From Olsenella porci (GTDB lineage: Bacteria; Actinomycetota; Coriobacteriia; Coriobacteriales; Atopobiaceae), in the NCBI RefSeq assembly GCF_009695875.1, contig NZ_VUNC01000001.1, positions 124,001 through 188,000 of the forward strand: a stretch of 64,000 nucleotides of DNA, given 5' to 3'. Made by a program: the position numbers and the translations under genes. Shown here piece after piece: positions 1 to 64,000 of this stretch (its first letter is position 1; each line of letters starts with the position of its first letter). Under the pieces are notes generated by a model. That model was not told the DNA's origin, did no database searches, and saw nothing but the letters and a program-made list of their open reading frames with translations.

Positions 1-253
1 CGCGGCTGGAGACCACGGGGACCGTGTAGGGCAGAAGTGCCATGACGCGGGCGCGCTTGATGGCGACCGCGATGTCGTGCTGATGCTGCGTGCAGGCGCC
101 AGTGACGCGACGGGGCTTGATCTTGCCGCGGTCGGTCATGAACTTGCGAAGGAGCTGGGTGTCCTTGTAGTCGATGTACTCGACATCCTCCTTGCAGAAC
201 TGGCAGTACTTGCGACGCGGCTGGCGCTGTTCAACTTGCCTTTGCTTAGCCAT
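1..253 (-). CDS. rpsR: 30S ribosomal protein S18 (partial, C-terminus off window)
   Basis: The reverse strand from the ATG at 253 reads [20 protein letters not shown] and continues through [11 protein letters not shown], which is characteristic of S18. S18 binds 16S rRNA on the small-subunit platform as a heterodimer with S6. The C-terminal end lies outside the window. It is the last visible gene of an rpsF-ssb-rpsR operon, the common bacterial order. The CxxC in the N-terminal part suggests the zinc-binding form of S18; that is inference. Confidence 0.95.
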
Positions 254-295
254 GTCTTTGTTGCCTTTCAACTGGTGGCTTGCGCCACCTACTCA

Positions 296-799
296 CTAGA
301 ACGGGATGTCCTCGTCGTAGACGTCCGCCTGGGGCGGGGTCTGGACGGGACGCTGGGGCTGTGGGTTTGCCGCGGGCGCGGGTGCTGCGTAGCTCGGCGA
401 GGGAGAGGACATATACGCCCCGTTGTTGCGGGGCTCGTAGCCCTGACCGCCGCCTTGCTGGCTCCTGGACGAGAGGAACTCGACCTCGTCGACGACGACC
501 TCGAGTTTGCTCCTCTTCTGACCGTCGCGCTCCCAGGAGCTGTAGCGAAGCTTGCCCTCGATGGCAACCTTCGAGCCCTTGGAGAGGAAACGGCTCAGGG
601 GTTCCGCCCTGTTGCCAAAGACGACGCAGTCAACGAAGTTGGGAACATCCTCCCACTCGCCCGTCTGCGGGTTGCGACGGCGGTCGTTAACCGCCACGCC
701 AAACGACAGGATGGCGGTACCACCCTGGGTCTGTTTGAGCTCCGGGTCGCGTGTAAGATTGCCGGAGATGTTCACCCTGTTAATGCTCACGTCGCTCAC
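296..799 (-). CDS. ssb: single-stranded DNA-binding protein
   Basis: This 167-residue protein has an N-terminal OB-fold (about residues 5-110, starting SINRVNISGNLTRDPEL). A Gly/Gln/Pro-rich flexible linker follows. It ends in the acidic tip DEDIPF that SSB uses to recruit replication and repair partners. It coats single-stranded DNA in replication, recombination and repair. It lies between rpsF and rpsR, the usual location for ssb, and is probably co-transcribed with both. Confidence 0.97.
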   Translation of the reverse strand: MSDVSINRVNISGNLTRDPELKQTQGGTAILSFGVAVNDRRRNPQTGEWEDVPNFVDCVVFGNRAEPLSRFLSKGSKVAIEGKLRYSSWERDGQKRSKLEVVVDEVEFLSSRSQQGGGQGYEPRNNGAYMSSPSPSYAAPAPAANPQPQRPVQTPPQADVYDEDIPF

Positions 800-837
800 T
801 GCCTCTCATCTGCGGGCGCAATGCCCGCCTCTCATGA

Positions 838-1131
838 CTAGTCCCTGTCGGAGCGGCACACGATCATGTGACGCTTCACGGCATCGTTGATGCGCAGAAC
901 TCGGTCGAGCTCGGCGATCTGTGCGGGGTCTGCATGGAAGTTGATGAGGGTGTAATCCCCCTCGGTGAGCTTGTCGATCTCGTAGGCGAGCTTGCGCTTG
1001 CCCCAGTCCTCGACGTTGTCGACCTTGCCACCATTCTCGGAAACAGCAACGTCAATACGCTTCATGACGCCAGCGCGGGTCTCCTCGGTGCTTGCGGGAT
1101 CGACAAAATACAGCAGTTCATAAGCCTTCAT
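838..1131 (-). CDS. rpsF: 30S ribosomal protein S6
   Basis: The 97-residue protein starts MKAYELLYFVDP and contains the S6 signature stretch EDWGKRKLAYEI. S6 forms a heterodimer with S18 on the 30S platform. It is the first gene of the rpsF-ssb-rpsR operon. A strong ribosome-binding site (GGAGG) precedes the ATG. A hairpin in the leader, described separately, may mediate feedback control by S6:S18. Confidence 0.97.
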   Translation of the reverse strand: MKAYELLYFVDPASTEETRAGVMKRIDVAVSENGGKVDNVEDWGKRKLAYEIDKLTEGDYTLINFHADPAQIAELDRVLRINDAVKRHMIVCRSDRD

Positions 1132-1190
1132 GTGGTCACCTCCTCTGGGCTAAACGGCTCCGGTTAGTGAAGGTTGCCTCCGGAGCAGGA
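1132..1190 (-). promoter_or_regulatory. rpsF leader hairpin, candidate S6:S18 autoregulatory motif
   Basis: On the minus strand the leader contains perfect 7-bp arms (GCTCCGG and CCGGAGC, at 1180-1186 and 1157-1163) around a 16-nt loop, about 25 nt before the rpsF ATG. A CCG-containing hairpin in rpsF leaders is known in other bacteria to bind the S6:S18 complex. Assigning this hairpin to that family rests on position, strong arms and CCG content only. Confidence 0.4.
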
Positions 1191-1399
1191 AAGGTCAAGG
1201 TGCGATGTTAACACACGATGCCGCGGGAGGGCTTGCGGCCACTCCCACGGCACCAACAACACGCAGACCCCACATCTATGCTACCAAGGGCACAAGGACC
1301 TTACGGTCCCCCGTTCCCCACAAGGTAGCTGCCAAGAGGGGCGGGATATCCATATGCTTGCAAAAACGTGGCAGGGGTCTTTTCGTCACATACGACCTG

Positions 1400-2386
1400 C
1401 TAGGCGAGGGGGTCATCCCCCTCTGGGCGAGTGGGCTCCTGGCTGCCGTCGGGTTGGGTCGACGACTCCTGGGGCTCGTCGCTCTCCCCCGCAGACCCCT
1501 CGCTTTTAGAACCAACGGGGGTCTCCGCCGCCTCCCCCTCGGATTGGGGGACCTGAGGGGTGACCGGATCAACGGGAAGGCACTCGTCAGGCGTGGGCAA
1601 CTCGGGCGTCACGGGAAGCGGGTCGCCGCTGGCTCCCCAGGCTGGCACGTTGAACTGGCGCATCCACAGGCCAACGGCGGTCACGAGAATCATGTCCGTG
1701 AAGACGCCAAGGAAGTTCGCGGCAAACAGCAGCAGAACCGCCCATGGGGCAACGTCCGTGAAGGCCCTCACAATTGCATAGGCAAGTGCCTCGGTTGTGC
1801 CGGAGTAGGCGACAATGCCGATGATGCTAAAGACCACAGGCGCGAGAAGGACGAGCGCGAGAACGAAGAGGATGAGACCCGTGATGAGCTGGATGACCAC
1901 GGACAGCCCCGCGATCCTGAAGAACCCGGAGCCATCCCTCTTCAGCATGTCCGTGATGCGGTCCGCCCTATACCCAGCGGTAAAGTTCTGGTACACGGTC
2001 GCACGGAGGGCGCAGATTCGCATGATGATGGCAAAGAGGATGCCCGCTACGTCGATGAGGATGGTAACGAGCGAGTTCCCGTTGGTGACATCCGTCAACA
2101 TGGCACCGATGAGGGCAAAGACTATTACCCAGCCGATGGTCGAGACGAAGCCCCTCCATCCAGCCTTGATGCATTTCCCAACCTGCACGTTCTTCTGCTT
2201 GGGCGATGAGTCGACACCCCATGCGGTGAGGCGCGCCCATTCGAGCTCGTAGCCAAGCACGCCCAGCGCCCCCACGATGGGGACGAAGAGCGCAACTGCC
2301 ATGACCAGCAACGGCTTGTACCATCCCTTGTCCCTGGAGAGGAGCTTCCAGGAGCGGGAGTAATATCCTTCGTTTCCGTCAGCCAA
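1400..2386 (-). CDS. multi-pass membrane protein with acidic Pro-rich tail
   Basis: The product has 328 residues. Hydrophobic segments lie at about residues 26-46, 84-104, 108-130, 160-190 and 205-235. The last 85 residues are Pro/Glu/Ser-rich and probably disordered. The N-terminal half (YYSRSWKLLSRDKGWYKPLL) resembles DUF4013-type membrane proteins of Actinobacteria, but I cannot assign a function. It is a single gene between rpsF and two tRNA genes. The interval 1191-1399 upstream of rpsF and downstream of this gene holds nothing else I recognise. Confidence 0.75.
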   Translation of the reverse strand: MADGNEGYYSRSWKLLSRDKGWYKPLLVMAVALFVPIVGALGVLGYELEWARLTAWGVDSSPKQKNVQVGKCIKAGWRGFVSTIGWVIVFALIGAMLTDVTNGNSLVTILIDVAGILFAIIMRICALRATVYQNFTAGYRADRITDMLKRDGSGFFRIAGLSVVIQLITGLILFVLALVLLAPVVFSIIGIVAYSGTTEALAYAIVRAFTDVAPWAVLLLFAANFLGVFTDMILVTAVGLWMRQFNVPAWGASGDPLPVTPELPTPDECLPVDPVTPQVPQSEGEAAETPVGSKSEGSAGESDEPQESSTQPDGSQEPTRPEGDDPLA

Positions 2387-2424
2387 GGGGTTCTCCTTCC
2401 AAGAGCCAACAGCAGACAGCTAAT

Positions 2425-2447
2425 GCATGCGGGGCGTTCCCGCATGC
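2425..2447. repeat. perfect 9-bp hairpin upstream of the membrane-protein gene
   Basis: Arms GCATGCGGG and CCCGCATGC flank a 5-nt loop and are followed on the + strand by TCTTTT. It could terminate transcription on the + strand or be an operator or 5'-leader hairpin for the minus-strand gene starting at 2386. No + strand gene ends here. Confidence 0.4.
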
Positions 2448-2535
2448 TCTTTTGAAAGAGTATCCCCCAACCTCGGTTCCAGCCCTCCGAGAATGGAAGC
2501 CATGCGACAGTCAGCCGTCACGATGCGCCCTTCAC

Positions 2536-2563
2536 AAAAAGGGGCCCGTCAGAGACGGACCCC
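2536..2563 (-). terminator. Rho-independent terminator after the tRNA-Ser pair
   Basis: On the minus strand, GGGGTCCGTC and GACGGGCCCC form a 10-bp stem (one wobble) with a 3-nt loop, followed by TTTTT. It lies immediately downstream of tRNA-Ser(CGA). Confidence 0.8.
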
Positions 2564-2574
2564 AAAATACTCAA

Positions 2575-2665
2575 TGGCGGAGGAGGAGGGATTCGAACCC
2601 TCGTACCCGCATAGCGGGTAAACGGTTTTCGAGACCGCCGCATTCAACCACTCTGCCACCCCTCC
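2575..2665 (-). tRNA. tRNA-Ser (anticodon CGA)
   Basis: The minus strand folds as a class II tRNA. Acceptor GGAGGGG pairs with CTCCTCC, the anticodon loop is CTCGAAA, the variable arm is long as in serine tRNAs, the T loop is TTCGAAT, and the 3' CCA is encoded. Confidence 0.93.
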
Positions 2666-2709
2666 GAAGGGCGTGAAAGCGGCGCCCGCAGGCGCCGCTC
2701 CTCATTCGC

Positions 2710-2800
2710 TGGCGGAGAGTCAGGGATTTGAACCCTGGATGCGCTTTGGGCGCATACACGATTTCCAATCGTGCTCCTTCGGCCACTCGGACAACTCTCC
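2710..2800 (-). tRNA. tRNA-Ser (anticodon GGA)
   Basis: A second class II tRNA on the minus strand, 44 bp upstream of the first. The anticodon loop is TTGGAAA, a long variable arm (TATGCGCCCAAAGCGCAT) is present, the T loop is TTCAAAT, and CCA is encoded. It probably shares a transcript and terminator with tRNA-Ser(CGA). Confidence 0.93.
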
Positions 2801-3020
2801 GTAAAACCGCAAAGGGAAGTATACATTACTTACTCCTGGGATGCGACTCTCACTTTTTCTCCAACAAGGTTTGGGTAGCGCGGGGCCACTCGGGTTCACG
2901 CCGCTCCCCGAGGAGGACGAAACCGTCCCGACGGCGTATGGCGAGTGACGGGTGGCGGCGTTACCATGCTCCACGGAATGTGGGAAACGTGTCCGGGCAT
3001 TGCCCGATGTGGGGGTACGT

Positions 3021-3827
3021 GTGATACCTGAACTCTTCTCGAGCTACGGGCCGGATACGGCTGCCGTCGCAATTCCCGCCTGGCTCGACCTCTCCGCAGT
3101 GGTGGCAGGCTCGTTCACGGGCATCCTCGTTGCCAAGGAGAGGAGCCTCGACCTGGTTGGGTACCTCGCACTCTCGATCCTCTGCGGCCTTGGCGGCGGC
3201 CTCATCCGTGACACCATCATGCAGGTGGGCGACGTGTACATGCTTCGCTCGTCCTACGCCATTCCGGTCACGGTCATTGCCGCCATCCTGGGCTTTCTCT
3301 TCTCGGGCGTGCTACACAAGTTTCCCAACCTGCTCAACTGGGCGGACATCATCTCGGTCGGCCTCTTCGTTGCCGCAGGCACCGACAAGGCAATCGTCTA
3401 TCACCTCAGCCCGTGGGCGTGTGCCCTCATGGGAACGGTAACCGGCGTGGGAGGCGGGATGCTCCGAGACATCTTCCTGGGAGACGTACCGAAGATCTTC
3501 AAGAGGAGCAACCTCTATGCCCTCTGCGCGGTTGCGGGATCCGCGATCTATTACGTGTTCGTGTTGATCCTCTACATCAACAGGCCATGGGCCGCACTTG
3601 CATGCATCGCGGTCGTGGTCGCGCTGCGCATGTGGTCACTCAAGTACAACGTGCTCTCCCCGTCCGATGTGGACCTGACGCCCAAGGCAACCCGTGCGGC
3701 GAGGGTCGTGTATCACCGGGCCATGGCGAGGGGCGAGCACGAGGGTAAGACCTACGTCACCCGCTACACCACCAAAAGGTCCGAAGGGGTCGATTACCTG
3801 CAGGAGGGTCACCAGACCAGAGGGTAG
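3021..3827 (+). CDS. TRIC/UPF0126-family membrane protein
   Basis: The protein has about 268 residues from the GTG at 3021, which follows a GGGGG ribosome-binding sequence. An in-frame GTG at 2952 would add 23 non-hydrophobic residues and is less likely. Two repeats, each with a Gly-rich turn and a conserved Arg-Asp pair (GLGGGLIRD and GVGGGMLRD), are the hallmark of bacterial trimeric intracellular cation channel-like UPF0126 proteins, which have seven membrane helices. Some relatives are described as glycine or cation transporters; the substrate here is unknown. A basic tail of about 60 residues extends beyond the membrane domain. Transcription converges on typA. Confidence 0.85.
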   Translation: MIPELFSSYGPDTAAVAIPAWLDLSAVVAGSFTGILVAKERSLDLVGYLALSILCGLGGGLIRDTIMQVGDVYMLRSSYAIPVTVIAAILGFLFSGVLHKFPNLLNWADIISVGLFVAAGTDKAIVYHLSPWACALMGTVTGVGGGMLRDIFLGDVPKIFKRSNLYALCAVAGSAIYYVFVLILYINRPWAALACIAVVVALRMWSLKYNVLSPSDVDLTPKATRAARVVYHRAMARGEHEGKTYVTRYTTKRSEGVDYLQEGHQTRG

Positions 3828-3857
3828 CCTTGTCTCCCATGTAGTACGGAGACGAAT

Positions 3858-3887
3858 ACGGGGTCCGAGCTTTTGCCCGGACCCCGT
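3858..3887. terminator. hairpin between convergent genes
   Basis: Perfect 10-bp arms (ACGGGGTCCG and CGGACCCCGT) enclose a 10-nt loop between the ends of the TRIC-type gene and typA. No clean U-tract is present, so its efficiency as a terminator is uncertain. Confidence 0.6.
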
Positions 3888-3911
3888 GACGTATGTCTCG
3901 CCTGATTGTGA

Positions 3912-5750
3912 CTACTTGTCGACCATCCCGTGACGGACACGCCACTTGCGACGCTCGGTCTCGTTGAGGATGCGCTTCCTCATGCGGATGTTCTTGGGCG
4001 TCACCTCGACCAGCTCGTCGTCCATGATGTACTCCATTGCCTCCTCGAGCGTGAAGGTGCGCGGAGGGGTCAGCTGCACCGCGATGTCGGCGGTTGAGGA
4101 GCGCTGGTTGCCAAGGCTCTTGGTCCTCGCGACGTTAACGACCATGTCACCCGGCTTGGAGCGCTCGCCCACGAGCATGCCCTCGTAGCACTCGGTCCCC
4201 GGCCCAACGAAGAGGGTGCCACGCTCCTGGAGCGTGCCAAGGGCGTAGGCGACTGCCTTCTCGGTGGACATAGAGATCATCGCGCCGTTCTGACGGCCAC
4301 CAATCTCGCCCGCATACGGGCCGTACTCCAGGAAGGTGTGATAGAAGACCGCCTCGCCGTGCGTCACGTTAAGGATGCGGTTCTTGAGGCCCATGATGCC
4401 ACGGGTCGGAATCTTGAACTCAAGGTGGGTCTGCGTGGCGCCCGTGTCCATCTGCGACATGGTGCCGCCGACGTTGCCAAAGAGCTCGATGACCTTGCCC
4501 GCGTACTCGCCGGGGCACTCGACGACCGCCTGCTCGATGGGTTCGACCTTGTTGCCGTTCTCGTCCTTCTTCACCAGGACGCGGGGACGGCCAACCTGGA
4601 ACTCAAAGCCCTCGCGCCGCATCTCCTCCATAAGGACGGAGAGGTGCAGGATGCCGCGGCCAGCGACCTCCACACCCGTCTTGTCGGGGAGCTCCTCGAT
4701 GCGCATGGTCACGTTGTTCTCGCGCTCCTGCTCCAGGCGCTCCTTGAGCTGGCGGCCACCCACGATGTCGCCGTCGCGACCGACGAGGGGCGAGGTGGAG
4801 GGCTCGAAGACGATGGCGAGGGTCGGGGGATCGATTTCGATGGGCTCGAGCTCCACGGGATTCTCGGGGTCGGTATAGACGTCGCCGATGTCCGTGCTGT
4901 CAACGCCCACGACCGCGGCGATGTCGCCGGCACCGACCTCCTGGCACTCCTTGCGTCCCAGGTAGTCAAAAGTGAAGAGCTGTTTGACCTGGCTCATGGC
5001 CCGGCTGCCGTCGTTCTTCACGACGAGGATGCGGTCACCATCGTGAATGGTGCCGGAGTAGATGCGGCCAATGCCAATGCGACCGACGTAGTCGGAGTGG
5101 TCGACAGTGACGACCTGCATGGCAAGCGGGCCCTCGAGGTCTGCGTCGGGCGCAGGAAGGTCGTTGACAATCATGTCGAGCAGCGGATACATGTTGTCGT
5201 TGCCGTCGTTGGGGTCGAGACGAGCGTACCCGTTGACCGCCGACGCATAGACCACGTGCTCCATCGAGAACTCGAGGTGCTCGTCGTCGGCACCAAGGTC
5301 CATCATGAGGTCCAGGCAGTCGTTGAGGGCCTTCTCGGGGTTGGCGCCATCGCGGTCGATCTTGTTGATGCAGATCATGATCTGCAGGCCGGCCTGGATG
5401 GCATGGGTAAGCACGAAGCGCGTCTGGGGCATGGGGCCCTCGGCTGCGTCCACGAGTAGCACGGCGCCGTCCGCCATCTTGAGGACTCGCTCAACCTCGC
5501 CGCCAAAGTCCGCGTGTCCCGGAGTGTCGATGACGTTGATCTTGACGCCCTTGTAGTCGATGGAGATGTTCTTGGCCAGGATGGTGATGCCACGCTCGCG
5601 CTCCTGGTCGTTGGAGTCGAGGACGCGCTCCTCCACCTGCTGGTTGGCACGGAATGCATCCGTTGCCTTTAGAAGCTGGTCGACGAGCGTTGTCTTGCCG
5701 TGGTCGACGTGAGCGATGATTGCGATGTTCCTGATGTGCTCCTGGAGCAT
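3912..5750 (-). CDS. typA: ribosome-associated GTPase TypA/BipA
   Basis: The 612-residue translational GTPase is read from the ATG at 5750, which has a GAGAGG ribosome-binding site. A longer in-frame start at 5798 adds unrelated residues. G1 is AHVDHGKTTL, the effector region is ERERGITI, G3 is DTPGHADFGG and G4 is NKID. Domain II, the EF-G-like domains III/V and the BipA-specific C-terminus follow. TypA binds the ribosome near the A site and helps 50S assembly and growth under stress. It appears to be monocistronic. Confidence 0.95.
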   Translation of the reverse strand: MLQEHIRNIAIIAHVDHGKTTLVDQLLKATDAFRANQQVEERVLDSNDQERERGITILAKNISIDYKGVKINVIDTPGHADFGGEVERVLKMADGAVLLVDAAEGPMPQTRFVLTHAIQAGLQIMICINKIDRDGANPEKALNDCLDLMMDLGADDEHLEFSMEHVVYASAVNGYARLDPNDGNDNMYPLLDMIVNDLPAPDADLEGPLAMQVVTVDHSDYVGRIGIGRIYSGTIHDGDRILVVKNDGSRAMSQVKQLFTFDYLGRKECQEVGAGDIAAVVGVDSTDIGDVYTDPENPVELEPIEIDPPTLAIVFEPSTSPLVGRDGDIVGGRQLKERLEQERENNVTMRIEELPDKTGVEVAGRGILHLSVLMEEMRREGFEFQVGRPRVLVKKDENGNKVEPIEQAVVECPGEYAGKVIELFGNVGGTMSQMDTGATQTHLEFKIPTRGIMGLKNRILNVTHGEAVFYHTFLEYGPYAGEIGGRQNGAMISMSTEKAVAYALGTLQERGTLFVGPGTECYEGMLVGERSKPGDMVVNVARTKSLGNQRSSTADIAVQLTPPRTFTLEEAMEYIMDDELVEVTPKNIRMRKRILNETERRKWRVRHGMVDK

Positions 5751-5864
5751 AGGTCCCTCTCGATCAGATGATGCGATTATGTGCAGAGATAGACTCACGC
5801 ACTGTATATCAGTCTTGCCCGTGCGTGCGTAAGGACGGTGTCATTCCACCTAAACTGCTTGTTG

Positions 5865-6332
5865 TCAGATGAGGGGATCGAGCTCGCCCGCCGGGGCGGG
5901 GTCCGTCCAGCGAAAGCCGTCGCCCTCCCCCACGCCATCCACGAAGGAGTACGCCGAATAGCTGTGGTATCCTCTCTCCCCAAACTCGAGGAGCACGGCG
6001 GGGAGGTACGCCCCCGTCTCGTCGGCGATGGACGCCTCGTAGGCGATTGCATAGCGCACGGGCAGGGCGAGGCCCGCCGACGAGTCGCCGTTGCCGTCCA
6101 CGGTGCGGACGACCTTGTCGCGCGCCGCGTCGAGGCAGGCCTGCGGACCGTCGTCCGCGAACTCGTAAGAGGCGAGGTTACCATCATCGTCCTGCATCAC
6201 CAGGAGGACGTTAAGCGCCTCTCCCCTGGCAAGCGCGTCGAACGCGTCCCCCATGAGCGTCGTGCTCATCAGGTCGAGCTCGGGGGAGACGCCCTCGCGT
6301 CGGTCCCGGGAGTCCATTTCCTTGTCAGCCAT
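5865..6332 (-). CDS. conserved hypothetical protein
   Basis: The product is an acidic 155-residue protein without a signal peptide or membrane segment. Visible features are a central stretch LNVLLVMQDDDGNLASYEF and a C-terminal half rich in Asp/Gly (YSAYSFVDGVGEGDGFRW). I do not recognise the family. It is flanked by typA and nagA on the same strand, but gaps of more than 100 bp on each side suggest independent transcription. Confidence 0.6.
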   Translation of the reverse strand: MADKEMDSRDRREGVSPELDLMSTTLMGDAFDALARGEALNVLLVMQDDDGNLASYEFADDGPQACLDAARDKVVRTVDGNGDSSAGLALPVRYAIAYEASIADETGAYLPAVLLEFGERGYHSYSAYSFVDGVGEGDGFRWTDPAPAGELDPLI

Positions 6333-6450
6333 TGGCCCATCCTTCCCCTCGTCAACGGGTCAATAGTACTTCAGGGCGAGAGGGGCGAGAACGCAGACGG
6401 GGCCACCCGCCCGACACGGATGGCCCCACCTTGAGTCCTCTGGGCAAACG

Positions 6451-7611
6451 CTAGTCCGTTTCGACCTCGGCGCCCCCGAGGTAGGTCTTGACGAGATTGA
6501 GCTCGCGGTCGAGCACCACGAAGTCCGCATGTCGCCCGGGCTTGATGAAACCGCAGGCGTCGGCGATGTTGGACGAGACCGCCGGGACCTCCGTGGCCAT
6601 GCGAATTGCCTGCTCGGCGGTGACGATGTTCCAGTCGTAGACGTTCTTGACGGCCTGGTGCAGGCAGAGCACGGACCCTGCGATGCTACTCATGTCGGCG
6701 AGATAGCAGACGCCACCCTTCATGACCACCGGGAGGCCACCACTCATGTAGTTGCCCTCGGGCATGCCTCCACACCCAAGGCAGTCGGTGATGAGGGCGA
6801 CGTGCTGCCAACCCTTTGCCCTCACCATTGCCGCCGCGGCGGCGGGAACCACATGGTGACCGTCGCAGATGAGCTCGGCATAGGTGTCGGGGGTGACCAT
6901 CGCGCACCCCACGACGCCGGGCTCGCGATGGTGGAGCCCCCTCATGCCGTTATAGGTGTGAACGAAGACGGTCGCACCCGCGTTCACCGAGGCCAGGCAC
7001 TGTTCGTACGTGGCGTCGGAGTGCCCAAGGGAGGTCACGACCCCCTCCTGGGCGAGACGGGCAACGTACTCGGGCGCCTCGGGATACTCTGGCGCGAGGG
7101 CGCTCTTTACGATGAGGCCGCGGGCGCGCTCCTGCCACTTGGCAAACACGTCATACGAGGGCGGCATCAGGTACTTGGGGTTCTGCGCCCCCTTGTGCTT
7201 GAGCGTGAAGAACGGCCCCTCCAGGTAGATGCCGGGAATCCGGGCTCCAACGAAGTCCTCCCCGCGGGCGTCCACAGCGTCGGCAATCGCGGCGCACTGG
7301 TCCCCTATCCGCTCGCCGTCGTCCGTGAACGTGGTTGGGAGCCATGCCGTGGTCCCGCGCTGAGCCAGCGCGTGGCTTGCCTCGTTGATCCCCTTGGGGT
7401 CGACGTCGGTCGTCGCGTGGTTGTGGAACCCGTGGATGTGCGTGTCCACAAAGCCGGGCGCCACCCAGGCGTCACCAAGCTCGAGGGTCTCGCCCTCTGG
7501 CTGCTCGTTGGAATACGTGCCAAACCTACCGTCGTTCACGGCAAGGTATCCAGGCCCCTTCACGCATCCAGGGAGAACGAACCTCTCCGCATGAATGAAA
7601 TACGTAGCCAT
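6451..7611 (-). CDS. nagA: N-acetylglucosamine-6-phosphate deacetylase (N-acetylhexosamine-6-P)
   Basis: The 386-residue protein has the amidohydrolase fold and normal NagA length. The metal-site pattern is visible: HxH in DTHIHGF, Glu in LEGPFF, His in GHSDA and HTYNG, and catalytic Asp in ITDCLGCGG. It removes the acetyl group from GlcNAc-6-P or GalNAc-6-P in the cytoplasm. The start has a GGAGGGG ribosome-binding site, 9 bp after the AgaS-like gene. The neighbouring AgaS-like and tagatose-type kinase genes suggest that GalNAc-6-P (the AgaA role) may be the substrate; that is inference. Confidence 0.92.
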   Translation of the reverse strand: MATYFIHAERFVLPGCVKGPGYLAVNDGRFGTYSNEQPEGETLELGDAWVAPGFVDTHIHGFHNHATTDVDPKGINEASHALAQRGTTAWLPTTFTDDGERIGDQCAAIADAVDARGEDFVGARIPGIYLEGPFFTLKHKGAQNPKYLMPPSYDVFAKWQERARGLIVKSALAPEYPEAPEYVARLAQEGVVTSLGHSDATYEQCLASVNAGATVFVHTYNGMRGLHHREPGVVGCAMVTPDTYAELICDGHHVVPAAAAAMVRAKGWQHVALITDCLGCGGMPEGNYMSGGLPVVMKGGVCYLADMSSIAGSVLCLHQAVKNVYDWNIVTAEQAIRMATEVPAVSSNIADACGFIKPGRHADFVVLDRELNLVKTYLGGAEVETD

Positions 7612-7620
7612 TGCCCCTCC

Positions 7621-8793
7621 CTACACCTCAAGCGGGTGGATGGTGACACCCTTAACGACACGGTTGACGGTGCCGGTGGGCGACGGGGTGTCGGGCGTGT
7701 TGCCAACCTTGATGGAAGCGTTGAGCGCCACCGTCTGGGCAAACATGACGAAGGGGAGCGCCAGGTATCCCTCGGGCAGCACATCGTAGTCGGCGGAGAA
7801 GGTGAACGACTCTCCCTCAAAGAGCTCGCCGGACTGCTGCTGGATTCCCAGCGTGTGCTGGGCGATGCCGTCACCCGCGATTTCGTGCAGGATGTCGAGG
7901 TCGTACTGGCGGGTGTAACGGTTGTTGCTCACGAAGTCGAAGACCAGCGTCTTCTCGTTTACGAAGGACTTGGGCCCGTGGCGGTATCCCATGGACGTGT
8001 CGTACGACGTGGCGATCTTGCCGGCCGTGAGCTCGAGAATCTTGAGCTGTGCCTCGCGCGTCATGGCGCCAAGGGCACCGGAGCCCAGATACGTGATGCG
8101 GTCGAAGTCGCCGGCCAGGACCTCCTGGATCTCGGCCTCGCGGGCGACCACGTCGCGGCCCATGGCCGCGGCAGTCTTGACCCAGGCGCCCTTCTCCTCT
8201 CGGCTAGCCTGGTCAAAGATCATGTTGGAGAGGAGCTCCATGCAGCTGTAGCTTCCGGTCATGGCAAAGCCCTGGTCATTTGCCTTGGGGATGAGAAGCG
8301 TGAGGGCGCCCTCGTGGTCCTTAAACTGCACGGCCAGCTTGCCCTCGGGGGCGCAGGTGATGTTGAGGTAGAGAAGGTCCTTCACAACCTGGCCTGCCCT
8401 CTCGACGGCAGCCAGGCTCTCGGGGCTGTTGCCGCTGCGGGCGAACGACACGAGCACCGTGGGGTCGTCGGGACGGAGGTAGTCGTACGGGGCACTCACG
8501 ATGTCCGTCGAAGCGAGCGCCTGGAACTCAAAGCTCTCGTTGTCGCCAGCGCGACGCAGGTACGGAACGAGGGTGTCGCCAACATAGGCAGAGGTACCCG
8601 CACCGGTAAAGACGACGTGCGTCTTCTTGGAGCCGCCGAGCGCCTTCGCGCGGCCGACGAACTCGTCGATGGCGGCCTTGTTGTCGTCATAGATCCCGAG
8701 AGTGTCCTCCCAGAGGTCGGGCTGCTGCTTGATTTCGCGGGTGGTGATCTCGGCACCCATCTTGAGCAGGGTGTCCTTGTCCTTCTCGAACAT
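7621..8793 (-). CDS. agaS: SIS-domain sugar-phosphate isomerase/deaminase, AgaS family
   Basis: The protein has 390 residues with two SIS domains. Sugar-phosphate-binding loops are visible at FTGAGTSAYVGD and FARSGNSPESLAAV, and a later loop is YDTSMGYRHGPKSFV. AgaS family members deaminate and isomerise galactosamine-6-phosphate to tagatose-6-phosphate. The gene lies directly between gntR and nagA with short gaps (17 and 9 bp), so the three are probably one operon. Glucosamine-6-P synthase-like or frlB-like roles are less likely because no glutaminase domain is present. Confidence 0.85.
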   Translation of the reverse strand: MFEKDKDTLLKMGAEITTREIKQQPDLWEDTLGIYDDNKAAIDEFVGRAKALGGSKKTHVVFTGAGTSAYVGDTLVPYLRRAGDNESFEFQALASTDIVSAPYDYLRPDDPTVLVSFARSGNSPESLAAVERAGQVVKDLLYLNITCAPEGKLAVQFKDHEGALTLLIPKANDQGFAMTGSYSCMELLSNMIFDQASREEKGAWVKTAAAMGRDVVAREAEIQEVLAGDFDRITYLGSGALGAMTREAQLKILELTAGKIATSYDTSMGYRHGPKSFVNEKTLVFDFVSNNRYTRQYDLDILHEIAGDGIAQHTLGIQQQSGELFEGESFTFSADYDVLPEGYLALPFVMFAQTVALNASIKVGNTPDTPSPTGTVNRVVKGVTIHPLEV

Positions 8794-8810
8794 GTCTCTC
8801 TCCTTTCGGG

Positions 8811-9551
8811 TCAGCCCGTCGGCTGGCCCCTGTAGTGGGTGATCTTGTACTTGAACTGGTCTGCCCTCGCAACGCTGTGCGTGTACTCCACGATCTGGCC
8901 GACATCGTCGCGCGTCCGTCTCACAAGCCTGAGGACTGCCGACCCCTCGGAGATGCCCAGCCTAAACGCCTCCTCGCCGCTCGCGAGGCTCGCGCTGAAC
9001 TCCTCCTTCGCCTCCCGGATGATCACCCCGTACCTCTTCTCGATAACGTCGTAGAGGGGGTTCTGGGCGAGCAGTTCGCTCGTGAGCCCGGGGAACACAC
9101 TCGCGGGCAGGTAGGTGCGCTCGACCATCATGGGAACCCCATCGGCGAGTCGAAGCCGCCTGAAGCTGTAGACCATCCCACCCAGGGGAAGGTCGAGATT
9201 GCTCGCGACCTGCTTTGGTGCGTCAACCACGTCAAAGTCGATGATCTGGGTGCTGGGGTTACGGCCGAGTCTGCGCATCTGCTCGGTGAAGCTGTACGTC
9301 CCCGAGAGGTTGGTCGCCTCCACGTGCGGCTCGGCGACGAAGGTGCCCTTGCCGTGGCGCCTGTCGACGAGTCCCATGGACTCGAGCTCGCGGAGGGCCT
9401 GACGAACAGTGGTGCGTGAGAGACCATAGTGCTCCGACAGCTCACGCTCGGAGGGCAGCAGGTCCCCGGGCGCCATGTCGCTGTCGATCTTCTCCCTAAG
9501 TGCGTCAACCAATTGGACGTAGAGCGGCTGCCCGTATGTCCCGCTTGCCAT
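8811..9551 (-). CDS. GntR/HutC-family transcriptional regulator
   Basis: This 246-residue regulator starts at the ATG at 9551, preceded by AAAGG. An upstream ATG at 9584 is less likely. The N-terminal winged helix (about residues 10-75, with LSRTTVRQALRELESMGLV) is followed by a UTRA effector domain (about residues 95-235). HutC-type regulators such as NagR/DasR respond to amino-sugar phosphates. The gene heads the agaS-nagA operon and lies next to the PTS operon, so it is the likely local regulator. AACTGGT half-sites in 13141-13405 are candidate operators. Confidence 0.9.
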   Translation of the reverse strand: MASGTYGQPLYVQLVDALREKIDSDMAPGDLLPSERELSEHYGLSRTTVRQALRELESMGLVDRRHGKGTFVAEPHVEATNLSGTYSFTEQMRRLGRNPSTQIIDFDVVDAPKQVASNLDLPLGGMVYSFRRLRLADGVPMMVERTYLPASVFPGLTSELLAQNPLYDVIEKRYGVIIREAKEEFSASLASGEEAFRLGISEGSAVLRLVRRTRDDVGQIVEYTHSVARADQFKYKITHYRGQPTG

Positions 9552-9632
9552 CTTCACGCCTTTCTCCCGCGGTGTGAACATCACAGTAGGCCAAGTCTCG
9601 CCACCGGAATGTGAGCCTTCTGCGTGGAAGAC

Positions 9633-9685
9633 GGGACGGCTGCCGTCCCAAGGAGGGGTGCGCGGGCACTGCGTCCGCGCACCCC
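9633..9685 (-). terminator. two GC-rich hairpins after the PTS IID gene
   Basis: One hairpin has 11-bp perfect arms at 9655-9665 and 9675-9685. A second has 7-bp arms at 9633-9639 and 9643-9649. They lie between the end of the PTS operon and gntR. There is no U-tract, so this may attenuate read-through or protect a 3' end rather than be a classical terminator. Confidence 0.45.
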
Positions 9686-9704
9686 CGGGGAGACTCGCTC
9701 TGGG

Positions 9705-10811
9705 CTAGCCCCAGATGCTGGGCCACAGGCCAAACGGGCCGGCGCCCACGATGCCGATGATAAGGACCAGGACGATGCCCTTCATAGGCGTGAAGTTCTT
9801 CTTGGCGAACAGGTAGTACAGCAGCATGACGATTGCCAGCGGGACGAGCTTGGGGCAAATGCTGTCGAGGATGCTGGCCAGGTCGATGGTGACGGGGGTC
9901 TCCTGCGTCTCCATGTAGGTGACCTCACTCATGCCATTGCCAAGGTCGGTGGAGCCGGCGGTGACGGCGTTGCCGTCGGAGTCGGTGGTGGTCAGGGCGT
10001 TGCCGTCCTTGTCAACCATGCCAGAGAGGGTGGTGTCCTTGCCGTCGTCGCTCTTCTTGATGACCTCGAACTTCTTGACGTCATTGGTGGGAACGACCGC
10101 GGTCTTGGCCACATAGGCCTCGGTGGTGCCGTTGGGAATCTGGACGTTGATCTGGGTGCCGCCCATGGTGACGGTCAGGCAGCCGACGACGAAGACACCC
10201 AGGATGGAGGCGGCGCGCGTAAATGCCTTCATGTGCTCCATGAGGTAGTCGAGCGCGTTCATGCCCATCTTGTAGGACCAGTTCATGAGGCCAAAGCGCA
10301 GGGCAAACTGGACTGCATTGAAGATGACCAGGAACAGGATGGGGCCAAAGATGTTCCCCGAGATTGCCATGTTGGAGCAGATGCCCGCCGTGATTGGTAC
10401 GAGCGTCATCCAGAACAGGGCGTCGCCAATGCCGCCGAGCGGGCCCATGAGCGAGACACGGACAGCACGGATGGTCGGGATGTCGACCTTCTTCTGCTCC
10501 ATGGACAGGATGATGCCCATGGCGAAGGTGACGAGGAACGGGTGGATGTTGAAGAACTCCATGTTGTGGGTCATCGAGAGGGCAAGGTCATCCTTGTTGG
10601 TGTGAATCTTCTCGAGGCCCGGGAGGATAGAGTAGAGCCAGCCTGCCGACTGCATGCGCTCGTAGTTGAACGACGCCTGGAGGAAGCAGGAGCGCCACGC
10701 CATCTGGTTGAGCGTCTTCTGGTCGAGGTCGGGTGCGGGCGTGAGGTCCTGATACTGGGTGACGCCCTCGAAGCGATTGACCTTCTGCGCCTCGGTCTCC
10801 TTAGATGCCAT
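9705..10811 (-). CDS. PTS mannose-family IID component with a periplasmic insert
   Basis: The product is 368 residues, against about 280 for typical IID proteins. The start at 10811 has a GGAGG site. It overlaps the end of the IIC gene by 11 bp (ATGGCATCTAA). The N-terminal part (MAWRSCFLQASFNYERMQ) and the Gly-rich PLGGIGDALFW stretch are typical of IID. An extra segment of about 75 residues rich in Asp, Thr and Gly follows PNGTTEAYVAKT, before the last membrane region. With IIC it forms the membrane channel of the amino-sugar transporter. Confidence 0.92.
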   Translation of the reverse strand: MASKETEAQKVNRFEGVTQYQDLTPAPDLDQKTLNQMAWRSCFLQASFNYERMQSAGWLYSILPGLEKIHTNKDDLALSMTHNMEFFNIHPFLVTFAMGIILSMEQKKVDIPTIRAVRVSLMGPLGGIGDALFWMTLVPITAGICSNMAISGNIFGPILFLVIFNAVQFALRFGLMNWSYKMGMNALDYLMEHMKAFTRAASILGVFVVGCLTVTMGGTQINVQIPNGTTEAYVAKTAVVPTNDVKKFEVIKKSDDGKDTTLSGMVDKDGNALTTTDSDGNAVTAGSTDLGNGMSEVTYMETQETPVTIDLASILDSICPKLVPLAIVMLLYYLFAKKNFTPMKGIVLVLIIGIVGAGPFGLWPSIWG

Positions 10812-11607
10812 CCTCTTCACCTCCGTCATTCATAGAAGCTGCGGTAGCGCCGCCAAGCTCGGTATTCTGCTGGTAGTCCCAATAGGCGAAGCCAAAGCCG
10901 ATGAGGGCGAGGATGAGCAGGCCGGGCGTGGCGAGTGCCGAGATGTTAGAGACCACGATGGCAAGGGCAAAGCCGAGGAAGTAGAAGCCCCACATGTCCT
11001 TGTTCATCATGAACTTGAGCAGAATCGCGAAGCCGACGAAGCGCATCATGCCGCCTGCGGCGGAGAGGCCGTTGTTGAGCCAATCCGGAATCGCGTTGAC
11101 GACGGTCTGGCCGACGCTCTGACCACCGATGAAGAACAGGGTGACGACGGTGCCAAAGATCAGGCCGAGCAGGCACATGGACAGGTAGTTGATGTGCTCG
11201 ATGCCCTTGGGATTTGCCTCGGCGGCATACTGATCGCACTTGCTCATGAGGGGAGACATGAGGGTAAAGATCAGGGTCACGCCGTACTGGCCGAGCAGGG
11301 AGAACGGAATTGCGGTGGCGACTGCAACGTTGGCGTCCAGGTGAAGCGTGATGGCGAGGATTGCCGCCATGATGCCGCCGATGACCGCGTTAGGCGGCTG
11401 GGCACCTCCGATAGGCATGTTGCCGATGGTCATCAGCTGATACGTGCCGCCAACGATGAGGCCGGTCTGCACGTCGCCCAGGATCAGGCCTATAACCATT
11501 CCCGTAACGAGGGGTTGGTACAAGGACTCAAGGAAGCTGAACTGGTCGATTGCCGCGATGAACGTGACGATAAAGACGAGAACGACTTGAAGAATCGAAT
11601 ACTCCAT
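10801..11607 (-). CDS. PTS mannose-family IIC component
   Basis: The protein has 268 residues from the ATG at 11607, preceded by AAAGGAGG. The sequence is highly hydrophobic, with the family stretch QPLVTGMVIGLILGDVQTG and a GGAQPPNAVIGG motif in a re-entrant loop. It forms the sugar-translocating channel with IID. Upstream in-frame codons to 11697 give a non-hydrophobic extension and are rejected. It lies between the IIB gene (110 bp upstream) and the overlapping IID gene. Confidence 0.93.
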   Translation of the reverse strand: MEYSILQVVLVFIVTFIAAIDQFSFLESLYQPLVTGMVIGLILGDVQTGLIVGGTYQLMTIGNMPIGGAQPPNAVIGGIMAAILAITLHLDANVAVATAIPFSLLGQYGVTLIFTLMSPLMSKCDQYAAEANPKGIEHINYLSMCLLGLIFGTVVTLFFIGGQSVGQTVVNAIPDWLNNGLSAAGGMMRFVGFAILLKFMMNKDMWGFYFLGFALAIVVSNISALATPGLLILALIGFGFAYWDYQQNTELGGATAASMNDGGEEDGI

Positions 11608-11717
11608 CCCTGTTCCTCCTTTCGAACTGCATTGCCCGTGAATTTGCAAAGCTGTGCCACACCGCGCGCCTTCCCCTAACGCTCGGTGAAGTACCAAAGT
11701 TGGTTGTAGCTAACGTG

Positions 11718-12212
11718 CTACTCGAAGAGCTTCTCGGTCGGCTCGGTCGGAGTCGTCGGGACGCGCTTGATCTCGAGCTCCACACCGTGGTCCTGCAGGG
11801 ACCTGAAGGCGGCGACGTCCTCGTCGTTCACCGCGACGGTCGTAGCGACCTGCCTCTTGCCCTCGGACATGTGCATGTTGCCAATGTTGAGCTTCTTGAT
11901 GGGCACGCCGCCCTCGACCAGTCGAAGGGCATCCTCCGGGGTCTCGACGATGATCATGATGTGCTGGCGGGGTGCCGCCTTGTGAATGACGTCAATGGTC
12001 TTCTGGATGGAGAAGTACCTGGTCGCAACGCCCTGAGGTGCCGCCATGTTCATCAGGTTTTGGCGCATCTTGCTCTTTGCGACGTCGTCGTTGGCAACGA
12101 GCAGGAGGTTCGCCCCCACGGTGCTCGTCCACTGCGTGGCGACCTGCCCGTGAATGAGGCGGTTGTCCACTCTCACCATCACGATGTTCGGCTCTGCCAT
12201 GAGGCTCACCAT
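11718..12212 (-). CDS. PTS mannose-family IIB component
   Basis: The 164-residue cytoplasmic IIB protein has the phosphorylation site His21 in VDNRLIHGQV. It accepts phosphate from IIA and passes it to the sugar as it enters through IIC/IID. The ATG at 12212 has GGGAG six bases upstream; an internal ATG at 12200 is possible. The tail beyond the fold is short and acidic. Confidence 0.93.
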   Translation of the reverse strand: MVSLMAEPNIVMVRVDNRLIHGQVATQWTSTVGANLLLVANDDVAKSKMRQNLMNMAAPQGVATRYFSIQKTIDVIHKAAPRQHIMIIVETPEDALRLVEGGVPIKKLNIGNMHMSEGKRQVATTVAVNDEDVAAFRSLQDHGVELEIKRVPTTPTEPTEKLFE

Positions 12213-12245
12213 TCCCTTCTCCCAACCTAGTGGTTGGGCAGCGCG

Positions 12246-12530
12246 TTACTTGACGATCTCTTGGATTGCGTAGCGGGACACCTCAATCACGGCTCCAGAC
12301 TTGACCTTGATGTCGCAGGTTTCGGTTCCCAGACGGACGATCTCCCCATACAGGCCTCCGCCGAACGCGACCTTCTGCCCCTTCTTGAGGTCCCGATGAA
12401 GATCCTCGTAGTACTTCTTCTGCTTTTTTGCTCTGGAGGAGCTGACCGCAAAGTAGATGATCACGACGACAGTCAGCAGGACGAGAAGGACTATCGACGA
12501 GGCAAGGATCTGGGAGTTGAGGGATTCCAT
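12246..12530 (-). CDS. yajC: YajC-family protein inside the PTS operon
   Basis: The protein is 94 residues with one N-terminal membrane helix (about residues 9-30), then a basic stretch and the YajC core GQKVAFGGGLYGEIVRL. YajC normally accompanies SecDF. Here its ATG overlaps the IIA stop codon (TGATG), so it is translationally coupled to the PTS. YajC-like genes also occur in some amino-sugar or glycosaminoglycan PTS operons of streptococci, which suggests a transporter-associated paralogue. Its role there is not established. Confidence 0.82.
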   Translation of the reverse strand: MESLNSQILASSIVLLVLLTVVVIIYFAVSSSRAKKQKKYYEDLHRDLKKGQKVAFGGGLYGEIVRLGTETCDIKVKSGAVIEVSRYAIQEIVK

Positions 12531-12964
12531 CAGATTCCATCCTCCTCGTCGCCATCCGCGTCAGAATCCTCCGTTGGAAGCTGGGCATGCGCGACGCCCG
12601 TCTGCCCCGCCTCGACTGCCACCTGGCAGACGTCCTGGGCAGTGGAGGACTCATCCCTCGACATGACCGCCTCGAGGAGCATGGGAAGGTTGGTTCCGCT
12701 CACGACCTGAATGTCATCCTTCTGCGCTGCCTGCATCATGCTTTGGTTGAAGGGAGTCCCTCCCATGAGGTCGGTAAACACCACGACCTCACCCTTGGCG
12801 AGAAGTCCGTCAATCGCGGCCGTCAGCTTTCCGGGGTAGTCCGCAGCCTCATCCTCGTGAAAGGGGACCGCAACCAGGGCATCCTGCGGGCCCGCTATCA
12901 TCTCGAAGGCTCCGAGCATTCCCTCGGCAAAGGTCCCGTGTCCGGTGATGATGCAACCTACCAT
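12530..12964 (-). CDS. PTS mannose-family IIA component
   Basis: The protein is 144 residues. Its active-site His9 is in CIITGHGTFAEG, and the second family motif is DLMGGTPFNQ. It takes phosphate from HPr. It is the first gene of the leftward PTS operon, followed by the overlapping YajC gene. It is the only IIA gene in this region and may serve both PTS gene sets, since the second set lacks one. Confidence 0.93.
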   Translation of the reverse strand: MVGCIITGHGTFAEGMLGAFEMIAGPQDALVAVPFHEDEAADYPGKLTAAIDGLLAKGEVVVFTDLMGGTPFNQSMMQAAQKDDIQVVSGTNLPMLLEAVMSRDESSTAQDVCQVAVEAGQTGVAHAQLPTEDSDADGDEEDGI

Positions 12965-13503
12965 GCGCCGATCCTCTCTCCTGGCTCTCCTGTCGTGGCT
13001 CCGATGGTATGCCGGAGACCGTGGACTAAAGGCACCTCGTTAACCACTTGAGTGCCTCTCGAAAATGCCCTGACACAAAAGCGACCACCAACGAGCATCG
13101 CTTTTCGAACTCGTGTCCCTACGTTTGCTCTGTGGTCTCCAACTGGTTACAACCACAGACCAGTTTCTTCGTGTGGTTGCATGATGTCACAAACGAGAAG
13201 GTTCCGTGAGTGTCTTTTGACAGAGGTTACGTTTACCGCCAGTTTGCATCCATTCACCCGCCAAACATCCTATTCCAGCATATAGAACGGTCTCAGCTTC
13301 CCTCTGCTGGATGCGAATAACTGGTAGCCCCAACGGATTCTTACTATCATGCTGTCTTGGCTTTACCTTAATTGTGATGCGACTTTGTAATTTTCAGCAA
13401 CTGGTATTAGTTGACCATAACAAGGTATGCCTATTTTCGACTCTGGGAGACGCCCTTGTCCGCCCCGGTTTAGGCGTCAGGGCAATCGAACATTGGAGGA
13501 CCG
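12965..13503. promoter_or_regulatory. divergent control region between the PTS operon and the PfkB kinase gene
   Basis: These 539 bp hold no gene I can support. They are AT-richer than the flanking genes and contain the promoters of two divergent transcripts. AACTGGT occurs at 13141-13147, 13319-13325 and 13399-13405, and its complement ACCAGTT at 13159-13165. The third copy is part of TGGTATTAGTTGACCA (13402-13417), which has TGGT/ACCA ends like HutC-type operators. Its TTGACC may also be a -35 box for the kinase gene. Confidence 0.6.
13129..13165. promoter_or_regulatory. nested inverted repeats, candidate GntR operator
   Basis: AACTGGT (13141-13147) and ACCAGTT (13159-13165) form a perfect 7-bp inverted repeat around 11 bp. 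Interleaved with it, TCTGTGGT (13129-13136) and ACCACAGA (13152-13159) form a perfect 8-bp inverted repeat. HutC-type regulators bind TGGT...ACCA sites, but the spacing here is longer than in the DasR/NagR box. Confidence 0.5.
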
Positions 13504-14436
13504 ATGATTTGCACCGTCACGCTCAACGCCTCTATCGACAAGGCCTACAGGATCTCAGGCGGCCTGGAGGTCGGGACCGTCATGCGCGTACTCGACTGCA
13601 CGGACACCGCGGGCGGCAAGGGACTCAATGCCGCACGTGCCGTCGCAACGTGTGGAGAGAGGGTCGTGGCGACCGGATTCGTGGGAGGCAACAACGGGCG
13701 CCTCCTTTGCGAGCTGCTTCAGCGCGACGGCATTCCGGAGGACTTCGTGAGGGTGACTGCCGAGACGCGCTGCTGCGTCAACGTGCTCGATGGCAACGAG
13801 ACGTCCACAGAATTCCTCGAGCCTGGACGCGAGGTGAGTGCCGCCGAGTTTGCGCGCATGAGGGAGCGGCTCCTCTCCCTCGCCGCGGAGGCCTCCGTGG
13901 TCACCATCGACGGCAGTGTGCCGCACGGCGTCTCCCCAGACGACTACGCAGGCCTCGTCGAGGGCGTGCGCAACATGGGAACACCCTGCATCCTCGACAC
14001 CTCGGGGGTGCTCTTGGAGCGGGGCGTGAAGGCGCACCCAACCATGGTCAAGCCCAACACGGACGAAATCGGTCAGATCCTTGGTCGAAAGGTCACAAGC
14101 ATGTCCGAGGGCGCCGAGGCGGCTGCCGAGCTGCATGAGGGCGGCGTGGAGCAGGTCGTGGTCTCCCTTGGGGGGGATGGAGCCATCATGGCCTGTGACG
14201 AGGGAGTGTTTAGGGGCATCGCCCCCAAAATCGAAGTCGTGAACCCGGTCGGGTCGGGAGACACGATGGTCGGCGCGTTCGCGGTCGCGATGGAACGGGG
14301 CATGACCAAGCCGGAGCAGCTGCGCTTTGCTATGGGCTGCGCCTCCGCCAACTGCCTCTCAAAGTACACCGGGCACTTCAACATGAAGGATGCCAAGAGG
14401 CTGGCCGAGGGCACGCGCGTGGAGCGGATCGACTAG
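13504..14436 (+). CDS. PfkB-family sugar-phosphate kinase (1-phosphofructokinase/tagatose-6-P kinase)
   Basis: The protein has 310 residues, the normal length for FruK/LacC. A Gly-rich substrate motif (TAGGKGLNAARAV) lies near residue 38, and the C-terminal PfkB signature NPVGSGDTMVGAFAVAM contains the catalytic Asp. A GGAGG site precedes the ATG. It is divergent from a GalNAc-type PTS and lies near agaS and nagA, so tagatose-6-phosphate is the likely substrate. Fructose-1-phosphate remains possible, although no fructose PTS is present. The aldolase that would complete the pathway is not in the window. Confidence 0.88.
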   Translation: MICTVTLNASIDKAYRISGGLEVGTVMRVLDCTDTAGGKGLNAARAVATCGERVVATGFVGGNNGRLLCELLQRDGIPEDFVRVTAETRCCVNVLDGNETSTEFLEPGREVSAAEFARMRERLLSLAAEASVVTIDGSVPHGVSPDDYAGLVEGVRNMGTPCILDTSGVLLERGVKAHPTMVKPNTDEIGQILGRKVTSMSEGAEAAAELHEGGVEQVVVSLGGDGAIMACDEGVFRGIAPKIEVVNPVGSGDTMVGAFAVAMERGMTKPEQLRFAMGCASANCLSKYTGHFNMKDAKRLAEGTRVERID

Positions 14437-14470
14437 CCCTGCGTCAAGCGCGCGTGGGCAGAACACAAGA

Positions 14471-14502
14471 AGAGGGGCACCTGCCACGGCAGGCGCCCCT
14501 CT
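14471..14502. terminator. strong hairpin between convergent kinase and PTS genes
   Basis: An AGAGGGGC/GCCCCTCT stem continues into CCTGCC/GGCAGG with one internal mismatch and a 2-nt loop. It sits between the stop codons of the kinase gene and the second IID gene and could act in both directions. Confidence 0.7.
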
Positions 14503-14523
14503 CGCCTTCTAAGGCCAGGACTC

Positions 14524-15366
14524 CTAGAGGATTCCGAAGAAGGACAGAAGGATGCTCAGCCCAAAGGTGACGAGGATGAGCACGACCGGGTTTGCTTGGC
14601 GCTTCTTGATGAAGTAGTACATCAGGAAGACGTAGCCAAACGCCAGCATGTTGGGGAAGATCTTGTCCAGCACGTCGGTTTGAATCGCGACCTTGGCGTT
14701 CTCGTTGACCTGAACGACCGTCTGGATGTTGATGCTCACGTACGATGCGATGAGCCCGCCGAGTACGGTGCAGCCCAGGACGGTCGCCGCCTTGCCGATC
14801 TTGGCGGACGCCTCCTTGAGCCTGCCAATCGCCTTCACACCCAGACCGTACCCCATGCGAGCCCACAGGGGCCTGATAAGGAACAGGGCGAGATAGACCA
14901 GGAAGAACAGGATCGGGCCGACGGGGCTCCCCTCCATTGCCATGGACGAGCAGATGCCCGCGAGGATGGGCAGGAGCGTGAACCAGAAGATGGCATCGCC
15001 GATGCCCGCAAGGGGCGGGAAGAGCGCGACCTTGATGTTCCTGATCATGTCACGCGACTGATGCGCCTCCTCCATGGCTAGGACGAGGCCGTTGAGGAAG
15101 CCCACGATGTGCGGGCTCGTGTTGATGAACTCCAGGTTGTCGGACATGGCGTCGGCGAGACCCTGGGGGTCGTCCTTGTAGATGCGCTTGAGGTAGGGCA
15201 GCATGGTCAGCAGCCAACCGCCAGCCTGCATCCTCTCGTAGTTGAAGGACGCCTGCAGGAATATGGTCCTGTACGCCATCTTGGTGATATCGGCGTTCGT
15301 GAGGATCTTTCCGCTCTCCTCCTTGGCGGGGGCGTCGTCCATGAGCTCCTTGTCGTTAGATGCCAT
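14524..15366 (-). CDS. PTS mannose-family IID component (second system)
   Basis: The 280-residue IID protein has standard family length, unlike the longer paralogue at 9705-10811. It shares MAYRTIFLQASFNYERMQ and PPLAGIGDAIFWFTLLP. The start at 15366 overlaps the IIC stop through the same 11-bp ATGGCATCTAA junction as in the first operon. It is the last gene of a leftward IIB-IIC-IID operon. Confidence 0.92.
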   Translation of the reverse strand: MASNDKELMDDAPAKEESGKILTNADITKMAYRTIFLQASFNYERMQAGGWLLTMLPYLKRIYKDDPQGLADAMSDNLEFINTSPHIVGFLNGLVLAMEEAHQSRDMIRNIKVALFPPLAGIGDAIFWFTLLPILAGICSSMAMEGSPVGPILFFLVYLALFLIRPLWARMGYGLGVKAIGRLKEASAKIGKAATVLGCTVLGGLIASYVSINIQTVVQVNENAKVAIQTDVLDKIFPNMLAFGYVFLMYYFIKKRQANPVVLILVTFGLSILLSFFGIL

Positions 15367-16162
15367 CTTCCTCATCCTCCCCACCATTCACGCGTGCCTC
15401 TGCGAGCGCCTGCTTCACTGCCTTGTCGCGGTTGTCGTCAATCGAGTAGACGAAGAGCGCGAGCGCAAGTCCAACGACGGCTACGGGCAGCAGGTTCGAG
15501 AAGTTGAGAAACGATGCCATGACGAAGCCGATGAGAAGGAAGGGCAGGAACTCGACGGTGAACATGACGTTGAGGAGCATCGCGAAGCCGATTGCCGGAA
15601 GCACTCCACCGGTGACCTCGAAGCCATGGGCAAGCCAGTCGGGCAGGTTCTCGACCAGCGTCTTCATGGCATCCTGCGCAACGTAGGCGCACAGGAAGAC
15701 GATCACGCCGTAGAGCAGGGCAACGATTGCCGTGCAAATCACGTTTATCTGGACGATCTTGCCGGTGTCTCCCTTCTTGGCGGCCTCGTCAGCCGGCCCC
15801 ATGAAGAACGAGAAGGCGGAGTAGCAGAGCAGGATCACATACTGCATGAGGAAGCTGAAGGGGAGCGAGAGGGACATGGCGGCCGCGGGCTTGGTCCCCG
15901 TGGTGTGGGCGATGACCACTGCCATCACGCCGGCAAGCACCGGGTTTGGCGGCTGGGTGCCACCCGCCGGGGTAAGGCCCGCAAAGGCCAGCTCTGTGAT
16001 GCCGCCGCAAATAATTCCCGTTGTCGGGTCACCAAGAATCAAGCCCGTGATGGACGAGACGATGATGGGCCTAAAGATGTAGAACCCCTCGAGCCAAAAG
16101 TCTATGCCGCAGATGATGGCCATCAAGGTGAGGGCCAACCCCTGCCCAAGTGTTACTGGCAT
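15356..16162 (-). CDS. PTS mannose-family IIC component (second system)
   Basis: The product is 268 residues and hydrophobic throughout, with FRPIIVSSITGLILGDPTTG and the re-entrant GGTQPPNPVLAG motif. The ATG at 16162 has a GGGAGG site. It is a paralogue of the IIC at 10801-11607 with the same length. It would form the channel with the downstream overlapping IID. Confidence 0.92.
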   Translation of the reverse strand: MPVTLGQGLALTLMAIICGIDFWLEGFYIFRPIIVSSITGLILGDPTTGIICGGITELAFAGLTPAGGTQPPNPVLAGVMAVVIAHTTGTKPAAAMSLSLPFSFLMQYVILLCYSAFSFFMGPADEAAKKGDTGKIVQINVICTAIVALLYGVIVFLCAYVAQDAMKTLVENLPDWLAHGFEVTGGVLPAIGFAMLLNVMFTVEFLPFLLIGFVMASFLNFSNLLPVAVVGLALALFVYSIDDNRDKAVKQALAEARVNGGEDEEDGI

Positions 16163-16204
16163 ACGCTCGTGCCTCCCTGCTCGCAGACCAATACTGACGT
16201 GGTG

Positions 16205-16687
16205 CTAAACGTCGTAACGGATGCGCTCCCTGACCGCACCCGGCACGTCCTGGATATAGACGTCTACCCCCGCCTCCTCAATCGCCTTGAAGTCAGCGAG
16301 GTCGGAGTCGTCCACGTAGACCTTCTTCGTAATGGCGCGCTTTCCCTCGGAGAAGTGCATGTTGCCAACATTGAGCTCGTGGATGGGGACTCCACCCTCA
16401 ACGAGCTGGCGAGCCTGGTGGGGAGTCTTGACCACGATGAAGATCTTCTGCCTTGGGGCCGCCTTGTGGATGGTGGAGATGGTCTTGTCCACCGTCCAGA
16501 AGCGCACGCCCACGCCCGAGGTCTGCAGCGTCATGCTCATGATCTCCTGCACGACCTTGTCTGACGCCGTCTCGTCATCGGCAACGACGATGAGGTTTGC
16601 GCCAAGGGTGCGCGTCCACGTAACACCCACCTGCCCGTGAATGAGCCTGTTGTCGATCCTCGTGAGGAGGATGTTGGGTTCGGACAT
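16205..16687 (-). CDS. PTS mannose-family IIB component (second system)
   Basis: This 160-residue IIB has its phosphorylatable His17 in RIDNRLIHGQV. The start at 16687 is chosen because GGAG precedes it; an ATG at 16747 would add a Pro/His-rich extension not seen in the family. It is the first gene of the second PTS operon. No IIA gene is present in this operon, so phosphate would have to come from another IIA, for example the one at 12530-12964. Confidence 0.92.
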   Translation of the reverse strand: MSEPNILLTRIDNRLIHGQVGVTWTRTLGANLIVVADDETASDKVVQEIMSMTLQTSGVGVRFWTVDKTISTIHKAAPRQKIFIVVKTPHQARQLVEGGVPIHELNVGNMHFSEGKRAITKKVYVDDSDLADFKAIEEAGVDVYIQDVPGAVRERIRYDV

Positions 16688-16984
16688 TCGCCACTCCAAT
16701 CTCTCTGGCCAGTCGGGGTGCCCATGCCGATGGTAGACACCACACATGAAACCTGGTGGTCTTGTAAACCCGTGGAGCGAAAGGCGAAAACGTCCGGAAA
16801 CGCGGTCGCCCCCCAGGGGAGAGGCACCACATGCGCCGCGACGAGGACGCCTTGGCTCGCGCGCACCATTGTGTCACGTCCATGGATTGGTGAACGTGTT
16901 TGACCCATTTTGAAACGTTTACGGAATATTCTTCTTCACTTACAAATATTCCTGGATATTCAGTCGATACCCTATTTGGACAGT
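16688..16984 (-). promoter_or_regulatory. upstream region of the second PTS operon with operator-like repeats
   Basis: No gene is visible. The AT-rich part holds GGAATATT (16923-16930) and AATATTCC (16945-16952), a perfect 8-bp inverted repeat around 14 bp, and a related GGATATTC at 16955-16962. TGAAACGTTTAC (16911-16922) is an imperfect palindrome with a central CG, like LacI-family operators. These differ from the AACTGGT motif of the first PTS, which suggests separate regulation. Confidence 0.45.
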
Positions 16985-17020
16985 GGAAAATAAAGCTCCC
17001 CAGTCATTCGACCGGGGAGC
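16985..17020 (-). terminator. Rho-independent terminator of the bifunctional-nuclease gene
   Basis: On the minus strand, GCTCCCC and GGGGAGC arms (17014-17020 and 16995-17001) are followed by TTTATTTTCC. It lies about 50 nt downstream of the stop codon at 17069. A second small hairpin with a TTCG loop is at 17035-17050. Confidence 0.8.
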
Positions 17021-17068
17021 CAAGAAACCAGCTCTCCTCCTTCGGGAGGATTCGTCAGACGCGACCGC

Positions 17069-17587
17069 CTACTTGTGCTGCTGCTCCTTGAAGTCATCTG
17101 GCGAGACGTCCTTCAGGAAGTCACGAAACCGCTCCAGCTCTCGATTCTCCTCGTCGCGCTTCACGGCATCGAAGTTGGGCATCGAAGCCGCCTCGATGAC
17201 CTTCTCGTCTGCGAATATGGGGGCATGGGCACGAACCGCAAGAGCAAGCGCATCGGACGGACGCGCATCGACCTCGACCCTAACCCCGTTCGCATTGGTA
17301 AGAAGAAGCTTTGCGTAGAAGGTGGTGCCCCGCACATCGACGATCTGAACGGCGTCAAGGCTGGAGCCCAGCCTGCCGATCGTATCGAGCATGAGGTCAT
17401 GCGTCATGGGTCTGTCGTGCGTGGAGTCGTCCACGCCCATCGATATGGCCGTCGCCTCAACGGGCCCAATGCGAATGGGGAGCTGCTCGCACGCCTCGCC
17501 GTCGTGAGGATGACGAGTCTTGAGGACGACGAGCGAGGTTACGGGACCCCCGCCTACGACGACCGTCTCGATGTCCATCCTCTTCAT
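17069..17587 (-). CDS. bifunctional nuclease (BFN/DUF151) family protein
   Basis: The protein is about 172 residues from the ATG at 17587, preceded by AGAGGG. A nearby GTG or the ATG at 17578 is also possible. The family core is seen in LPIRIGPVEATAISMGVDD, and a later conserved stretch reads VDARPSDALALAVRAHAPIF. Plant BFN relatives have been reported with DNase and RNase activity; the bacterial role is unclear. It is single, with its own terminator. Confidence 0.88.
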   Translation of the reverse strand: MKRMDIETVVVGGGPVTSLVVLKTRHPHDGEACEQLPIRIGPVEATAISMGVDDSTHDRPMTHDLMLDTIGRLGSSLDAVQIVDVRGTTFYAKLLLTNANGVRVEVDARPSDALALAVRAHAPIFADEKVIEAASMPNFDAVKRDEENRELERFRDFLKDVSPDDFKEQQHK

Positions 17588-17747
17588 AGCCACATATCCC
17601 TCTTTGCCTCTCGCGCCTATCGTGTCGCATATGGTACCCAACAACGAGTGGAATGACGCGAGAATACACATAGATGTGCCAAGGGACATTTTTTCAAATT
17701 GAATGTTGACCCGCCCATGAGTCTCGAGTAATATGTCTTCTCGCGTT

Positions 17748-17824
17748 GGGCCCGTAGCTCAGTTGGTCAGAGCGTCCGGCTGATAACCGGGAGGTCACAA
17801 GTTCGAACCTTGTCGGGCCCACCA
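17748..17824 (+). tRNA. tRNA-Ile (anticodon GAT)
   Basis: The acceptor stem pairs GGGCCCG with CGGGCCC. The D-arm starts TAGCTCAG, the anticodon loop is CTGATAA, the T loop is TTCGAAC, and ACCA ends the gene. Confidence 0.95.
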
Positions 17825-17834
17825 CCTTTTTGAT

Positions 17835-17879
17835 AATAAACACCCCAGCGCTAGCCGAGTCGCCGCTGGGGTGTTTATT
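17835..17879 (+). terminator. 16-bp perfect hairpin between tRNA-Ile and tRNA-Ala
   Basis: AATAAACACCCCAGCG and its exact complement flank a 13-nt loop. It ends in TTTATT and lies 10 nt after tRNA-Ile, so it probably terminates that transcript. Because it is symmetric it may act in both directions. Confidence 0.75.
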
Positions 17880-17885
17880 GCTTAA

Positions 17886-17961
17886 GGGGACGTAGCTCAG
17901 CTGGGAGAGCGCGGGCTTTGCAAGCCTGAGGTCGTGGGTTCGATCCCCATCGTCTCCACCA
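17886..17961 (+). tRNA. tRNA-Ala (anticodon TGC)
   Basis: GGGGACG pairs with CGTCTCC (one wobble). The anticodon loop is TTTGCAA, the T loop is TTCGATC, and ACCA is encoded. Confidence 0.95.
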
Positions 17962-17973
17962 TGGTTTCTGTGT

Positions 17974-18001
17974 AGCCAGGACTGAACGTCCTGGCTTTTT
18001 T
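17974..18001 (+). terminator. Rho-independent terminator after tRNA-Ala
   Basis: AGCCAGGAC and GTCCTGGCT (9 bp) enclose a 5-nt loop and are followed by a run of T. It lies 12 nt downstream of the tRNA. Confidence 0.88.
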
Positions 18002-18113
18002 ATTGCATCTCTCCCCTATCGTCCCTCAAGCGTGTCGTACAAACCCATACAAAGCGAGGGGTGCGACGCCTTCCGTCGCACCCCTCGTCATGAGCTACCC
18101 GTATGAAGAGAAC

Positions 18114-20927
18114 CTACTCGTCGTCCTCGATCATGGACTCGTCAATCTCTTCCTCGCCACCTATGTCCACGGGCTCCTCCTCGCCGGCCTCCTTGGCACC
18201 CGCGGCACTGAGATCGAGCATGCCCTGGTTTTCGTACTTTGCCTTGGGGGCCTTCTTCTTGTGCGCGACCATGCGAGCCACGGCAGAGAGGCGGTCGGAG
18301 TCGCCCAGGTTCATGATCTTGACGCCCTGGGTGGAGCGGCCGAGCAGGCTGATGTCAGAGCTCTTGACCCTGATGACCACGCCCTCCTCCGAGACCATCA
18401 TGAGCTCGTGCTGGGGGCCAACGACCCTGCAGGCTACCAGGTTGCCCTTCTTGGAGGTCATGCTGATGGTTGCGACGCCCTGACCGCCGCGCTTGTGCAC
18501 GGGGTACTCTGAGACGGGCGTGCGCTTGCCATAGCCCCTCTCGGTCACCACGAGGAGGTCACCCTTGCCGTTGCTGATCTCCATGCCAAGCATCTTGGCG
18601 CCGTCCTTGAGGGTGATGCCTCTCACGCCCGAGGTGTCACGCCCGGTGGGCCTGACTTCGCTCTCCTCAAAGACGATCGCCTTGCCGGCGTCGGAGCAGA
18701 GGATGACCCTCTCGCCCGGCTTGACTCGGCGGACGTTGACCAGCTCGTCGCCCTTCTTGAGGTTGATGGCAATGATGCCATCGCGACGGCTCTTGTCGTA
18801 GTCGCTCATCGCGGTCTTCTTGACCATGCCGTTGCGCGTAGCGAACATGAGGTACTCGTCCACGGGGAAGTCACGCGTGGTGATGACGGCGGTGGGGTGC
18901 TCCCCCTCCTCCAGGGGCAGCACGTTGACAAGCGCAGAGCCGCGGGCATGGCGCGACCCGATCGGAAGCTCGTGCACCTTGACGCGGTAGACCTTGCCAA
19001 AGTTGGTGAAGAATAGGACGTAGTCGTGCGTCGAGGCAACAAACAGGTCCTCGACGAAGTCCGTGTCCTTGAGCGAGAGGCCCTGGACTCCCTTGCCACC
19101 GCGCTTCTGCGACCGGTAGGTCGCGACGGGCAGGCGCTTGACGTAGCCGGCGTGGGTCACGGTGATGACCATGTCCTCCTCGGCGATGAGGTCCTCCACG
19201 TCCAGGACGACCGGGGCGTCAGAGATGGTGGTGCGACGCTTGTCGCCGTACTTCTCCGCAATCTCGCGCATCTCGGTCTTGATGACCTCGAGAATCTTGC
19301 GCTGGTCGGCGAGCAGGCCCTCGTAGTACTCGATTGCGCGGCGAAGGCCCTCGAGCTCCTCCTGGATCTTGTCGCGCTCCAAGCCGGTGAGTCGACGCAG
19401 ACGCATCTCGAGGATTGCGGTGGTCTGCTCCTTGGTGAACCCAAATCGAGCGATAAGCCTGTCGGAGGCCTCGGAGTCGGTGCGGCTCGAGCGGATGATG
19501 GTGATGACTTCGTCGATGTTGTCGAGCGCGAGGAGCAGGCCCTCGAGGATGTGGGCGCGCGCCTTGGCCTTGGCGAGGTCGAACTTGGTGCGCCTGGTGA
19601 CCACGTCAACCTGGTGGTCGATGTAGTACTGGAGCATCTCCCTAAGCGAGAGGAGCCTGGGCACCCCGTTGACGAGGGCCAGGTCGATGATGCCAAAGGA
19701 GGTCTGGAGCGAGGAGTACTTGTAGAGGTTGTTGAGCACGACCTCGGGGATGGCGCCCTGCTTGAGTTCGATCACCAGGCGCAAGCCCTTGCGGTTGGAC
19801 TCGTCGCGCATGTCGGAGATTCCCTCGATGCGCTTCTCGTTCACCAGTTGGGCGATCTTCTCCTGCAACGTGCCCTTGTTGACGCCGTAGGGGAACTCCG
19901 TGAAGACCAGCTTGTTGCGACCGCCCTTCGTGGACTCCACATGCGCCTTGGCGCGGACGGTGATGATGCCCCTGCCCGTCTCGTATGCCTGCTTGATTCC
20001 CTCGGAACCCATGATCACGGCTCCGGTGGGGAAGTCTGGCCCGGGGAGAACCTTCATGAGGTCGTCCGTGGTCGCATCGGGGTTGTCGATAAGCATGCAG
20101 GCCGCGTTGATGGTCTCGGCAAGGTTGTGGGGCGGGATGTTGGTGGCCATGCCGACGGCGATTCCCTGCGAGCCGTTGACCAGCAGGTTGGGGAAGCGGG
20201 AAGGCAGGACAACGGGCTCCTGCAGCGACTCGTCGTAGTTGGGCTGCCAGTCCACCGTGTCCTTGTTGAGGTCGCGAAGCAGCTCCATTGCAGGACGCGC
20301 CAGGCGCGACTCGGTGTATCGCATTGCCGCCGCACCGTCGCCGTCGATGTTGCCAAAGTTGCCGTGCCCGTCCACGAGGGGGACGCGCATGGAGAACCAC
20401 TGGGCGAGGCGGACCATGGCGTCGTACACCGCCGAGTCACCGTGGGGGTGATACTTGCCGATGACCTCGCCGACCGTCCAGGCCGACTTCTTGTGGGGCT
20501 TGTTAGGGAAGATGCCAGCCTCGTTCATGGCGTAGAGAATGCGCCTGTGGACGGGCTTGAGGCCATCGCGCACGTCGGGGAGTGCGCGGGCCGTGATGAC
20601 CGACATGGAGTACTCGATGAACGACTGCTCCATCTCGTGCCCGAACTCGTGGAACTGCAGGCGGCCACCGTGGACGTCGACACCGTCGCCGTCGCCGCGG
20701 TTGTCGGGGGCCATCTGGGCCTCCTCATCGTCCGCATCGTCTTCGCCATCGGCGTCATCGGCGGAGTCGTCGAGACCGGCCTCGTCCTCTGCGTCCGGGT
20801 CGTAGACGGGACCCTCGGACTCGTCGCGCTCGGCGCGGTCGAGGAGCTCCCTCAGGTCCTCCGGCAGCATGGCGCCGTCGGACTGGCCCTCCTCGGTCCC
20901 GCCGTTCATGTTGTTGTCGTCTGCCAC
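18114..20927 (-). CDS. gyrA: DNA gyrase subunit A with long acidic N-terminal extension
   Basis: The 937-residue protein starts at a GTG with AAAGG upstream. The first 90 or so residues are strongly acidic and low complexity (Asp/Glu/Ala). The conserved core then begins at [20 protein letters not shown]. The quinolone region is [20 protein letters not shown], the catalytic Tyr is in [11 protein letters not shown], and a GyrA box QKRGGKG precedes the C-terminal DNA-wrapping beta-pinwheel. The end is again acidic. GyrA cuts and passes DNA during negative supercoiling. The gene follows gyrB by two bases, so the two are co-transcribed. Confidence 0.97.
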
Positions 20928-20943
20928 TTAAGCTGCCTTTCGC

Positions 20944-22941
20944 CTAGATGTCGAGGAAGCGGGCGTCCTTGGCGTGACGCTCGATGTAGTCCTTGCGGTA
21001 CTCGACCGAGGTACCCATGAGCCGCGTGACCGCGAGGTCGGCGCGAGAGGCATCCTCGATGCTGATGCGCTGAAGGATCCTCGTCTTGGGGTCCATGGTG
21101 GTGTCAGCAAGCTGCTGGGGGTCCATCTCGCCCAGGCCCTTGTAGCGCTGGACGCTGTACTTGCGCTGCTTGCCCTCCGCGTCGCGGGGAACGTACTCGT
21201 CAATTGCCTGGGCCAGCAACGTCTCCTCGGGCGTCTTGCCGTCGGGGTACACGTAGTGGATGCGCTTGCCCACCTTCACGCCAAAGATGGGCGGGCAGGC
21301 GCTGTAGATGTAGCCAGCGTCGATGAGGGGGCGCATGTACTTGTAGAAGAAGGTCATCAAAAGGATGCGGATGTGGGCGCCGTCGACGTCGGCATCGGTC
21401 ATGATGATGATCTTGTGGTAGCGAGCCTTGGAGATGTCAAAGTCCCCGCCCTCGCCGTTGCTGAGCGTGACACCAGTGCCAATGGCGGTGATCAGCGACT
21501 GGATGGTATCCGAACTGAAGGCGCGGTGGTCTCCAACGCGCTCGACGTTGAGGATCTTCCCTCGCAGGGGGAGAATCGCCTGGATGTCCCGCCTGCGGCC
21601 GTCCTTCGCGGAGCCGCCTGCGGAGTCGCCCTCGACGATAAAGAGCTCGGTCATGGATGCGTCCCTCACCGAGCAGTCTGCGAGCTTGCCGGGCAGCGAG
21701 GCCGTCTCGAGGAGACTCTTCCTGCGCGTTGCCTGACGAGCCTTCTGGGCAGCCAGGCGACCCTTTGCGGCCTGGGCGCCCTTCTTGAAGATCTCCTTCG
21801 CCTGGTTGGGGTGCTCCTCAAGGTACTCGGCGAGACCAGCCGAGACGATCTTGTTGGTGAGCGTCCTCATGTAGGAGCTACCGAGCTTGGCCTTGGTCTG
21901 CCCCTCAAACTGTGGGTCGGGGAGCTTGACGGAGATTACCGCCGTAAGGCCCTCTCGGATGTCGTCACCAGTGAGGTTGGCGTCCTTCTCCTTGAGGAGC
22001 TTGTGGCTGCGGGCGTAGTCGTTGACGGTCTTGGTGAGGGCAGTGCGGAAGCCCTCGAGGTGCATGCCACCCTCTTCGGTGTAAATGTCGTTGGCAAAGC
22101 TCATGACCGTCTCGGAGTAACTGGTGTTCCACTGCAGGGACACCTCGACCTCGCCCTTTCGTGCGGCAGGCGCGTCTGGGTCGGAGGTGCCCTCGATGTA
22201 AATGGGCTTGGAGCAGCCGGGCAGCACGGTCTTGCCATCGTTGAGGAACTTCACGAAGTCGATGATGCCGCCGGAATAGCAGAACTCGTCGACGCGGGGA
22301 GTAAGCTCCCTCTCGTCTCTGAGGACGATCTTGAGGTTCTTGTTGAGGAAGGCAGTCTCCTGCAGGCGGTTGCGCAGGGTGTCGTAGTCGTAGACCGTGG
22401 TCTCGAAGATCTGATCGTCGGGCCAGAAGGTGACGGTCGTACCCGTTGCCTTGGAGTCGCCCACCACGTGCATCTTCTTGGTGACCTCGCCGCGAGCGAG
22501 CTCGATCTCGTAGATGTGGCCGTCACGCTTGACCTGCACGACCATCCTCTTGGAGAGCGCGTTGACCACGGAGATGCCCACGCCATGGAGACCGCCGGAC
22601 ACCTTGTAGGCGTTGTTGTCAAACTTGCCGCCCGCGTGCAGGATCGTGAGGACGACCTCGAGGGTCGGCTTCCTCTCGGTGGGGTGAAGGTCGACGGGGA
22701 TGCCTCGGCCATTGTCCACGACGGTGATCGAGTTGTCGGGATGCACCGTCACCTGGATTTTGTTGCAAAAGCCGGCCATGGCCTCGTCGACGGAGTTGTC
22801 CACAACCTCCCACACCAAGTGATGCAGGCCCGTCTTGCTCGTGGTGCCAATGTACATGCCGGGACGCATGCGAACGGCCTCGAGGCCCTTGAGGACCTTG
22901 ATTTCCTCTCCGCCGTAGTGGTGCTCGTTCTTCTTGACCAC
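20944..22941 (-). CDS. gyrB: DNA gyrase subunit B
   Basis: This 665-residue protein is read from the GTG at 22941 with a GAGAGG site. An upstream start at 23001 adds 20 unrelated residues. The GHKL ATPase domain shows EVVDNSVDEAMAG and a later Gly-rich VSGGLHGVGISVVNAL loop. The TOPRIM domain contains EGDSAGGSAKDGRRRDIQAI. It powers gyrase by ATP hydrolysis. The 178-bp gap to the DciA-like gene (22942-23118) probably contains the gyrBA promoter. Confidence 0.97.
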   Translation of the reverse strand: MVKKNEHHYGGEEIKVLKGLEAVRMRPGMYIGTTSKTGLHHLVWEVVDNSVDEAMAGFCNKIQVTVHPDNSITVVDNGRGIPVDLHPTERKPTLEVVLTILHAGGKFDNNAYKVSGGLHGVGISVVNALSKRMVVQVKRDGHIYEIELARGEVTKKMHVVGDSKATGTTVTFWPDDQIFETTVYDYDTLRNRLQETAFLNKNLKIVLRDERELTPRVDEFCYSGGIIDFVKFLNDGKTVLPGCSKPIYIEGTSDPDAPAARKGEVEVSLQWNTSYSETVMSFANDIYTEEGGMHLEGFRTALTKTVNDYARSHKLLKEKDANLTGDDIREGLTAVISVKLPDPQFEGQTKAKLGSSYMRTLTNKIVSAGLAEYLEEHPNQAKEIFKKGAQAAKGRLAAQKARQATRRKSLLETASLPGKLADCSVRDASMTELFIVEGDSAGGSAKDGRRRDIQAILPLRGKILNVERVGDHRAFSSDTIQSLITAIGTGVTLSNGEGGDFDISKARYHKIIIMTDADVDGAHIRILLMTFFYKYMRPLIDAGYIYSACPPIFGVKVGKRIHYVYPDGKTPEETLLAQAIDEYVPRDAEGKQRKYSVQRYKGLGEMDPQQLADTTMDPKTRILQRISIEDASRADLAVTRLMGTSVEYRKDYIERHAKDARFLDI

Positions 22942-23118
22942 GCAATTCCTCTCTCGAAGAGTGGGAGAGACTATCCTCCCCAGACTCATCAGCCTTCTCA
23001 TGATACGTCAGGATGGTTCGCGGGTTGTCCCATTACCCCAGGCTCAGGAGAATCACCACGCATTCTTTGGGCCGATTTCTCTCCTGAGGCGCTCAGATGC
23101 CGATATTAGGCCACATTG

Positions 23119-23706
23119 TCACTTTGACGTGTTGTCAAGCTTCTCGCGACGCATCGAGAGTTCCATGGCGCGGCGAACCCTCTGCCTGAGGGGCTCGGGC
23201 AGGTCCGCAGTGAGCTCGGACGCCCGCCTCCGTTCGTCATCCGAGAGAGGAGGCAGCACGACCTCCGCGGGTCTTGAGGTGGCCTGCTGGGACGACGGGG
23301 CCTCCGGGACCGGCTCGCGAGACAGCCTGAACTCCACCCCCGACACCTCGAACCCGACCGCCGCAAGCCTCACCAGGTAGATCTCGCGATTTGCCATGAA
23401 GTCGGTGAGGCGGGCGTGGGAGTCGACGTACACGACGAGGACGGGCGGAAGGCCGGACGATGCGGCGCGTTTGAGGTACACGCCCGACGTGTGGCGTCTC
23501 TCGACGTCACCATTCGCCTTGAACCAGGCCATCGCCGCTCGCCGGTTCCTGCCGAGCCGAGCCCACGCTCCGCGCCCCATCATCTCGTCGAGGACCGACG
23601 AGAGGTCCTCCGAGGACTCGCTCCTGAGGTCGAGGGGCACCCCATCCGGCCCCACGGGTCGGCGACGGCCGGAGCCAGGGAGGTAGCGCAGGTTTCCCCT
23701 ACCCAC
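23119..23706 (-). CDS. DUF721 (DciA-like) protein
   Basis: The protein is 195 residues and starts at a GTG that overlaps the end of recF by 8 bp. The middle part (VERRHTSGVYLKRAASSGLPPVLVVYVDSHARLTDFMANREIYL) has the DUF721 fold pattern. DUF721 members such as DciA load or support the replicative helicase in bacteria without DnaC/DnaI. The position dnaN-recF-DUF721-gyrB is the classical actinobacterial order. The charged C-terminus is probably disordered. Confidence 0.85.
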   Translation of the reverse strand: MGRGNLRYLPGSGRRRPVGPDGVPLDLRSESSEDLSSVLDEMMGRGAWARLGRNRRAAMAWFKANGDVERRHTSGVYLKRAASSGLPPVLVVYVDSHARLTDFMANREIYLVRLAAVGFEVSGVEFRLSREPVPEAPSSQQATSRPAEVVLPPLSDDERRRASELTADLPEPLRQRVRRAMELSMRREKLDNTSK

Positions 23707-24787
23707 CTATCTCCACCACCTTGGCACCCTCGAGGAGGTCATCGGGAAAGTACCCCAGGTTGGTCGTCGTGACCACCGTCTGGATCCCCGACTGGACGAA
23801 TCGCGTCATGCTCGCGCGCCGGTGGGCGTCGAGCTCACTCATCACGTCGTCGAGGAGGAGGAGCGGCTGCTCCCCCACCACCTCGCGTGCCAACTCGACC
23901 TCCGCCATCTTCCAGGCGAGGACGATGGACCTCTGCTGGCCCTGCGAGCCGAAGGCGCGGGCGTCGCGCCCGTCAATGGTGAACGCGATGTCGTCACGCT
24001 GCGGTCCGATGAGCGTCTGCCCGCGGCGAAGCTCCTCTCCCCTGACTTCGCCAAGGCGGGATAGGAATGCGTCGGCAATCTGATCGCGGGAGAGCCCGAG
24101 GACGTCGGAGCCCAGGGAGCACTGGTAGGTGCACTCAAGGCGCTCGCCGTCCGAGATCTGCCCGTAGATAGCGGATATGTGCCCGCGCAGGCGCTCGAAG
24201 AGCCTGACCCTCGCCGAGAGGAGCGTGGCACCACCCAGCGCAACCGAGGCGTCCCAGGCGTCCAACAGCGAGAGGTCCGGATGGCCCTCCTTGAGGAGCC
24301 TGTTGCGCTGCTCGATGGCTCGACCGTATGCCGAGAGGAGCTTTGCGTACCCATGGTTAGCCTGCCGCCCGAAGCCATCGAGCTCGTCGCGGCGGTAGGA
24401 GGCACCGCGCTTGACGAAGCTCAGGTCATCGGGGTTGAAGAGGACCGACATAAGCGTCTGCGGCATGTCCGAGGCGTGACACCGCTTGCCGTTGCGCTCG
24501 AACCGGCGCTTCCCAGGCTCCACCACGCAGGCAACGTCCACCACACGCCCGTCGCCCTCCATGCGCGCCGAAATCCTCGCCGAGTCGCAGTCCTCGCGAA
24601 CGAGCTGGCTTGGCTTGGGCTTGCGGAACGACGTCCCCGCAGTGAGCATCTGCAGGGCCTCGACCGTGTTTGTCTTGCCCACTGCGTTGCTCCCGCACAG
24701 CACGGTCATCGTCGGGGAGAGGTCGAGGTGCCTCTCTGAGAAGTTGCGCCAGTTCCTGAGCCCCAGGCTGGTGACGACGAGTCCCAA
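23699..24787 (-). CDS. recF: DNA replication/repair protein RecF
   Basis: This 362-residue ABC-type ATPase has Walker A GSNAVGKTNT (near residue 33), signature QGQQRSIVLAWKM and Walker B LLLLDDVMSELD. It helps load RecA at single-stranded gaps. The predicted start is TTG at 24787, five bases after the dnaN stop codon; the conserved start of the family (GLVVTSLGLRNWRNF) supports it. It overlaps the DUF721 gene. Confidence 0.95.
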   Translation of the reverse strand: MGLVVTSLGLRNWRNFSERHLDLSPTMTVLCGSNAVGKTNTVEALQMLTAGTSFRKPKPSQLVREDCDSARISARMEGDGRVVDVACVVEPGKRRFERNGKRCHASDMPQTLMSVLFNPDDLSFVKRGASYRRDELDGFGRQANHGYAKLLSAYGRAIEQRNRLLKEGHPDLSLLDAWDASVALGGATLLSARVRLFERLRGHISAIYGQISDGERLECTYQCSLGSDVLGLSRDQIADAFLSRLGEVRGEELRRGQTLIGPQRDDIAFTIDGRDARAFGSQGQQRSIVLAWKMAEVELAREVVGEQPLLLLDDVMSELDAHRRASMTRFVQSGIQTVVTTTNLGYFPDDLLEGAKVVEIGG

Positions 24788-24792
24788 GGCCC

Positions 24793-25896
24793 CTACATCC
24801 TTACAGGCATCAGCAGATAGAGGTAGTTGATCTGGGCGTAGGACTTGAAGATCGCCGGCTGCATGGTGCTCTGGAGCTCCAGCGTGACCTCCTTCTCGCT
24901 CCCCGCCGCGTTGACGCAGTCGAACACGTAGTGGTAGTTGAGGGCGATGGACATGCTCTCGCCCTCCACCTCCACGGGCAGGAGCTCGGTCGACTCGCCC
25001 TGGTCGGGAGAGCTGGCCGAGAGCTTCATGACGCCACCGTCGGCGTCGACGTCAAAGCGCACGGAGGGGTTGGCGAGGGCGATGACCGAGACTCGGCGCA
25101 ACGCCGCCGCAAACTGCTCGACGTCAATCTTGACTGAGGTCGAGCAGCTGGGGGGAAGGAGCTGACGGTAGTTGGGGAAGGTGCCGTCGATCTTCCTCGA
25201 GATGTAGGTGGTGTTGCCAAACACGAAGACGACCTGGCTGTCGGTGGTACCGATGAGGATCGTCTCGGTCATGGACGGGAGACCCAGCACGTCGTGGAAG
25301 GTGGTTCCGGGGACGATGGTCACAAACGCCTCGTCGGACGATGAGGTCTCGGTATTTGAGTCACACACCGCCAGGCGGTAGGAGTCGGTCGCAACGAGAC
25401 GGATGGTGTTCTCCTCCACCGAAAGCAAGATCCCCTGCAGAATCGGCCTGGACGTGTCCTTGGAGGTCACCTTGTAAACCTTGTCGACCATATCGGAGAG
25501 GAGCGAGCTGGGTAGCTCGATGGCACGGGAGAGGGCGAACTCGGGGAACTCCGGGAAGTCGGAAGGCTCCAGCGTGTTGAGCCGGAAACTGCTCTTGTCA
25601 CAGGAGATGGACATCACGTGCCCAGAGCCCTCGAAGGTGACTGCCGCATCGGGCAACGTCTTGACAATGTTGGAGAGGATCTTGCCCGAGACGACCGTGG
25701 TGCCGTCCTCCTCTACGTTCGCCTGGATCTTGTGGCGAATCGAGATGTTGAGGTTGGTGGTCTGGAACTCGAGGACGCCGTCCTCCGCCTTGATGTAGAT
25801 GCCCGAGAGGATGGGAAGGGTGGAGTTCGTCGCCATGCCCTTTGCCACGACGGAGAGTGCCTGCGCGAGCGAGGATTGGCTAACAGAGAACTTCAT
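24793..25896 (-). CDS. dnaN: DNA polymerase III beta sliding clamp
   Basis: The 367-residue clamp starts at the ATG at 25896 (MKFSVSQSSLAQALSVV). The upstream in-frame start at 26022 runs through the AT-rich origin and is rejected. Three clamp repeats are expected, and the C-terminal end NYLYLLMPVRM is typical. It encircles DNA and tethers polymerase. It is separated from dnaA by 255 bp that look like part of oriC. Confidence 0.96.
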   Translation of the reverse strand: MKFSVSQSSLAQALSVVAKGMATNSTLPILSGIYIKAEDGVLEFQTTNLNISIRHKIQANVEEDGTTVVSGKILSNIVKTLPDAAVTFEGSGHVMSISCDKSSFRLNTLEPSDFPEFPEFALSRAIELPSSLLSDMVDKVYKVTSKDTSRPILQGILLSVEENTIRLVATDSYRLAVCDSNTETSSSDEAFVTIVPGTTFHDVLGLPSMTETILIGTTDSQVVFVFGNTTYISRKIDGTFPNYRQLLPPSCSTSVKIDVEQFAAALRRVSVIALANPSVRFDVDADGGVMKLSASSPDQGESTELLPVEVEGESMSIALNYHYVFDCVNAAGSEKEVTLELQSTMQPAIFKSYAQINYLYLLMPVRM

Positions 25897-26151
25897 GGTT
25901 GTCCCTTCGAGTACGTGGCTAAGAGTATTAGTACTTATATATAGATAAAGAGATATTAGTAGTAATAGTCGTTGTCGAAATGTTGACATTAATGCGCCTG
26001 CGCAGGTAGACGATACCGTCATCCGTACGAGAACGTGTCCGTCCCGTCAACGCTTCCAACAACGCCTAATCTTGTAGAAAACTCTTTCACCATCCTCTGC
26101 CAACTTATCAACACTTTTCTACATGCTTTGCACCGCGCCGTCGACAAGACC
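25897..26151. other. oriC: oriC part 1: DnaA boxes, DnaA-trio and AT-rich unwinding element
   Basis: From the dnaA side, DnaA-box-like sites TTTTCTACA (26115-26123), TTATCAACA (26105-26113) and the inverted TGTAGAAAA (26073-26081) come first. A GC palindrome CCTGCGCAGG is at 25997-26006. TAG-TAG-TAA-TAG follows at 25957-25968 and a 46-bp AT-rich stretch at 25924-25969. This order (boxes, GC segment, DnaA-trios, unwinding element) matches the basal unwinding unit described in Bacillus subtilis between dnaA and dnaN. The box assignment allows mismatches to TTATCCACA. Confidence 0.72.
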
Positions 26152-27675
26152 CTAGCTGGCATCGGTGATGCTGTCGTGCAGGGTCTGGACGCGGTCTTGG
26201 AAGATCCTGTCCTCCTTCTTGCTCTTGTCGACCCATGCGATGCTGTGCTTCACCGTGGCGTGGCTGCGCCCGCCAAAGTGCTTGCCTATGTCTGCCAGCG
26301 TGTTGTCGGTGAGCTCCCTTGTGAGCCAGATGGCAACATGCCGTGGCTCCATGAGCTCCTTGTTGCGCTTTGAGCCGACGAGGTCGGTGTGGGACACGTC
26401 GTAGAACTTCTCCACCGCCTTCTGGATCTGCTCCACGGTGATGACCCTCTGGCCCGTGGGCCACTTGGCGTCGGCGTACTTGATGATGTCCTCGCGTGTG
26501 AGGGACTCGCCCTTCTGTTCCTTGCGGTAGGCGTTGATCAGGCAGGTGTGGACGAAGCCCTCTATCACCCTGATGTTGGTGCCAGCGCGCTCGGCCATGA
26601 GCTTTCTGTTCTCGAGCGAGATTGTCCCGCAGATGTTGGGCACGTGCTCGCGCTCGGCGTCCTGCCTCATGCGATCGTAGAAGGCGTTGATGAGGTTGAG
26701 TTTGAGCTCGTAGTCGGGTACCTGCACGCTCACGGTTACTCCCGAGTCCATTCGGCTCGTTTCGCGCTCATCGAACTTGCTGTCGCCCATCCCAAGCTGC
26801 GAGGGCGAGCGGTCCGCGGCACACACGATCTGCTTGCCGTGGTCCATCAGCGCGTTGAACGTCTCGAAGAAGAAGCGGATGCTGCCCGCTGCGGTGCGCA
26901 TGTTCTGGATGTCGTCGATAATCAGCACGTCTACGTTCTGATAGCGCCGAGAGAGGGCGCTCCTCGCGCTGAGCTGTGGGTCGTTCCAGGCTATGCGGTA
27001 CTCCTCGATGAACTCAGCCGCCGTCCTGTAGACGCAGAGCCTCGAGGGGTCGTTGCTGATGATGTAGTTTTGGATGGCCCTGAGCAGGTGGGTCTTGCCG
27101 AGTCCGCTCTTGCCATAGATGAAGAGTGGGTTGAAGCGGCTGTTCTCGCCGTTTGCGACCTGCTTTGCCGCCTCGTAGGCGAGCATGTTCTCCTCGCCAG
27201 CCACAAAGCGGTCAAAGGTTAGCTTGGAGTCTGCGATTTCGGGATCGTTGTCAAAGCCTGGGGTCTCGCTGTCGCCCCGCTTGCCCACGGGCGCCGCAGC
27301 CGGCTCCCTCGTCTCCGCCTCTCTTTCCCCGGTTCGCTCCGCCTCGTCCTCACGGATCCTCTTGGCCTCCTCGCTGGATATGCGGGCGCCCGTCTCGACC
27401 GGGGTGGTGTCCGTGTCCTGGACGAGGTCCACCACCAGAGTTACCGGCTGGAATGCTGCCTGTTCAAGGCATCCCTCTATGGTCCCCGCCTGCTGTGACA
27501 CCCTGCGCTGGACAAACGAGAGAGCGGTGCCAACGTGAAGGCTCGAACCGTCGAACGAGATGGGGCGGCAGCTCTCGAGCATTGTGAGTGTCGCAGGGGG
27601 CATTCCGCCTTGGCGGAGCAGTCCCAGCGTGTCATTCCACAGGAGGGAGGCGTCTGATTCCTGGCTTGGGTCCAT
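26152..27675 (-). CDS. dnaA: chromosomal replication initiator DnaA
   Basis: The 507-residue protein has an N-terminal helicase-interaction domain I and a variable acidic/charged domain II (about residues 100-160). The AAA+ domain III has Walker A YGKSGLGKTHLL and Walker B VLIIDDIQ. The domain IV signature FGGRSHATVKHSI binds DNA boxes. It opens oriC and loads the helicase. The ATG at 27675 is preceded by a GGGTGA sequence. It is transcribed toward dnaN. Confidence 0.97.
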   Translation of the reverse strand: MDPSQESDASLLWNDTLGLLRQGGMPPATLTMLESCRPISFDGSSLHVGTALSFVQRRVSQQAGTIEGCLEQAAFQPVTLVVDLVQDTDTTPVETGARISSEEAKRIREDEAERTGEREAETREPAAAPVGKRGDSETPGFDNDPEIADSKLTFDRFVAGEENMLAYEAAKQVANGENSRFNPLFIYGKSGLGKTHLLRAIQNYIISNDPSRLCVYRTAAEFIEEYRIAWNDPQLSARSALSRRYQNVDVLIIDDIQNMRTAAGSIRFFFETFNALMDHGKQIVCAADRSPSQLGMGDSKFDERETSRMDSGVTVSVQVPDYELKLNLINAFYDRMRQDAEREHVPNICGTISLENRKLMAERAGTNIRVIEGFVHTCLINAYRKEQKGESLTREDIIKYADAKWPTGQRVITVEQIQKAVEKFYDVSHTDLVGSKRNKELMEPRHVAIWLTRELTDNTLADIGKHFGGRSHATVKHSIAWVDKSKKEDRIFQDRVQTLHDSITDAS

Positions 27676-27701
27676 TGGTCACCCGTGTCTTGGCGTTGAA
27701 A

Positions 27702-27725
27702 TGTCGAAAAGTCCCTGACATTATA
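27702..27725 (-). promoter_or_regulatory. dnaA promoter -10 box and nearby DnaA-like box
   Basis: On the minus strand a perfect TATAAT lies at 27725-27720, followed by TTTTCGACA (27710-27702), a variant of the DnaA-box form seen in oriC. No convincing -35 box is visible. The arrangement would allow DnaA to repress its own gene. Confidence 0.5.
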
Positions 27726-27789
27726 TGATGAAAACTCGCCTGCGGGGGAGGGTTCGAATGCCCGTGCCTGGCGAAGCTGCCCGCGTGGC

Positions 27790-28902
27790 CTAGATTCTGG
27801 CGAGATACGCCTTGCCAAGTTCGGTGAGGCACCTCTTCTGCTCGCCCCTGCGTTTGATAAGAAGCCCGTCCTGCTCGAGCGTCTGAAGCTCGCGCGACCA
27901 GGTTGGCTGTGAACCGCCGAGGCTTCTCGCGAGGTCGGTTGGGCCCACCGAGTCGTGGTCTCTGAGGTATGAGAGAACCTGCCACCCGCGATCCGTGAGT
28001 GCCACGACTGGCATCTGCGGCGTATCCATTTGAGCGCCCTGTGGACCCTGGGCCGCCATCGTCGCCCGTGCGCCCTGTGGTTGGTAGGGCTGCGTGGGGG
28101 AGACCTGTACCTGATAGGGCGCCTGGTATGCCGCTGGCATCTGCTGCTGCCAGCCCTGTCCATAAGCCGTCGGCTGCTGGGGCCACGGCACCTGCGTCGC
28201 GTAATTTGGCTGTGGATAGCCGGCCGGTGGATAGGACGCTGCGGGAGGTTGCTGCCAGGGTGACTGTGCGGCGTAGGACTGCATGTTTGTTGCTCCTGGC
28301 CACTGCTGTCCCGCCGGCTGGAGCGGCCATGGTTGCGCTCCCGGCGCCTCTCCCCCGTCCTGACCCTGAACTGACCTGGTTGATATGGTCACCACGGTTC
28401 CGCCCGAGATGTTGTCCTCGATGGTGAGGGAGCCACCCTTGTCCTCCATGTATTGCTGGGCATAGGGCAGACCCGAGCCGACGCCACGGATATACTTGCG
28501 CATCTCCTCGGTTGCGGAGGACGTGCCGTACTCCAGCGCGCGAGCCTTCTCCCTGATTCCGGGACCCTTGTCCGAGAATCGGATGGTGTCTCCCCCGTCG
28601 AGAATCGAGATGGTCGGCTGTATGAAGTAGGCGTGGATGAAGTTCTCGACAACTTCCCTTATCACCATGAAGGGGATGGATCCACCCTGCTCCTTTGCGA
28701 GCCTGACAACGGTGGCGGTTATCTCCTCAAGGTAAGAGCGCACGTCCTGGGGCTGGATCACCACGACGCGCGGCGCGGCGGCTGCGTCGTCATAGACGGC
28801 GACGCGGGCGGGGTACCTTACCTCGAGCCCGTTGTCTCCGTCCTCGTTCTGTGTCGGCTCGCCGCCCTGATTGTCGACGAACGGATAGAACGACTCCTGC
28901 AT
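27790..28902 (-). CDS. GHKL-type ATPase with C-terminal winged helix, next to oriC
   Basis: The 370-residue protein starts at the ATG at 28902 after GGGGGAG. The N-terminal half is a histidine-kinase-like ATPase: N box REVVENFIHA, G1 FSDKGPGI, G2 GVGSGLPYAQQYM and GGTVVTI. There is no dimerisation/phosphorylation domain and no sensor. A Gln/Pro/Tyr-rich linker of about 130 residues follows. The last 70 residues form a MarR-like winged helix (TDLARSLGGSQPTWSRELQTLEQDGLL). The gene sits between dnaA and the rpmH side of the origin, transcribed toward dnaA. A regulatory DNA-binding ATPase, possibly controlling initiation or sporulation/cell-cycle-like genes, is inference. Confidence 0.75.
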   Translation of the reverse strand: MQESFYPFVDNQGGEPTQNEDGDNGLEVRYPARVAVYDDAAAAPRVVVIQPQDVRSYLEEITATVVRLAKEQGGSIPFMVIREVVENFIHAYFIQPTISILDGGDTIRFSDKGPGIREKARALEYGTSSATEEMRKYIRGVGSGLPYAQQYMEDKGGSLTIEDNISGGTVVTISTRSVQGQDGGEAPGAQPWPLQPAGQQWPGATNMQSYAAQSPWQQPPAASYPPAGYPQPNYATQVPWPQQPTAYGQGWQQQMPAAYQAPYQVQVSPTQPYQPQGARATMAAQGPQGAQMDTPQMPVVALTDRGWQVLSYLRDHDSVGPTDLARSLGGSQPTWSRELQTLEQDGLLIKRRGEQKRCLTELGKAYLARI

Positions 28903-29234
28903 CGTCTGCGCTCCCCCTTGGGTTTTCGACCGTTGTTCATCAATGGATGAAAACTTCCGTCGTGAATGAAAACGAGAAAGAAAGTTTTCAACAAGCGATG
29001 AACAAATGTTGATAACTGGGGACACGGTTTACGAATATGACGAAAGAAAAAGGTCAAAATCGCCTATGTTTTCCCAGTTGGAATGTAATCTTACAGGTTT
29101 TCATTCACGCTTTCCATTCCGCATGAAATGCGAACGCATGCCCTCTGTCGCTCCATCCGGTGGCTAATCGCGGGCTGGATGCACCCAGGGAAAAGCGTTC
29201 AATGGGTGAATTGTGCGTCCCACCATGGAAAAAA
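28903..29234. other. oriC part 2 / divergent promoter region with repeats
   Basis: No gene is visible. DnaA-box-like TTTTCAACA (28985-28993) and inverted TGTTGATAA (29007-29015) are present. CGTGAATGAAAAC (28961-28973) and its exact complement GTTTTCATTCACG (29097-29109) form a 13-bp inverted repeat 123 bp apart. Related TGAAAAC words occur at 28948-28954 and, upstream of dnaA, at 27728-27734. The segment divides leftward dnaA-side and rightward rpmH-side transcription. Confidence 0.6.
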
Positions 29235-29264
29235 TTGACATTTGAGGGCTACCACCCCTACAAT
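29235..29264 (+). promoter_or_regulatory. rpmH promoter
   Basis: TTGACA (29235-29240) and TACAAT (29259-29264) are separated by 18 bp, upstream of rpmH. A second TTGACG lies at 29273-29278 with no good -10. Confidence 0.75.
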
Positions 29265-29315
29265 CTTGGGGCTTGACGCTATAGGTTCTACGTTTACATC
29301 CAGGAGGATTTCGTC

Positions 29316-29450
29316 ATGAAGCGCACGTATCAGCCCAACAAGAGGAAGCGCGCAAAGACCCACGGCTTCCGTGCTCGCATGGCAACCAAGAACGGCCGCG
29401 CCGTCCTTTCTCGCCGCCGCGCCAAGGGTCGCAAGCGTCTTACCGTCTAA
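29316..29450 (+). CDS. rpmH: 50S ribosomal protein L34
   Basis: This 44-residue, very basic protein reads [20 protein letters not shown] and ends [12 protein letters not shown], typical of L34. CAGGAGG lies upstream of the ATG. It is the first gene of the conserved rpmH-rnpA-yidD-yidC-khpB-rsmG cluster. Confidence 0.97.
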
Positions 29451-29456
29451 GACCCC

Positions 29457-29786
29457 ATGAAGACCATCAAATCCAAAGCGGAGTTTGAGAGGGTCTTCTC
29501 CAGCGGAAAACGGGCCAGTCACAGGCTCGTCCGCGTCACAGCTCTCAAGGGTGATGAAGGCGACTTGGGCAGAGTCGCCTTTGTTGCACCTAAGAGACTG
29601 GGTAATGCGGTGTACAGAAACAGGTGCAAGAGGGTCCTCAGAGAGGCGGCGCGCTCGTGCGGGCTTCCCGTTCCAGGCTACGACGTCATTCTCTTTGCGA
29701 CCAGGCAAACTCATGAGAGCTCCCCGAGCCAGGTGGGCGATGCGCTGTCCGCCCTTCTGGTTCGGTCTGGGGTGAGAGATGAGTGA
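29457..29786 (+). CDS. rnpA: ribonuclease P protein component
   Basis: The 109-residue basic protein contains the RNase P protein core [19 protein letters not shown]. It assists the catalytic RNA in maturing tRNA 5' ends. It starts six bases after the rpmH stop and overlaps yidD by 8 bp. Confidence 0.95.
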
Positions 29787-30018
29787 TGAGCGTGGGCGGG
29801 AATCACTCCCACAGAGGGTGTGTCTCGCCCTCGTTCGGTTTTATCGCCGATTCATCTCTCCCCTCACCCCTCCCTCGTGCATCTACTCCCCCACCTGTTC
29901 CGAATATGCGCTGCAAGCCATACAAAAGTATGGCGCCGCAAGGGGGTGCTGGCTCGCCTTCAAGAGGTTGCTTCGCTGCAACCCCTTTCACAAGGGTGGC
30001 TACGACCCCGTTCCCTAG
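29779..30018 (+). CDS. yidD: membrane protein insertion efficiency factor YidD
   Basis: The 79-residue protein has the family motif [20 protein letters not shown] and the later [13 protein letters not shown] end. It is thought to aid YidC-dependent membrane insertion. The start lies inside the rnpA end (8-bp overlap), and yidC follows 21 bp later. Confidence 0.93.
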
Positions 30019-30039
30019 CAGAAACAGCCCGGAGGAACC

Positions 30040-30798
30040 ATGTGGGATTGGTTTATTAACTTTCTGACCGGCATCCTGGCGCAGCTTGCCGCCCTTACGG
30101 GCGACTGGGGCCTTGCCGTTATCGTCATCACATTCATCATGCGACTGATTGTCATGCCCCTGCAGACGAGGTCGACCCAGTCGAGCGCTCGCATGCAGGC
30201 GCTTCAGCCGCAGCTCATGGAGATCCAGCAGCGATATGCCAACGATCCCGAGCGCCAGGCGGACGAGATGCGCAAGTTCTACGCCGAGAACAAGTTCAAC
30301 CCGCTGGGCGGCTGCCTCCCCCTCCTCATCCAAATGCCCGTCTTCTTTGCCCTCTTTGCCGTCATGAAGAAGGTTCCCGAGACCGCCCACTTCCTCAACA
30401 TCATGCCCTCTCTCTCCCAGAGCGCGTCCGGTGCCTGGGCTGCTGGTGGGTTCTCTGGCGCTCTTGTCTACATCCTGTTTGACATCGCGTTTGGCGTCAT
30501 GACGTTCATCCCCATGGTGATGAACCTGCAGAACACCACTGAGGACCAGAGGCAGCAGACTCTGATCATGGGTGTTGTCATGTCCATCATGATGCTCTGG
30601 TTTGGATGGACGTGCCCTGGCGCCGTCCTGCTCTACTATGTGACCTCTGCCCTTTGGCAGACCATTCAGCAGAAGGTCGTCACGCAGAGGGTAATGGATA
30701 AGGTGAAGGCGGAGACCGAGGAGAAGCTCAAGAGCCAACCCGTACAGGTCGATGTGGTTCGCAAGGAGCACAAGCCGCGCCCCAAGAAGAAGCACTAG
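30040..30798 (+). CDS. yidC: membrane protein insertase YidC
   Basis: The protein has 252 residues, short as in Gram-positive YidC/OxaI forms without the large periplasmic domain. Core helices include VIVITFIMRLIVMPLQ with the conserved Arg in the hydrophilic groove, and FNPLGGCLPLLIQMPVFFALF. The C-terminus is basic (KPRPKKKH). There is no lipobox at the start. It inserts membrane proteins with or without SecYEG. Confidence 0.95.
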   Translation: MWDWFINFLTGILAQLAALTGDWGLAVIVITFIMRLIVMPLQTRSTQSSARMQALQPQLMEIQQRYANDPERQADEMRKFYAENKFNPLGGCLPLLIQMPVFFALFAVMKKVPETAHFLNIMPSLSQSASGAWAAGGFSGALVYILFDIAFGVMTFIPMVMNLQNTTEDQRQQTLIMGVVMSIMMLWFGWTCPGAVLLYYVTSALWQTIQQKVVTQRVMDKVKAETEEKLKSQPVQVDVVRKEHKPRPKKKH

Positions 30799-30856
30799 AG
30801 CCAACGGCTCCCATCGGTTTCCGCATCCCTGGTATCTGTTCCCTTTGGAGGTTCAC

Positions 30857-31429
30857 ATGGAGGACGAGAAGATCGTCTCGGCAGAAGAGACGGACGAGGC
30901 TTCCCGGGCGCAGGACGACTTCGCTTCCGTCCGCGAGCACTTTGAGGCAGGTCAGGAACTCTCTGACGAAGAAGTTGACAAGATTGCCGATGTTGCCGTT
31001 GGCTACCTCAAGGCCATACTCTCCTACTTCGGGGAGGATGGTGTCTCCATCGACGAGTACGACGGCGACGACGGTGAGTTGATTCTCGACGTTAATGGTG
31101 GTGACCTGGCTGTTCTAATTGGGCGACACGGCCGCACGCTCGATGCCCTTCAGATGATTATTACATCATTTATGAGTAATCGCTTGAAGTTCCACTACCC
31201 CGTTGTCATCGATGTCGAGGGGTACAAGGGTCGCCGCAAGCAGAAGCTGCAGAGCCTTGCACTCTCTGCGGCGAGTCGTGCGAAGACGCAGGGTCGAGTG
31301 GCCCTTCCGCCTATGAACGCTTACGAGAGGCGTATCGTGCATCTTGCCCTTGTGGATGATGAAGGGGTTACGACTCATTCTGAGGGTTCGGAGCCCGAGA
31401 GGCGTGTTGTGGTGACGTCTGTGAGGTAA
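30857..31429 (+). CDS. khpB: RNA-binding protein KhpB/Jag
   Basis: The protein is 190 residues from the ATG at 30857 (GGAGG upstream). An upstream ATG inside yidC is rejected. An acidic N-terminal part is followed by a KH domain (VLIGRHGRTLDALQMIITSF) and an R3H domain (ALSAASRAKTQGRVALPPM). KhpB works with KhpA and binds mRNAs affecting cell division in Gram-positive bacteria. A strong terminator follows the gene. Confidence 0.93.
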   Translation: MEDEKIVSAEETDEASRAQDDFASVREHFEAGQELSDEEVDKIADVAVGYLKAILSYFGEDGVSIDEYDGDDGELILDVNGGDLAVLIGRHGRTLDALQMIITSFMSNRLKFHYPVVIDVEGYKGRRKQKLQSLALSAASRAKTQGRVALPPMNAYERRIVHLALVDDEGVTTHSEGSEPERRVVVTSVR

Positions 31430-31456
31430 GACTGAGTCATACATGGTATCTTGTGA

Positions 31457-31488
31457 GGGGAGAGGCAATCTGCCTCTCCCCTATTTTT
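31457..31488 (+). terminator. Rho-independent terminator after khpB
   Basis: GGGGAGAGGCA and TGCCTCTCCCC (11 bp) with a 3-nt loop are followed by TATTTTT. It separates the rpmH cluster from rsmG. Confidence 0.93.
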
Positions 31489-31532
31489 GTCAGATTCTTC
31501 CTACTCAAAGATTTTTGTCCAAAGGAATGACC

Positions 31533-32267
31533 ATGCAAGACAGCTTGGATTCCCTATCACCTTTGCTTTTTGAAATCGTGAGTCAGTACGACATTGCACT
31601 CTCTGAACAACAGACTATGTTGATGGTGAGGCATCTTGAGCTTGTCCTCGATAAGAACGAGAGTATCAACCTCACGCGCATCACCAAGCCCAGAGATGCT
31701 CTTGTTCTTCATATCCTTGATTCGCTCCTTTTTTCTCGCGCAATTCCCCTGGCAGAGGATGAAGCTTTCCGGTTGCTTGATATGGGAACGGGCGCAGGGT
31801 ATCCAGGAATCCCCCTTGGGATTCTCTATAGTAATGCGAGCTGTGACCTTGCGGATTCGGTGGGAAAGAAGTGTCAGGCTGTTTCTGAATTTGTTGATGA
31901 GCTTGGCCTTGCCAGTCGTATTCATGTTCTTTGTGATCGCGTTGAGTCTATTGCAAACTCTCAACGCGCGTCATATGACGTTGTGACTGCCCGTGCGATG
32001 GATAAGCTTTCCGTGCTTCTTGAGTATGCGAGTCCACTCTTAAAGCAACATGGTGTTCTTGTCGCATCAAAAGGCAGAATTCAGAATGACGAGTTTAGAC
32101 ATGCAATCAATATTGCTCCCAAGCTCGGCTTTGAGATTTCAAATCAACTTTCTTTCGAACTACCTAAGGGGCTTGGGTCTCGTGAGATCTTATGCTTTGA
32201 GAAAGTCACTAAGTCAAAGATTCATTTGCCTCGTTCAATTGGTGCCGCGAAACATAGGCCCTTATAG
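31533..32267 (+). CDS. rsmG: 16S rRNA (guanine-N7) methyltransferase RsmG
   Basis: The protein has 244 residues from the ATG at 31533; AAAGGA lies upstream, and an ATG two codons earlier is possible. The SAM-binding loop is LLDMGTGAGYPGIPLGI, and a later conserved stretch is VTARAMDKLSVLLEYASPLL. It methylates G527 (E. coli numbering) of 16S rRNA. The base composition is clearly more AT-rich than the flanking genes, as in parA and parB downstream. Confidence 0.95.
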   Translation: MQDSLDSLSPLLFEIVSQYDIALSEQQTMLMVRHLELVLDKNESINLTRITKPRDALVLHILDSLLFSRAIPLAEDEAFRLLDMGTGAGYPGIPLGILYSNASCDLADSVGKKCQAVSEFVDELGLASRIHVLCDRVESIANSQRASYDVVTARAMDKLSVLLEYASPLLKQHGVLVASKGRIQNDEFRHAINIAPKLGFEISNQLSFELPKGLGSREILCFEKVTKSKIHLPRSIGAAKHRPL

Positions 32268-32278
32268 TTCTCGCGCAG

Positions 32279-32294
32279 TGTTCCACGTGAAACA
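32279..32294 (+). other. parS: parS site 1 (one mismatch)
   Basis: TGTTCCACGTGAAACA differs from the canonical 16-bp parS TGTTTCACGTGAAACA at one base. It lies just after rsmG, upstream of parA. Confidence 0.9.
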
Positions 32295-32320
32295 TCATTG
32301 CTCCCTATCTTGAGGTGATA

Positions 32321-32336
32321 TGTTCCACGTGAAACA
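32321..32336 (+). other. parS: parS site 2 (one mismatch)
   Basis: A second TGTTCCACGTGAAACA, identical to site 1 and 42 bp downstream of it. Confidence 0.9.
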
Positions 32337-32376
32337 AATTGTCAAAGATATAACTCAGAAGAAAGAACAAGAAGGA

Positions 32377-32392
32377 TGTTTCACGTGAAACA
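32377..32392 (+). other. parS: parS site 3 (perfect)
   Basis: TGTTTCACGTGAAACA is a perfect parS palindrome 28 bp before the parA ATG. Three sites in 114 bp would nucleate ParB loading at the origin and could repress parAB. Confidence 0.96.
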
Positions 32393-32419
32393 TCGCGTGA
32401 AATCGGGAGGTAAGAAGAA

Positions 32420-33220
32420 ATGAGCTTCAAAGATGTAAAGAGAGCCTTCCCAGATAAACCAGCGCATGTTATGGCAATAATCAACCAAAAGGGAGGCGTG
32501 GGCAAGTCGACAACGGCAGTAAACCTATCAGCTGCTTTGGGAGAGTCAAAAAAGAAGGTTCTCGTTATTGACTTTGATCCACAAGGAAATACGTCTTCTG
32601 GATATGGAATCGAGAAAGACGAACTTGAGAATGATATTTACGATGCTCTACTTCATGACTTTCCTGTTGAGGAAATAGTCCTGGATACCTGCGAGCCAAA
32701 TGTATTTGTCATACCAGCAACAATCCAGCTCGCGGGCGCAGAAATCGAACTCGTGTCGACAATGGCGAGAGAAAGCGTACTCAAGAATATCCTCTCCCCC
32801 ATCGTAAATGACTTTGATTACGTGTTCATCGACTGTCCGCCGTCACTTGGACTTTTGACAATTAATGCACTGGTTGCTGCAGATTCCCTTCTCATTCCAA
32901 TTCAGTGTGAGTTCTATGCCTTGGAGGGCCTTACGAAGCTTCTTGAGTCGATGAAGATGGTTAAGAAGAGGCTGAATCCAGATCTTGATGTATTTGGTGT
33001 AGTAATGACGATGTATGACTCTAGGACAACGCTTTCAAAGGAAGTCGTAGAAGAAGTGAGAAAGTACTTTGGTAAGAAGGTCTTTAAGACAATCATTCCC
33101 AGGAGCGTGAAACTCTCGGAGGCCCCGTCGCATGGCGTACCAATAACAATGTATTCGAGGGTAAATAAGGGTGCTTTGGCATATAGGAACCTCGCAAAGG
33201 AAGTGGTGCGTCGTGGCTAA
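32420..33220 (+). CDS. parA: chromosome partitioning ATPase ParA/Soj
   Basis: The 266-residue deviant-Walker ATPase has NQKGGVGKSTTAVNLSAALG with the signature Lys, and Walker B VFIDCPPSLGLLT. It drives origin segregation with ParB-parS. GGGAGG precedes the ATG. The parB start codon overlaps its stop region by 8 bp. The coding sequence is AT-richer than the chromosome average seen here. Confidence 0.95.
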   Translation: MSFKDVKRAFPDKPAHVMAIINQKGGVGKSTTAVNLSAALGESKKKVLVIDFDPQGNTSSGYGIEKDELENDIYDALLHDFPVEEIVLDTCEPNVFVIPATIQLAGAEIELVSTMARESVLKNILSPIVNDFDYVFIDCPPSLGLLTINALVAADSLLIPIQCEFYALEGLTKLLESMKMVKKRLNPDLDVFGVVMTMYDSRTTLSKEVVEEVRKYFGKKVFKTIIPRSVKLSEAPSHGVPITMYSRVNKGALAYRNLAKEVVRRG

Positions 33221-34076
33221 GCGGAGTGGATTGGGAAAAGGCCTTGAGTCCCTTATGGGAACCGCAGATGCAGAGGTAAGTGCTATAGATGCGGATGCTA
33301 CAACCCTTCCTATAGAAGAGATACGCCCGAATAAGGGGCAACCAAGAAAGAAATTTGACGAAGACGCACTCAATGAGTTGGCAGATTCGATTCGCCAGAA
33401 TGGAATTCTGCAACCGATATTGGTAAGGAAAAAGGGTCCGAAATACGAGATTGTGGCTGGTGAGAGAAGGTATCAGGCTGCAAAGCTGGCCGGTTTGGAG
33501 GAGGTACCCGTTTGCATTAAGGACATCTCTGATCAGGAGGTGTTCAAGCTTGCATTGATAGAGAACCTGCAAAGGTCGGATCTGAATCCAATTGAAGAAG
33601 CGCAGGGGTATCAGAAACTGTTGAAGGAGAATGGGTTTACTCAGGAAGAACTTGGCAAGGCCCTCTCAAAATCTAGGTCAGCGATAGCAAATACACTTCG
33701 ATTGTTGGATCTGCCAGTCGAAGTGCAGGACATGATGGCAAATGGTCAGCTGACTGCCGGGCACGCAAGAGCGATTCTCGCTGTAGCTGGTGAGGAAGGG
33801 CGCCTGAGACTGGCACATAAGGTGGTTGATGAGCATCTTTCTGTTAGAGAGACAGAAAAGCTTGCTCCACTATTTTCTGGCACAAATGAAGAGGAAAAGC
33901 CAAGGAGAGAACCCCAGCCCCAGTCATACAAGAGGGCAGCACGACAGCTCCGTCTTGCGTTAGATACTAATGTGAAGGTTAAGAAGGTCAGGAACAAAAA
34001 CAAGATAGAGATTGAGTTCAAGGACGAGGACGAACTGGTCAGGCTCGTCCAGCGACTAAGCTCCGCGGGAGAATAG
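33213..34076 (+). CDS. parB: chromosome partitioning protein ParB/Spo0J
   Basis: The 287-residue protein starts at the GTG at 33213 (VAKRSGLGKGLESLMG). The CTP-binding/parS-clamp region contains RPNKGQPRKKF, the GERRYQAAKLAGLEEVPV motif and ENLQRSDLNPIEEAQ. A helix-turn-helix (ELGKALSKSRSAIANTLRLLDLP) recognises parS, and the C-terminal dimer domain ends the protein. It spreads from the parS sites just upstream. Confidence 0.95.
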   Translation: MAKRSGLGKGLESLMGTADAEVSAIDADATTLPIEEIRPNKGQPRKKFDEDALNELADSIRQNGILQPILVRKKGPKYEIVAGERRYQAAKLAGLEEVPVCIKDISDQEVFKLALIENLQRSDLNPIEEAQGYQKLLKENGFTQEELGKALSKSRSAIANTLRLLDLPVEVQDMMANGQLTAGHARAILAVAGEEGRLRLAHKVVDEHLSVRETEKLAPLFSGTNEEEKPRREPQPQSYKRAARQLRLALDTNVKVKKVRNKNKIEIEFKDEDELVRLVQRLSSAGE

Positions 34077-34080
34077 CCCT

Positions 34081-34332
34081 ATGAAAAGGAAGAACTTGCG
34101 AACACCTGCGTTACTACTTGGAGCGACGTCCACTCTTGTGCTGATGGCGTATGTCCTTCTGTTGGATGACGAGGCCAAAAGCTCCCTTTCAAAGACGGTC
34201 GGCAGCATCAGGAAGGCAGTGATGGACGTAGAGGATGTTTTCCATGACTCAGAGGGCATATACGCCGAAGAGGAAGTAGGGAGGAGCAACAGGGAAGAGA
34301 CCCTTAGACAATGGGCTTCCCTGGGGTTCTAA
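34081..34332 (+). CDS. small membrane-anchored hypothetical protein
   Basis: The protein is 83 residues with a basic start (MKRKNLRTP), one membrane helix (about residues 10-28) and a charged C-terminal part (DDEAKSSLSKTVGSIRKAVMDVEDVF). That pattern resembles YtxH-like small proteins. It starts four bases after parB and is probably co-transcribed with it. Function unknown. Confidence 0.7.
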   Translation: MKRKNLRTPALLLGATSTLVLMAYVLLLDDEAKSSLSKTVGSIRKAVMDVEDVFHDSEGIYAEEEVGRSNREETLRQWASLGF

Positions 34333-34353
34333 CCCAAAAGAATAGATAAAGAT

Positions 34354-34387
34354 TCAGGGCCAGGGAACACTTGTTCTCTGGCCCTGA
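34354..34387. terminator. bidirectional terminator between the parB operon and rlmN
   Basis: TCAGGGCCAGGGAACA and TGTTCTCTGGCCCTGA form a 16-bp stem with one wobble and a 2-nt loop, between convergent genes. Confidence 0.8.
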
Positions 34388-34410
34388 TCCAAAAGCAACT
34401 TTGAGAAATA

Positions 34411-35484
34411 CTAAACGAGGCCAGCTTCTACATTTTGCCTAAGCTGTCCGCACGCGGCGTCGATGTCAGACCCACGCGAGTTCCTGATGGTTGCCTCAAC
34501 ACCAACATTGCCAAGTCTGCGGACGAACTCCTGCGCACGAACGTCGGAGGAGGGGAGGAACTTGGAGCCCTTCACATGGTTGAGCTGGATGATATTGACG
34601 TGCGCAAGGTTGTCCTTGCAGAAATCACAGAGGGCAGCAAGTTCCGCATCGGTGTCGTTGACTCCCTTGATGAGGGCGTATTCGTACGTGGGGCGCCGCC
34701 CGGTCTTATCAACGTACTCGCCCATCATGTCATAGAGCCGCAGGAGAGAGTACTTCTTGACCCCCGGCATGAGCATGTCACGTGTCTTCTGGACGGCGGA
34801 GTGAAGCGAGATGGCAAGCGTAAACTGCTCGGGTTCGTTTGCAAAACGCTTGATCATTGGGATGACTCCACAGGTGGAGACGGTAAGGTGGCGCGCACCA
34901 ATGCCGGCGCCCTCGGGGGAATTGAGTTTGCGGAGGGCACCAAGCGTGGCGTCATAGTTCATGAAAGGCTCGCCCTGCCCCATGAGTACCACGCTCGTAA
35001 CACGTGCATTGAAATCGTCGCGAACGTGCATGACCTGCTCGTAGATCTCGCCGGAGGTGAGGGAGCGGGTAAGACCCGAGGCGCCCGTGGCGCAAAAGGC
35101 GCACCCCATGGCGCAGCCTGCCTGGGTGGAAGCACACACGGCAAGCTTGTTGCGCGAGGGCATTCCTACGCATTCCACGCAGACCCCGTCGGGGAAGCGC
35201 AGAAGGTACTTGCGACTGCCGTCGTTTGACAGCTGACGCGCGACTTCCTCGACGCCGCCGAGAGTGAGGTGCTCGGAAAGCGTGGCCCTCAGAGCCTTGG
35301 GCAGATTAGACATATCATCAAAATTAGAAACGTTCTTCTCCCATACCCACTCTTCGATCTGCTTGGCCCTAAACTTAGGCTGACCAAGCTCCTCGAGAAG
35401 GGAGACGAGCTCGGAGTGAGAGACGGTGTGGACGTCGCGCCTCTTGATGGCGGCTGGGGAGCGGTCGGACATTGCTTCTTGCAT
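34411..35484 (-). CDS. rlmN: 23S rRNA/tRNA adenine-C2 methyltransferase RlmN
   Basis: The radical-SAM enzyme has 357 residues from the ATG at 35484 (GAGAGGT upstream). The cluster motif CAMGCAFCATG (CxxxCxxC) is visible, and DIDAACGQLRQ at the C-terminus carries the methylation Cys. It methylates A2503 of 23S rRNA and A37 of some tRNAs. An upstream in-frame ATG at 35550 would add a non-conserved leader. Confidence 0.95.
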   Translation of the reverse strand: MQEAMSDRSPAAIKRRDVHTVSHSELVSLLEELGQPKFRAKQIEEWVWEKNVSNFDDMSNLPKALRATLSEHLTLGGVEEVARQLSNDGSRKYLLRFPDGVCVECVGMPSRNKLAVCASTQAGCAMGCAFCATGASGLTRSLTSGEIYEQVMHVRDDFNARVTSVVLMGQGEPFMNYDATLGALRKLNSPEGAGIGARHLTVSTCGVIPMIKRFANEPEQFTLAISLHSAVQKTRDMLMPGVKKYSLLRLYDMMGEYVDKTGRRPTYEYALIKGVNDTDAELAALCDFCKDNLAHVNIIQLNHVKGSKFLPSSDVRAQEFVRRLGNVGVEATIRNSRGSDIDAACGQLRQNVEAGLV

Positions 35485-35596
35485 TTTTACCTCTCGTCCA
35501 TGGTGGGTGCGGTAGTGGAGTATCCTCGGAATCTGGGTGAGAGCACCCATTTAACCGAGTCTAACGCACCACCACAGCGCGCTAAGGAGTCCATGC

Positions 35597-36550
35597 ATGA
35601 CCAAGACTGACGTTACACAAAACAAGGTTGCCGTTCTTGCGGGCGGTTGGTCTGATGAGAAGGACATCTCCATGCAGTCCGGAACTGCCTGCGCCAACGC
35701 GCTCAGGGAGGCAGGGTTCAAGGATGTCGAGCTTCTTGACGTCGCGGATTCCGACTTCGTGGTGAAGTTGGCCCAGGGCGGTTACGACGTGGCGTTTGTC
35801 GCCATGCACGGTCACTACGGCGAGGACGGCTGCATCCAGGGCCTGCTAGAGATCTTGCACATGCCCTACACTTTCTCCGGGGTCCTGGCTTCCGCGCTTG
35901 GGACGGAGAAGGAGGTTGCCAAGTCTGTCTACAAGGCAGCTGGCATCCCCGTTCCCGAGGGCATCGACGTAGCGCCAGACACCAAGCTCACCTCTGAGCA
36001 GGCCGACGAGCTCGTCGCACGTCTGGGGCTCCCCATCTTCGTGAAACCGGCCGCCAACGGCTCAAGCTTTGGCGTGACGAGGGTCACCGAGGCCTCTGGT
36101 CTCAACGACGCCATAGAGAAGGCCGGTGCCCAAGGAGACCGCGTCCTCCTCGAGACCTGCATCGAGGGGACCGAAATCACTGTTCCCGTCATCGGCAACG
36201 ACGACCCCCAGGCGCTCCCCATCGTCGAAATAGTGTTCAATTCGCCGTTCTATGACATCAACGCAAAGTACGAGCCAAGCTCCATGCACCACGTGATTCC
36301 GGCGCGCATCCCCGAGGAGGCATATCGCAAGGCCCAGGAATACGCCGTCGCCGCGCACAAGGCCCTTGGCTGCCGCGGGACCTCCAGGAGCGACTTCATC
36401 GTCAAGAAGGACGGCACGCCCGTCATCCTCGAGATCAACACCATTCCCGGCATGACGGAGAGGAGCCTCATTCCCGATTCCGCCCGTCACGCCGGCATAG
36501 AGTTCCCGGAGCTGTGCAAGCGCTTCGTGGAGTGGGCACTGGAAGATTAG
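35597..36550 (+). CDS. ddl: D-alanine-D-alanine ligase
   Basis: The protein has 317 residues with the ATP-grasp fold. The Ddl signature HGHYGEDGCIQGLLE, the ATP-grasp Lys region LPIFVKPAANGSSFGVTRV and the C-terminal EINTIPGMTERSL are visible. It makes the D-Ala-D-Ala dipeptide for peptidoglycan. AAGGAG precedes the ATG. The DinG-type gene starts 12 bp after it and may be co-transcribed. Confidence 0.95.
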   Translation: MTKTDVTQNKVAVLAGGWSDEKDISMQSGTACANALREAGFKDVELLDVADSDFVVKLAQGGYDVAFVAMHGHYGEDGCIQGLLEILHMPYTFSGVLASALGTEKEVAKSVYKAAGIPVPEGIDVAPDTKLTSEQADELVARLGLPIFVKPAANGSSFGVTRVTEASGLNDAIEKAGAQGDRVLLETCIEGTEITVPVIGNDDPQALPIVEIVFNSPFYDINAKYEPSSMHHVIPARIPEEAYRKAQEYAVAAHKALGCRGTSRSDFIVKKDGTPVILEINTIPGMTERSLIPDSARHAGIEFPELCKRFVEWALED

Positions 36551-36562
36551 GGGATTGCCTGC

Positions 36563-39520
36563 ATGACAAAGGGGACCGAGCCAGACGCCACCAACGAGGT
36601 GACGCTGGAGTCCATCATCCTGCCCGGAACGCCCGAGTCGGTTCGCGAGCGGTACCTCTCTCTTGCTGCCAGGGCGGGGGAGAGTGACTTTGACCTCTTG
36701 GAGGAGGATATCGTCGTCCTGGACACCGAGACGACGGGGCTCTCGTTCAAGAGGTGCGAACTCATAGAGATCGCGGCAGCGCGCCTGAGTGGCCGCGAGG
36801 TGATTGAGCGGTTCCAGACCTTTGTGAGACCGTCGAAGCCGATTCCCCCCGAGATACAGAGGCTGACGAACATCAGCGATTCCGACGTGGCGGATGCCCC
36901 GTCAGCCAGGGAAGCGGTCGCAAGCTTGGCAGAGTTCGTCGGGGGCGCGCCGGTCCTGGCCCACAACGCGACGTTTGACCGGACTTTCATCGAGTCGGTC
37001 CCCGGCGGAACAGGCGTCTCTGACACGTGGATAGATACCCTCGCCCTCTCGCGAATTGCACTCCCGCGCCTCTCGACCCATCGACTCTCGGACCTGGCGC
37101 ATGCCTTTGGATGCGACTCCGTGACGCATCGCGCGACCGACGACGTCGATGCACTTGCTGGCATGTGGAGGATCATCCTGCTCGCGCTAACCGACCTGCC
37201 GGCGGGGCTCCTCGGGGTGCTTGGGGACATGCACCCCGAGGTCGAGTGGTCCTATCGCCCCATCATCTCGCACCTTGCCCTGGGCGAGGGGGACGACCAG
37301 CCCTTCTCGCTCAAGGAGATCCGCCATGACCTGGTGGAAGAGGGTCGTGGTCATGTTCGCGAGGACGTGGCCGAGTCTGACGTAGAGCCCAAGGCCCCCT
37401 CCAGCCGTCTGATCGACCAATGCTTTGACGAGGACGGTGTCGCCTCGCGGATGTACGGGAGGCTCGAGCGCCGACCGGATCAGCTGAGGATGGCGCAGGA
37501 GGTGCGAGACGCCCTGGCAGAGGGCTCGTTTCGCGCTATCGAGGCGGGGACGGGCGTTGGCAAGTCGCTCGCATACCTGATTCCCGAAGTGCTCTTTGCG
37601 CAGCAGAACGACCTCACTGTGGGCGTCGCCACGAAAACGAACGCGCTCACGGATCAGCTCGTCTCGCACGAGCTCCCCGCCCTCTCTGCGGCGCTTACGG
37701 GGGGAGTGAGCTTCACGAGCCTGAAGGGGTACGACCACTATCCGTGCCTGCACCGCGTGGAGACGTCCTTCTCCGCCGACCTGCCCGTCTCGCTCGTGGA
37801 CGGAGTGGGGAAGTCTGCCCACACCATCGAGGCCGAGATGCTCACCGCCTTGGCGGTGACGCTCTCGTATTGCTGCCAGTCACCAGACGGCGATCTCGAT
37901 GCCCTGGGCATACGCTGGAGGTTTGTTCCCCGCTCCATGCTCACCGTGACGCCGGACGAGTGCCTGAGGAACAAGTGTCCCTACTTTCCCAACGAGTGCC
38001 TCATCCATGGCGCCCGTCGCCGTGCAGCCCAGAGTGACGTGGTGGTCACCAACCACTCGCTTCTCCTTCGTGATGTCGACATGGACGGAGCATTGCTGCC
38101 CCCCATTCGTCATTGGGTGGTTGACGAGGCACATGGGTTTGAGGCCGAGGCGAGACGCCAGTGGGCTCGCGAGGTTTCGGGTGATGCCGTGCGGAGGGGA
38201 TTCGAGCAGCTCGGAGGCTTGCGGACGGGCGTCATCCACCAGGTGATGGCACAGCTGGAGCCAGTGGAGGGAGCATCTCTCCCTACGCGGCTTGTCACCA
38301 AGCTGGCTGCCGCGACGTCTCGTGCCATGACTTCCATGGAGTCGCTCTTTGACGCTCTTCACGATCTTGCTGTCATCGCCCCGCAGAACGGAGGGTATGA
38401 CAACATCTCGCTGTGGATAGACGAAGAGGTGCGCCAGACGCCCGAGTGGGCATCGCTCCTGGAGTGCATGGAGGCTGCCAAGTCTCGCTTGGACGAGGCC
38501 GCGAAGGATGCCGAGGAGGCCTCCAAGGCAATTGCGGAGACCAATCCCCAGCTTGCGGCTGACCTTACGTCCGCGACAAAGTTCGTCCCCGAGACTCGCG
38601 ATGCCATCGACCTTATCGCCAATGGCACGGACGAGACGTACGTGTACTCCGCCGAGCTTGCTCGCCGCAAGAGGGACGCCCCCTCCGAACGGCTCCTTGC
38701 CCAGAAGCTTGACGTGGGCGCCGAGGTGGGGAAGAGATGGCTCTCGCAGATGCGCAGTGTTGTGTTCACGTCGGCGACGATGGCGGTGGGGAAGGATTTC
38801 TCGCACTTTGAGCACGCCGTGGGGCTTGATACCATGCCGGCAGGGCGGCGCAAGTGCGTCAAACTTGGGTCGAGCTTTGACTACGACCATAACATGTCGA
38901 CCATCGTGTGCTCGGACATGCCACAGCCGGGCGATCGCGAGTACCTGCCCGCGCTCGAGGACCTCCTGTTTGACATCCACAGGGCGATGGGGGGATCGGT
39001 CCTAACGCTCTTCACCAACAGGCGGGACATGGAACGTGTGTATCAGGGCCTCGCGCCACGCCTCCGTCAGGTGGGGCTCAACCTGCTGTGCCAAGAGAGA
39101 GGGACCTCGCCCAGGAGACTCAGGGAGGGCTTTTTGGCGGAGAGAAGCTGCTCCCTCCTCGCACTGCGGTCGTTTTGGGAGGGGTTTGACGCGACGGGGG
39201 ACACCCTGCGTTGCGTCGTGATACCCAAGCTGCCGTTCTCTAGCCCGACCGACCCGCTCGTGAGGGAGAGGGAGCTGCGCGAAGATCGCTCCTGGTGGCG
39301 TCACTCGCTCCCCGAGGCGGTCATCTCGGTAAAGCAGGCAGCGGGTAGGCTCATACGGACCTCGACCGACACCGGAATACTTGTCCTTGCAGACTCTCGA
39401 ATTGTCACCAAGAGGTATGGGAGGCAGTTTACCTCCTCGCTGCCTACGAGCGACTTCTCGCGCCTGGGGCGCGCGGACATCGGACGCTACATCGAAGACT
39501 GGCGCCTGTCCCACGAGTGA
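36563..39520 (+). CDS. dinG: DinG-type helicase with N-terminal DEDDh exonuclease
   Basis: The protein has 985 residues. The first 220 or so form a DnaQ-like exonuclease (VLDTETTGL, HNATFDRTFIE, HRATDDVDA). An XPD-like helicase follows: Walker A EAGTGVGKSLAYLIPE, DEAH box VVDEAHGFE, and motif VI near AAGRLIRTSTDTGILVLAD. Cysteines around CLRNKCPYFPNEC could hold an Fe-S cluster, as in DinG/XPD. It probably processes structured DNA in repair. The fused layout is the common Firmicute/Actinobacterial form. It converges with the PafBC-like regulator. Confidence 0.9.
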   Translation: MTKGTEPDATNEVTLESIILPGTPESVRERYLSLAARAGESDFDLLEEDIVVLDTETTGLSFKRCELIEIAAARLSGREVIERFQTFVRPSKPIPPEIQRLTNISDSDVADAPSAREAVASLAEFVGGAPVLAHNATFDRTFIESVPGGTGVSDTWIDTLALSRIALPRLSTHRLSDLAHAFGCDSVTHRATDDVDALAGMWRIILLALTDLPAGLLGVLGDMHPEVEWSYRPIISHLALGEGDDQPFSLKEIRHDLVEEGRGHVREDVAESDVEPKAPSSRLIDQCFDEDGVASRMYGRLERRPDQLRMAQEVRDALAEGSFRAIEAGTGVGKSLAYLIPEVLFAQQNDLTVGVATKTNALTDQLVSHELPALSAALTGGVSFTSLKGYDHYPCLHRVETSFSADLPVSLVDGVGKSAHTIEAEMLTALAVTLSYCCQSPDGDLDALGIRWRFVPRSMLTVTPDECLRNKCPYFPNECLIHGARRRAAQSDVVVTNHSLLLRDVDMDGALLPPIRHWVVDEAHGFEAEARRQWAREVSGDAVRRGFEQLGGLRTGVIHQVMAQLEPVEGASLPTRLVTKLAAATSRAMTSMESLFDALHDLAVIAPQNGGYDNISLWIDEEVRQTPEWASLLECMEAAKSRLDEAAKDAEEASKAIAETNPQLAADLTSATKFVPETRDAIDLIANGTDETYVYSAELARRKRDAPSERLLAQKLDVGAEVGKRWLSQMRSVVFTSATMAVGKDFSHFEHAVGLDTMPAGRRKCVKLGSSFDYDHNMSTIVCSDMPQPGDREYLPALEDLLFDIHRAMGGSVLTLFTNRRDMERVYQGLAPRLRQVGLNLLCQERGTSPRRLREGFLAERSCSLLALRSFWEGFDATGDTLRCVVIPKLPFSSPTDPLVRERELREDRSWWRHSLPEAVISVKQAAGRLIRTSTDTGILVLADSRIVTKRYGRQFTSSLPTSDFSRLGRADIGRYIEDWRLSHE

Positions 39521-39547
39521 CGTCCGGGCGGCCTACGCGAGCGGCGG

Positions 39548-41551
39548 CTACCTCTCCTGTCCAAGCAAGGCGTCGCAGTAGCTGGCGATTGCCTCCCGCA
39601 GCCTGTCGTCCCCGACGGTGACGTTGGACCCGCAGGATGCCAGGTTCCTTACAAGCCATTGACCTCCGTACCAGGGGAGACTTGTGGTCACGCCCCCATC
39701 CTCGTCGCGGGAGAGGATAGCGAGGTCGTTCCAGCTGCGCGAGTAGGCGAGAGACTCGGAGGCAAAGCGCACGACGACCCTCTTGGCATCGCCGTGAGTG
39801 TTTGGGGATTGGATTGCCGACTGCTGCTTTGGCTTCTCACAACGGGGTTCTCTCATGCGATCGAGGCGGAAGGTTCTCTCGCCCCTGCGGACGATGTCAA
39901 ACCCATCGAGGTACCATCGACCCTCCGAAGACCTTAGACCCCTTGGGGCGACCTTCCTGGTGGAGGGGCTGTCAGGGGAGGCTGTGTAGGAGAACGAGAG
40001 CCACATTCTGTTGGCAATCGCCCGCACGCAGGTCTCGTATGTCTCGTTCGAAGCCTCTGCGGACATTGCACGCTCGAGCTCCTTGCTGCGAGGGGAAAGC
40101 TGCCCAACCGCCCCGATGCTCTCCCTGAGCTGCGTCACGATTGGATCCCCGTCACCGACGCCAATCGAGTCGAGGGCGGCAAGGAGGGCATAGGTCTCCG
40201 AGAGGCTCAATCGTAACGGGCGACCCTTGACCCCCCTGTCAAATGCGAGCGTTAGGGTGTCGTCGTCCTCGCCGTACATTAGCGGCAGGTTCAGCTCCTC
40301 CTCATCCCAGCTTGTGGCGACGAGCATGAGCAGGTGTCGTGCGTGTGCGATGCCACACCCTAGGCGCGCTGCAACGGAGGCCGCGGACACCTGGTCCCCC
40401 TCGCGCGTTAGCGCGCCGAGCAGGGCTGCGAGCTCGCGCGCCTCGTCTATTCCTCCCTTTCTCCCCATACGCGCGGCGCGACGTTTGAGGGAGGCCGCTG
40501 ACGGCAGCTGGTGTTGAGAGGGGAGTACATCGAGGCAGCTTGAAGCGTCCCGAGCGGAGGCAAGGGCATCCTCGAGCAGGGTGCGCCACTGGTCAACGAG
40601 GGTGTTGGGGCCAATCGGTATGGCCCCCGCCGCCACCGCCCACGAAGAGGCGAGTCCGAGGTCCGAGACTCCAGCGGTCCAGACGGTCCGTTCGTGGGCG
40701 TCGTCCTCCCATGTCCCCCTTCCCTCCAACTGCTCACGAAGCTCTTGGTTGGGTGGTGTGGGAAACGAGAAGGAGCAGGTCGCGATGATCGGACCAGCTT
40801 GAAAGGGAAGCTTGAGGAAATCCCTTAGGCAGAAGTCCCCCGGGACTTGGTACGAACGCCCCTCGATCCTGCGTGCAGACTTGAAGCGGTCGAGCCGGAA
40901 CGTGTGTGCCTCTCCCCACCCGCTCCCCTTCGAAGCCTTGCTTGCGGCGACGAGATAGGTGTTTCCGCGCAGCCCAAAGGAGCCATAGGGTGCGAGGACC
41001 CGTTTTGTCTCCCTCCCCATCGCGTCCACGTAGGTCACCCTGACGGCGATACGTGCCGCCAGGCACTCCATCAGCTCGCGAGCGACCGTCCCGACGCCCC
41101 CTGCTCCCTCCCCAACGAATACGGGCGTGGCGGAGCCAAAGTGGCGGTCGAGCTTTGCAAGCGCGAGGCGCAGGTCAGAGCGATAGGGGAAGTCTGGGTC
41201 GGTCACCAATGGGGCGCAGGCTACGTCGAGCGTCAGCGCCTCCTCGGGGAGGAGCTCGGAAGGCTGCACAAACGAGAGCCGCTCGTCGACGACCCACGAA
41301 GCGTCTTCTCCACTCTGTGCAACGTTTTGTATGACCATGCCGCACTGTGCGAGTACCTCCCGGTCTCGGGAGAATGCCCTGCGAAAGCTTTCGCTCGAGA
41401 GCTCTGGGTAGTAGGCATTTCGGATCTCGCCGGAGGTGAGTGGCCTGCGTGAGCCAGAGAATGACATCAGGAGACCGGCGACGCGCCGTGCCCTCTCGTC
41501 GTCACGGGTGACCCTCTCGCCCGCATCCTCCCCACGGTGCTCTCGTGACAT
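39548..41551 (-). CDS. fused PafB-PafC-like WYL-domain regulator
   Basis: The protein is 667 residues, read from the ATG at 41551 (AGGGGG upstream). It contains the same module twice: a winged helix (VAGLLMSFSGSRRPLTSGEI and ALTREGDQVSAASVAARLG) followed by a WYL domain (YGSFGLRGNTYLVAASK and RGLRSSEGRWYLDGFDIV). PafB and PafC are separate but adjacent genes in many actinobacteria and activate DNA-damage genes when WYL domains bind ssDNA. Here they appear fused in one chain. The neighbouring exonuclease-helicase fits a DNA-repair context. Confidence 0.85.
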   Translation of the reverse strand: MSREHRGEDAGERVTRDDERARRVAGLLMSFSGSRRPLTSGEIRNAYYPELSSESFRRAFSRDREVLAQCGMVIQNVAQSGEDASWVVDERLSFVQPSELLPEEALTLDVACAPLVTDPDFPYRSDLRLALAKLDRHFGSATPVFVGEGAGGVGTVARELMECLAARIAVRVTYVDAMGRETKRVLAPYGSFGLRGNTYLVAASKASKGSGWGEAHTFRLDRFKSARRIEGRSYQVPGDFCLRDFLKLPFQAGPIIATCSFSFPTPPNQELREQLEGRGTWEDDAHERTVWTAGVSDLGLASSWAVAAGAIPIGPNTLVDQWRTLLEDALASARDASSCLDVLPSQHQLPSAASLKRRAARMGRKGGIDEARELAALLGALTREGDQVSAASVAARLGCGIAHARHLLMLVATSWDEEELNLPLMYGEDDDTLTLAFDRGVKGRPLRLSLSETYALLAALDSIGVGDGDPIVTQLRESIGAVGQLSPRSKELERAMSAEASNETYETCVRAIANRMWLSFSYTASPDSPSTRKVAPRGLRSSEGRWYLDGFDIVRRGERTFRLDRMREPRCEKPKQQSAIQSPNTHGDAKRVVVRFASESLAYSRSWNDLAILSRDEDGGVTTSLPWYGGQWLVRNLASCGSNVTVGDDRLREAIASYCDALLGQER

Positions 41552-41727
41552 GTCAGACCCCCTGGACGTGTCTGGCCGGCTTGTGTGTGCGTGTGGCACG
41601 TAGCTGGCAAAACGTGGCAGCGCCTCGCCGATGGCGGGGTACCGTAATCCTCGTACGCATGATAAGACGTATACTCGAACGATGAAAAGATGGACGATTC
41701 TCACTTCCTTCGGCAAAGGATGCATAT

Positions 41728-44700
41728 ATGTCCTCTACGCGCAACTATCTGGACTACCTGGACGACAAGGTGGACATCTCCCCGGTCAACAGCCAGGAGG
41801 AGCTTGACGAGGCGCAGCTCATCCGTTCGCTCATGGACGAGCACGGCCTCGAGACCAGCATGCAGGAGTTCTCGGCACCCCTCTCGGCAGAACTGCCGCA
41901 TGCGGTTCTCTACATCGTCCTCGTCCTCGGGACCCTTCTCTCCGGATTTCTCGGCAGCAGGGTGGCGTTGGTCGGCCTCGCCCTTGTCGTGGTGTCATTC
42001 GCGCTGCTTGCCGCCAGGTACTCGGGTCGGGATCCCCTGGCGCGCCTGGGTCGTCGTGCCAACAGCCAGAACGTGATTGGCGTTCACCGCGCGAGCGGGC
42101 CCCTCGTCATGAAGGGCAACCGTCCCATTGTGATCGTGGCCCACTATGACAGCCCGAGCGAGGACTTCCTCTATTCCCCGGGTCTTGCACGCTACCAGTC
42201 TCTGCTCAAGGGCGCCTCGTTCTACTGCGTCATCGCCGACCTCCTGTGCGCGGTCATCCAGCTTGTCGCGGTTCTGCCCGCTGGGATTCGCCATCTGTTC
42301 TGGGTCGTGGGAATCGTGGCGGCGATTCCCCTGGTGGTGCTCGCCGCATCCATCGTGTATGCGAGGTTCTCGCCCTGCACGGTCGGCGCCAACGACAACA
42401 AGTCGTCGGTCGCCGCGATGCTCGGCGTCATGGACAAGGTTCGCCCCGGCGACGACCAGGCCAAGCGCTGGGCGGAGCTCCATCCCCGCAAGGAGGAGCC
42501 CCCCGCGCCTATGGCCGAACCCCCGCGTCAGCCCATGGAGCCCGAGTCCGAGGTGGAGCCGCTGGGGCCGGCTGCTGAAGTCGAAGGCGCCGAGGCAGTT
42601 CAGGCAGCTCCCGCGGCAGAGGCAGACGCACCCAATGCCCCCGCTGCCCAGACGTCGGCTCCGGTGCACCAGGATGCGACGCCCTCGATCACTGACGCCT
42701 TCGTGCCCCAGGTCATCCCTGCCCCGCAGGATGGAGAGCGTGCGGTGCGAAGGGGGACCGAGTTCATCCAGAGCCTCCACATCCTTCCCGAGGACTGCGA
42801 GATCGTGTACGACCGCCCGCCGGTTCCGGATGTCGTGCTTCCCGATCTCCCTCCCATAGAGGACCTTGTGCCGCAGGAGGTTCCCGAGGAGGAAGAGGAA
42901 CCGGAGCCTCAGGGGAAGCCCGGTGCCGTTCCAGACTTCTTTGGCGCCGCTCCCCAAGGCGAGGTCCAGGAGACCCAGGTTCGACCCAAGCCGGTTGACC
43001 AGGTGTACTACCCCGAGTCCTACCAGGAGGAAGAAGACCCGATTGCCGAGTACGAGGTGATCAAGGACGAGGAACCGTCCGTGCCGCAGTCTGCCGGCAT
43101 CGCCTCGCTCTTCCATCGCCTTGCCCAGAGGTTCTCCTCCGATAGGGGAGAGGGGCAGCACTCCTCCGTCGATGGTGCAGCCTCGCCGGGCGAGGTCGTC
43201 TCGACTCACGCTGCCGACGCCCCGAGCGTCAAAGTCGTCTCTCGTCCCCACGACGACGACATCCCTCACATTGAGAAGGGACAGACCTATATAGAGAGTC
43301 ACGTCCCGAGCGTCGAGTCGGATGATGAGGGGGCTGCCTCGGAGGAGCCAGAGCAGGGCGCCTTCCAAATCCCCGACTTCGTGCGCGGGAATGGCGCTTT
43401 CGCATCTCACGACAACGAGGGGGCGATGGCTCCCGACGAGGCGGGCGAACGAATCCCGGAGCCCATCGTTACAGACGCGCGGAAGGCGACGAGCGTCTCC
43501 GACGAGCAGCCGAACGCCGGGTTTGAATCCGCTGCGCCGAGTGGGTCCGCCGCGGACGCCGAGACCTCCCTTCCCGAGGAAGCTCCCGTGCAAGACGAGC
43601 CGACTCCCTCCGCAGAGGAAGAGGCTGGCGTCACCTCGCAGGACGAGGGTTTCGCCAGCGATACTACTGTCATGCCGCCGTTGAGCGAGAGCCTTCCGAG
43701 GCTGGATGTTGAGCCACCAGCCCCTGTCGACTCGAAGGGCGTGACCACTGCTGACGAGGGGCACGCGGTGGAGCAGCCAGCCGCCGCCTACTCCTCGGAG
43801 TCCGATCAGGTCGTGGCGTCTGATGGGACGGACGACTCCTCCGCCGGCTCCTTGACCGATGACCAGACTGCCTCCCCCTGGGTTTGGGAGCAGGAGATTA
43901 TGGAAGACGATCTTTCTGACTCCGCCACGGCCGAGGAGGGTGGCGAGGAACCCGAGGAGGCATCCTCGGGCGACGGTGGCTGGGACTCCTGGGGTAGCCA
44001 GACAATGGCAAACGAGGATGCCGCGCCCTTCAATCCTGATGGCGACGTGCCCCATGGGCTGCCCGTCTCTGCATTCGTCGAGGGGTCAGAGAGACTCTAT
44101 GGCGAGCCATCCCCGTTCTGGGATGTCGCGGATGCCGAGTACGAGACGATAGACGACGAACCGAAAGAGCCTGCCCAAAATGCAGACGATCCTGCGCCCA
44201 TTGCAGCTGACGAGGGGGTGCGGACAGACTTCGGCGAGTCGGATGACATTGCTCCCGAGGACGAGGCGGTGGATGAGATGGACGATGCGTCGTCCCCCTC
44301 GAACACCTCTCAGTTGGAAACTGGGGTTGCCGACGACGAGCCCACGCTTGTCTCACATCCAGTCAAGCTCGAGACGATAGACGACGTATACGTTCCAGAG
44401 GACCATACGCCTGCCGACGAGACCAATGGTCTTGTCCCTGGGGGCTCGCAGGCAGAGGCTCCCTCGGCGGATTCGCCAAAGGAGTCCGCCGACGAGCCGA
44501 CCACAACGCCTGTCGAGCGGCATGACGCTGGCGAAACGACTAGTTTGAGTGGCCTCTTCCCCGCGGAGGACGAGTACGAGGCGACAGAGGCCGAGGGCGT
44601 CCCACAGCGAGCGATTGGCTACACCCTGGGCGAGGAGCCAGCCGAGCTCACGTCTGAAGACTATCGCATGGCGGACCCAAACGAGACGGCGCCGATTGAG

Positions 44701-46455
44701 GTGCCCCAAACGCCCGAGGCGAGCATCGTTGCGTCCAATCCCGATGTCGTCTCCTCCGACCTGGAACCAGACGACCTTCCCTTCTCGCTCGACGATGCCG
44801 TTGACGCCGAGTACGAGGTCATAGACGACGAGCCCCAGGCCGTTGGGGAGGAGTCCGACAAGGAGGAGGCCGATCAGCCCAGGTCAGACGAGCCCGTCGA
44901 AAGCGAGCCTGAGCCTGCTCCCGCCGCGGCGGACGACGTCCAAGTTGAACCCACGCATGAGCAGGGCGGGCTTGAGGGGACCATGGCATATCAGCCAACA
45001 GAGGCGGAGTCTTTGGAGGATGGCCCTGCCGACACGATCGCCGAAAACATGGCCGACCAACCGATGGGTGATGCGTCAGAACAAGCCGATGCGATTTCGC
45101 AGGAGGAGCCCCGAGTTTTGAACTTCGTGGAGAAGAACGAGGTTCCCGAGAGCGACGTGACAAAGGACGACTCGGGTCTTGACCCGTCGACCATCGACCA
45201 GGACGTCCCTGCCGAGCCTCGCAAGAAGCCGGCGGCGGTGGATGACCCGACATGGGGGACGAGCGACTTTGTTCCGCCACAGGCCAATGTCGCGCGGCGC
45301 GCGGTCCTGTTTGACCTGCCCGACCCCGCCGTCGCGACAAGCGACCCGCTGGGCGGGGACGATGACACCTCGACGAACCTTGGAACGGCTGCCATTCCTC
45401 GTGCGACCGTTCCTCCCGTCACGCCCCTCTCTGGGACGGAGGCACCGCGTCGCAAGGCGAGCTATGCACGTGGGGAAAGGGAGCCTATTGGTTTCTTGAG
45501 CTCTGACACCACTCCGCAGGGGAGGAGCATGTCCAGAAGCGGGAGTTCCAAGCAGTCCCACCGTAAGGAGGGAAAGCGTAGGTTTGGGTTCTTTGGGGGC
45601 CGCTCCAAGGCGGAGGATGAGTCGGAGAGCATGGGCGAGTGGCTTGGCGTGGGGGATGACTACGATGCCAAGAGCGGTGGCCGTGCCATAGGCAACTGGA
45701 AGAACTTCGAGGAGCAGGAGGAAGACGGCTCCAATACCACACCCCCGGGCCACTGGAAGGGTGGAGCCACCCGTAGGTTTGACCTGCGGCTGGTCGACGG
45801 GGCATCGCAGGAGGGCGCCCAGCAGACGGAGGCGGAGGGCTACGTCCTTGGTGGCGAGCCGGACCAGGTTGAGGGACAACCACAGTCGGAGGCCGAGGGC
45901 TACACGCTTGGTGGCCAGGACCCGCTGGATGTACCCGTACCTGACGATGAGCAGCAGAGGAGAGACAACCAGGAACTGGTCGAGGCCATCACGGGCATGG
46001 ACGACGACGAGATCCTTGCCCACGACATCTACTTCGTTGCCCTGGGCGCCTCATCGCTCCGTCACGCAGGAATGGAGAAGTTCCTGGAGGGATACCGCAA
46101 GTCGATTCGCGGTGCCTTCCTAATCAACCTCGACAGCGTTGGCGCGGGACAGCTCACGGTCATAACCAACGAGGGTGCCAGCAAGCCCCGTCGCGCTGAT
46201 CGCAGGCTCGTGAGACTGCTCCTCTCCACTGCCCAGGATCTGCACATCCCACTCGAACGCATGCGGCTCAACTGGGGCGAGACGGATGCGACCCAGGCGA
46301 TGCGCGCATCCGTGAGGGGTGCCACCATCATGGGCGTGTCGGAGGACGGGGTGCCGGCGCTCTCTCATACCGCCGGCGATGTGCCCGAGAACGTGAGTGA
46401 CCTGCAGGCGGCGGACGTGACGGAGCTTGTCGCGGAGCTCATAAGGAGGTCGTAG
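41728..46455 (+). CDS. giant membrane protein with an M28-peptidase-like domain split by an acidic insert
   Basis: The protein has 1575 residues. The N-terminal part (about 1-235) has two pairs of membrane helices (about 58-95 and 165-210), with His139 in IVAHYDSPSED and Asp223 in GANDNKSSVAAML. About 1190 residues follow that are rich in Glu, Asp, Pro, Ala and Ser and look disordered. The C-terminal 150 residues resume an M28 fold: INLDSVG with Asp1469 and SHTAGD with His1547. Where M28 enzymes have the catalytic Glu-Glu pair, this protein has Ser1442-Ser1443 in FVALGASSLRHAG. Repeats AEYEVIDDEP and EGYxLGG occur in the insert. Activity is doubtful. Confidence 0.82.
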   Translation: MSSTRNYLDYLDDKVDISPVNSQEELDEAQLIRSLMDEHGLETSMQEFSAPLSAELPHAVLYIVLVLGTLLSGFLGSRVALVGLALVVVSFALLAARYSGRDPLARLGRRANSQNVIGVHRASGPLVMKGNRPIVIVAHYDSPSEDFLYSPGLARYQSLLKGASFYCVIADLLCAVIQLVAVLPAGIRHLFWVVGIVAAIPLVVLAASIVYARFSPCTVGANDNKSSVAAMLGVMDKVRPGDDQAKRWAELHPRKEEPPAPMAEPPRQPMEPESEVEPLGPAAEVEGAEAVQAAPAAEADAPNAPAAQTSAPVHQDATPSITDAFVPQVIPAPQDGERAVRRGTEFIQSLHILPEDCEIVYDRPPVPDVVLPDLPPIEDLVPQEVPEEEEEPEPQGKPGAVPDFFGAAPQGEVQETQVRPKPVDQVYYPESYQEEEDPIAEYEVIKDEEPSVPQSAGIASLFHRLAQRFSSDRGEGQHSSVDGAASPGEVVSTHAADAPSVKVVSRPHDDDIPHIEKGQTYIESHVPSVESDDEGAASEEPEQGAFQIPDFVRGNGAFASHDNEGAMAPDEAGERIPEPIVTDARKATSVSDEQPNAGFESAAPSGSAADAETSLPEEAPVQDEPTPSAEEEAGVTSQDEGFASDTTVMPPLSESLPRLDVEPPAPVDSKGVTTADEGHAVEQPAAAYSSESDQVVASDGTDDSSAGSLTDDQTASPWVWEQEIMEDDLSDSATAEEGGEEPEEASSGDGGWDSWGSQTMANEDAAPFNPDGDVPHGLPVSAFVEGSERLYGEPSPFWDVADAEYETIDDEPKEPAQNADDPAPIAADEGVRTDFGESDDIAPEDEAVDEMDDASSPSNTSQLETGVADDEPTLVSHPVKLETIDDVYVPEDHTPADETNGLVPGGSQAEAPSADSPKESADEPTTTPVERHDAGETTSLSGLFPAEDEYEATEAEGVPQRAIGYTLGEEPAELTSEDYRMADPNETAPIEVPQTPEASIVASNPDVVSSDLEPDDLPFSLDDAVDAEYEVIDDEPQAVGEESDKEEADQPRSDEPVESEPEPAPAAADDVQVEPTHEQGGLEGTMAYQPTEAESLEDGPADTIAENMADQPMGDASEQADAISQEEPRVLNFVEKNEVPESDVTKDDSGLDPSTIDQDVPAEPRKKPAAVDDPTWGTSDFVPPQANVARRAVLFDLPDPAVATSDPLGGDDDTSTNLGTAAIPRATVPPVTPLSGTEAPRRKASYARGEREPIGFLSSDTTPQGRSMSRSGSSKQSHRKEGKRRFGFFGGRSKAEDESESMGEWLGVGDDYDAKSGGRAIGNWKNFEEQEEDGSNTTPPGHWKGGATRRFDLRLVDGASQEGAQQTEAEGYVLGGEPDQVEGQPQSEAEGYTLGGQDPLDVPVPDDEQQRRDNQELVEAITGMDDDEILAHDIYFVALGASSLRHAGMEKFLEGYRKSIRGAFLINLDSVGAGQLTVITNEGASKPRRADRRLVRLLLSTAQDLHIPLERMRLNWGETDATQAMRASVRGATIMGVSEDGVPALSHTAGDVPENVSDLQAADVTELVAELIRRS

Positions 46456-46491
46456 CGCCTGGCGTGACCCTGTGTTAGAATCACGTAGCAC

Positions 46492-46566
46492 GCGGGCATC
46501 GCCAAGTGGTAAGGCAATGGCTTCCCAAGCCATCATCCGCGGGTTCGAATCCCGTTGCCCGCTCCA
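46492..46566 (+). tRNA. tRNA-Gly (anticodon CCC)
   Basis: GCGGGCA pairs with TGCCCGC, the anticodon loop is TTCCCAA, the T loop is TTCGAAT, and TCCA ends the gene. A GGGGCTCCGCC/GGGGCCCC hairpin ending CTTTGTTG follows (46579-46612) and may terminate it. Confidence 0.94.
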
Positions 46567-46626
46567 TAGAGAGGATGAGGGGCTCCGCCATGTGCGGGGC
46601 CCCTCTTTGTTGCAGGGAGGGCAGAG

Positions 46627-47910
46627 ATGGGCATCCCCATGACGTCTGAGGAGTGCTCCCGTGCCATGAGGGGCATTTCCCAGGAGATCGAGAACTACGC
46701 CGAGCTTTTGGTGAGACAGGGAGCGGCAATAAAGCCGGGGCAGGAGCTGGTGCTCCAGGCCCCCGTCGAGCGCGCCGACTTTGTCCGTCGCGTCGTGCGC
46801 CACGCGTATGCGGCCGGTGCCGGTCACGTCACCGTCATCTGGGCTGATGATGAGGTAACCCGACTCGAGTACGAGAACGTGGACCTGCCCTACTTTGAGC
46901 ACACTCCCTCCTGGAAGGTAGAGCAGCTCAACTCGCTCGCGAGTGGTGGCGCCAGCTTCCTTTTTCTGGAGGGTACGGACCCCTCGGCACTCGACGGTAT
47001 CGACCCCGCCAAGCCTGCCGCCCGCTCCCGTGCGCGAAACACCGAGTGCAAGGCCTTCAGGAACGGAATGGACTTTGGCAGGAACGTCTGGTGCATCGCG
47101 GGCGTGCCCATCGCGGCGTGGGCGCAGAAGGTTTTTCCAGATTATGCCCCCGACGAGGCCCTCTACAGGCTGTGGGTTGCGATTCTGCAGGTCGCCCGCT
47201 CCGACGGCGAGGATCCGCGGCAGGCGTGGGAGACGCACAACGCGACCTTCCAGAAGAACAAGCGCTTTCTGAACGACAGCCGATTTGATCATCTGCACTA
47301 CGTGTCTTCCAACGGGACTGACCTGACGGTCGGGATGAACCCTGGTCATATCTGGGAGGGCGGCGCTGCGCGGACCGTCGACGGGACGAGCTTCTTCCCC
47401 AACATCCCAACGGAGGAGGTCTTCACGACCCCTGACCGCATGCGCGTGGACGGCGTTGTCCATTCGGCAATGCCGCTTGTCCATTCGGGCCAGATCGTCG
47501 ATGACTTCTGGTTCAGGTTCGAGGGCGGGAAGGTCGTGGAGTACGACGCCGCGCGCGGCAGGGAGGTGCTGCGGCACATCCTCGAGACCGACGAGAACGC
47601 GACAAGGCTCGGCGAATGTGCGCTTATCTCCAAGAACACCCCGATTCGCCAGAGCGGCATCCTGTTCTATGACACGCTCTACGACGAGAACGCCAGCTGC
47701 CATCTCGCCCTGGGCATGGGCTTCCCTGAGTGCATCGCGGGTGGCTTCCAGATGGACGAGGACGAGCTTCTCCGCCATGGGGTCAACCAGTCGCGTACCC
47801 ACGTCGACTTCATGATTGGCTCGGACGACATGGACATCTGGGGCGTGACAGAGGATGGCAAGGAGGTCTCAGTCTTCACCAACGGCCAGTGGTCATGGGA
47901 GAACGAGTAG
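46627..47910 (+). CDS. M29-family aminopeptidase
   Basis: The protein has 427 residues, close to the usual M29 length (about 410). Recognisable stretches are NYAELLVRQGAAIKPGQELV, MDFGRNVWCIAGVPIAAWAQ and the C-terminal metal-site region HLALGMGFPECIAGG, RTHVDFMIGSDDMDIWGV. M29 enzymes are two-metal cytoplasmic aminopeptidases. GGGAGG precedes the ATG. It lies between tRNA-Gly and tRNA-Lys. Confidence 0.92.
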   Translation: MGIPMTSEECSRAMRGISQEIENYAELLVRQGAAIKPGQELVLQAPVERADFVRRVVRHAYAAGAGHVTVIWADDEVTRLEYENVDLPYFEHTPSWKVEQLNSLASGGASFLFLEGTDPSALDGIDPAKPAARSRARNTECKAFRNGMDFGRNVWCIAGVPIAAWAQKVFPDYAPDEALYRLWVAILQVARSDGEDPRQAWETHNATFQKNKRFLNDSRFDHLHYVSSNGTDLTVGMNPGHIWEGGAARTVDGTSFFPNIPTEEVFTTPDRMRVDGVVHSAMPLVHSGQIVDDFWFRFEGGKVVEYDAARGREVLRHILETDENATRLGECALISKNTPIRQSGILFYDTLYDENASCHLALGMGFPECIAGGFQMDEDELLRHGVNQSRTHVDFMIGSDDMDIWGVTEDGKEVSVFTNGQWSWENE

Positions 47911-47943
47911 CCACAGGCGCGTGTTAGAATCGATGAGGTTAAC

Positions 47944-48019
47944 GGGTCGTTAGCTCAGTTGGTAGAGCAGGGGACTTTTAATCCCAAGGTCATGGGTTCG
48001 ACCCCCATACGACCCACCA
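47944..48019 (+). tRNA. tRNA-Lys (anticodon TTT), integration target
   Basis: GGGTCGT pairs with ACGACCC, the anticodon loop is CTTTTAA, the T loop is TTCGACC, and ACCA is encoded. Its 3' part (from 47974) is repeated at 55865, showing that an element integrated here. The tRNA stays complete on the left side, and a hairpin (AGGTCAGGG/CCCTGGCCT, 48030-48056) follows as its terminator. Confidence 0.96.
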
Positions 48020-48066
48020 GCAAACCAGCAGGTCAGGGGCCATGTGTCCCTGGCCTGTTCTTGTTT
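47974..48066 (+). repeat. attachment site, left copy
   Basis: This is a 93-bp direct repeat of 55865-55957 with one difference (C at 48041, T at 55932). It covers the tRNA-Lys 3' half plus 47 bp of downstream flank that includes the tRNA terminator. Confidence 0.95.
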
Positions 48067-48067
48067 C

Positions 48068-48097
48068 TAGTTCACTATTTAGTTCGTCTGTAGTTCA
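48068..48097 (+). repeat. candidate integrase arm sites, left (three copies)
   Basis: TAGTTCA at 48068, TAGTTCG at 48080 and TAGTTCA at 48091 are spaced 12 and 11 bp, about one helical turn, starting 2 bp after the core repeat. The same triplet with the same spacing is at 55706-55735 inside the right end. Confidence 0.75.
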
Positions 48098-48765
48098 AGG
48101 ATTCCAGCCACGCGCCCCGCCCCCTGCTCTACCAGCCGAAAATCGGCCCGAAGCGCGTCGTTCAATATAAAGAATCCATGGAGGAAAAAATACCCCCCTA
48201 CTCAGAATCCGGCCCCCATGCGCCGTTCTGCCCACCTCGCGGGAGGAGGGGGTTTGGGTTGCCGGGGTGTAGCCTCGTCCTCCTGTGGCCGTCTATCCAC
48301 GAAATCGCGGTGTGGATGTGCGAACGTGATACTTAGGCGGCAGTGCAGAGGCGTACCGCCGCGAGCCACCCCGTGAGAGTGCGTGATGGGGTTCCTCCCC
48401 TGTGTCCGTACTTCATGCTCTCCGCGTTAGTCATTCTTCCGCGTGTGTGCCTGTGCCATGCGCGCGGTCTTACTAGACAACCTCATTGTGTAGTGCATAA
48501 AGCTCCGTTTTCGATGGGCCGTTCTCTCAAGCCTTTGCAGGTCTATGAAGTGCGTTTTTGAAATGAAAAATCGTCGGGGCTGCGCACTGGCACAAACGCA
48601 CCGCGCCGCTCGTCCGATTTCCTGCGGGCAGAACCCAAGTGCTGCTCAGCCATATGCTATACAGGTGTAATTAAGGTTAATAGCTTGAGCCTGAAAGCGC
48701 AGCAACGGTTGGTTGGCGTGTCTTTGACCAATGCCTCGGGCTGAGGCAATGGAGAAGGAGGAAAC
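48098..48765. other. gene-poor left part of the element
   Basis: No convincing gene is seen in these 668 bp. Open frames are short and lack ribosome-binding sites. The last 100 bp probably contain the promoter of the cargo gene (TATACA at 48659-48664 and TTGACC at 48726-48731 are present, but not well spaced). It could hold an oriT, packaging site or non-coding RNA; I see no direct sign of any. Confidence 0.4.
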
Positions 48766-49602
48766 ATGGCTGAAAGCGATGATAACAAGACCGAAGAGAC
48801 GGGCGGTAAGGCCGAGGAAACGAAGGCTGAAAAGACTCAAGATTCAACCGACAAAGGGAAAAGGGAAAAGGGCAAGGCTAAGGGCAAGGGGAAAGGCTGG
48901 AAGATTGCCCTAGGGATCTTCCTTGCAATTGTTATTCTTGCTGCTATTGGTGGTAAGGGAGGGTCTGAGGATACGTCTGGGTCTCAGCAAGAGTCGCAAG
49001 ACTCTCAGCAGGAGCAGCAAGCTACTGAGCAGGACCAGCAGGAGACTACGCAAGAAGAGACCGTTACGGTAGACAAGAGTTCACTCGAAGCTTCAATACA
49101 GTCATCCGAAGGTCTCTCTCAAGGTGACTATACGGCTGAGACATGGGAGCCGTTTTCTAAGGCACTTGAAGCTGCAAAGACGGTTGATGCTGACGCATCT
49201 GCCACGCAAGCGGAAGTTGACTCTGCGGCAAGCGAGCTTTCGAGCGCCTCTAGTGCCCTCAAGGAGGCTTTCAAGCCTGAGAACTATGCTCAACTTGACT
49301 ATAAATCCGTTGCACGAACGCCCGATGATTTCAAGGGTAAGAAGGTAGTTCTCTCTGGCAGGGTTGCACAGGTGGTTGAGGGCGATACTGAGACTGACCT
49401 GCGCGTTGCAACAAATGGCTCATACGACGACATGGTGCTAGTCGGGTTCTCCCCGGATATTATGGGCGGAACGCACATCCTTGAGGATGATACGGTGACC
49501 GTATATGGGACATGCCTTGGCACGATGACATACACCTCCACAATGGGCGGTGACATTACTATCCCTGCCGTTGTCGCAGACCACATCGACATTAGCCAGT
49601 AA
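48766..49602 (+). CDS. membrane-anchored cargo protein with FIVAR-like and OB-fold-like regions
   Basis: The protein is 278 residues with a strong GGAGG site. A Lys/Glu-rich N-terminus is followed by one membrane helix (about residues 45-62), so the rest is likely outside the cell. A Gln/Ser/Glu linker (about 66-108) leads to a helical repeat (TVDADASATQAEVDSAASEL) like FIVAR domains. The last 110 residues (FKGKKVVLSGRVAQVVEGDT onward) look like a tRNA_anti-like OB-fold. Codon use is AT-richer than the host. It is the only obvious cargo of the element; its function is unknown. Confidence 0.75.
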   Translation: MAESDDNKTEETGGKAEETKAEKTQDSTDKGKREKGKAKGKGKGWKIALGIFLAIVILAAIGGKGGSEDTSGSQQESQDSQQEQQATEQDQQETTQEETVTVDKSSLEASIQSSEGLSQGDYTAETWEPFSKALEAAKTVDADASATQAEVDSAASELSSASSALKEAFKPENYAQLDYKSVARTPDDFKGKKVVLSGRVAQVVEGDTETDLRVATNGSYDDMVLVGFSPDIMGGTHILEDDTVTVYGTCLGTMTYTSTMGGDITIPAVVADHIDISQ

Positions 49603-49635
49603 GTAGCGGTTAGTTCGATATTTATTTTTGAAAAT

Positions 49636-49671
49636 GTCCCGTGCGGGTTAGTTCAGATTCCCGTGCGGGAC
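49636..49671 (+). terminator. hairpin after the cargo gene
   Basis: GTCCCGT and GCGGGAC flank a 22-nt loop, and CCCGTGCGGG occurs twice within the structure. No long U-tract follows, so termination is plausible but unproven. Between 49672 and 49975 I see no gene. Confidence 0.5.
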
Positions 49672-49975
49672 TTCTCTGTGTCTCGGGGGTCTTACTCTTG
49701 CATTTTGGCAATCGAGTCTTTTGCAAGACTTTGGAACTCGAATATCTTTGACGGGATAAGATTGCTCCTCTGCTCTTGCAACAGAATCTATAAGCCCCTG
49801 GGTTCTATTTTTATCGTTCAATATGCGATTTCGAGTCCTTGCGATTGCACCTCGGCGGGGGTCAGACCTGCCAATGCGCAGGCTTCCCTTGTGGCCCCTC
49901 CACCGGGCGACGTACCCTTCCTTGTGGCTTAATGCTCCCTGCGCGCTATATCGCCTCGCTACGGGTGGCGTGCGA

Positions 49976-50309
49976 ACGGCAATAGCGGCAACAAGGAAAC
50001 CGCAGGTAAATAGGCTATCATTGCCGTATTTCCATGTTGCCCAGCCTTCCAGACTTTCATTGCGAATGCACCCCCCCGCACCGCGCGCGTATATGTGGGG
50101 GGTGCACTTATTTATTACTTACTAATAGAAAAAGGGTAGTACGGCAATAAATGGGGTCCTAACTGGTGAAACGTTATTGCCGTGCATTGCCGTGCCTCTT
50201 TCGCACCCCCACGGGCCTGCGGAAACACAATTGCCGTGACGTTGCCGTGCATTGCCGAAAAAGGCCCGCCACGGTGGACGTACCGTGACGGGCGAATGAC
50301 TATTGCCGC
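49976..50309. other. iteron cluster with AT-rich core: candidate replication origin of the element
   Basis: Ten copies of ATTGCCGT or a one- to two-base variant occur. Minus-strand copies are at 49976, 49985 and 50141. Plus-strand copies are at 50020, 50176, 50186, 50230, 50241, 50251 and 50302. Several are 9-11 bp apart. Between the two groups lie a 10-bp perfect hairpin (TGCACCCCCC/GGGGGGTGCA, 50067-50106) and an AT-rich stretch (50106-50133). The primase/helicase gene ends at 50300. Iterons flanking an AT-rich core beside the primase gene is the layout of satellite (SaPI) origins. Confidence 0.72.
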
Positions 50310-52720
50310 GCTGGCCTTCCCCCTACGTACACAAACGCGCGTCGTGACTGGGTGGCTTTGTCTATGGTTACGGTGACTTTGTGGCATGCCCAGACCCAAT
50401 CAGGAGCTTTGCGGTCAACGATTTCCCTCACTCTCCTCTGGCTCTTTCTGTCACGTGTGGCATCGGAGGAGAACATCCCAAGCGCCCCGCACATTATCTG
50501 GGTCACGGTTACCGCTTTGGTGCCTTTCTCCGCCTCATCGCTCAGGTATTCCAGAATCGCCTCCTGCTCCTCATCAACCGATTGCGCGGAGTCTCGCGCG
50601 GCCTCCCACTGCTCCCGGGCCTCGGGTGGCAGGATGAGCGGCGGGAGTGTGTCGTGCTTGCTCTTGTACTCCCTGAGTTCGTGGTACGTCTGTGCGAATG
50701 CCTGCGCGACGTAGCGGCTCAGCTTCTCCCGCGCTCCGCCGTCCCCGCATCCTAGTGGCAGGTGGTTGGGGTCCACCCCGCATTCGATGGGCATGTAGCG
50801 GCGGTCCTGCCCTATGGAGTCCATCCACCCGGTGCTGTTGCACGTGATTATGGTGCATGCGGTCCTCGGGTGGTCCTCCGCGCGCTTGCCGTACGCCGGC
50901 CTGTAGGTGTCAGTCCGTGCCGTTAGAAAGGCCTTTGCCTCGTCTGGCGATACCGCCCGCAGGGCTGTTGCTTCCTCCAGCTCGCATATCACCTTCCCCC
51001 GCATGTTCTCGCCCACCGCTTTGGGGTCCCTGATTGAGTGCAGGGAGACATAGAATGCATCTTCGTCGAACGCTAGCGCGTGGCAGAACGTCGTTTTTCC
51101 GATGCCCTCAACGTTGCTCTTCAGCACGGGCGTGTTGTCGCACTGCGTGCCTGGGTGGGTGACCCTCATGACAATCTGGCGGAGGAACAGCTTGCACACC
51201 TCGCGGGTATACGGGGTGTCCTCCGCCCCGAGGTACCAATGGAACAAATGTTCTGCATACCCGAGGCCATCCCATTCCAAGGACTCGATGCGCTCCAGGA
51301 ACGGGTTGAACTCGTTCTCGCCCGCAACAATCAGAAGAACCTCGTCAAGGTTGCACTTGGAGAACTTGCCGCCGTTAAGGTCTTGGAGGTACTGGGTCGC
51401 GTGCGCGCTATCGCTCTCGGTCCAACTTGACCCGCCCCTGTGCTTCCATGGGAGCCTTTCGGGGTGGCGAATCGCCACGTCGTTGCGTAGGGTGTCGAAT
51501 CCGACGCACTCCACGAGGGGACTATTCTCCTTGTGAAGTTTCGCTATCGCCTTCGAAATCGCTCCCTTGCCCTGTTCCTCACTTACGGCTCCCTCCGTGG
51601 TGCGGCTATCGGTCGGCGCCTCCTCCCTATGCGCCTCCACGAACGCTAGCCACTCTGCCCAGGATGCCGTGAAGCATCCGTTGGACTCGCCCTCGTCGGG
51701 TCCGCCGCATGCCCATATGAGGGTCTGCTGCTGTCCTTCGCGCATCACGCCGGGGAGGCGCGAGAGCCTTACGGGGTCCTTGACGGACGTATCGACGTGA
51801 AAACCGTTTGCCGTGCATGTCCCCGTCATGAACGCTGCGCGCCCACGGAACTCCCCGGCGTCACGGGCGTCCACTGCGCAAACGAGGTGCAGCGACTTCG
51901 CGCCGCTCCACACTGCCGCGCGGACGGGGAGCCTGAGTTTCGCCGCCATGCGCATCTGCTCCTCGGGCGGAATCGGCTCGCCGCCCTCGTCCTCGTCGGC
52001 CTCGATGAGCGCGTAACTGAACGAGGAGAGGGCCTCGCCCCTTCGTCCGTCCTTGGCGAACCTCTCGGGGTCGTACTCGTTGACCGCAACCCATGCGCCC
52101 GCCGTGGGGTTGGCCTTCCCCATGGCCTCCTCGGGGTGGACGATGAGGTCCCCCGCGCGGTAAAGCTCCCCCCGTCCGTTCGGGCGGGGCTTGCCTCCAT
52201 TCCTTGCCACAGAGTCCGTGACTACGGCAACGTGCGCGTCTGGGCCGTGCAGTGCCCTCATGTACTTTGATAGCTGCTCCCTTGCCGGCACCCTGCGTGC
52301 CTTTTCGAGTGAGGGGAGAGGCACAGCCTCCGCGTCATCGAGGGCGAGGCGTGGGGGCCGCATCGTCCCGCCACCACCGGGAGCCTCGGGCGGCTCGTGG
52401 TGGTCTGCGCACGCCGCCGCGCCGGTGCCCCCGCCCCTCCATCCACGGTCGCGCGCCATCCCGAAAAGAGTGTTCTTCGATATGCCCCCCGACTTCTCGG
52501 GGTCGAACGAGTCCCAGCGCTTTTTGTTCTCCCCCTCGTCGTAGCGCCCGGGGTCGCGCTGGTTCCAGGCGTCCCATTCGGTGTATCCGACGCCTGCGGC
52601 CTTCGCCGCCATTGACGCCCTCACCCATTCGTTCGGATTGAGGGTGCCTGGGTCCATCCAACTGAGCGCGTCCAGCGCCTCGTTGGGGTCTGGTGGGGCC
52701 ACGGCCTTAACCTGCCTCAT
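50300..52720 (-). CDS. primase/VapE-type helicase (replication protein of the element)
   Basis: The protein has 806 residues. Residues about 20-95 look like a primase-associated PriCT-type domain (NPNEWVRASMAAKAAGVGYT). Residues about 150-340 look like an archaeo-eukaryotic primase domain (SYALIEADEDEGG, then SGAKSLHLVCAVDA). Residues about 480-760 form a VapE-type helicase with Walker A SNVEGIGKTTF (near 535-545), acidic ICELEEATAL and CTIITCNSTGWMD. Such proteins replicate phage satellites and plasmids. It ends inside the iteron region and is the last gene of a leftward operon with the excisionase-like gene. Confidence 0.88.
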   Translation of the reverse strand: MRQVKAVAPPDPNEALDALSWMDPGTLNPNEWVRASMAAKAAGVGYTEWDAWNQRDPGRYDEGENKKRWDSFDPEKSGGISKNTLFGMARDRGWRGGGTGAAACADHHEPPEAPGGGGTMRPPRLALDDAEAVPLPSLEKARRVPAREQLSKYMRALHGPDAHVAVVTDSVARNGGKPRPNGRGELYRAGDLIVHPEEAMGKANPTAGAWVAVNEYDPERFAKDGRRGEALSSFSYALIEADEDEGGEPIPPEEQMRMAAKLRLPVRAAVWSGAKSLHLVCAVDARDAGEFRGRAAFMTGTCTANGFHVDTSVKDPVRLSRLPGVMREGQQQTLIWACGGPDEGESNGCFTASWAEWLAFVEAHREEAPTDSRTTEGAVSEEQGKGAISKAIAKLHKENSPLVECVGFDTLRNDVAIRHPERLPWKHRGGSSWTESDSAHATQYLQDLNGGKFSKCNLDEVLLIVAGENEFNPFLERIESLEWDGLGYAEHLFHWYLGAEDTPYTREVCKLFLRQIVMRVTHPGTQCDNTPVLKSNVEGIGKTTFCHALAFDEDAFYVSLHSIRDPKAVGENMRGKVICELEEATALRAVSPDEAKAFLTARTDTYRPAYGKRAEDHPRTACTIITCNSTGWMDSIGQDRRYMPIECGVDPNHLPLGCGDGGAREKLSRYVAQAFAQTYHELREYKSKHDTLPPLILPPEAREQWEAARDSAQSVDEEQEAILEYLSDEAEKGTKAVTVTQIMCGALGMFSSDATRDRKSQRRVREIVDRKAPDWVWACHKVTVTIDKATQSRRAFVYVGGRPARQ

Positions 52721-52723
52721 GCG

Positions 52724-53002
52724 CTACCTCCGTCCGTTACTCTTGGTGTTGCCGTGCCGGCTCGGGTCCTTCATCGCGCAGTGCGGCCTAGTTCCCCCGT
52801 GCGTGTCACCGCGGTAGAACTCGCAGCTCTTATTGCATCCGCGCGACGGGGTGAGAGAGCAGTACCGTATCCTCCTGTCATCGAGGTAAATTCCGCAGCA
52901 GCGGCCCTGTATCCTCACGCCGGTGCTGAAGCTGTCCCCCTCTAGGGCGTTCAACAGCGAACCCGAATCCCGCCAATCGAGCTTGTACTTCATGCCTGCC
53001 AC
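52724..53002 (-). CDS. small Cys-rich hypothetical protein
   Basis: The protein is 92 residues with seven Cys; GRCCGIYLDD, YCSL, GCNKSCEFYRG and PHCAMKD may form a zinc site. It lies three bases upstream of the primase gene and ends where that gene begins, so it is probably co-transcribed. The family is not recognised. The start could be the ATG three codons later. Confidence 0.65.
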   Translation of the reverse strand: MAGMKYKLDWRDSGSLLNALEGDSFSTGVRIQGRCCGIYLDDRRIRYCSLTPSRGCNKSCEFYRGDTHGGTRPHCAMKDPSRHGNTKSNGRR

Positions 53003-53218
53003 CTACTCGCCGATACCGAACTGCTTGAGCAGCGCGGCGGTGTCTATGCACCAGCGGCGGCCGAACTTCACGCCGCGGATGGTGCCGCGCGAGCAGCAGT
53101 CGGAGATGTAGTGGGTCGAGTAGCCGGTGAGCGCGGCCGCGTCCGCCACCCCGCACAACGCGGGTAGTCTGCGGGCGTCCTCGATTGTCAACGTCGGTCC
53201 TGAGTTCTTGCAAGCCAT
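53003..53218 (-). CDS. excisionase-like helix-turn-helix protein
   Basis: The protein is 71 residues, read from the ATG at 53218 with AGGAG upstream. The sequence CGVADAAALTGYSTHYISDCCSRGTIRGVKFGRRW fits the MerR/excisionase (HTH_17) winged-helix pattern. It probably bends att DNA for excision or activates the replication genes it precedes. It is the first gene of the replication operon. Confidence 0.78.
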   Translation of the reverse strand: MACKNSGPTLTIEDARRLPALCGVADAAALTGYSTHYISDCCSRGTIRGVKFGRRWCIDTAALLKQFGIGE

Positions 53219-53337
53219 TTCGGCTCCTTCCTCGCCTCGCGGCGAACGTGTTGGAGCCGTGCGCACGGCCGGGGGGCGCGTCTCTGCGCTTCCCACTGCA
53301 TCCCACGGTATCGCGCGTGTTTCACCAGTTCAAACGG

Positions 53338-53362
53338 CAAAAAACGCGGACCAGCCCCGCGT
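53338..53362 (-). terminator. minus-strand terminator between the XRE-type gene and the excisionase-like gene
   Basis: ACGCGG/CCGCGT arms with a 7-nt loop are followed on the minus strand by TTTTTTG. It would stop transcripts from int and the XRE-type gene before the replication operon, separating the two transcription units. The rest of 53219-53484 holds no gene and probably contains the replication-operon promoter. Confidence 0.75.
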
Positions 53363-53484
53363 GGTGGGCCATCCGTGGTCCCGTTGGGGGCCAGGTCGCA
53401 TGAAACTCGCCCATCCGCGGGGTCACCTCTCGCTATCGTGGGCGCCTGGCGGGGGCTGGAAAAAACTTTGTGGGATTTGGGGAC

Positions 53485-54348
53485 TCAGGCCAGCGCGTCC
53501 ATGGCGTCTCTGGTCTCGGCGTCGATTCGTGCCAGCAGGGCGTCGAACTTATCCTGGTTCGCCGTCTTGGATGCGTATTCCAGCCCCACCCTCACGACGG
53601 CCAGCGGGTCGCGGTAGTCGCCCCTGAGGCCCAGCAGGTCGCGCCTCAGCCATTCCGCCGCATTCGCGCGGAACCACCTAAGCCAGGCGTCATAGCCGTC
53701 CAGCGCGGCCTCGGTCTCGGGGGTAAAGTCCCCGGTTTCGGGGTCGCAGGATAGGGAGGAGGTGGCTTCATCCCACCTGTCGTACAGCGCCTGCACGTCA
53801 TGGCAAGTGCGGACAAAGCACTTGTGGCCCTGTGCGTCAGTAAGGCGCCATGTCACTATCCCCTCTTCAAATGATGAACTCCCGTCCTCGTAGCAAACGA
53901 AATCCTGATACCACGGCGCGGCCTTCTCGGGGTCCTTGGCCTTGCCCCACCACTCCCTGAGCGTCTCGTACCGCCTGAATGGCTTCGCGCCGCTGCCGTC
54001 CGGGCTGTCCGTGAGGTCGAGCAGGTACCAGACGGATACCCCCAGTATGCGAGCCGCGTGCACGAGTTCGTCGTTCTGTATGCACGTGGCGGCTTGCGAG
54101 CTGCCGGGCGCGCCGTCGAGCCACTTGTCCAGCCTCTTCGCCGATACCCCCATCGCCGCGGCAAACCCGTCTCTCGTCAGCCCCCTGGCTCCTATGGCCT
54201 CGCGCATGTTCATGTGCGGCGCAACGATGTGCCTCACGTCCAGGTCGCCCCATGTGCCCTTGGCGCCCCTCGTCCTGCCTGCCACGTCCCCGCGCCTCCC
54301 TCTTCCGGCCGTGGTGGTGTAGGATACGTGATAGCGGTGCTGCCTCAC
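53485..54348 (-). CDS. XRE-type DNA-binding protein, possible element repressor
   Basis: The longest frame gives 287 residues from a GTG at 54348. The ATG at 54213 or 54207 (MNMREAIGARGLTRD) would start directly at the helix-turn-helix (GFAAAMGVSAKRLDKWLDG) and may be the true start. A long C-terminal part contains many Trp and acidic residues (WDEATSSLSCDPETGDF) and is not recognised. Position next to the integrase fits a regulator of lysogeny or satellite induction; that is inference. Confidence 0.65.
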   Translation of the reverse strand: MRQHRYHVSYTTTAGRGRRGDVAGRTRGAKGTWGDLDVRHIVAPHMNMREAIGARGLTRDGFAAAMGVSAKRLDKWLDGAPGSSQAATCIQNDELVHAARILGVSVWYLLDLTDSPDGSGAKPFRRYETLREWWGKAKDPEKAAPWYQDFVCYEDGSSSFEEGIVTWRLTDAQGHKCFVRTCHDVQALYDRWDEATSSLSCDPETGDFTPETEAALDGYDAWLRWFRANAAEWLRRDLLGLRGDYRDPLAVVRVGLEYASKTANQDKFDALLARIDAETRDAMDALA

Positions 54349-54395
54349 CTGCCACGGCCTGAGGCGGCGCCGCTCTATGTTACCGTCGCGTGCTG

Positions 54396-55679
54396 CTAAA
54401 GACCGGTGCTCGTCATGCCGAATTGGCGGACTTCCCCGCGCCTCGGGGCCTCGCCCATGAACTCGGCGAACCTGTCAGCCGCCGCGCGCCGCGCCGACTC
54501 GTCGGAACTCGCGTAGGTATCCAGCGTCATCGCGCTAGAAGAGTGCCCGAGAATCGCGCTAAGACTCTTGATATCCATTCCGGCCTGAACTGCCAGCGTT
54601 GCGTAGGTGTGTCGCAGGGCGTGGAACACCAGGGGGCGCCCGTTCGAATCCCTCACACCTAGCAGTTCGCGCAGGTGCGCCCACTCGCGCGAGACGCCAG
54701 CGGGGGCGATAACCATACCGTCCAGGTTGCCAAGGACGAAAGATTTGCGCATCTGCTCGGGGGATGGGTAGACCCCGGCGTCCGCCGCCCTCCCCATCAC
54801 GTAGCTACGCCTGTCGCCGAAGGCGCTTTCCAGCGGTGGCGTCATTGGGACGGTGCGGGTGCTGTAACTGTTTTTCGTACCCTTGACGTAAGAGCCGCCG
54901 CCTCCGGCGCCCACGGCCTTGTTGACGTTGAGAGTGTGGTGCGAAACGTCAACGTCTGCCCAGGTGAGGGCGCATATCTCACCAATACGCAAACCAGATA
55001 GCAGGGAGACGCGGGCGGCGCACACGACGCGGGTCTGGGGCATCGCCTCAAGGCTTGCCAGGAGGTCGCGCGCCTGGTCGAGTGTTAGCGCGCTCGGCTG
55101 TTCGCGGTGGTACTTCGGTAGCCGCGCGCCATCACACGGGTTTGATGCAAGCTGCCCGGATTCGACGCCGTACCTGAGGCATTGGCTTAGCGTGCGGAAA
55201 TTCTTTGTCACGGTGCGGGGGGAGAACCCGTTCTCGTTGACCATCGCGGCTACCCATGCCTGAACCTGCTTACGTGTCAGCTCGGTAACTGGCACGTCTC
55301 CCAAGGCCTCGCATATCCGCCTCGCGCTTGTCTCGTAGGTCTGGGCTGTTGACTTCTCAATGCTGTGGGAGGATTCGAGCATCGAAATGTAGCGGTCCAG
55401 ATACTCGCGTACGGTCACGCCGTTGAGGTCGCGCCCGTCCTTCGCCTCCGCCTCCTCCCGGGTCGCCTCGGCTATCAGCTCGTCGCGCCAACGGTTCAGC
55501 GCGCCTATCGCGTGGTTCCTGCCACGGTTCGAACTCTTATCGCAGGGGATATCAGAGCCGTCTTGCTCCTTCAGCGTCCTGCACTTGTGGGTTCGCTTTC
55601 TACTATCGTCCGTCCTCCAAATCTGGCCAACCCACTTACCGTTCGACTTCGTGACGGAACCCTGGCTGTAGGTGACCAT
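54396..55679 (-). CDS. int: tyrosine recombinase (integrase)
   Basis: The protein has 427 residues with three parts. An N-terminal arm-binding domain is seen in SQGSVTKSNGKWVGQIWR. A SAM-like core-binding domain covers about residues 80-180. The catalytic domain has Arg in LLSGLRIGEICAL, Lys region VKGTKNS, HALRHTYATLAV, GHSSSAMTL and the nucleophile Tyr in TLDTYASSDE. It integrates and excises the element at tRNA-Lys. It starts about 185 bp from the right attachment repeat with candidate arm sites between. Confidence 0.95.
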   Translation of the reverse strand: MVTYSQGSVTKSNGKWVGQIWRTDDSRKRTHKCRTLKEQDGSDIPCDKSSNRGRNHAIGALNRWRDELIAEATREEAEAKDGRDLNGVTVREYLDRYISMLESSHSIEKSTAQTYETSARRICEALGDVPVTELTRKQVQAWVAAMVNENGFSPRTVTKNFRTLSQCLRYGVESGQLASNPCDGARLPKYHREQPSALTLDQARDLLASLEAMPQTRVVCAARVSLLSGLRIGEICALTWADVDVSHHTLNVNKAVGAGGGGSYVKGTKNSYSTRTVPMTPPLESAFGDRRSYVMGRAADAGVYPSPEQMRKSFVLGNLDGMVIAPAGVSREWAHLRELLGVRDSNGRPLVFHALRHTYATLAVQAGMDIKSLSAILGHSSSAMTLDTYASSDESARRAAADRFAEFMGEAPRRGEVRQFGMTSTGL

Positions 55680-55705
55680 GTGGCATGCTCCCGTTTCGCG
55701 TTGCC

Positions 55706-55735
55706 TAGTTCATGGATTAGTTCACACTTAGTTCA
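55706..55735 (+). repeat. candidate integrase arm sites, right (three copies)
   Basis: TAGTTCA at 55706, 55718 and 55729 is spaced 12 and 11 bp, identical in spacing and orientation to the left-end triplet. It lies between the int start codon and the right attachment repeat, the usual place for integrase arm sites. Confidence 0.75.
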
Positions 55736-55864
55736 TTCAGTGTGATAACAGCATATCAGTCAAAGACGGTAGAAAACAGTCAACAACAAGAATCAGCAGG
55801 TAGAATGTATTGTTATTTGTAATGCCATTCTTTCGGATGCAGTCGCAAACATCCAGCATAAGAA

Positions 55865-55957
55865 ACTTTTAATCCCAAGGTCATGGGTTCGACCCCCATA
55901 CGACCCACCAGCAAACCAGCAGGTCAGGGGCTATGTGTCCCTGGCCTGTTCTTGTTT
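55865..55957 (+). repeat. attachment site, right copy
   Basis: The repeat copies the tRNA-Lys 3' half and its downstream flank. It lacks the 5' half of the tRNA, so it is not a functional gene. Confidence 0.95.
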
Positions 55958-55958
55958 G

Positions 55959-55988
55959 TGCTTCATGACGTGCTTCAAGGGTGCTTCT
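55959..55988 (+). repeat. diverged arm-site triplet outside the element
   Basis: TGCTTCA at 55959 and 55971 and TGCTTCT at 55982 have the same 12/11 spacing and the same 2-bp offset from the core repeat as the left-end TAGTTCA triplet. This suggests the chromosome to the right holds the remnant end of a related element with a different integrase specificity. Confidence 0.6.
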
Positions 55989-56467
55989 TGAATCCACGAT
56001 TCAATCCGTTTTCAATCCAGGCGGGGCCCAACTGAGTTTATGGATGGCCGTGAGACGGTACATTCAATGACCTACGAAGGTTTTGTTTCGGTGGCCCTAT
56101 AACCCTGGCTGCCATCGCTTTCACAGATGCTCCACATTGCCAGATACCGTGGGGTTGCGGACTTAGTGGGGTCGGGCGATTGCTTGGTGACGATGGGCTT
56201 AGTCACTCGGACCCACCTGCCATCACATCGCCGACGACTGCGCAGGAAAAAACGCGGACGTACACGAGGGATAAAACCACAGGTGAGAGATGCGATGCAA
56301 CCATCAAACGGACAACGGGCGAATTGACGGCGGCCACCTCAAGTCGTGATGGGGCATCGCATCAATCATGTGACAAAGGATGTTGGCGTCTTTCACCCAG
56401 AATCACATGCATGAATGTTTCAAAACGAAATCGTGAGGAATTTCTCACACAGATGCATAACGAAGCC
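55989..56467. other. non-coding stretch between the element and the arginine operon
   Basis: No gene is supported in these 479 bp. Short frames lack ribosome-binding sites. The left part may be decayed mobile DNA (see the arm-site remnant). The right part contains the arginine operon promoter. Confidence 0.5.
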
Positions 56468-56476
56468 TGATATATT
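56468..56476 (+). promoter_or_regulatory. argGH promoter, extended -10
   Basis: TGATATATT is an extended -10 element (TG, one base, then TATATT at 56471-56476), about 57 bp before the leader peptide start. No good -35 box is visible, which is usual for extended -10 promoters. Confidence 0.55.
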
Positions 56477-56532
56477 ACCCGACAACACCACGAGGGTGGA
56501 AAACAAAGCGGATGAGCGGAAGGAGGACGAAG

Positions 56533-56622
56533 ATGACCGCAGCAAAGAGGGATGAGCGACGCCGGGGTGGAATCCGTGATCAGCGACGCCAGTGCGTGTC
56601 GTCTTCAGTCCCACGCGGCTAA
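56533..56622 (+). CDS. arginine-rich leader peptide (argGH attenuation)
   Basis: The 29-residue frame has a strong site GGAGG six bases upstream of the ATG and reads MTAAKRDERRRGGIRDQRRQ and then CVSSSVPRG. Eight residues are Arg, including one CGA-CGC-CGG run (56557-56565) and a CGA-CGC pair (56584-56589). An in-frame ATG at 56512 would give 36 residues. It sits between the promoter and an intrinsic terminator ahead of argG. This is the layout of ribosome-mediated attenuators that sense the product amino acid. Confidence 0.8.
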   Translation: MTAAKRDERRRGGIRDQRRQCVSSSVPRG

Positions 56623-56645
56623 ACGCCACCCATAGGTTGGACTGC

Positions 56646-56677
56646 AAGCGCACCTGGCATCGCCGGGGCGCTTTTTT
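56646..56677 (+). terminator. attenuator terminator with competing antiterminator pairing
   Basis: AAGCGC pairs with GCGCTT, and GGC with GCC around an ATC loop, followed by six T. The left arm (CGCACCTGGC, 56649-56658) can instead pair with GCCAGTGCG inside the leader peptide frame (56588-56596). A ribosome paused at the Arg codons would leave that segment free and prevent termination. A ribosome reaching the stop codon at 56620 would cover it and allow termination. Confidence 0.75.
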
Positions 56678-56766
56678 CATACCCAAGCGAACGAAAACAA
56701 CGGGACAAAGTCCCTGCACCCATAGGCATAGAAATCAAAAATTTAATTAATAAGGGAGTGGTTGAG

Positions 56767-58038
56767 ATGGCGGCAAAGGCAAACGGCAAGGAGAAGGTTG
56801 TCCTGGCATACTCGGGCGGTCTGGACACTTCGGTCATGGTCAAGTGGCTGCAGCTCGAGAAGGGTCTGGATGTCGTTGCCATCTGCGGCAACGTTGGCCA
56901 GGAGTCGCAGGACCTTGGCTGGGTCGAGCAGAAGGCATACGACATGGGTGCCATGTACTCCCAGGCGATTGACATGCGTTCCGAGTATGCGGAGAAGATC
57001 CTGACCAAGGCGATTGCAGCCAACGGCATGTACGAGGACACCTACCCGCTACTCTCGGCACTCTCGCGTCCACTTATCGTGAAGCACCTCGTTGACATCG
57101 CCCACAAGACCGGAGCCTCCTACATTGCTCATGGCTGCACGGGAAAGGGCAACGACCAGGTGCGCTTTGAGACCTGCATCCACGCCCTGGACCCCAGCAT
57201 CAAGATTCTTGCCCCCGTGCGTGAGTGGGACCTCCACACTCGCGAGGAGGAGATGGAGTGGGCGGCCGCGCATGACGTGCCGGTGCCTACGACGGCGGCG
57301 AAGCCCTATTCCATCGACGACAACCTCTGGGGCCGCGCGATCGAGTGCGGCGTGCTGGAGGATCCCTGGAACGAGCCGCCCGAGGACATCTGGACCATGA
57401 CTGCAAGCCCGGAGGAGGCCCCAGACGAGCCCGAGGAAATCGTCGTTGGGTTTGAGGCAGGAAAGCCCGTCTCGCTCAATGGCAAGCCCATGGCGCTGCT
57501 GCCCCTTATCGTGCAGATGAACAAGGTCTGCGGCAAGCATGGCATCGGTCGCATCGACATGATCGAGGACCGGGTGGTGGGCATCAAGAGTCACGAGTGC
57601 TACGAGTGCCCCGCGTCCCTCACGCTCATCAAGATGCATCACTCGCTCGAGACGATGTGCCTGGACGGAGACACGCTCAAGTACAAGCACATGGTTGACC
57701 AGCAGTGGTCGACTACCGTGTACGATGGCCTTTGGTTCTCGCAGCTCAAGCAGGCGCTGGACGCTTTCGTCCAGAACACGCAGAAGTTTGTGACCGGCGA
57801 GGTGAAGGCAAAGCTCTATAAGGGCAGCGCCACGGTCACGGGCGTTAAGAGTGCCTACTCGCTCTACGAATACAGCCTCGCGACCTACGGCGAGGGCGAC
57901 ACCTTCGACCGCACCGCCTCGAAGGGATTCATCGACATCCACAGCCTGCCGGTGAAGACGTGGTCTGGCAAGCAGGGACCCTCCGCCAAGGGCGTGAGCG
58001 AGAAGAGCGATACCCAGGCCCAGCGCCTCTCGGCCTAA
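56767..58038 (+). CDS. argG: argininosuccinate synthase
   Basis: The protein is 423 residues from the ATG at 56767 (AAGGGAG upstream); the GTG at 56758 is too close to the ribosome-binding site. The N-type P-loop AYSGGLDTSVMVKWL and the later YIAHGCTGKGNDQVRFE are characteristic. It joins citrulline and aspartate using ATP, the step before argH. It is preceded by an arginine-rich leader and terminator, and followed by argH 152 bp later. No other arg gene is in the window. Confidence 0.97.
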   Translation: MAAKANGKEKVVLAYSGGLDTSVMVKWLQLEKGLDVVAICGNVGQESQDLGWVEQKAYDMGAMYSQAIDMRSEYAEKILTKAIAANGMYEDTYPLLSALSRPLIVKHLVDIAHKTGASYIAHGCTGKGNDQVRFETCIHALDPSIKILAPVREWDLHTREEEMEWAAAHDVPVPTTAAKPYSIDDNLWGRAIECGVLEDPWNEPPEDIWTMTASPEEAPDEPEEIVVGFEAGKPVSLNGKPMALLPLIVQMNKVCGKHGIGRIDMIEDRVVGIKSHECYECPASLTLIKMHHSLETMCLDGDTLKYKHMVDQQWSTTVYDGLWFSQLKQALDAFVQNTQKFVTGEVKAKLYKGSATVTGVKSAYSLYEYSLATYGEGDTFDRTASKGFIDIHSLPVKTWSGKQGPSAKGVSEKSDTQAQRLSA

Positions 58039-58190
58039 GGGGGATGGGCTGGACACCACTGCCCCTCGACTCGGAATCAGGGCAGCGTTGTCTGGGTGAT
58101 GTTGGGATGGTGGCATGTGCGGGAGGGCATCCCGTGCATGCCACCTGTATGGAACGACGTGTTGCGGCAGACGACAGTGAGGGAGACCAG

Positions 58191-59582
58191 ATGGCTCTTT
58201 GGTCCGGAAGGTTCGAGGGCGGCGTCAGCGAGTTCACTCAAGAGTTTGGGGCATCGCTTCCGCAGGACAAGGCTATGTACGCGCAGGACATCCGGGGATC
58301 CATCGCGCATGCCAAGATGCTGGCGCGGCAGGGCGTCATCTCCCAGGAGGATGCGGAGAAGATCGTTGCTGGCCTCGAGGCAATAAGAAAATCGATGGAT
58401 GCCGGCGAGTTTGAGTGGAACGTCGACGACGAGGACATCCACATGGCGGTGGAGTCCAAGCTCACGAGTGATGTGGGCGAGGCGGGCGCACGACTTCACA
58501 CCGGTCGATCGCGCAACGATCAGGTTGCCCTCGACCTCAGGCTGTACGCAAAGGATCAGATAACGAGCCTGATGGAGGAGAACTGCCGTCTGCGTGCATC
58601 GCTTGTTTCCGCCGCCGAGAAGAACCTGGGCGTCGTGATGCCCGGATACACCCACCTGCAGCACGCGCAGCCTGTGCTTTTCTCCCACCACCTCCTGGCT
58701 TACTTTTGGATGTTGACGCGCGACTTCCACCGGCTGGCCGAGGCCCGCTCCGCCGCGGATGCGAACCCCCTGGGCGCCGCAGCGCTGGCGGGGACCACGT
58801 ACGACCTGGACCGCTTCTACACAACGGAGCTCCTGGGCATGGACCATCCCATTCCCAACTCGATGGATGCGGTCTCGGACCGCGATTACCTGCTGGACCT
58901 CCTCTATGCATGCAGCGTGAGCATGATGCACCTCTCGCGTCTGTGCGAGGAGATCATCCTCTGGTCGTCGACAGAGTTCTCGTTCATCACGCTCTCCGAC
59001 TCGTACTCCACGGGGTCGTCGATCATGCCGCAGAAGAAGAACCCCGACTTTGCTGAGCTCACCCGTGGCAAGATGGGGCGGGTGGTTGGTGACCTCGTGT
59101 CTCTGCTCGTCACCATGAAGGGATTGCCCCTTGCCTACAACAAGGACCTCCAGGAGTGCAAGGAGGGGCCAATGGATGCCGCGCGCACGCTCGGCGATTG
59201 CATGACCTGTATGCGCGGGATGGTGGACACCTGGGAGGTGCACCCCCAGACCATGCTCGAGCAGGCCAGCAAGGGCTTCACCGCGGCAACGGACGTGGCG
59301 GACTACCTCGCGAAGAGGGGAATGCCCTTTCGCCAGGCGCATGAGGTCGTGGGCAGGCTCGTGCTGTACTGCGAGCAGCATGGGAAGGGGTTGGAGGACC
59401 TGACCCCCGAGGAGTTTAGGCAGGCGTCGCCGCTGTTTGGCAACGACATCGCGAAGGACCTGGACCCCGCCGGCATCGCCCGGGCACGCAACACCTACGG
59501 CGGGACGGGCGACGAGGCAGTGAGGGTCCAGATGGGCGAGGCAAAGGCGGCGCTCGAGAGGGACGAGTCCACCCTTGGGTAG
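58191..59582 (+). CDS. argH: argininosuccinate lyase
   Basis: The protein has 463 residues from the ATG at 58191 (GAGGGAG upstream). The fumarase-superfamily signature GSSIMPQKKNPD is present, with TGRSRNDQVALDLRL and MPGYTHLQHAQP. It splits argininosuccinate to arginine and fumarate. A longer in-frame start overlapping argG is rejected. Co-transcription with argG is likely. Confidence 0.97.
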   Translation: MALWSGRFEGGVSEFTQEFGASLPQDKAMYAQDIRGSIAHAKMLARQGVISQEDAEKIVAGLEAIRKSMDAGEFEWNVDDEDIHMAVESKLTSDVGEAGARLHTGRSRNDQVALDLRLYAKDQITSLMEENCRLRASLVSAAEKNLGVVMPGYTHLQHAQPVLFSHHLLAYFWMLTRDFHRLAEARSAADANPLGAAALAGTTYDLDRFYTTELLGMDHPIPNSMDAVSDRDYLLDLLYACSVSMMHLSRLCEEIILWSSTEFSFITLSDSYSTGSSIMPQKKNPDFAELTRGKMGRVVGDLVSLLVTMKGLPLAYNKDLQECKEGPMDAARTLGDCMTCMRGMVDTWEVHPQTMLEQASKGFTAATDVADYLAKRGMPFRQAHEVVGRLVLYCEQHGKGLEDLTPEEFRQASPLFGNDIAKDLDPAGIARARNTYGGTGDEAVRVQMGEAKAALERDESTLG

Positions 59583-59819
59583 CGATGTTCCCCAGGGGAG
59601 AGAAGCCGCTCGCGATGGCGGGGCTACTGGGCGTCGGCCGTCCGGTTGTCCCCGTTTCTCGTGACGCCTTTGGAGGCAGGATCGGTTGCCCCTCTCGCGC
59701 GGGCATGACTTTTGGCCGTGCTTGCTGGTGCATCGTGTGGTCGCGGGCCCGTTGCCCAAGTCCCTCTCACCCAGCGCGCTAGAATCGTGCTTGCAGGCAA
59801 CCTCGTGAAAGGAACGAGC

Positions 59820-61166
59820 ATGATCGACCGCTATACCCGCCCCGAGATGGGCCACATCTTCTCGCTGGAGAACAAGTACGCCATCTGGCAGGAGATCGAG
59901 GTGCTTGCCTGCGAGGCGGAGGCCGAGCTGGGCAAGAGCGGCATCACCAAGGAGGAGGCCAAGTGGATTCGCGAGCACGCCGCCTTCAACAAGGAGGAGG
60001 TCGACAAGATCGAGGCCGTGACCAACCACGACGTCATCGCCTTCCTCACCAACATGGGCAGCTACATTGACAAGGATGTGCCAGAGGGGCAGCCCAAGCC
60101 AAGCCGTTGGGTCCACTACGGCATGACCAGCTCGGACCTGGGGGACACCGCCCTGTGCTACCAGCTCACGCAGGCTACCGACCTCCTCATCGAGGACTGC
60201 CAGAGGCTCGGCGAGATCTGCAAGCGCCGCGCCTTTGAGGAGAGAAACACCCTCTGCGTCGGACGCACCCACGGCATTCACGCCGAGCCCATGACGTTTG
60301 GGATGAAGTTCGGCAGCTGGGCCTGGGAGCTCAAGCGTGACCTTGACCGTCTGAGGGACGCCCGCAAGAACGTTGCGTTTGGCGCCATCAGCGGTGCGGT
60401 GGGAACCTACTCCAGCATCGACCCGTTTGTGGAGCAATACGTTTGCGAGCACCTTGGCCTGCAGGGTGACCCCCTCTCGACGCAGGTCATCAGCAGAGAT
60501 CACCATGCCTACCTGGCAGGAGTGCTCGCCACGACCGCCGCGACCTGCGAGCGCATCGCGACCGAGATCCGCAACCTCCAGCGCACCGACACCCTCGAGG
60601 TCGAAGAGCCCTTCAAGAAGGGCCAGAAGGGGTCCAGTGCCATGCCACACAAGCGCAACCCCATCACGATGGAGAAGGTCTGCGGTCTCTCTCGCGTCGT
60701 TAAGGCCAACGCCCAGGTCGCCTTTGACAACGTCGCCCTGTGGCACGAGCGCGACATCAGCCACAGCTCCGCCGAGCGCGTTGCCCAGGCGGACAGCTTC
60801 ATCGCGCTCGACCACATGTTCCAGTGCCTCATCCGCGTGGTGGACGGCCTCATCCTCTACCCCGAGAGCATGAAGGCCAACCTCAACCGCACCCGCGGGC
60901 TCATCTACAGCAGCAAGGTCCTCCTCGCCCTGGTGGACACGGGTATCACACGCGAGCAGGCCTACGCCATCGTGCAGCGCGACGCCATGGCTACCTGGCA
61001 CGACGTCCAGCAGGTGAAGCCCGGTCCCACCTTTGAGGAGAGGCTCGAGGCGGATCCCGAGTGCACGCTTACCAAGGAGCAGCTTGACACTATCTTCGAT
61101 CCCTGGGACTTCCTCACGCGCATCGACCTCGTGTTTGACCGCCTCGAGAAGCTGAGCTTCGACTAG
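59820..61166 (+). CDS. purB: adenylosuccinate lyase
   Basis: The protein has 448 residues from the ATG at 59820 (GAAAGGAACGAG upstream). The signature GSSAMPHKRNPI and HYGMTSSDLGDTAL are typical of PurB. It acts twice in purine synthesis, releasing fumarate from SAICAR and adenylosuccinate. It belongs to the same superfamily as the upstream argH. The 237-bp gap (59583-59819) probably contains its promoter and shows no other gene. Confidence 0.96.
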   Translation: MIDRYTRPEMGHIFSLENKYAIWQEIEVLACEAEAELGKSGITKEEAKWIREHAAFNKEEVDKIEAVTNHDVIAFLTNMGSYIDKDVPEGQPKPSRWVHYGMTSSDLGDTALCYQLTQATDLLIEDCQRLGEICKRRAFEERNTLCVGRTHGIHAEPMTFGMKFGSWAWELKRDLDRLRDARKNVAFGAISGAVGTYSSIDPFVEQYVCEHLGLQGDPLSTQVISRDHHAYLAGVLATTAATCERIATEIRNLQRTDTLEVEEPFKKGQKGSSAMPHKRNPITMEKVCGLSRVVKANAQVAFDNVALWHERDISHSSAERVAQADSFIALDHMFQCLIRVVDGLILYPESMKANLNRTRGLIYSSKVLLALVDTGITREQAYAIVQRDAMATWHDVQQVKPGPTFEERLEADPECTLTKEQLDTIFDPWDFLTRIDLVFDRLEKLSFD

Positions 61167-61283
61167 CAGGCGCATTCCCTGCTGCCCGATGGGGCGTGCA
61201 GCCGACGCGAGTCATACGGGGGATGTGGCGGGCAGGTCTCGCCGCATCCCCTTGGGTATACTCGACGGGACGAAAGGTGATTC

Positions 61284-61562
61284 ATGTTCGAATACGACTA
61301 CACCCCTCATGGGGTCTGCTCCCAGAACATTCACGTCGAGCTCAGCGACGATGGGAGGACCATCGAGTCCGTTGGCTTCATTGGCGGATGCAACGGCAAC
61401 CTCAAGGCGATCGGCAAGCTCGTCTCGGGCATGGCGGTCGAGGACGTGGTGAGCCTTCTTGCGGGTAACACCTGCGGGCTCAGGCCCACCAGCTGTGCGG
61501 ACCAGATGACCATCGCACTCACGGAGGCTCAGCGCGAACTTGCGGCCCAGAGGGTCGAGTAG
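61284..61562 (+). CDS. TSCPD-domain protein
   Basis: The 92-residue protein matches the small TIGR03905-type TSCPD family: GVCSQNIHVEL, FIGGCNGNLKAIGKLVSGM and LAGNTCGLRPTSCADQM. The same domain occurs at the C-terminus of class II ribonucleotide reductases. The role of the stand-alone form is unknown. GAAAGG precedes the ATG. Confidence 0.88.
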   Translation: MFEYDYTPHGVCSQNIHVELSDDGRTIESVGFIGGCNGNLKAIGKLVSGMAVEDVVSLLAGNTCGLRPTSCADQMTIALTEAQRELAAQRVE

Positions 61563-61570
61563 GGACGTCG

Positions 61571-62779
61571 ATGCCCAGACAACGTCACAACATCACACGC
61601 CGGGGACTCTTCCGTGCCACGGCCGCCACCGGTGCGGTTGCCGCCACCATTGGCGTGCTCTCCGGTTGCGGCAAATCATCCAGTGACGACTCCGCCAATC
61701 CCGTCGTGGTGGACGAGAGCCAGAAGACAAGCATCCTCGACAAGTACAAGGAGGCGGATTCCTCGCTTACGCTCCAGTCGACGTGGAGCATCGCGCTCGG
61801 GAACGTCCTGCATCCCGCCGAGGGCACCTGGATACCCTGCACCACGGCGGGGTCCAGCGCCTCTCCCATGGTAAAGGGGTCCGCCCTATCGCTCGCGTCG
61901 GGGACAGTCAGCGAGGTCGTTTCTGCCCCCATCACCAACAACTCCAACGTGGAGATATACGACGTCCGCTGCTCCGACTCGGTGTACGCATGGGTGGAGC
62001 TCGATCTTCTCACCCATAGCTGGTGGCTCTACGCCCAGTCCTTCTCGGACGGCGTCCTCTCGGGCAAGGCGACGACGCTCTGGAAGGCGGACTCTAACTA
62101 CGATCCGCCCAAGCTCTGTGTGACTGGGTCCACCGTCATCTGGCTGGTGATGCCCTCGACATCGGGCAAGAAGACCTCCGAGAGCTCGTACTGCTACCTG
62201 TGGAATTCGGGAGACTCAAAGGCGAAGGCCGTCGTTGAGTCGCCTGGAAGGTTTGCGACGGAGCCCTCGGTGAGCAACGGAACCGTGACCCTCGTCCCCC
62301 GCGTGGGAAGTTCCTCCAGCGTCTACTATGGCATCACCTCCTACAAGCTCTCGGACGAGCTTGGCACCCAGGTCGACCAGCTCGTGCTCCCTCAGAGCGT
62401 CAAGCCCATGAACGCCACGCGCATAGGGGACAAGTTCGCCTTCTCCATCGAGTCGACCTACTCCTCCGGTGGCGTCCTGGGGACCATGGGAACCTATATT
62501 GGTACGACCGATGGCCCGTTCCTCGCACTGTCGCGAGAGCCGTTTGCGACCGTCTCGGGCAAGGATGGCCTGTACATCATCAAGAGCACCTCATCCTACT
62601 TTGTCGTTGACGGCAGCGCCCAGACCTATGCGGTCCTCGCTGCGACGAACCGCTGCGTGGACTACGGGGAGTATCCGGCGACGCAAGGGCAGAGTGACAG
62701 CTTTGTGACCTTTGCGACCGTCAAGAGTCAGGAGACTGGCTATCCCTCCGCCGTCTCGGTCAGACTGTTCACCCTTTAG
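61571..62779 (+). CDS. Tat-type lipoprotein of unknown function
   Basis: The protein has 402 residues. The N-terminus has a twin-arginine motif (TRRGLFRA, Arg10-Arg11), a hydrophobic stretch and a lipobox VLSGC with Cys33, so it is probably exported folded and lipid-anchored. The mature part is Ser/Thr-rich with repeating beta-strand-like segments and Trp residues (STVIWLVMPSTSGKK), possibly a beta-propeller. The function is not recognised. It starts 8 bp after the TSCPD gene, and a response regulator follows. Confidence 0.75.
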   Translation: MPRQRHNITRRGLFRATAATGAVAATIGVLSGCGKSSSDDSANPVVVDESQKTSILDKYKEADSSLTLQSTWSIALGNVLHPAEGTWIPCTTAGSSASPMVKGSALSLASGTVSEVVSAPITNNSNVEIYDVRCSDSVYAWVELDLLTHSWWLYAQSFSDGVLSGKATTLWKADSNYDPPKLCVTGSTVIWLVMPSTSGKKTSESSYCYLWNSGDSKAKAVVESPGRFATEPSVSNGTVTLVPRVGSSSSVYYGITSYKLSDELGTQVDQLVLPQSVKPMNATRIGDKFAFSIESTYSSGGVLGTMGTYIGTTDGPFLALSREPFATVSGKDGLYIIKSTSSYFVVDGSAQTYAVLAATNRCVDYGEYPATQGQSDSFVTFATVKSQETGYPSAVSVRLFTL

Positions 62780-62881
62780 GGCGAATGGAAAATCGCTCGC
62801 TGCGGTAAAATATGGAGAGACTTTACATTTGCACAGCAAAGAGGGTGCAACTTCCCTCATAGCTAGGTTGGGAGGCCGCTC

Positions 62882-63613
62882 ATGGCTTCGGAAGAGAAGA
62901 AGATTCTGCTGGTTGAGGACGAGAAGACCATTCGCGACGCGGTGGCCGCCTACCTCGAGCGCGAGGGCTACATCGTCCGTGGCGTCGGTGACGGCCAGAG
63001 CGCGTTGGAGGAGTTCGAGAAGCACTCGTTTGACCTCATCATCCTCGACCTCATGCTCCCTAAGCTCTCGGGCGAGCGCGTGTGCCGTGCCATCCGCGAG
63101 ACCTCCAACGTGCCCATCATCATGCTTACGGCCAAGGGCGAGGTCGAGGACCGTATCATCGGCCTCGAACTCGGTGCGGACGACTACCTGATCAAGCCCT
63201 TCTCTCCCCGCGAGCTCGTCGCACGCGTCCGCGCCCTGCTCCGCCGCGCCCACACCGAGAGCGAGCCGCAGCTCGAGGTCCTCGACTTTGGGGACCTGGT
63301 CATCGATATCTCCGGCCACAAGGTGATGGTCGAGGGCAAGGAGGTCGACCTCACTGCGTCCGAGTTCAAGCTCCTGACCACGCTGGCCCGCTACCCCGGC
63401 CGCGTCTACACGCGCATGGAGCTGGTCGAGAAGGTCCTGGGCTACGACTTCGAGGGCTACGAGCGTACGATCGACAGCCATGTCAAGAACCTCCGCGCAA
63501 AGCTTGGCGACGACCCGCGCAATCCGCGCTGGCTGTACACCGTTCACGGAGTGGGATATCGGTTCGAGGCGTCGCAGAAGCCCGCCGACTCCGACGGTAA
63601 GGACAAGAAGTAG
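62882..63613 (+). CDS. OmpR/PhoB-family response regulator
   Basis: The protein has 243 residues. The receiver domain has acidic ILLVEDEKT, phosphoacceptor Asp in LIILDLMLPK, Thr in IIMLTAKG and Lys in LIKPFSP. A winged-helix output domain follows (YPGRVYTRMELVEKVLGYDF and the HVKNLRAKLG recognition region). It would be phosphorylated by the kinase encoded just downstream. The genes it controls are not evident. Confidence 0.95.
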   Translation: MASEEKKILLVEDEKTIRDAVAAYLEREGYIVRGVGDGQSALEEFEKHSFDLIILDLMLPKLSGERVCRAIRETSNVPIIMLTAKGEVEDRIIGLELGADDYLIKPFSPRELVARVRALLRRAHTESEPQLEVLDFGDLVIDISGHKVMVEGKEVDLTASEFKLLTTLARYPGRVYTRMELVEKVLGYDFEGYERTIDSHVKNLRAKLGDDPRNPRWLYTVHGVGYRFEASQKPADSDGKDKK

Positions 63614-63616
63614 CCT

Positions 63617-64000
63617 ATGGGCGACCTTCTTGACGACGGAGGAGTGACAAGGGGGTATGAGGAGGAGGCCCAAGCGGCCTCCGACTCTTCTTCCAAGGCA
63701 TCGTTCAACACCATGCCCCACGACACAAAGCGGCAGCGACCAGAGAAGACCTTCACCGCTCGCATGGCCTTCTACTTCGCGTTTACGGCAATCATGACCG
63801 CCGCAATCCTCTCCGCAGTCCTTGCCGTGGTGTGGGAGGGGCAGTTCAAGGAGTACGCGAGGGATAACATGCAGGCCCTCGCGGAGCGCACTGCAAACAA
63901 CCTCTCGACGCAGTATCGCTATGCGGGCGAGTGGAACGACGATGTGCTGAAGTACGCCGACTATGCCACCAACGCAACGTCCAGCGTCGTGGTGCAGGTG
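63617..64000 (+). CDS. sensor histidine kinase (partial, cut by window end)
   Basis: Translation from the ATG at 63617 gives 128 residues without a stop. A basic region (KRQRPEKTFTARMAFYF) precedes one membrane helix (AFYFAFTAIMTAAILSAVLA), then an extracytoplasmic stretch. The kinase domain lies beyond the window, so the call rests on adjacency to the response regulator (3 bp apart) and on this sensor-like start. Confidence 0.75.
   Translation, partial: MGDLLDDGGVTRGYEEEAQAASDSSSKASFNTMPHDTKRQRPEKTFTARMAFYFAFTAIMTAAILSAVLAVVWEGQFKEYARDNMQALAERTANNLSTQYRYAGEWNDDVLKYADYATNATSSVVVQV

Follow-up and report, generated by a model that had tools for sequence, protein, structure and literature searches.

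Known leader-peptide attenuators and arginine-sensing leaders

The classical attenuators of amino acid biosynthesis (trp, his, leu, ilv, thr and pheA) consist of a short open reading frame (ORF) rich in codons for the product of the pathway, three mutually exclusive RNA segments, and an intrinsic terminator located before the first gene. The leader described here, upstream of argGH in Olsenella porci, shares this construction; it differs in the amino acid, which is arginine, in the operon, and in the use of the rare CGA as proposed sensor codon. To our knowledge, arginine is largely absent from the amino acids whose synthesis is under peptide-coupled attenuation, and ArgR is the usual answer.

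An attenuator survey of Actinobacteria, the same phylum, predicts leaders of the same logic for trp, ilvB, leuS, trpS and cys, among others; no arg-operon attenuator is among the predictions of its abstract, and in its text arginine occurs twice and the names Collinsella, Olsenella and Coriobacter do not occur (PMC1262725). The orf34 leader of Salmonella speF resembles the argG leader in the consecutive arginine codons of a short upstream ORF and in what is proposed for argG, i.e. ribosome pausing and a rise of expression at low arginine, but it controls an ornithine decarboxylase by way of Rho, RNase G and a masked ribosome-binding site, does not act by an intrinsic terminator/antiterminator and encodes another peptide (PMC6386406). 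The HIRRT core of orf34 (DUF2618) is absent from the O. porci peptide, which has no Pfam match and is followed by argG. Rare arginine codons sense arginine limitation, as is proposed for argG, in the rbfL leader of Staphylococcus aureus; in contrast to the argG leader, rbfL governs translation of a biofilm regulator by blocking the ribosome site, and with the opposite sign (PMC13009471). For carA of Pseudomonas aeruginosa, a proteobacterial gene of the arginine/pyrimidine pathway, a leader peptide and suspected attenuation are cited in PMC4997734, where the attenuation is ascribed to pyrimidines and arginine acts transcriptionally.

The open-access literature searched contained no such attenuator at an operon for arginine biosynthesis. 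The mechanism itself is a textbook one and its kind is known; the arginine specificity and the place at argGH are probably new, a novelty that is probable and not proven because the search covered open-access papers.

Organization of the argGH leader region

The window, i.e. the whole stretch of DNA analysed, comprises 64,000 nucleotides of the O. porci genome. The first-pass annotation of this window had described upstream of argG (i) a frame of 29 codons with a strong ribosome-binding site and eight arginine codons, (ii) their clustering as CGA-CGC-CGG and CGA-CGC, (iii) an intrinsic terminator, and (iv) a segment inside the frame complementary to the left arm of that terminator. A base-by-base check reproduced all four elements, each 5' of argG and with exact coordinates (Table 1). 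The arginine codons read, in order, AGG, CGA, CGC, CGG, CGT, CGA, CGC and CGC. The complementary segment GCCAGTGCG (56588-56596) and the terminator arm CGCACCTGGC (56649-56658) form nine pairs around one bulged C. The T-run ends 89 bases before the ATG of argG. At the leader, a scan with the two-hexamer promoter consensus called no promoter.

Table 1. Features of the argGH leader region in the O. porci window
Feature	Coordinates	Strand	Basis or remark
TGTTTC motif 5' of the promoter, shared by leader-bearing genomes	56416-56421	+	motif count
Extended -10 promoter element TGATATATT	56468-56476	+	sequence reading only
Shine-Dalgarno (SD) AAGGAGG of the leader ORF	56520-56526	+	sequence; SD and ATG in frame in homologues
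Candidate protector strand (SD/start region), pairs with strand 2 when no ribosome is present	56526-56541	+	folding only
Arginine leader peptide ORF MTAAKRDERRRGGIRDQRRQCVSSSVPRG*	56533-56622	+	29 codons, 8 Arg
First Arg cluster CGA-CGC-CGG, proposed sensing codons	56557-56565	+	folding with ribosome; CGA enrichment in homologues
Second Arg pair CGA-CGC, just before and overlapping strand 2	56584-56589	+	predicted antiterminator probability of 0 for an A site at this pair or beyond it
Strand 2, antiterminator 5' half (GCCAGTGCGT)	56588-56597	+	pairs with 56649-56658; covariation
Stem CAGTCC (56606-56611) : GGACTG (56639-56644), between strands 2 and 3	56606-56644	+	
Intrinsic terminator (strands 3:4), six T	56646-56677	+	terminator call; covariation in relatives
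argG, argininosuccinate synthase	56767-58038	+	PF00764/PF20979; ATG start
argH, argininosuccinate lyase	58191-59582	+	PF00206/PF14698

Folded alone, the window leader (201 nt) is of unremarkable stability (z -1.6; 14 of 200 shuffles fold at least as well). Rfam covariance models gave no match at the window locus up to E=5, neither a T-box nor a known riboswitch, and in four relatives no leader-type Rfam family reached its gathering score. Since the single-sequence fold was unremarkable and Rfam gave no match, comparison with relatives had to decide.

Between tRNA-Lys and the argG promoter lies a putative integrative element of about 7.9 kb (47975-55910), bounded by an exact direct repeat of 45 bp (47975-48019 and 55866-55910). 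The near copy of the repeat is the 3' end of an intact tRNA-Lys gene (47944-48019), and a tyrosine integrase gene (54396-55679, minus strand) adjoins the far copy.

Distribution of the leader among relatives

The genus is represented by one genome, that of the window itself, and the family by 140 genomes, from which about 120 argG upstream regions (118 loci) were examined. The leader element, counted by the motif CGACGNCAG-N3-CGACG with at most one mismatch (in the window by a diverged form of this motif), is present in 69 of these regions, with the consensus CTCCGACGCCAGGACCGACGTACCACGCTGCGACGCCAGCGCGTGTTGTCTTAGGTCC ... GGAC ... GCACCCGGCATCGCCGGGTTTTTTC. Ten genomes of one genus in a second family of the order carry it as well, also before argG. 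Across family and order, strong matches occur once per genome, at argG, with no strong second match at any other operon; of the weaker matches, the two that were read (L162 and L164) lack argG and look like coding sequence. In a sample of 396 genomes drawn evenly from the phylum four matches were obtained, all in these two families. A covariance model constructed from relatives only, with no window copy (A3), matches positions 56554-56678 with E=6.2e-9, its best match in the 64 kb. The leader has been lost in genera g30 and g31.

Comparison shows the frame, the codons, the terminator and the antiterminator pairing to be conserved, in a position found only at argG. The alternative of an accidental ORF beside an ordinary intergenic terminator would agree with the unremarkable stability of the window leader folded alone; it is refuted by the comparison, since over 60 genomes, belonging to two families, keep the frame, the codons, the terminator and the location, which leaves it a negligible probability. 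The element is common to more than 60 related gut bacteria, and it is of interest for its amino acid, its operon, its codon choice and its relation to argR.

The leader peptide and its arginine codons

The homologous leader peptides share the in-frame consensus (S)LRRQxRRxTLRRQRVLx. The first-pass annotation had proposed that the Arg-rich frame and its start be sought in related genomes, and they were recovered there: an SD and an ATG open the RRQxRR frame in 64 of the 69 homologues, the other two frames in none of 69. The N-terminal parts vary from 8 to 22 codons, which indicates that selection keeps the frame and not the length. The window peptide is among the most diverged copies, with the arginine clusters kept and the RRQxRR spacing lost.

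The rare codon CGA makes up 204 of the 392 leader arginine codons in the homologues (52%), against 7 of 581 (1.2%) in the sampled argG parts of the same genomes, an approximately 40-fold enrichment; in five genes of the window it accounts for 3 of 83. This enrichment marks the codons themselves as the putative sensor, since a sensor based on codons needs a rare synonymous codon and a sensor based on the peptide only would not. It is not independent of RNA structure, because some invariant positions take part in base pairing as well. According to PMC3711424, the tRNA that carries inosine decodes CGA as well as CGC and CGU. Arginine pairs containing CGA are, in the his leader of Salmonella, among those that slow ribosomes and cause de-attenuation (PMC4046918). 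The enrichment also offers a natural test of whether attenuators choose, among synonymous codons, the one that reacts most strongly to starvation.

The conserved peptide itself has to be considered as a sensor. TnaC (Trp) and the fungal arginine attenuator peptide (Arg) are ligand-responsive stalling peptides, and the RRQxRR peptide could likewise stall the ribosome on free arginine or another ligand, with no part for slow decoding; its strong conservation in two families, beyond what a run of codons would need, speaks for this. However, what is conserved is the nucleotide sequence, rare CGA codon included, which an effect of the peptide would not need, and pairing accounts for part of the conserved bases. 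The diverged spacing in the window and the sign, which would be wrong because a stall on arginine excess would free strand 2, also weigh against it, so that this explanation is very unlikely. A combination, in which slow CGA decoding and the polybasic nascent chain (the fixed RRQxRR) act jointly as the sensor, is unlikely as well; if true, the leader would sense arginyl-tRNA(ICG) and, inside the exit tunnel, the nascent chain, and would be a hybrid of a classical attenuator and an arrest peptide. The preferred reading, which is very probable, is that argGH is controlled by ribosome-mediated transcription attenuation in response to charged tRNA-Arg.

Terminator, antiterminator and other pairings

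The terminator is paired in 96% of the cells in the alignment of relatives, and its covariation score was reached by none of 500 shuffles. At least five T within eight positions follow 45 of the 69 scored hairpins, that of the window included, and some relatives have no good T-run (e.g. L016, L026 and L027).

In the antiterminator helix, formed by strands 2 and 3 (2:3), 79% of the cells are paired, compared with 33-50% when the strands are slid. Tests on small samples gave null results: covariation against column shuffles was not significant in an alignment of 19 sequences, and an earlier test of cognate duplexes, on representatives of eight genera, gave p=0.35. When the register is anchored on the codons and the second family is included (35 distinct pairs), the two strands of a homologue pair better with each other than with strands exchanged among homologues (permutation p=6e-4), and this holds for exchanges confined to the same genus (p=2e-4); these p-values are only indicative, as related sequences are not independent. 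Among the compensatory changes are GC to TA at position six and TA versus CG at positions seven and eight, and in L160/L161 the near-invariant GTG:CAC is replaced by ATG:CAT. The antiterminator pairing is weak in some genera. The long-range 2:3 helix is missing from the RNAalifold prediction, as is expected for a competing structure. The compensatory changes that the first-pass annotation had proposed to look for were in this way found for both helices, in the terminator beyond every shuffle and in the antiterminator across two families.

Two further pairings have been identified. The stem between strands 2 and 3 occurs in relatives as GGTCC:GGACC, paired in 83% of cells (19 sequences) against 16-58% when slid, with no significant covariation in these sequences. 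The relatives also have a 1:2 hairpin, CACGCTG:CAGCGCGTG, which shows no covariation and has no counterpart of this form in the window. The candidate protector strand of the relatives is CACGCTG inside the ORF, and the SD/start form of the window is not conserved.

The homologues with a hairpin and no strong T-run could point to a different mode of action, in which transit of the leader by the ribosome alters mRNA stability or the access of Rho and the hairpin is no terminator in vivo. The speF orf34 leader, with two consecutive arginine codons, works in this manner (PMC6386406). The T-runs behind most of the scored hairpins, the distance of about 90 nt between the hairpin and the argG start, which leaves the argG ribosome site unhidden, and the covarying alternation of 2:3 and 3:4 all argue against such control, and it is regarded as quite improbable.

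Ribosome position and the proposed switch

The effect of ribosome position was modelled by folding in which the RNA behind the ribosome was ignored. For the window, with the pairing of strand 3 taken before strand 4 is made, the predicted antiterminator probability is 0.83-0.86 with the A site at codons 7-13, reaching 0.86 for a ribosome at the first arginine cluster, and 0 from codon 18 on as well as with no ribosome. In 26 homologues with the ribosome at the first arginine codons (L004, L006 and L024 left out), the predicted terminator probability is 0.54, compared with 0.88 with shuffled spacers (Wilcoxon p=2e-4). In the equilibrium fold of the window the full terminator of 12 bp wins at every ribosome position, so that the switch must be kinetic. 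A further prediction of the folding is that the SD region, if left free behind a stalled ribosome, can pair with strand 2 and so prevent antitermination. In this scheme only the first cluster can supply the sensing codons, because a ribosome at the second pair would cover strand 2 and transcription would terminate. The terminator/antiterminator choice put forward in the first-pass annotation is supported by the covariation of both pairings and agrees with the dependence on ribosome position predicted when the RNA behind the ribosome is ignored. Weighing against an attenuator are these two folding limits, the null column-shuffle result and the weak antiterminator of some genera, the relatives with a poor T-run, a shorter peptide or a lost leader, and the divergence of the window peptide.

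We infer ribosome stalling, termination and a response to arginine, in the following sequential order. RNA polymerase would make a leader of about 200 nt, and a ribosome would begin to translate the ORF of 29 codons. A shortage of Arg-tRNA would hold this ribosome at the first arginine cluster and leave strand 2 (GCCAGTGCG...) free to pair with the left terminator arm ahead of synthesis of the right one, allowing transcription to continue into argGH. With plenty of arginine, the ribosome would cross strand 2 and reach the stop codon, the terminator would fold and transcription would end. With no ribosome on the leader, the upstream RNA would hold strand 2 and the terminator would fold as well.

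Relationship between the leader and ArgR

The first-pass annotation had offered the attenuator as an alternative to ArgR control. The attenuator is supported by the comparison; a plain alternative is not, as an intact argR gene (PF02863/PF01316) is located in the window genome away from argG, and argR is present in 116 of the 140 family genomes. The idea of a leader that replaces a lost ArgR was rejected, ArgR being present in most leader genomes. Since argR is still encoded, ArgR may act too: in a dual control, ArgR would repress initiation at the argG promoter, and the leader would be a secondary layer of fine-tuning, or a relic where it has decayed. The presence of argR is consistent with this, as are sites similar to an ARG box, TGCAT-N4-ATGCA with at most two mismatches, a form which we take to hold for these bacteria: they occur upstream in 19 of 64 leader-bearers (5.4 expected) and in L010 perfectly. 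On the other hand, argR adjoins argG only in lineages without the leader, and the best such site of the window has a broken second half and is no clear palindromic ARG box. Moreover, about 15 genomes of genus g33 (e.g. G083, G086, G096, G111, G112 and G113) have no match to the ArgR C-terminal domain, yet most of them keep the leader. Dual control is given a chance a little short of even.

Another upstream motif, TGTT[TA]C, is located before the argG promoter in 63 of 64 leader-bearing regions (3.2 expected) and in none of 21 regions in which argR adjoins argG; it is possibly a regulator binding site.

The basal family members and several of the Eggerthellaceae have argR immediately 5' of argG and lack the leader. 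It looks as if a protein regulator had been swapped for an RNA regulator at the same operon. In the ArgG tree the window sequence is placed next to Parafannyhessea, which bears out the Coriobacteriia affiliation assumed in the first-pass annotation, and the leader-bearing proteins of both families form one supported clade together with two argR-adjacent proteins and some losses. The leader label requires 5 changes on this tree against 23.7 when shuffled, with L157 scored as having none although its leader is present 430 nt from argG. This pattern fits one origin with losses or a transfer between the families. A search of the window genome gave no ArgJ, and the chief role of argGH may therefore be the conversion of citrulline to arginine; among the organisms are commensals of gut and rumen, for which arginine/citrulline metabolism may be of importance.

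Variant leaders

At loci of genus g33 (L038, L047, L065 and others) the peptide is cut short by a TAG codon and ends in ..RRQNRRITP*, while the downstream DNA is still conserved. In the same loci the terminator is changed to GCGCCCCGCGACGTCGGGGC, whose loop side can pair with the leader CCGACG. The truncated leader may be a modified form of the switch or one in decay.

A different Arg-rich leader, with a TTG start and a conserved end (ADQARRR*/ADQLRRR*), is located about 340-240 bases before argG at L127, L129 and L130 (Parvibacter and a relative), and is possibly an independent arginine leader in another lineage. On a short contig, genome G056 (L094 and G056:C2) has several copies or fragments of argG, one of them reversed beside two overlapping pieces.
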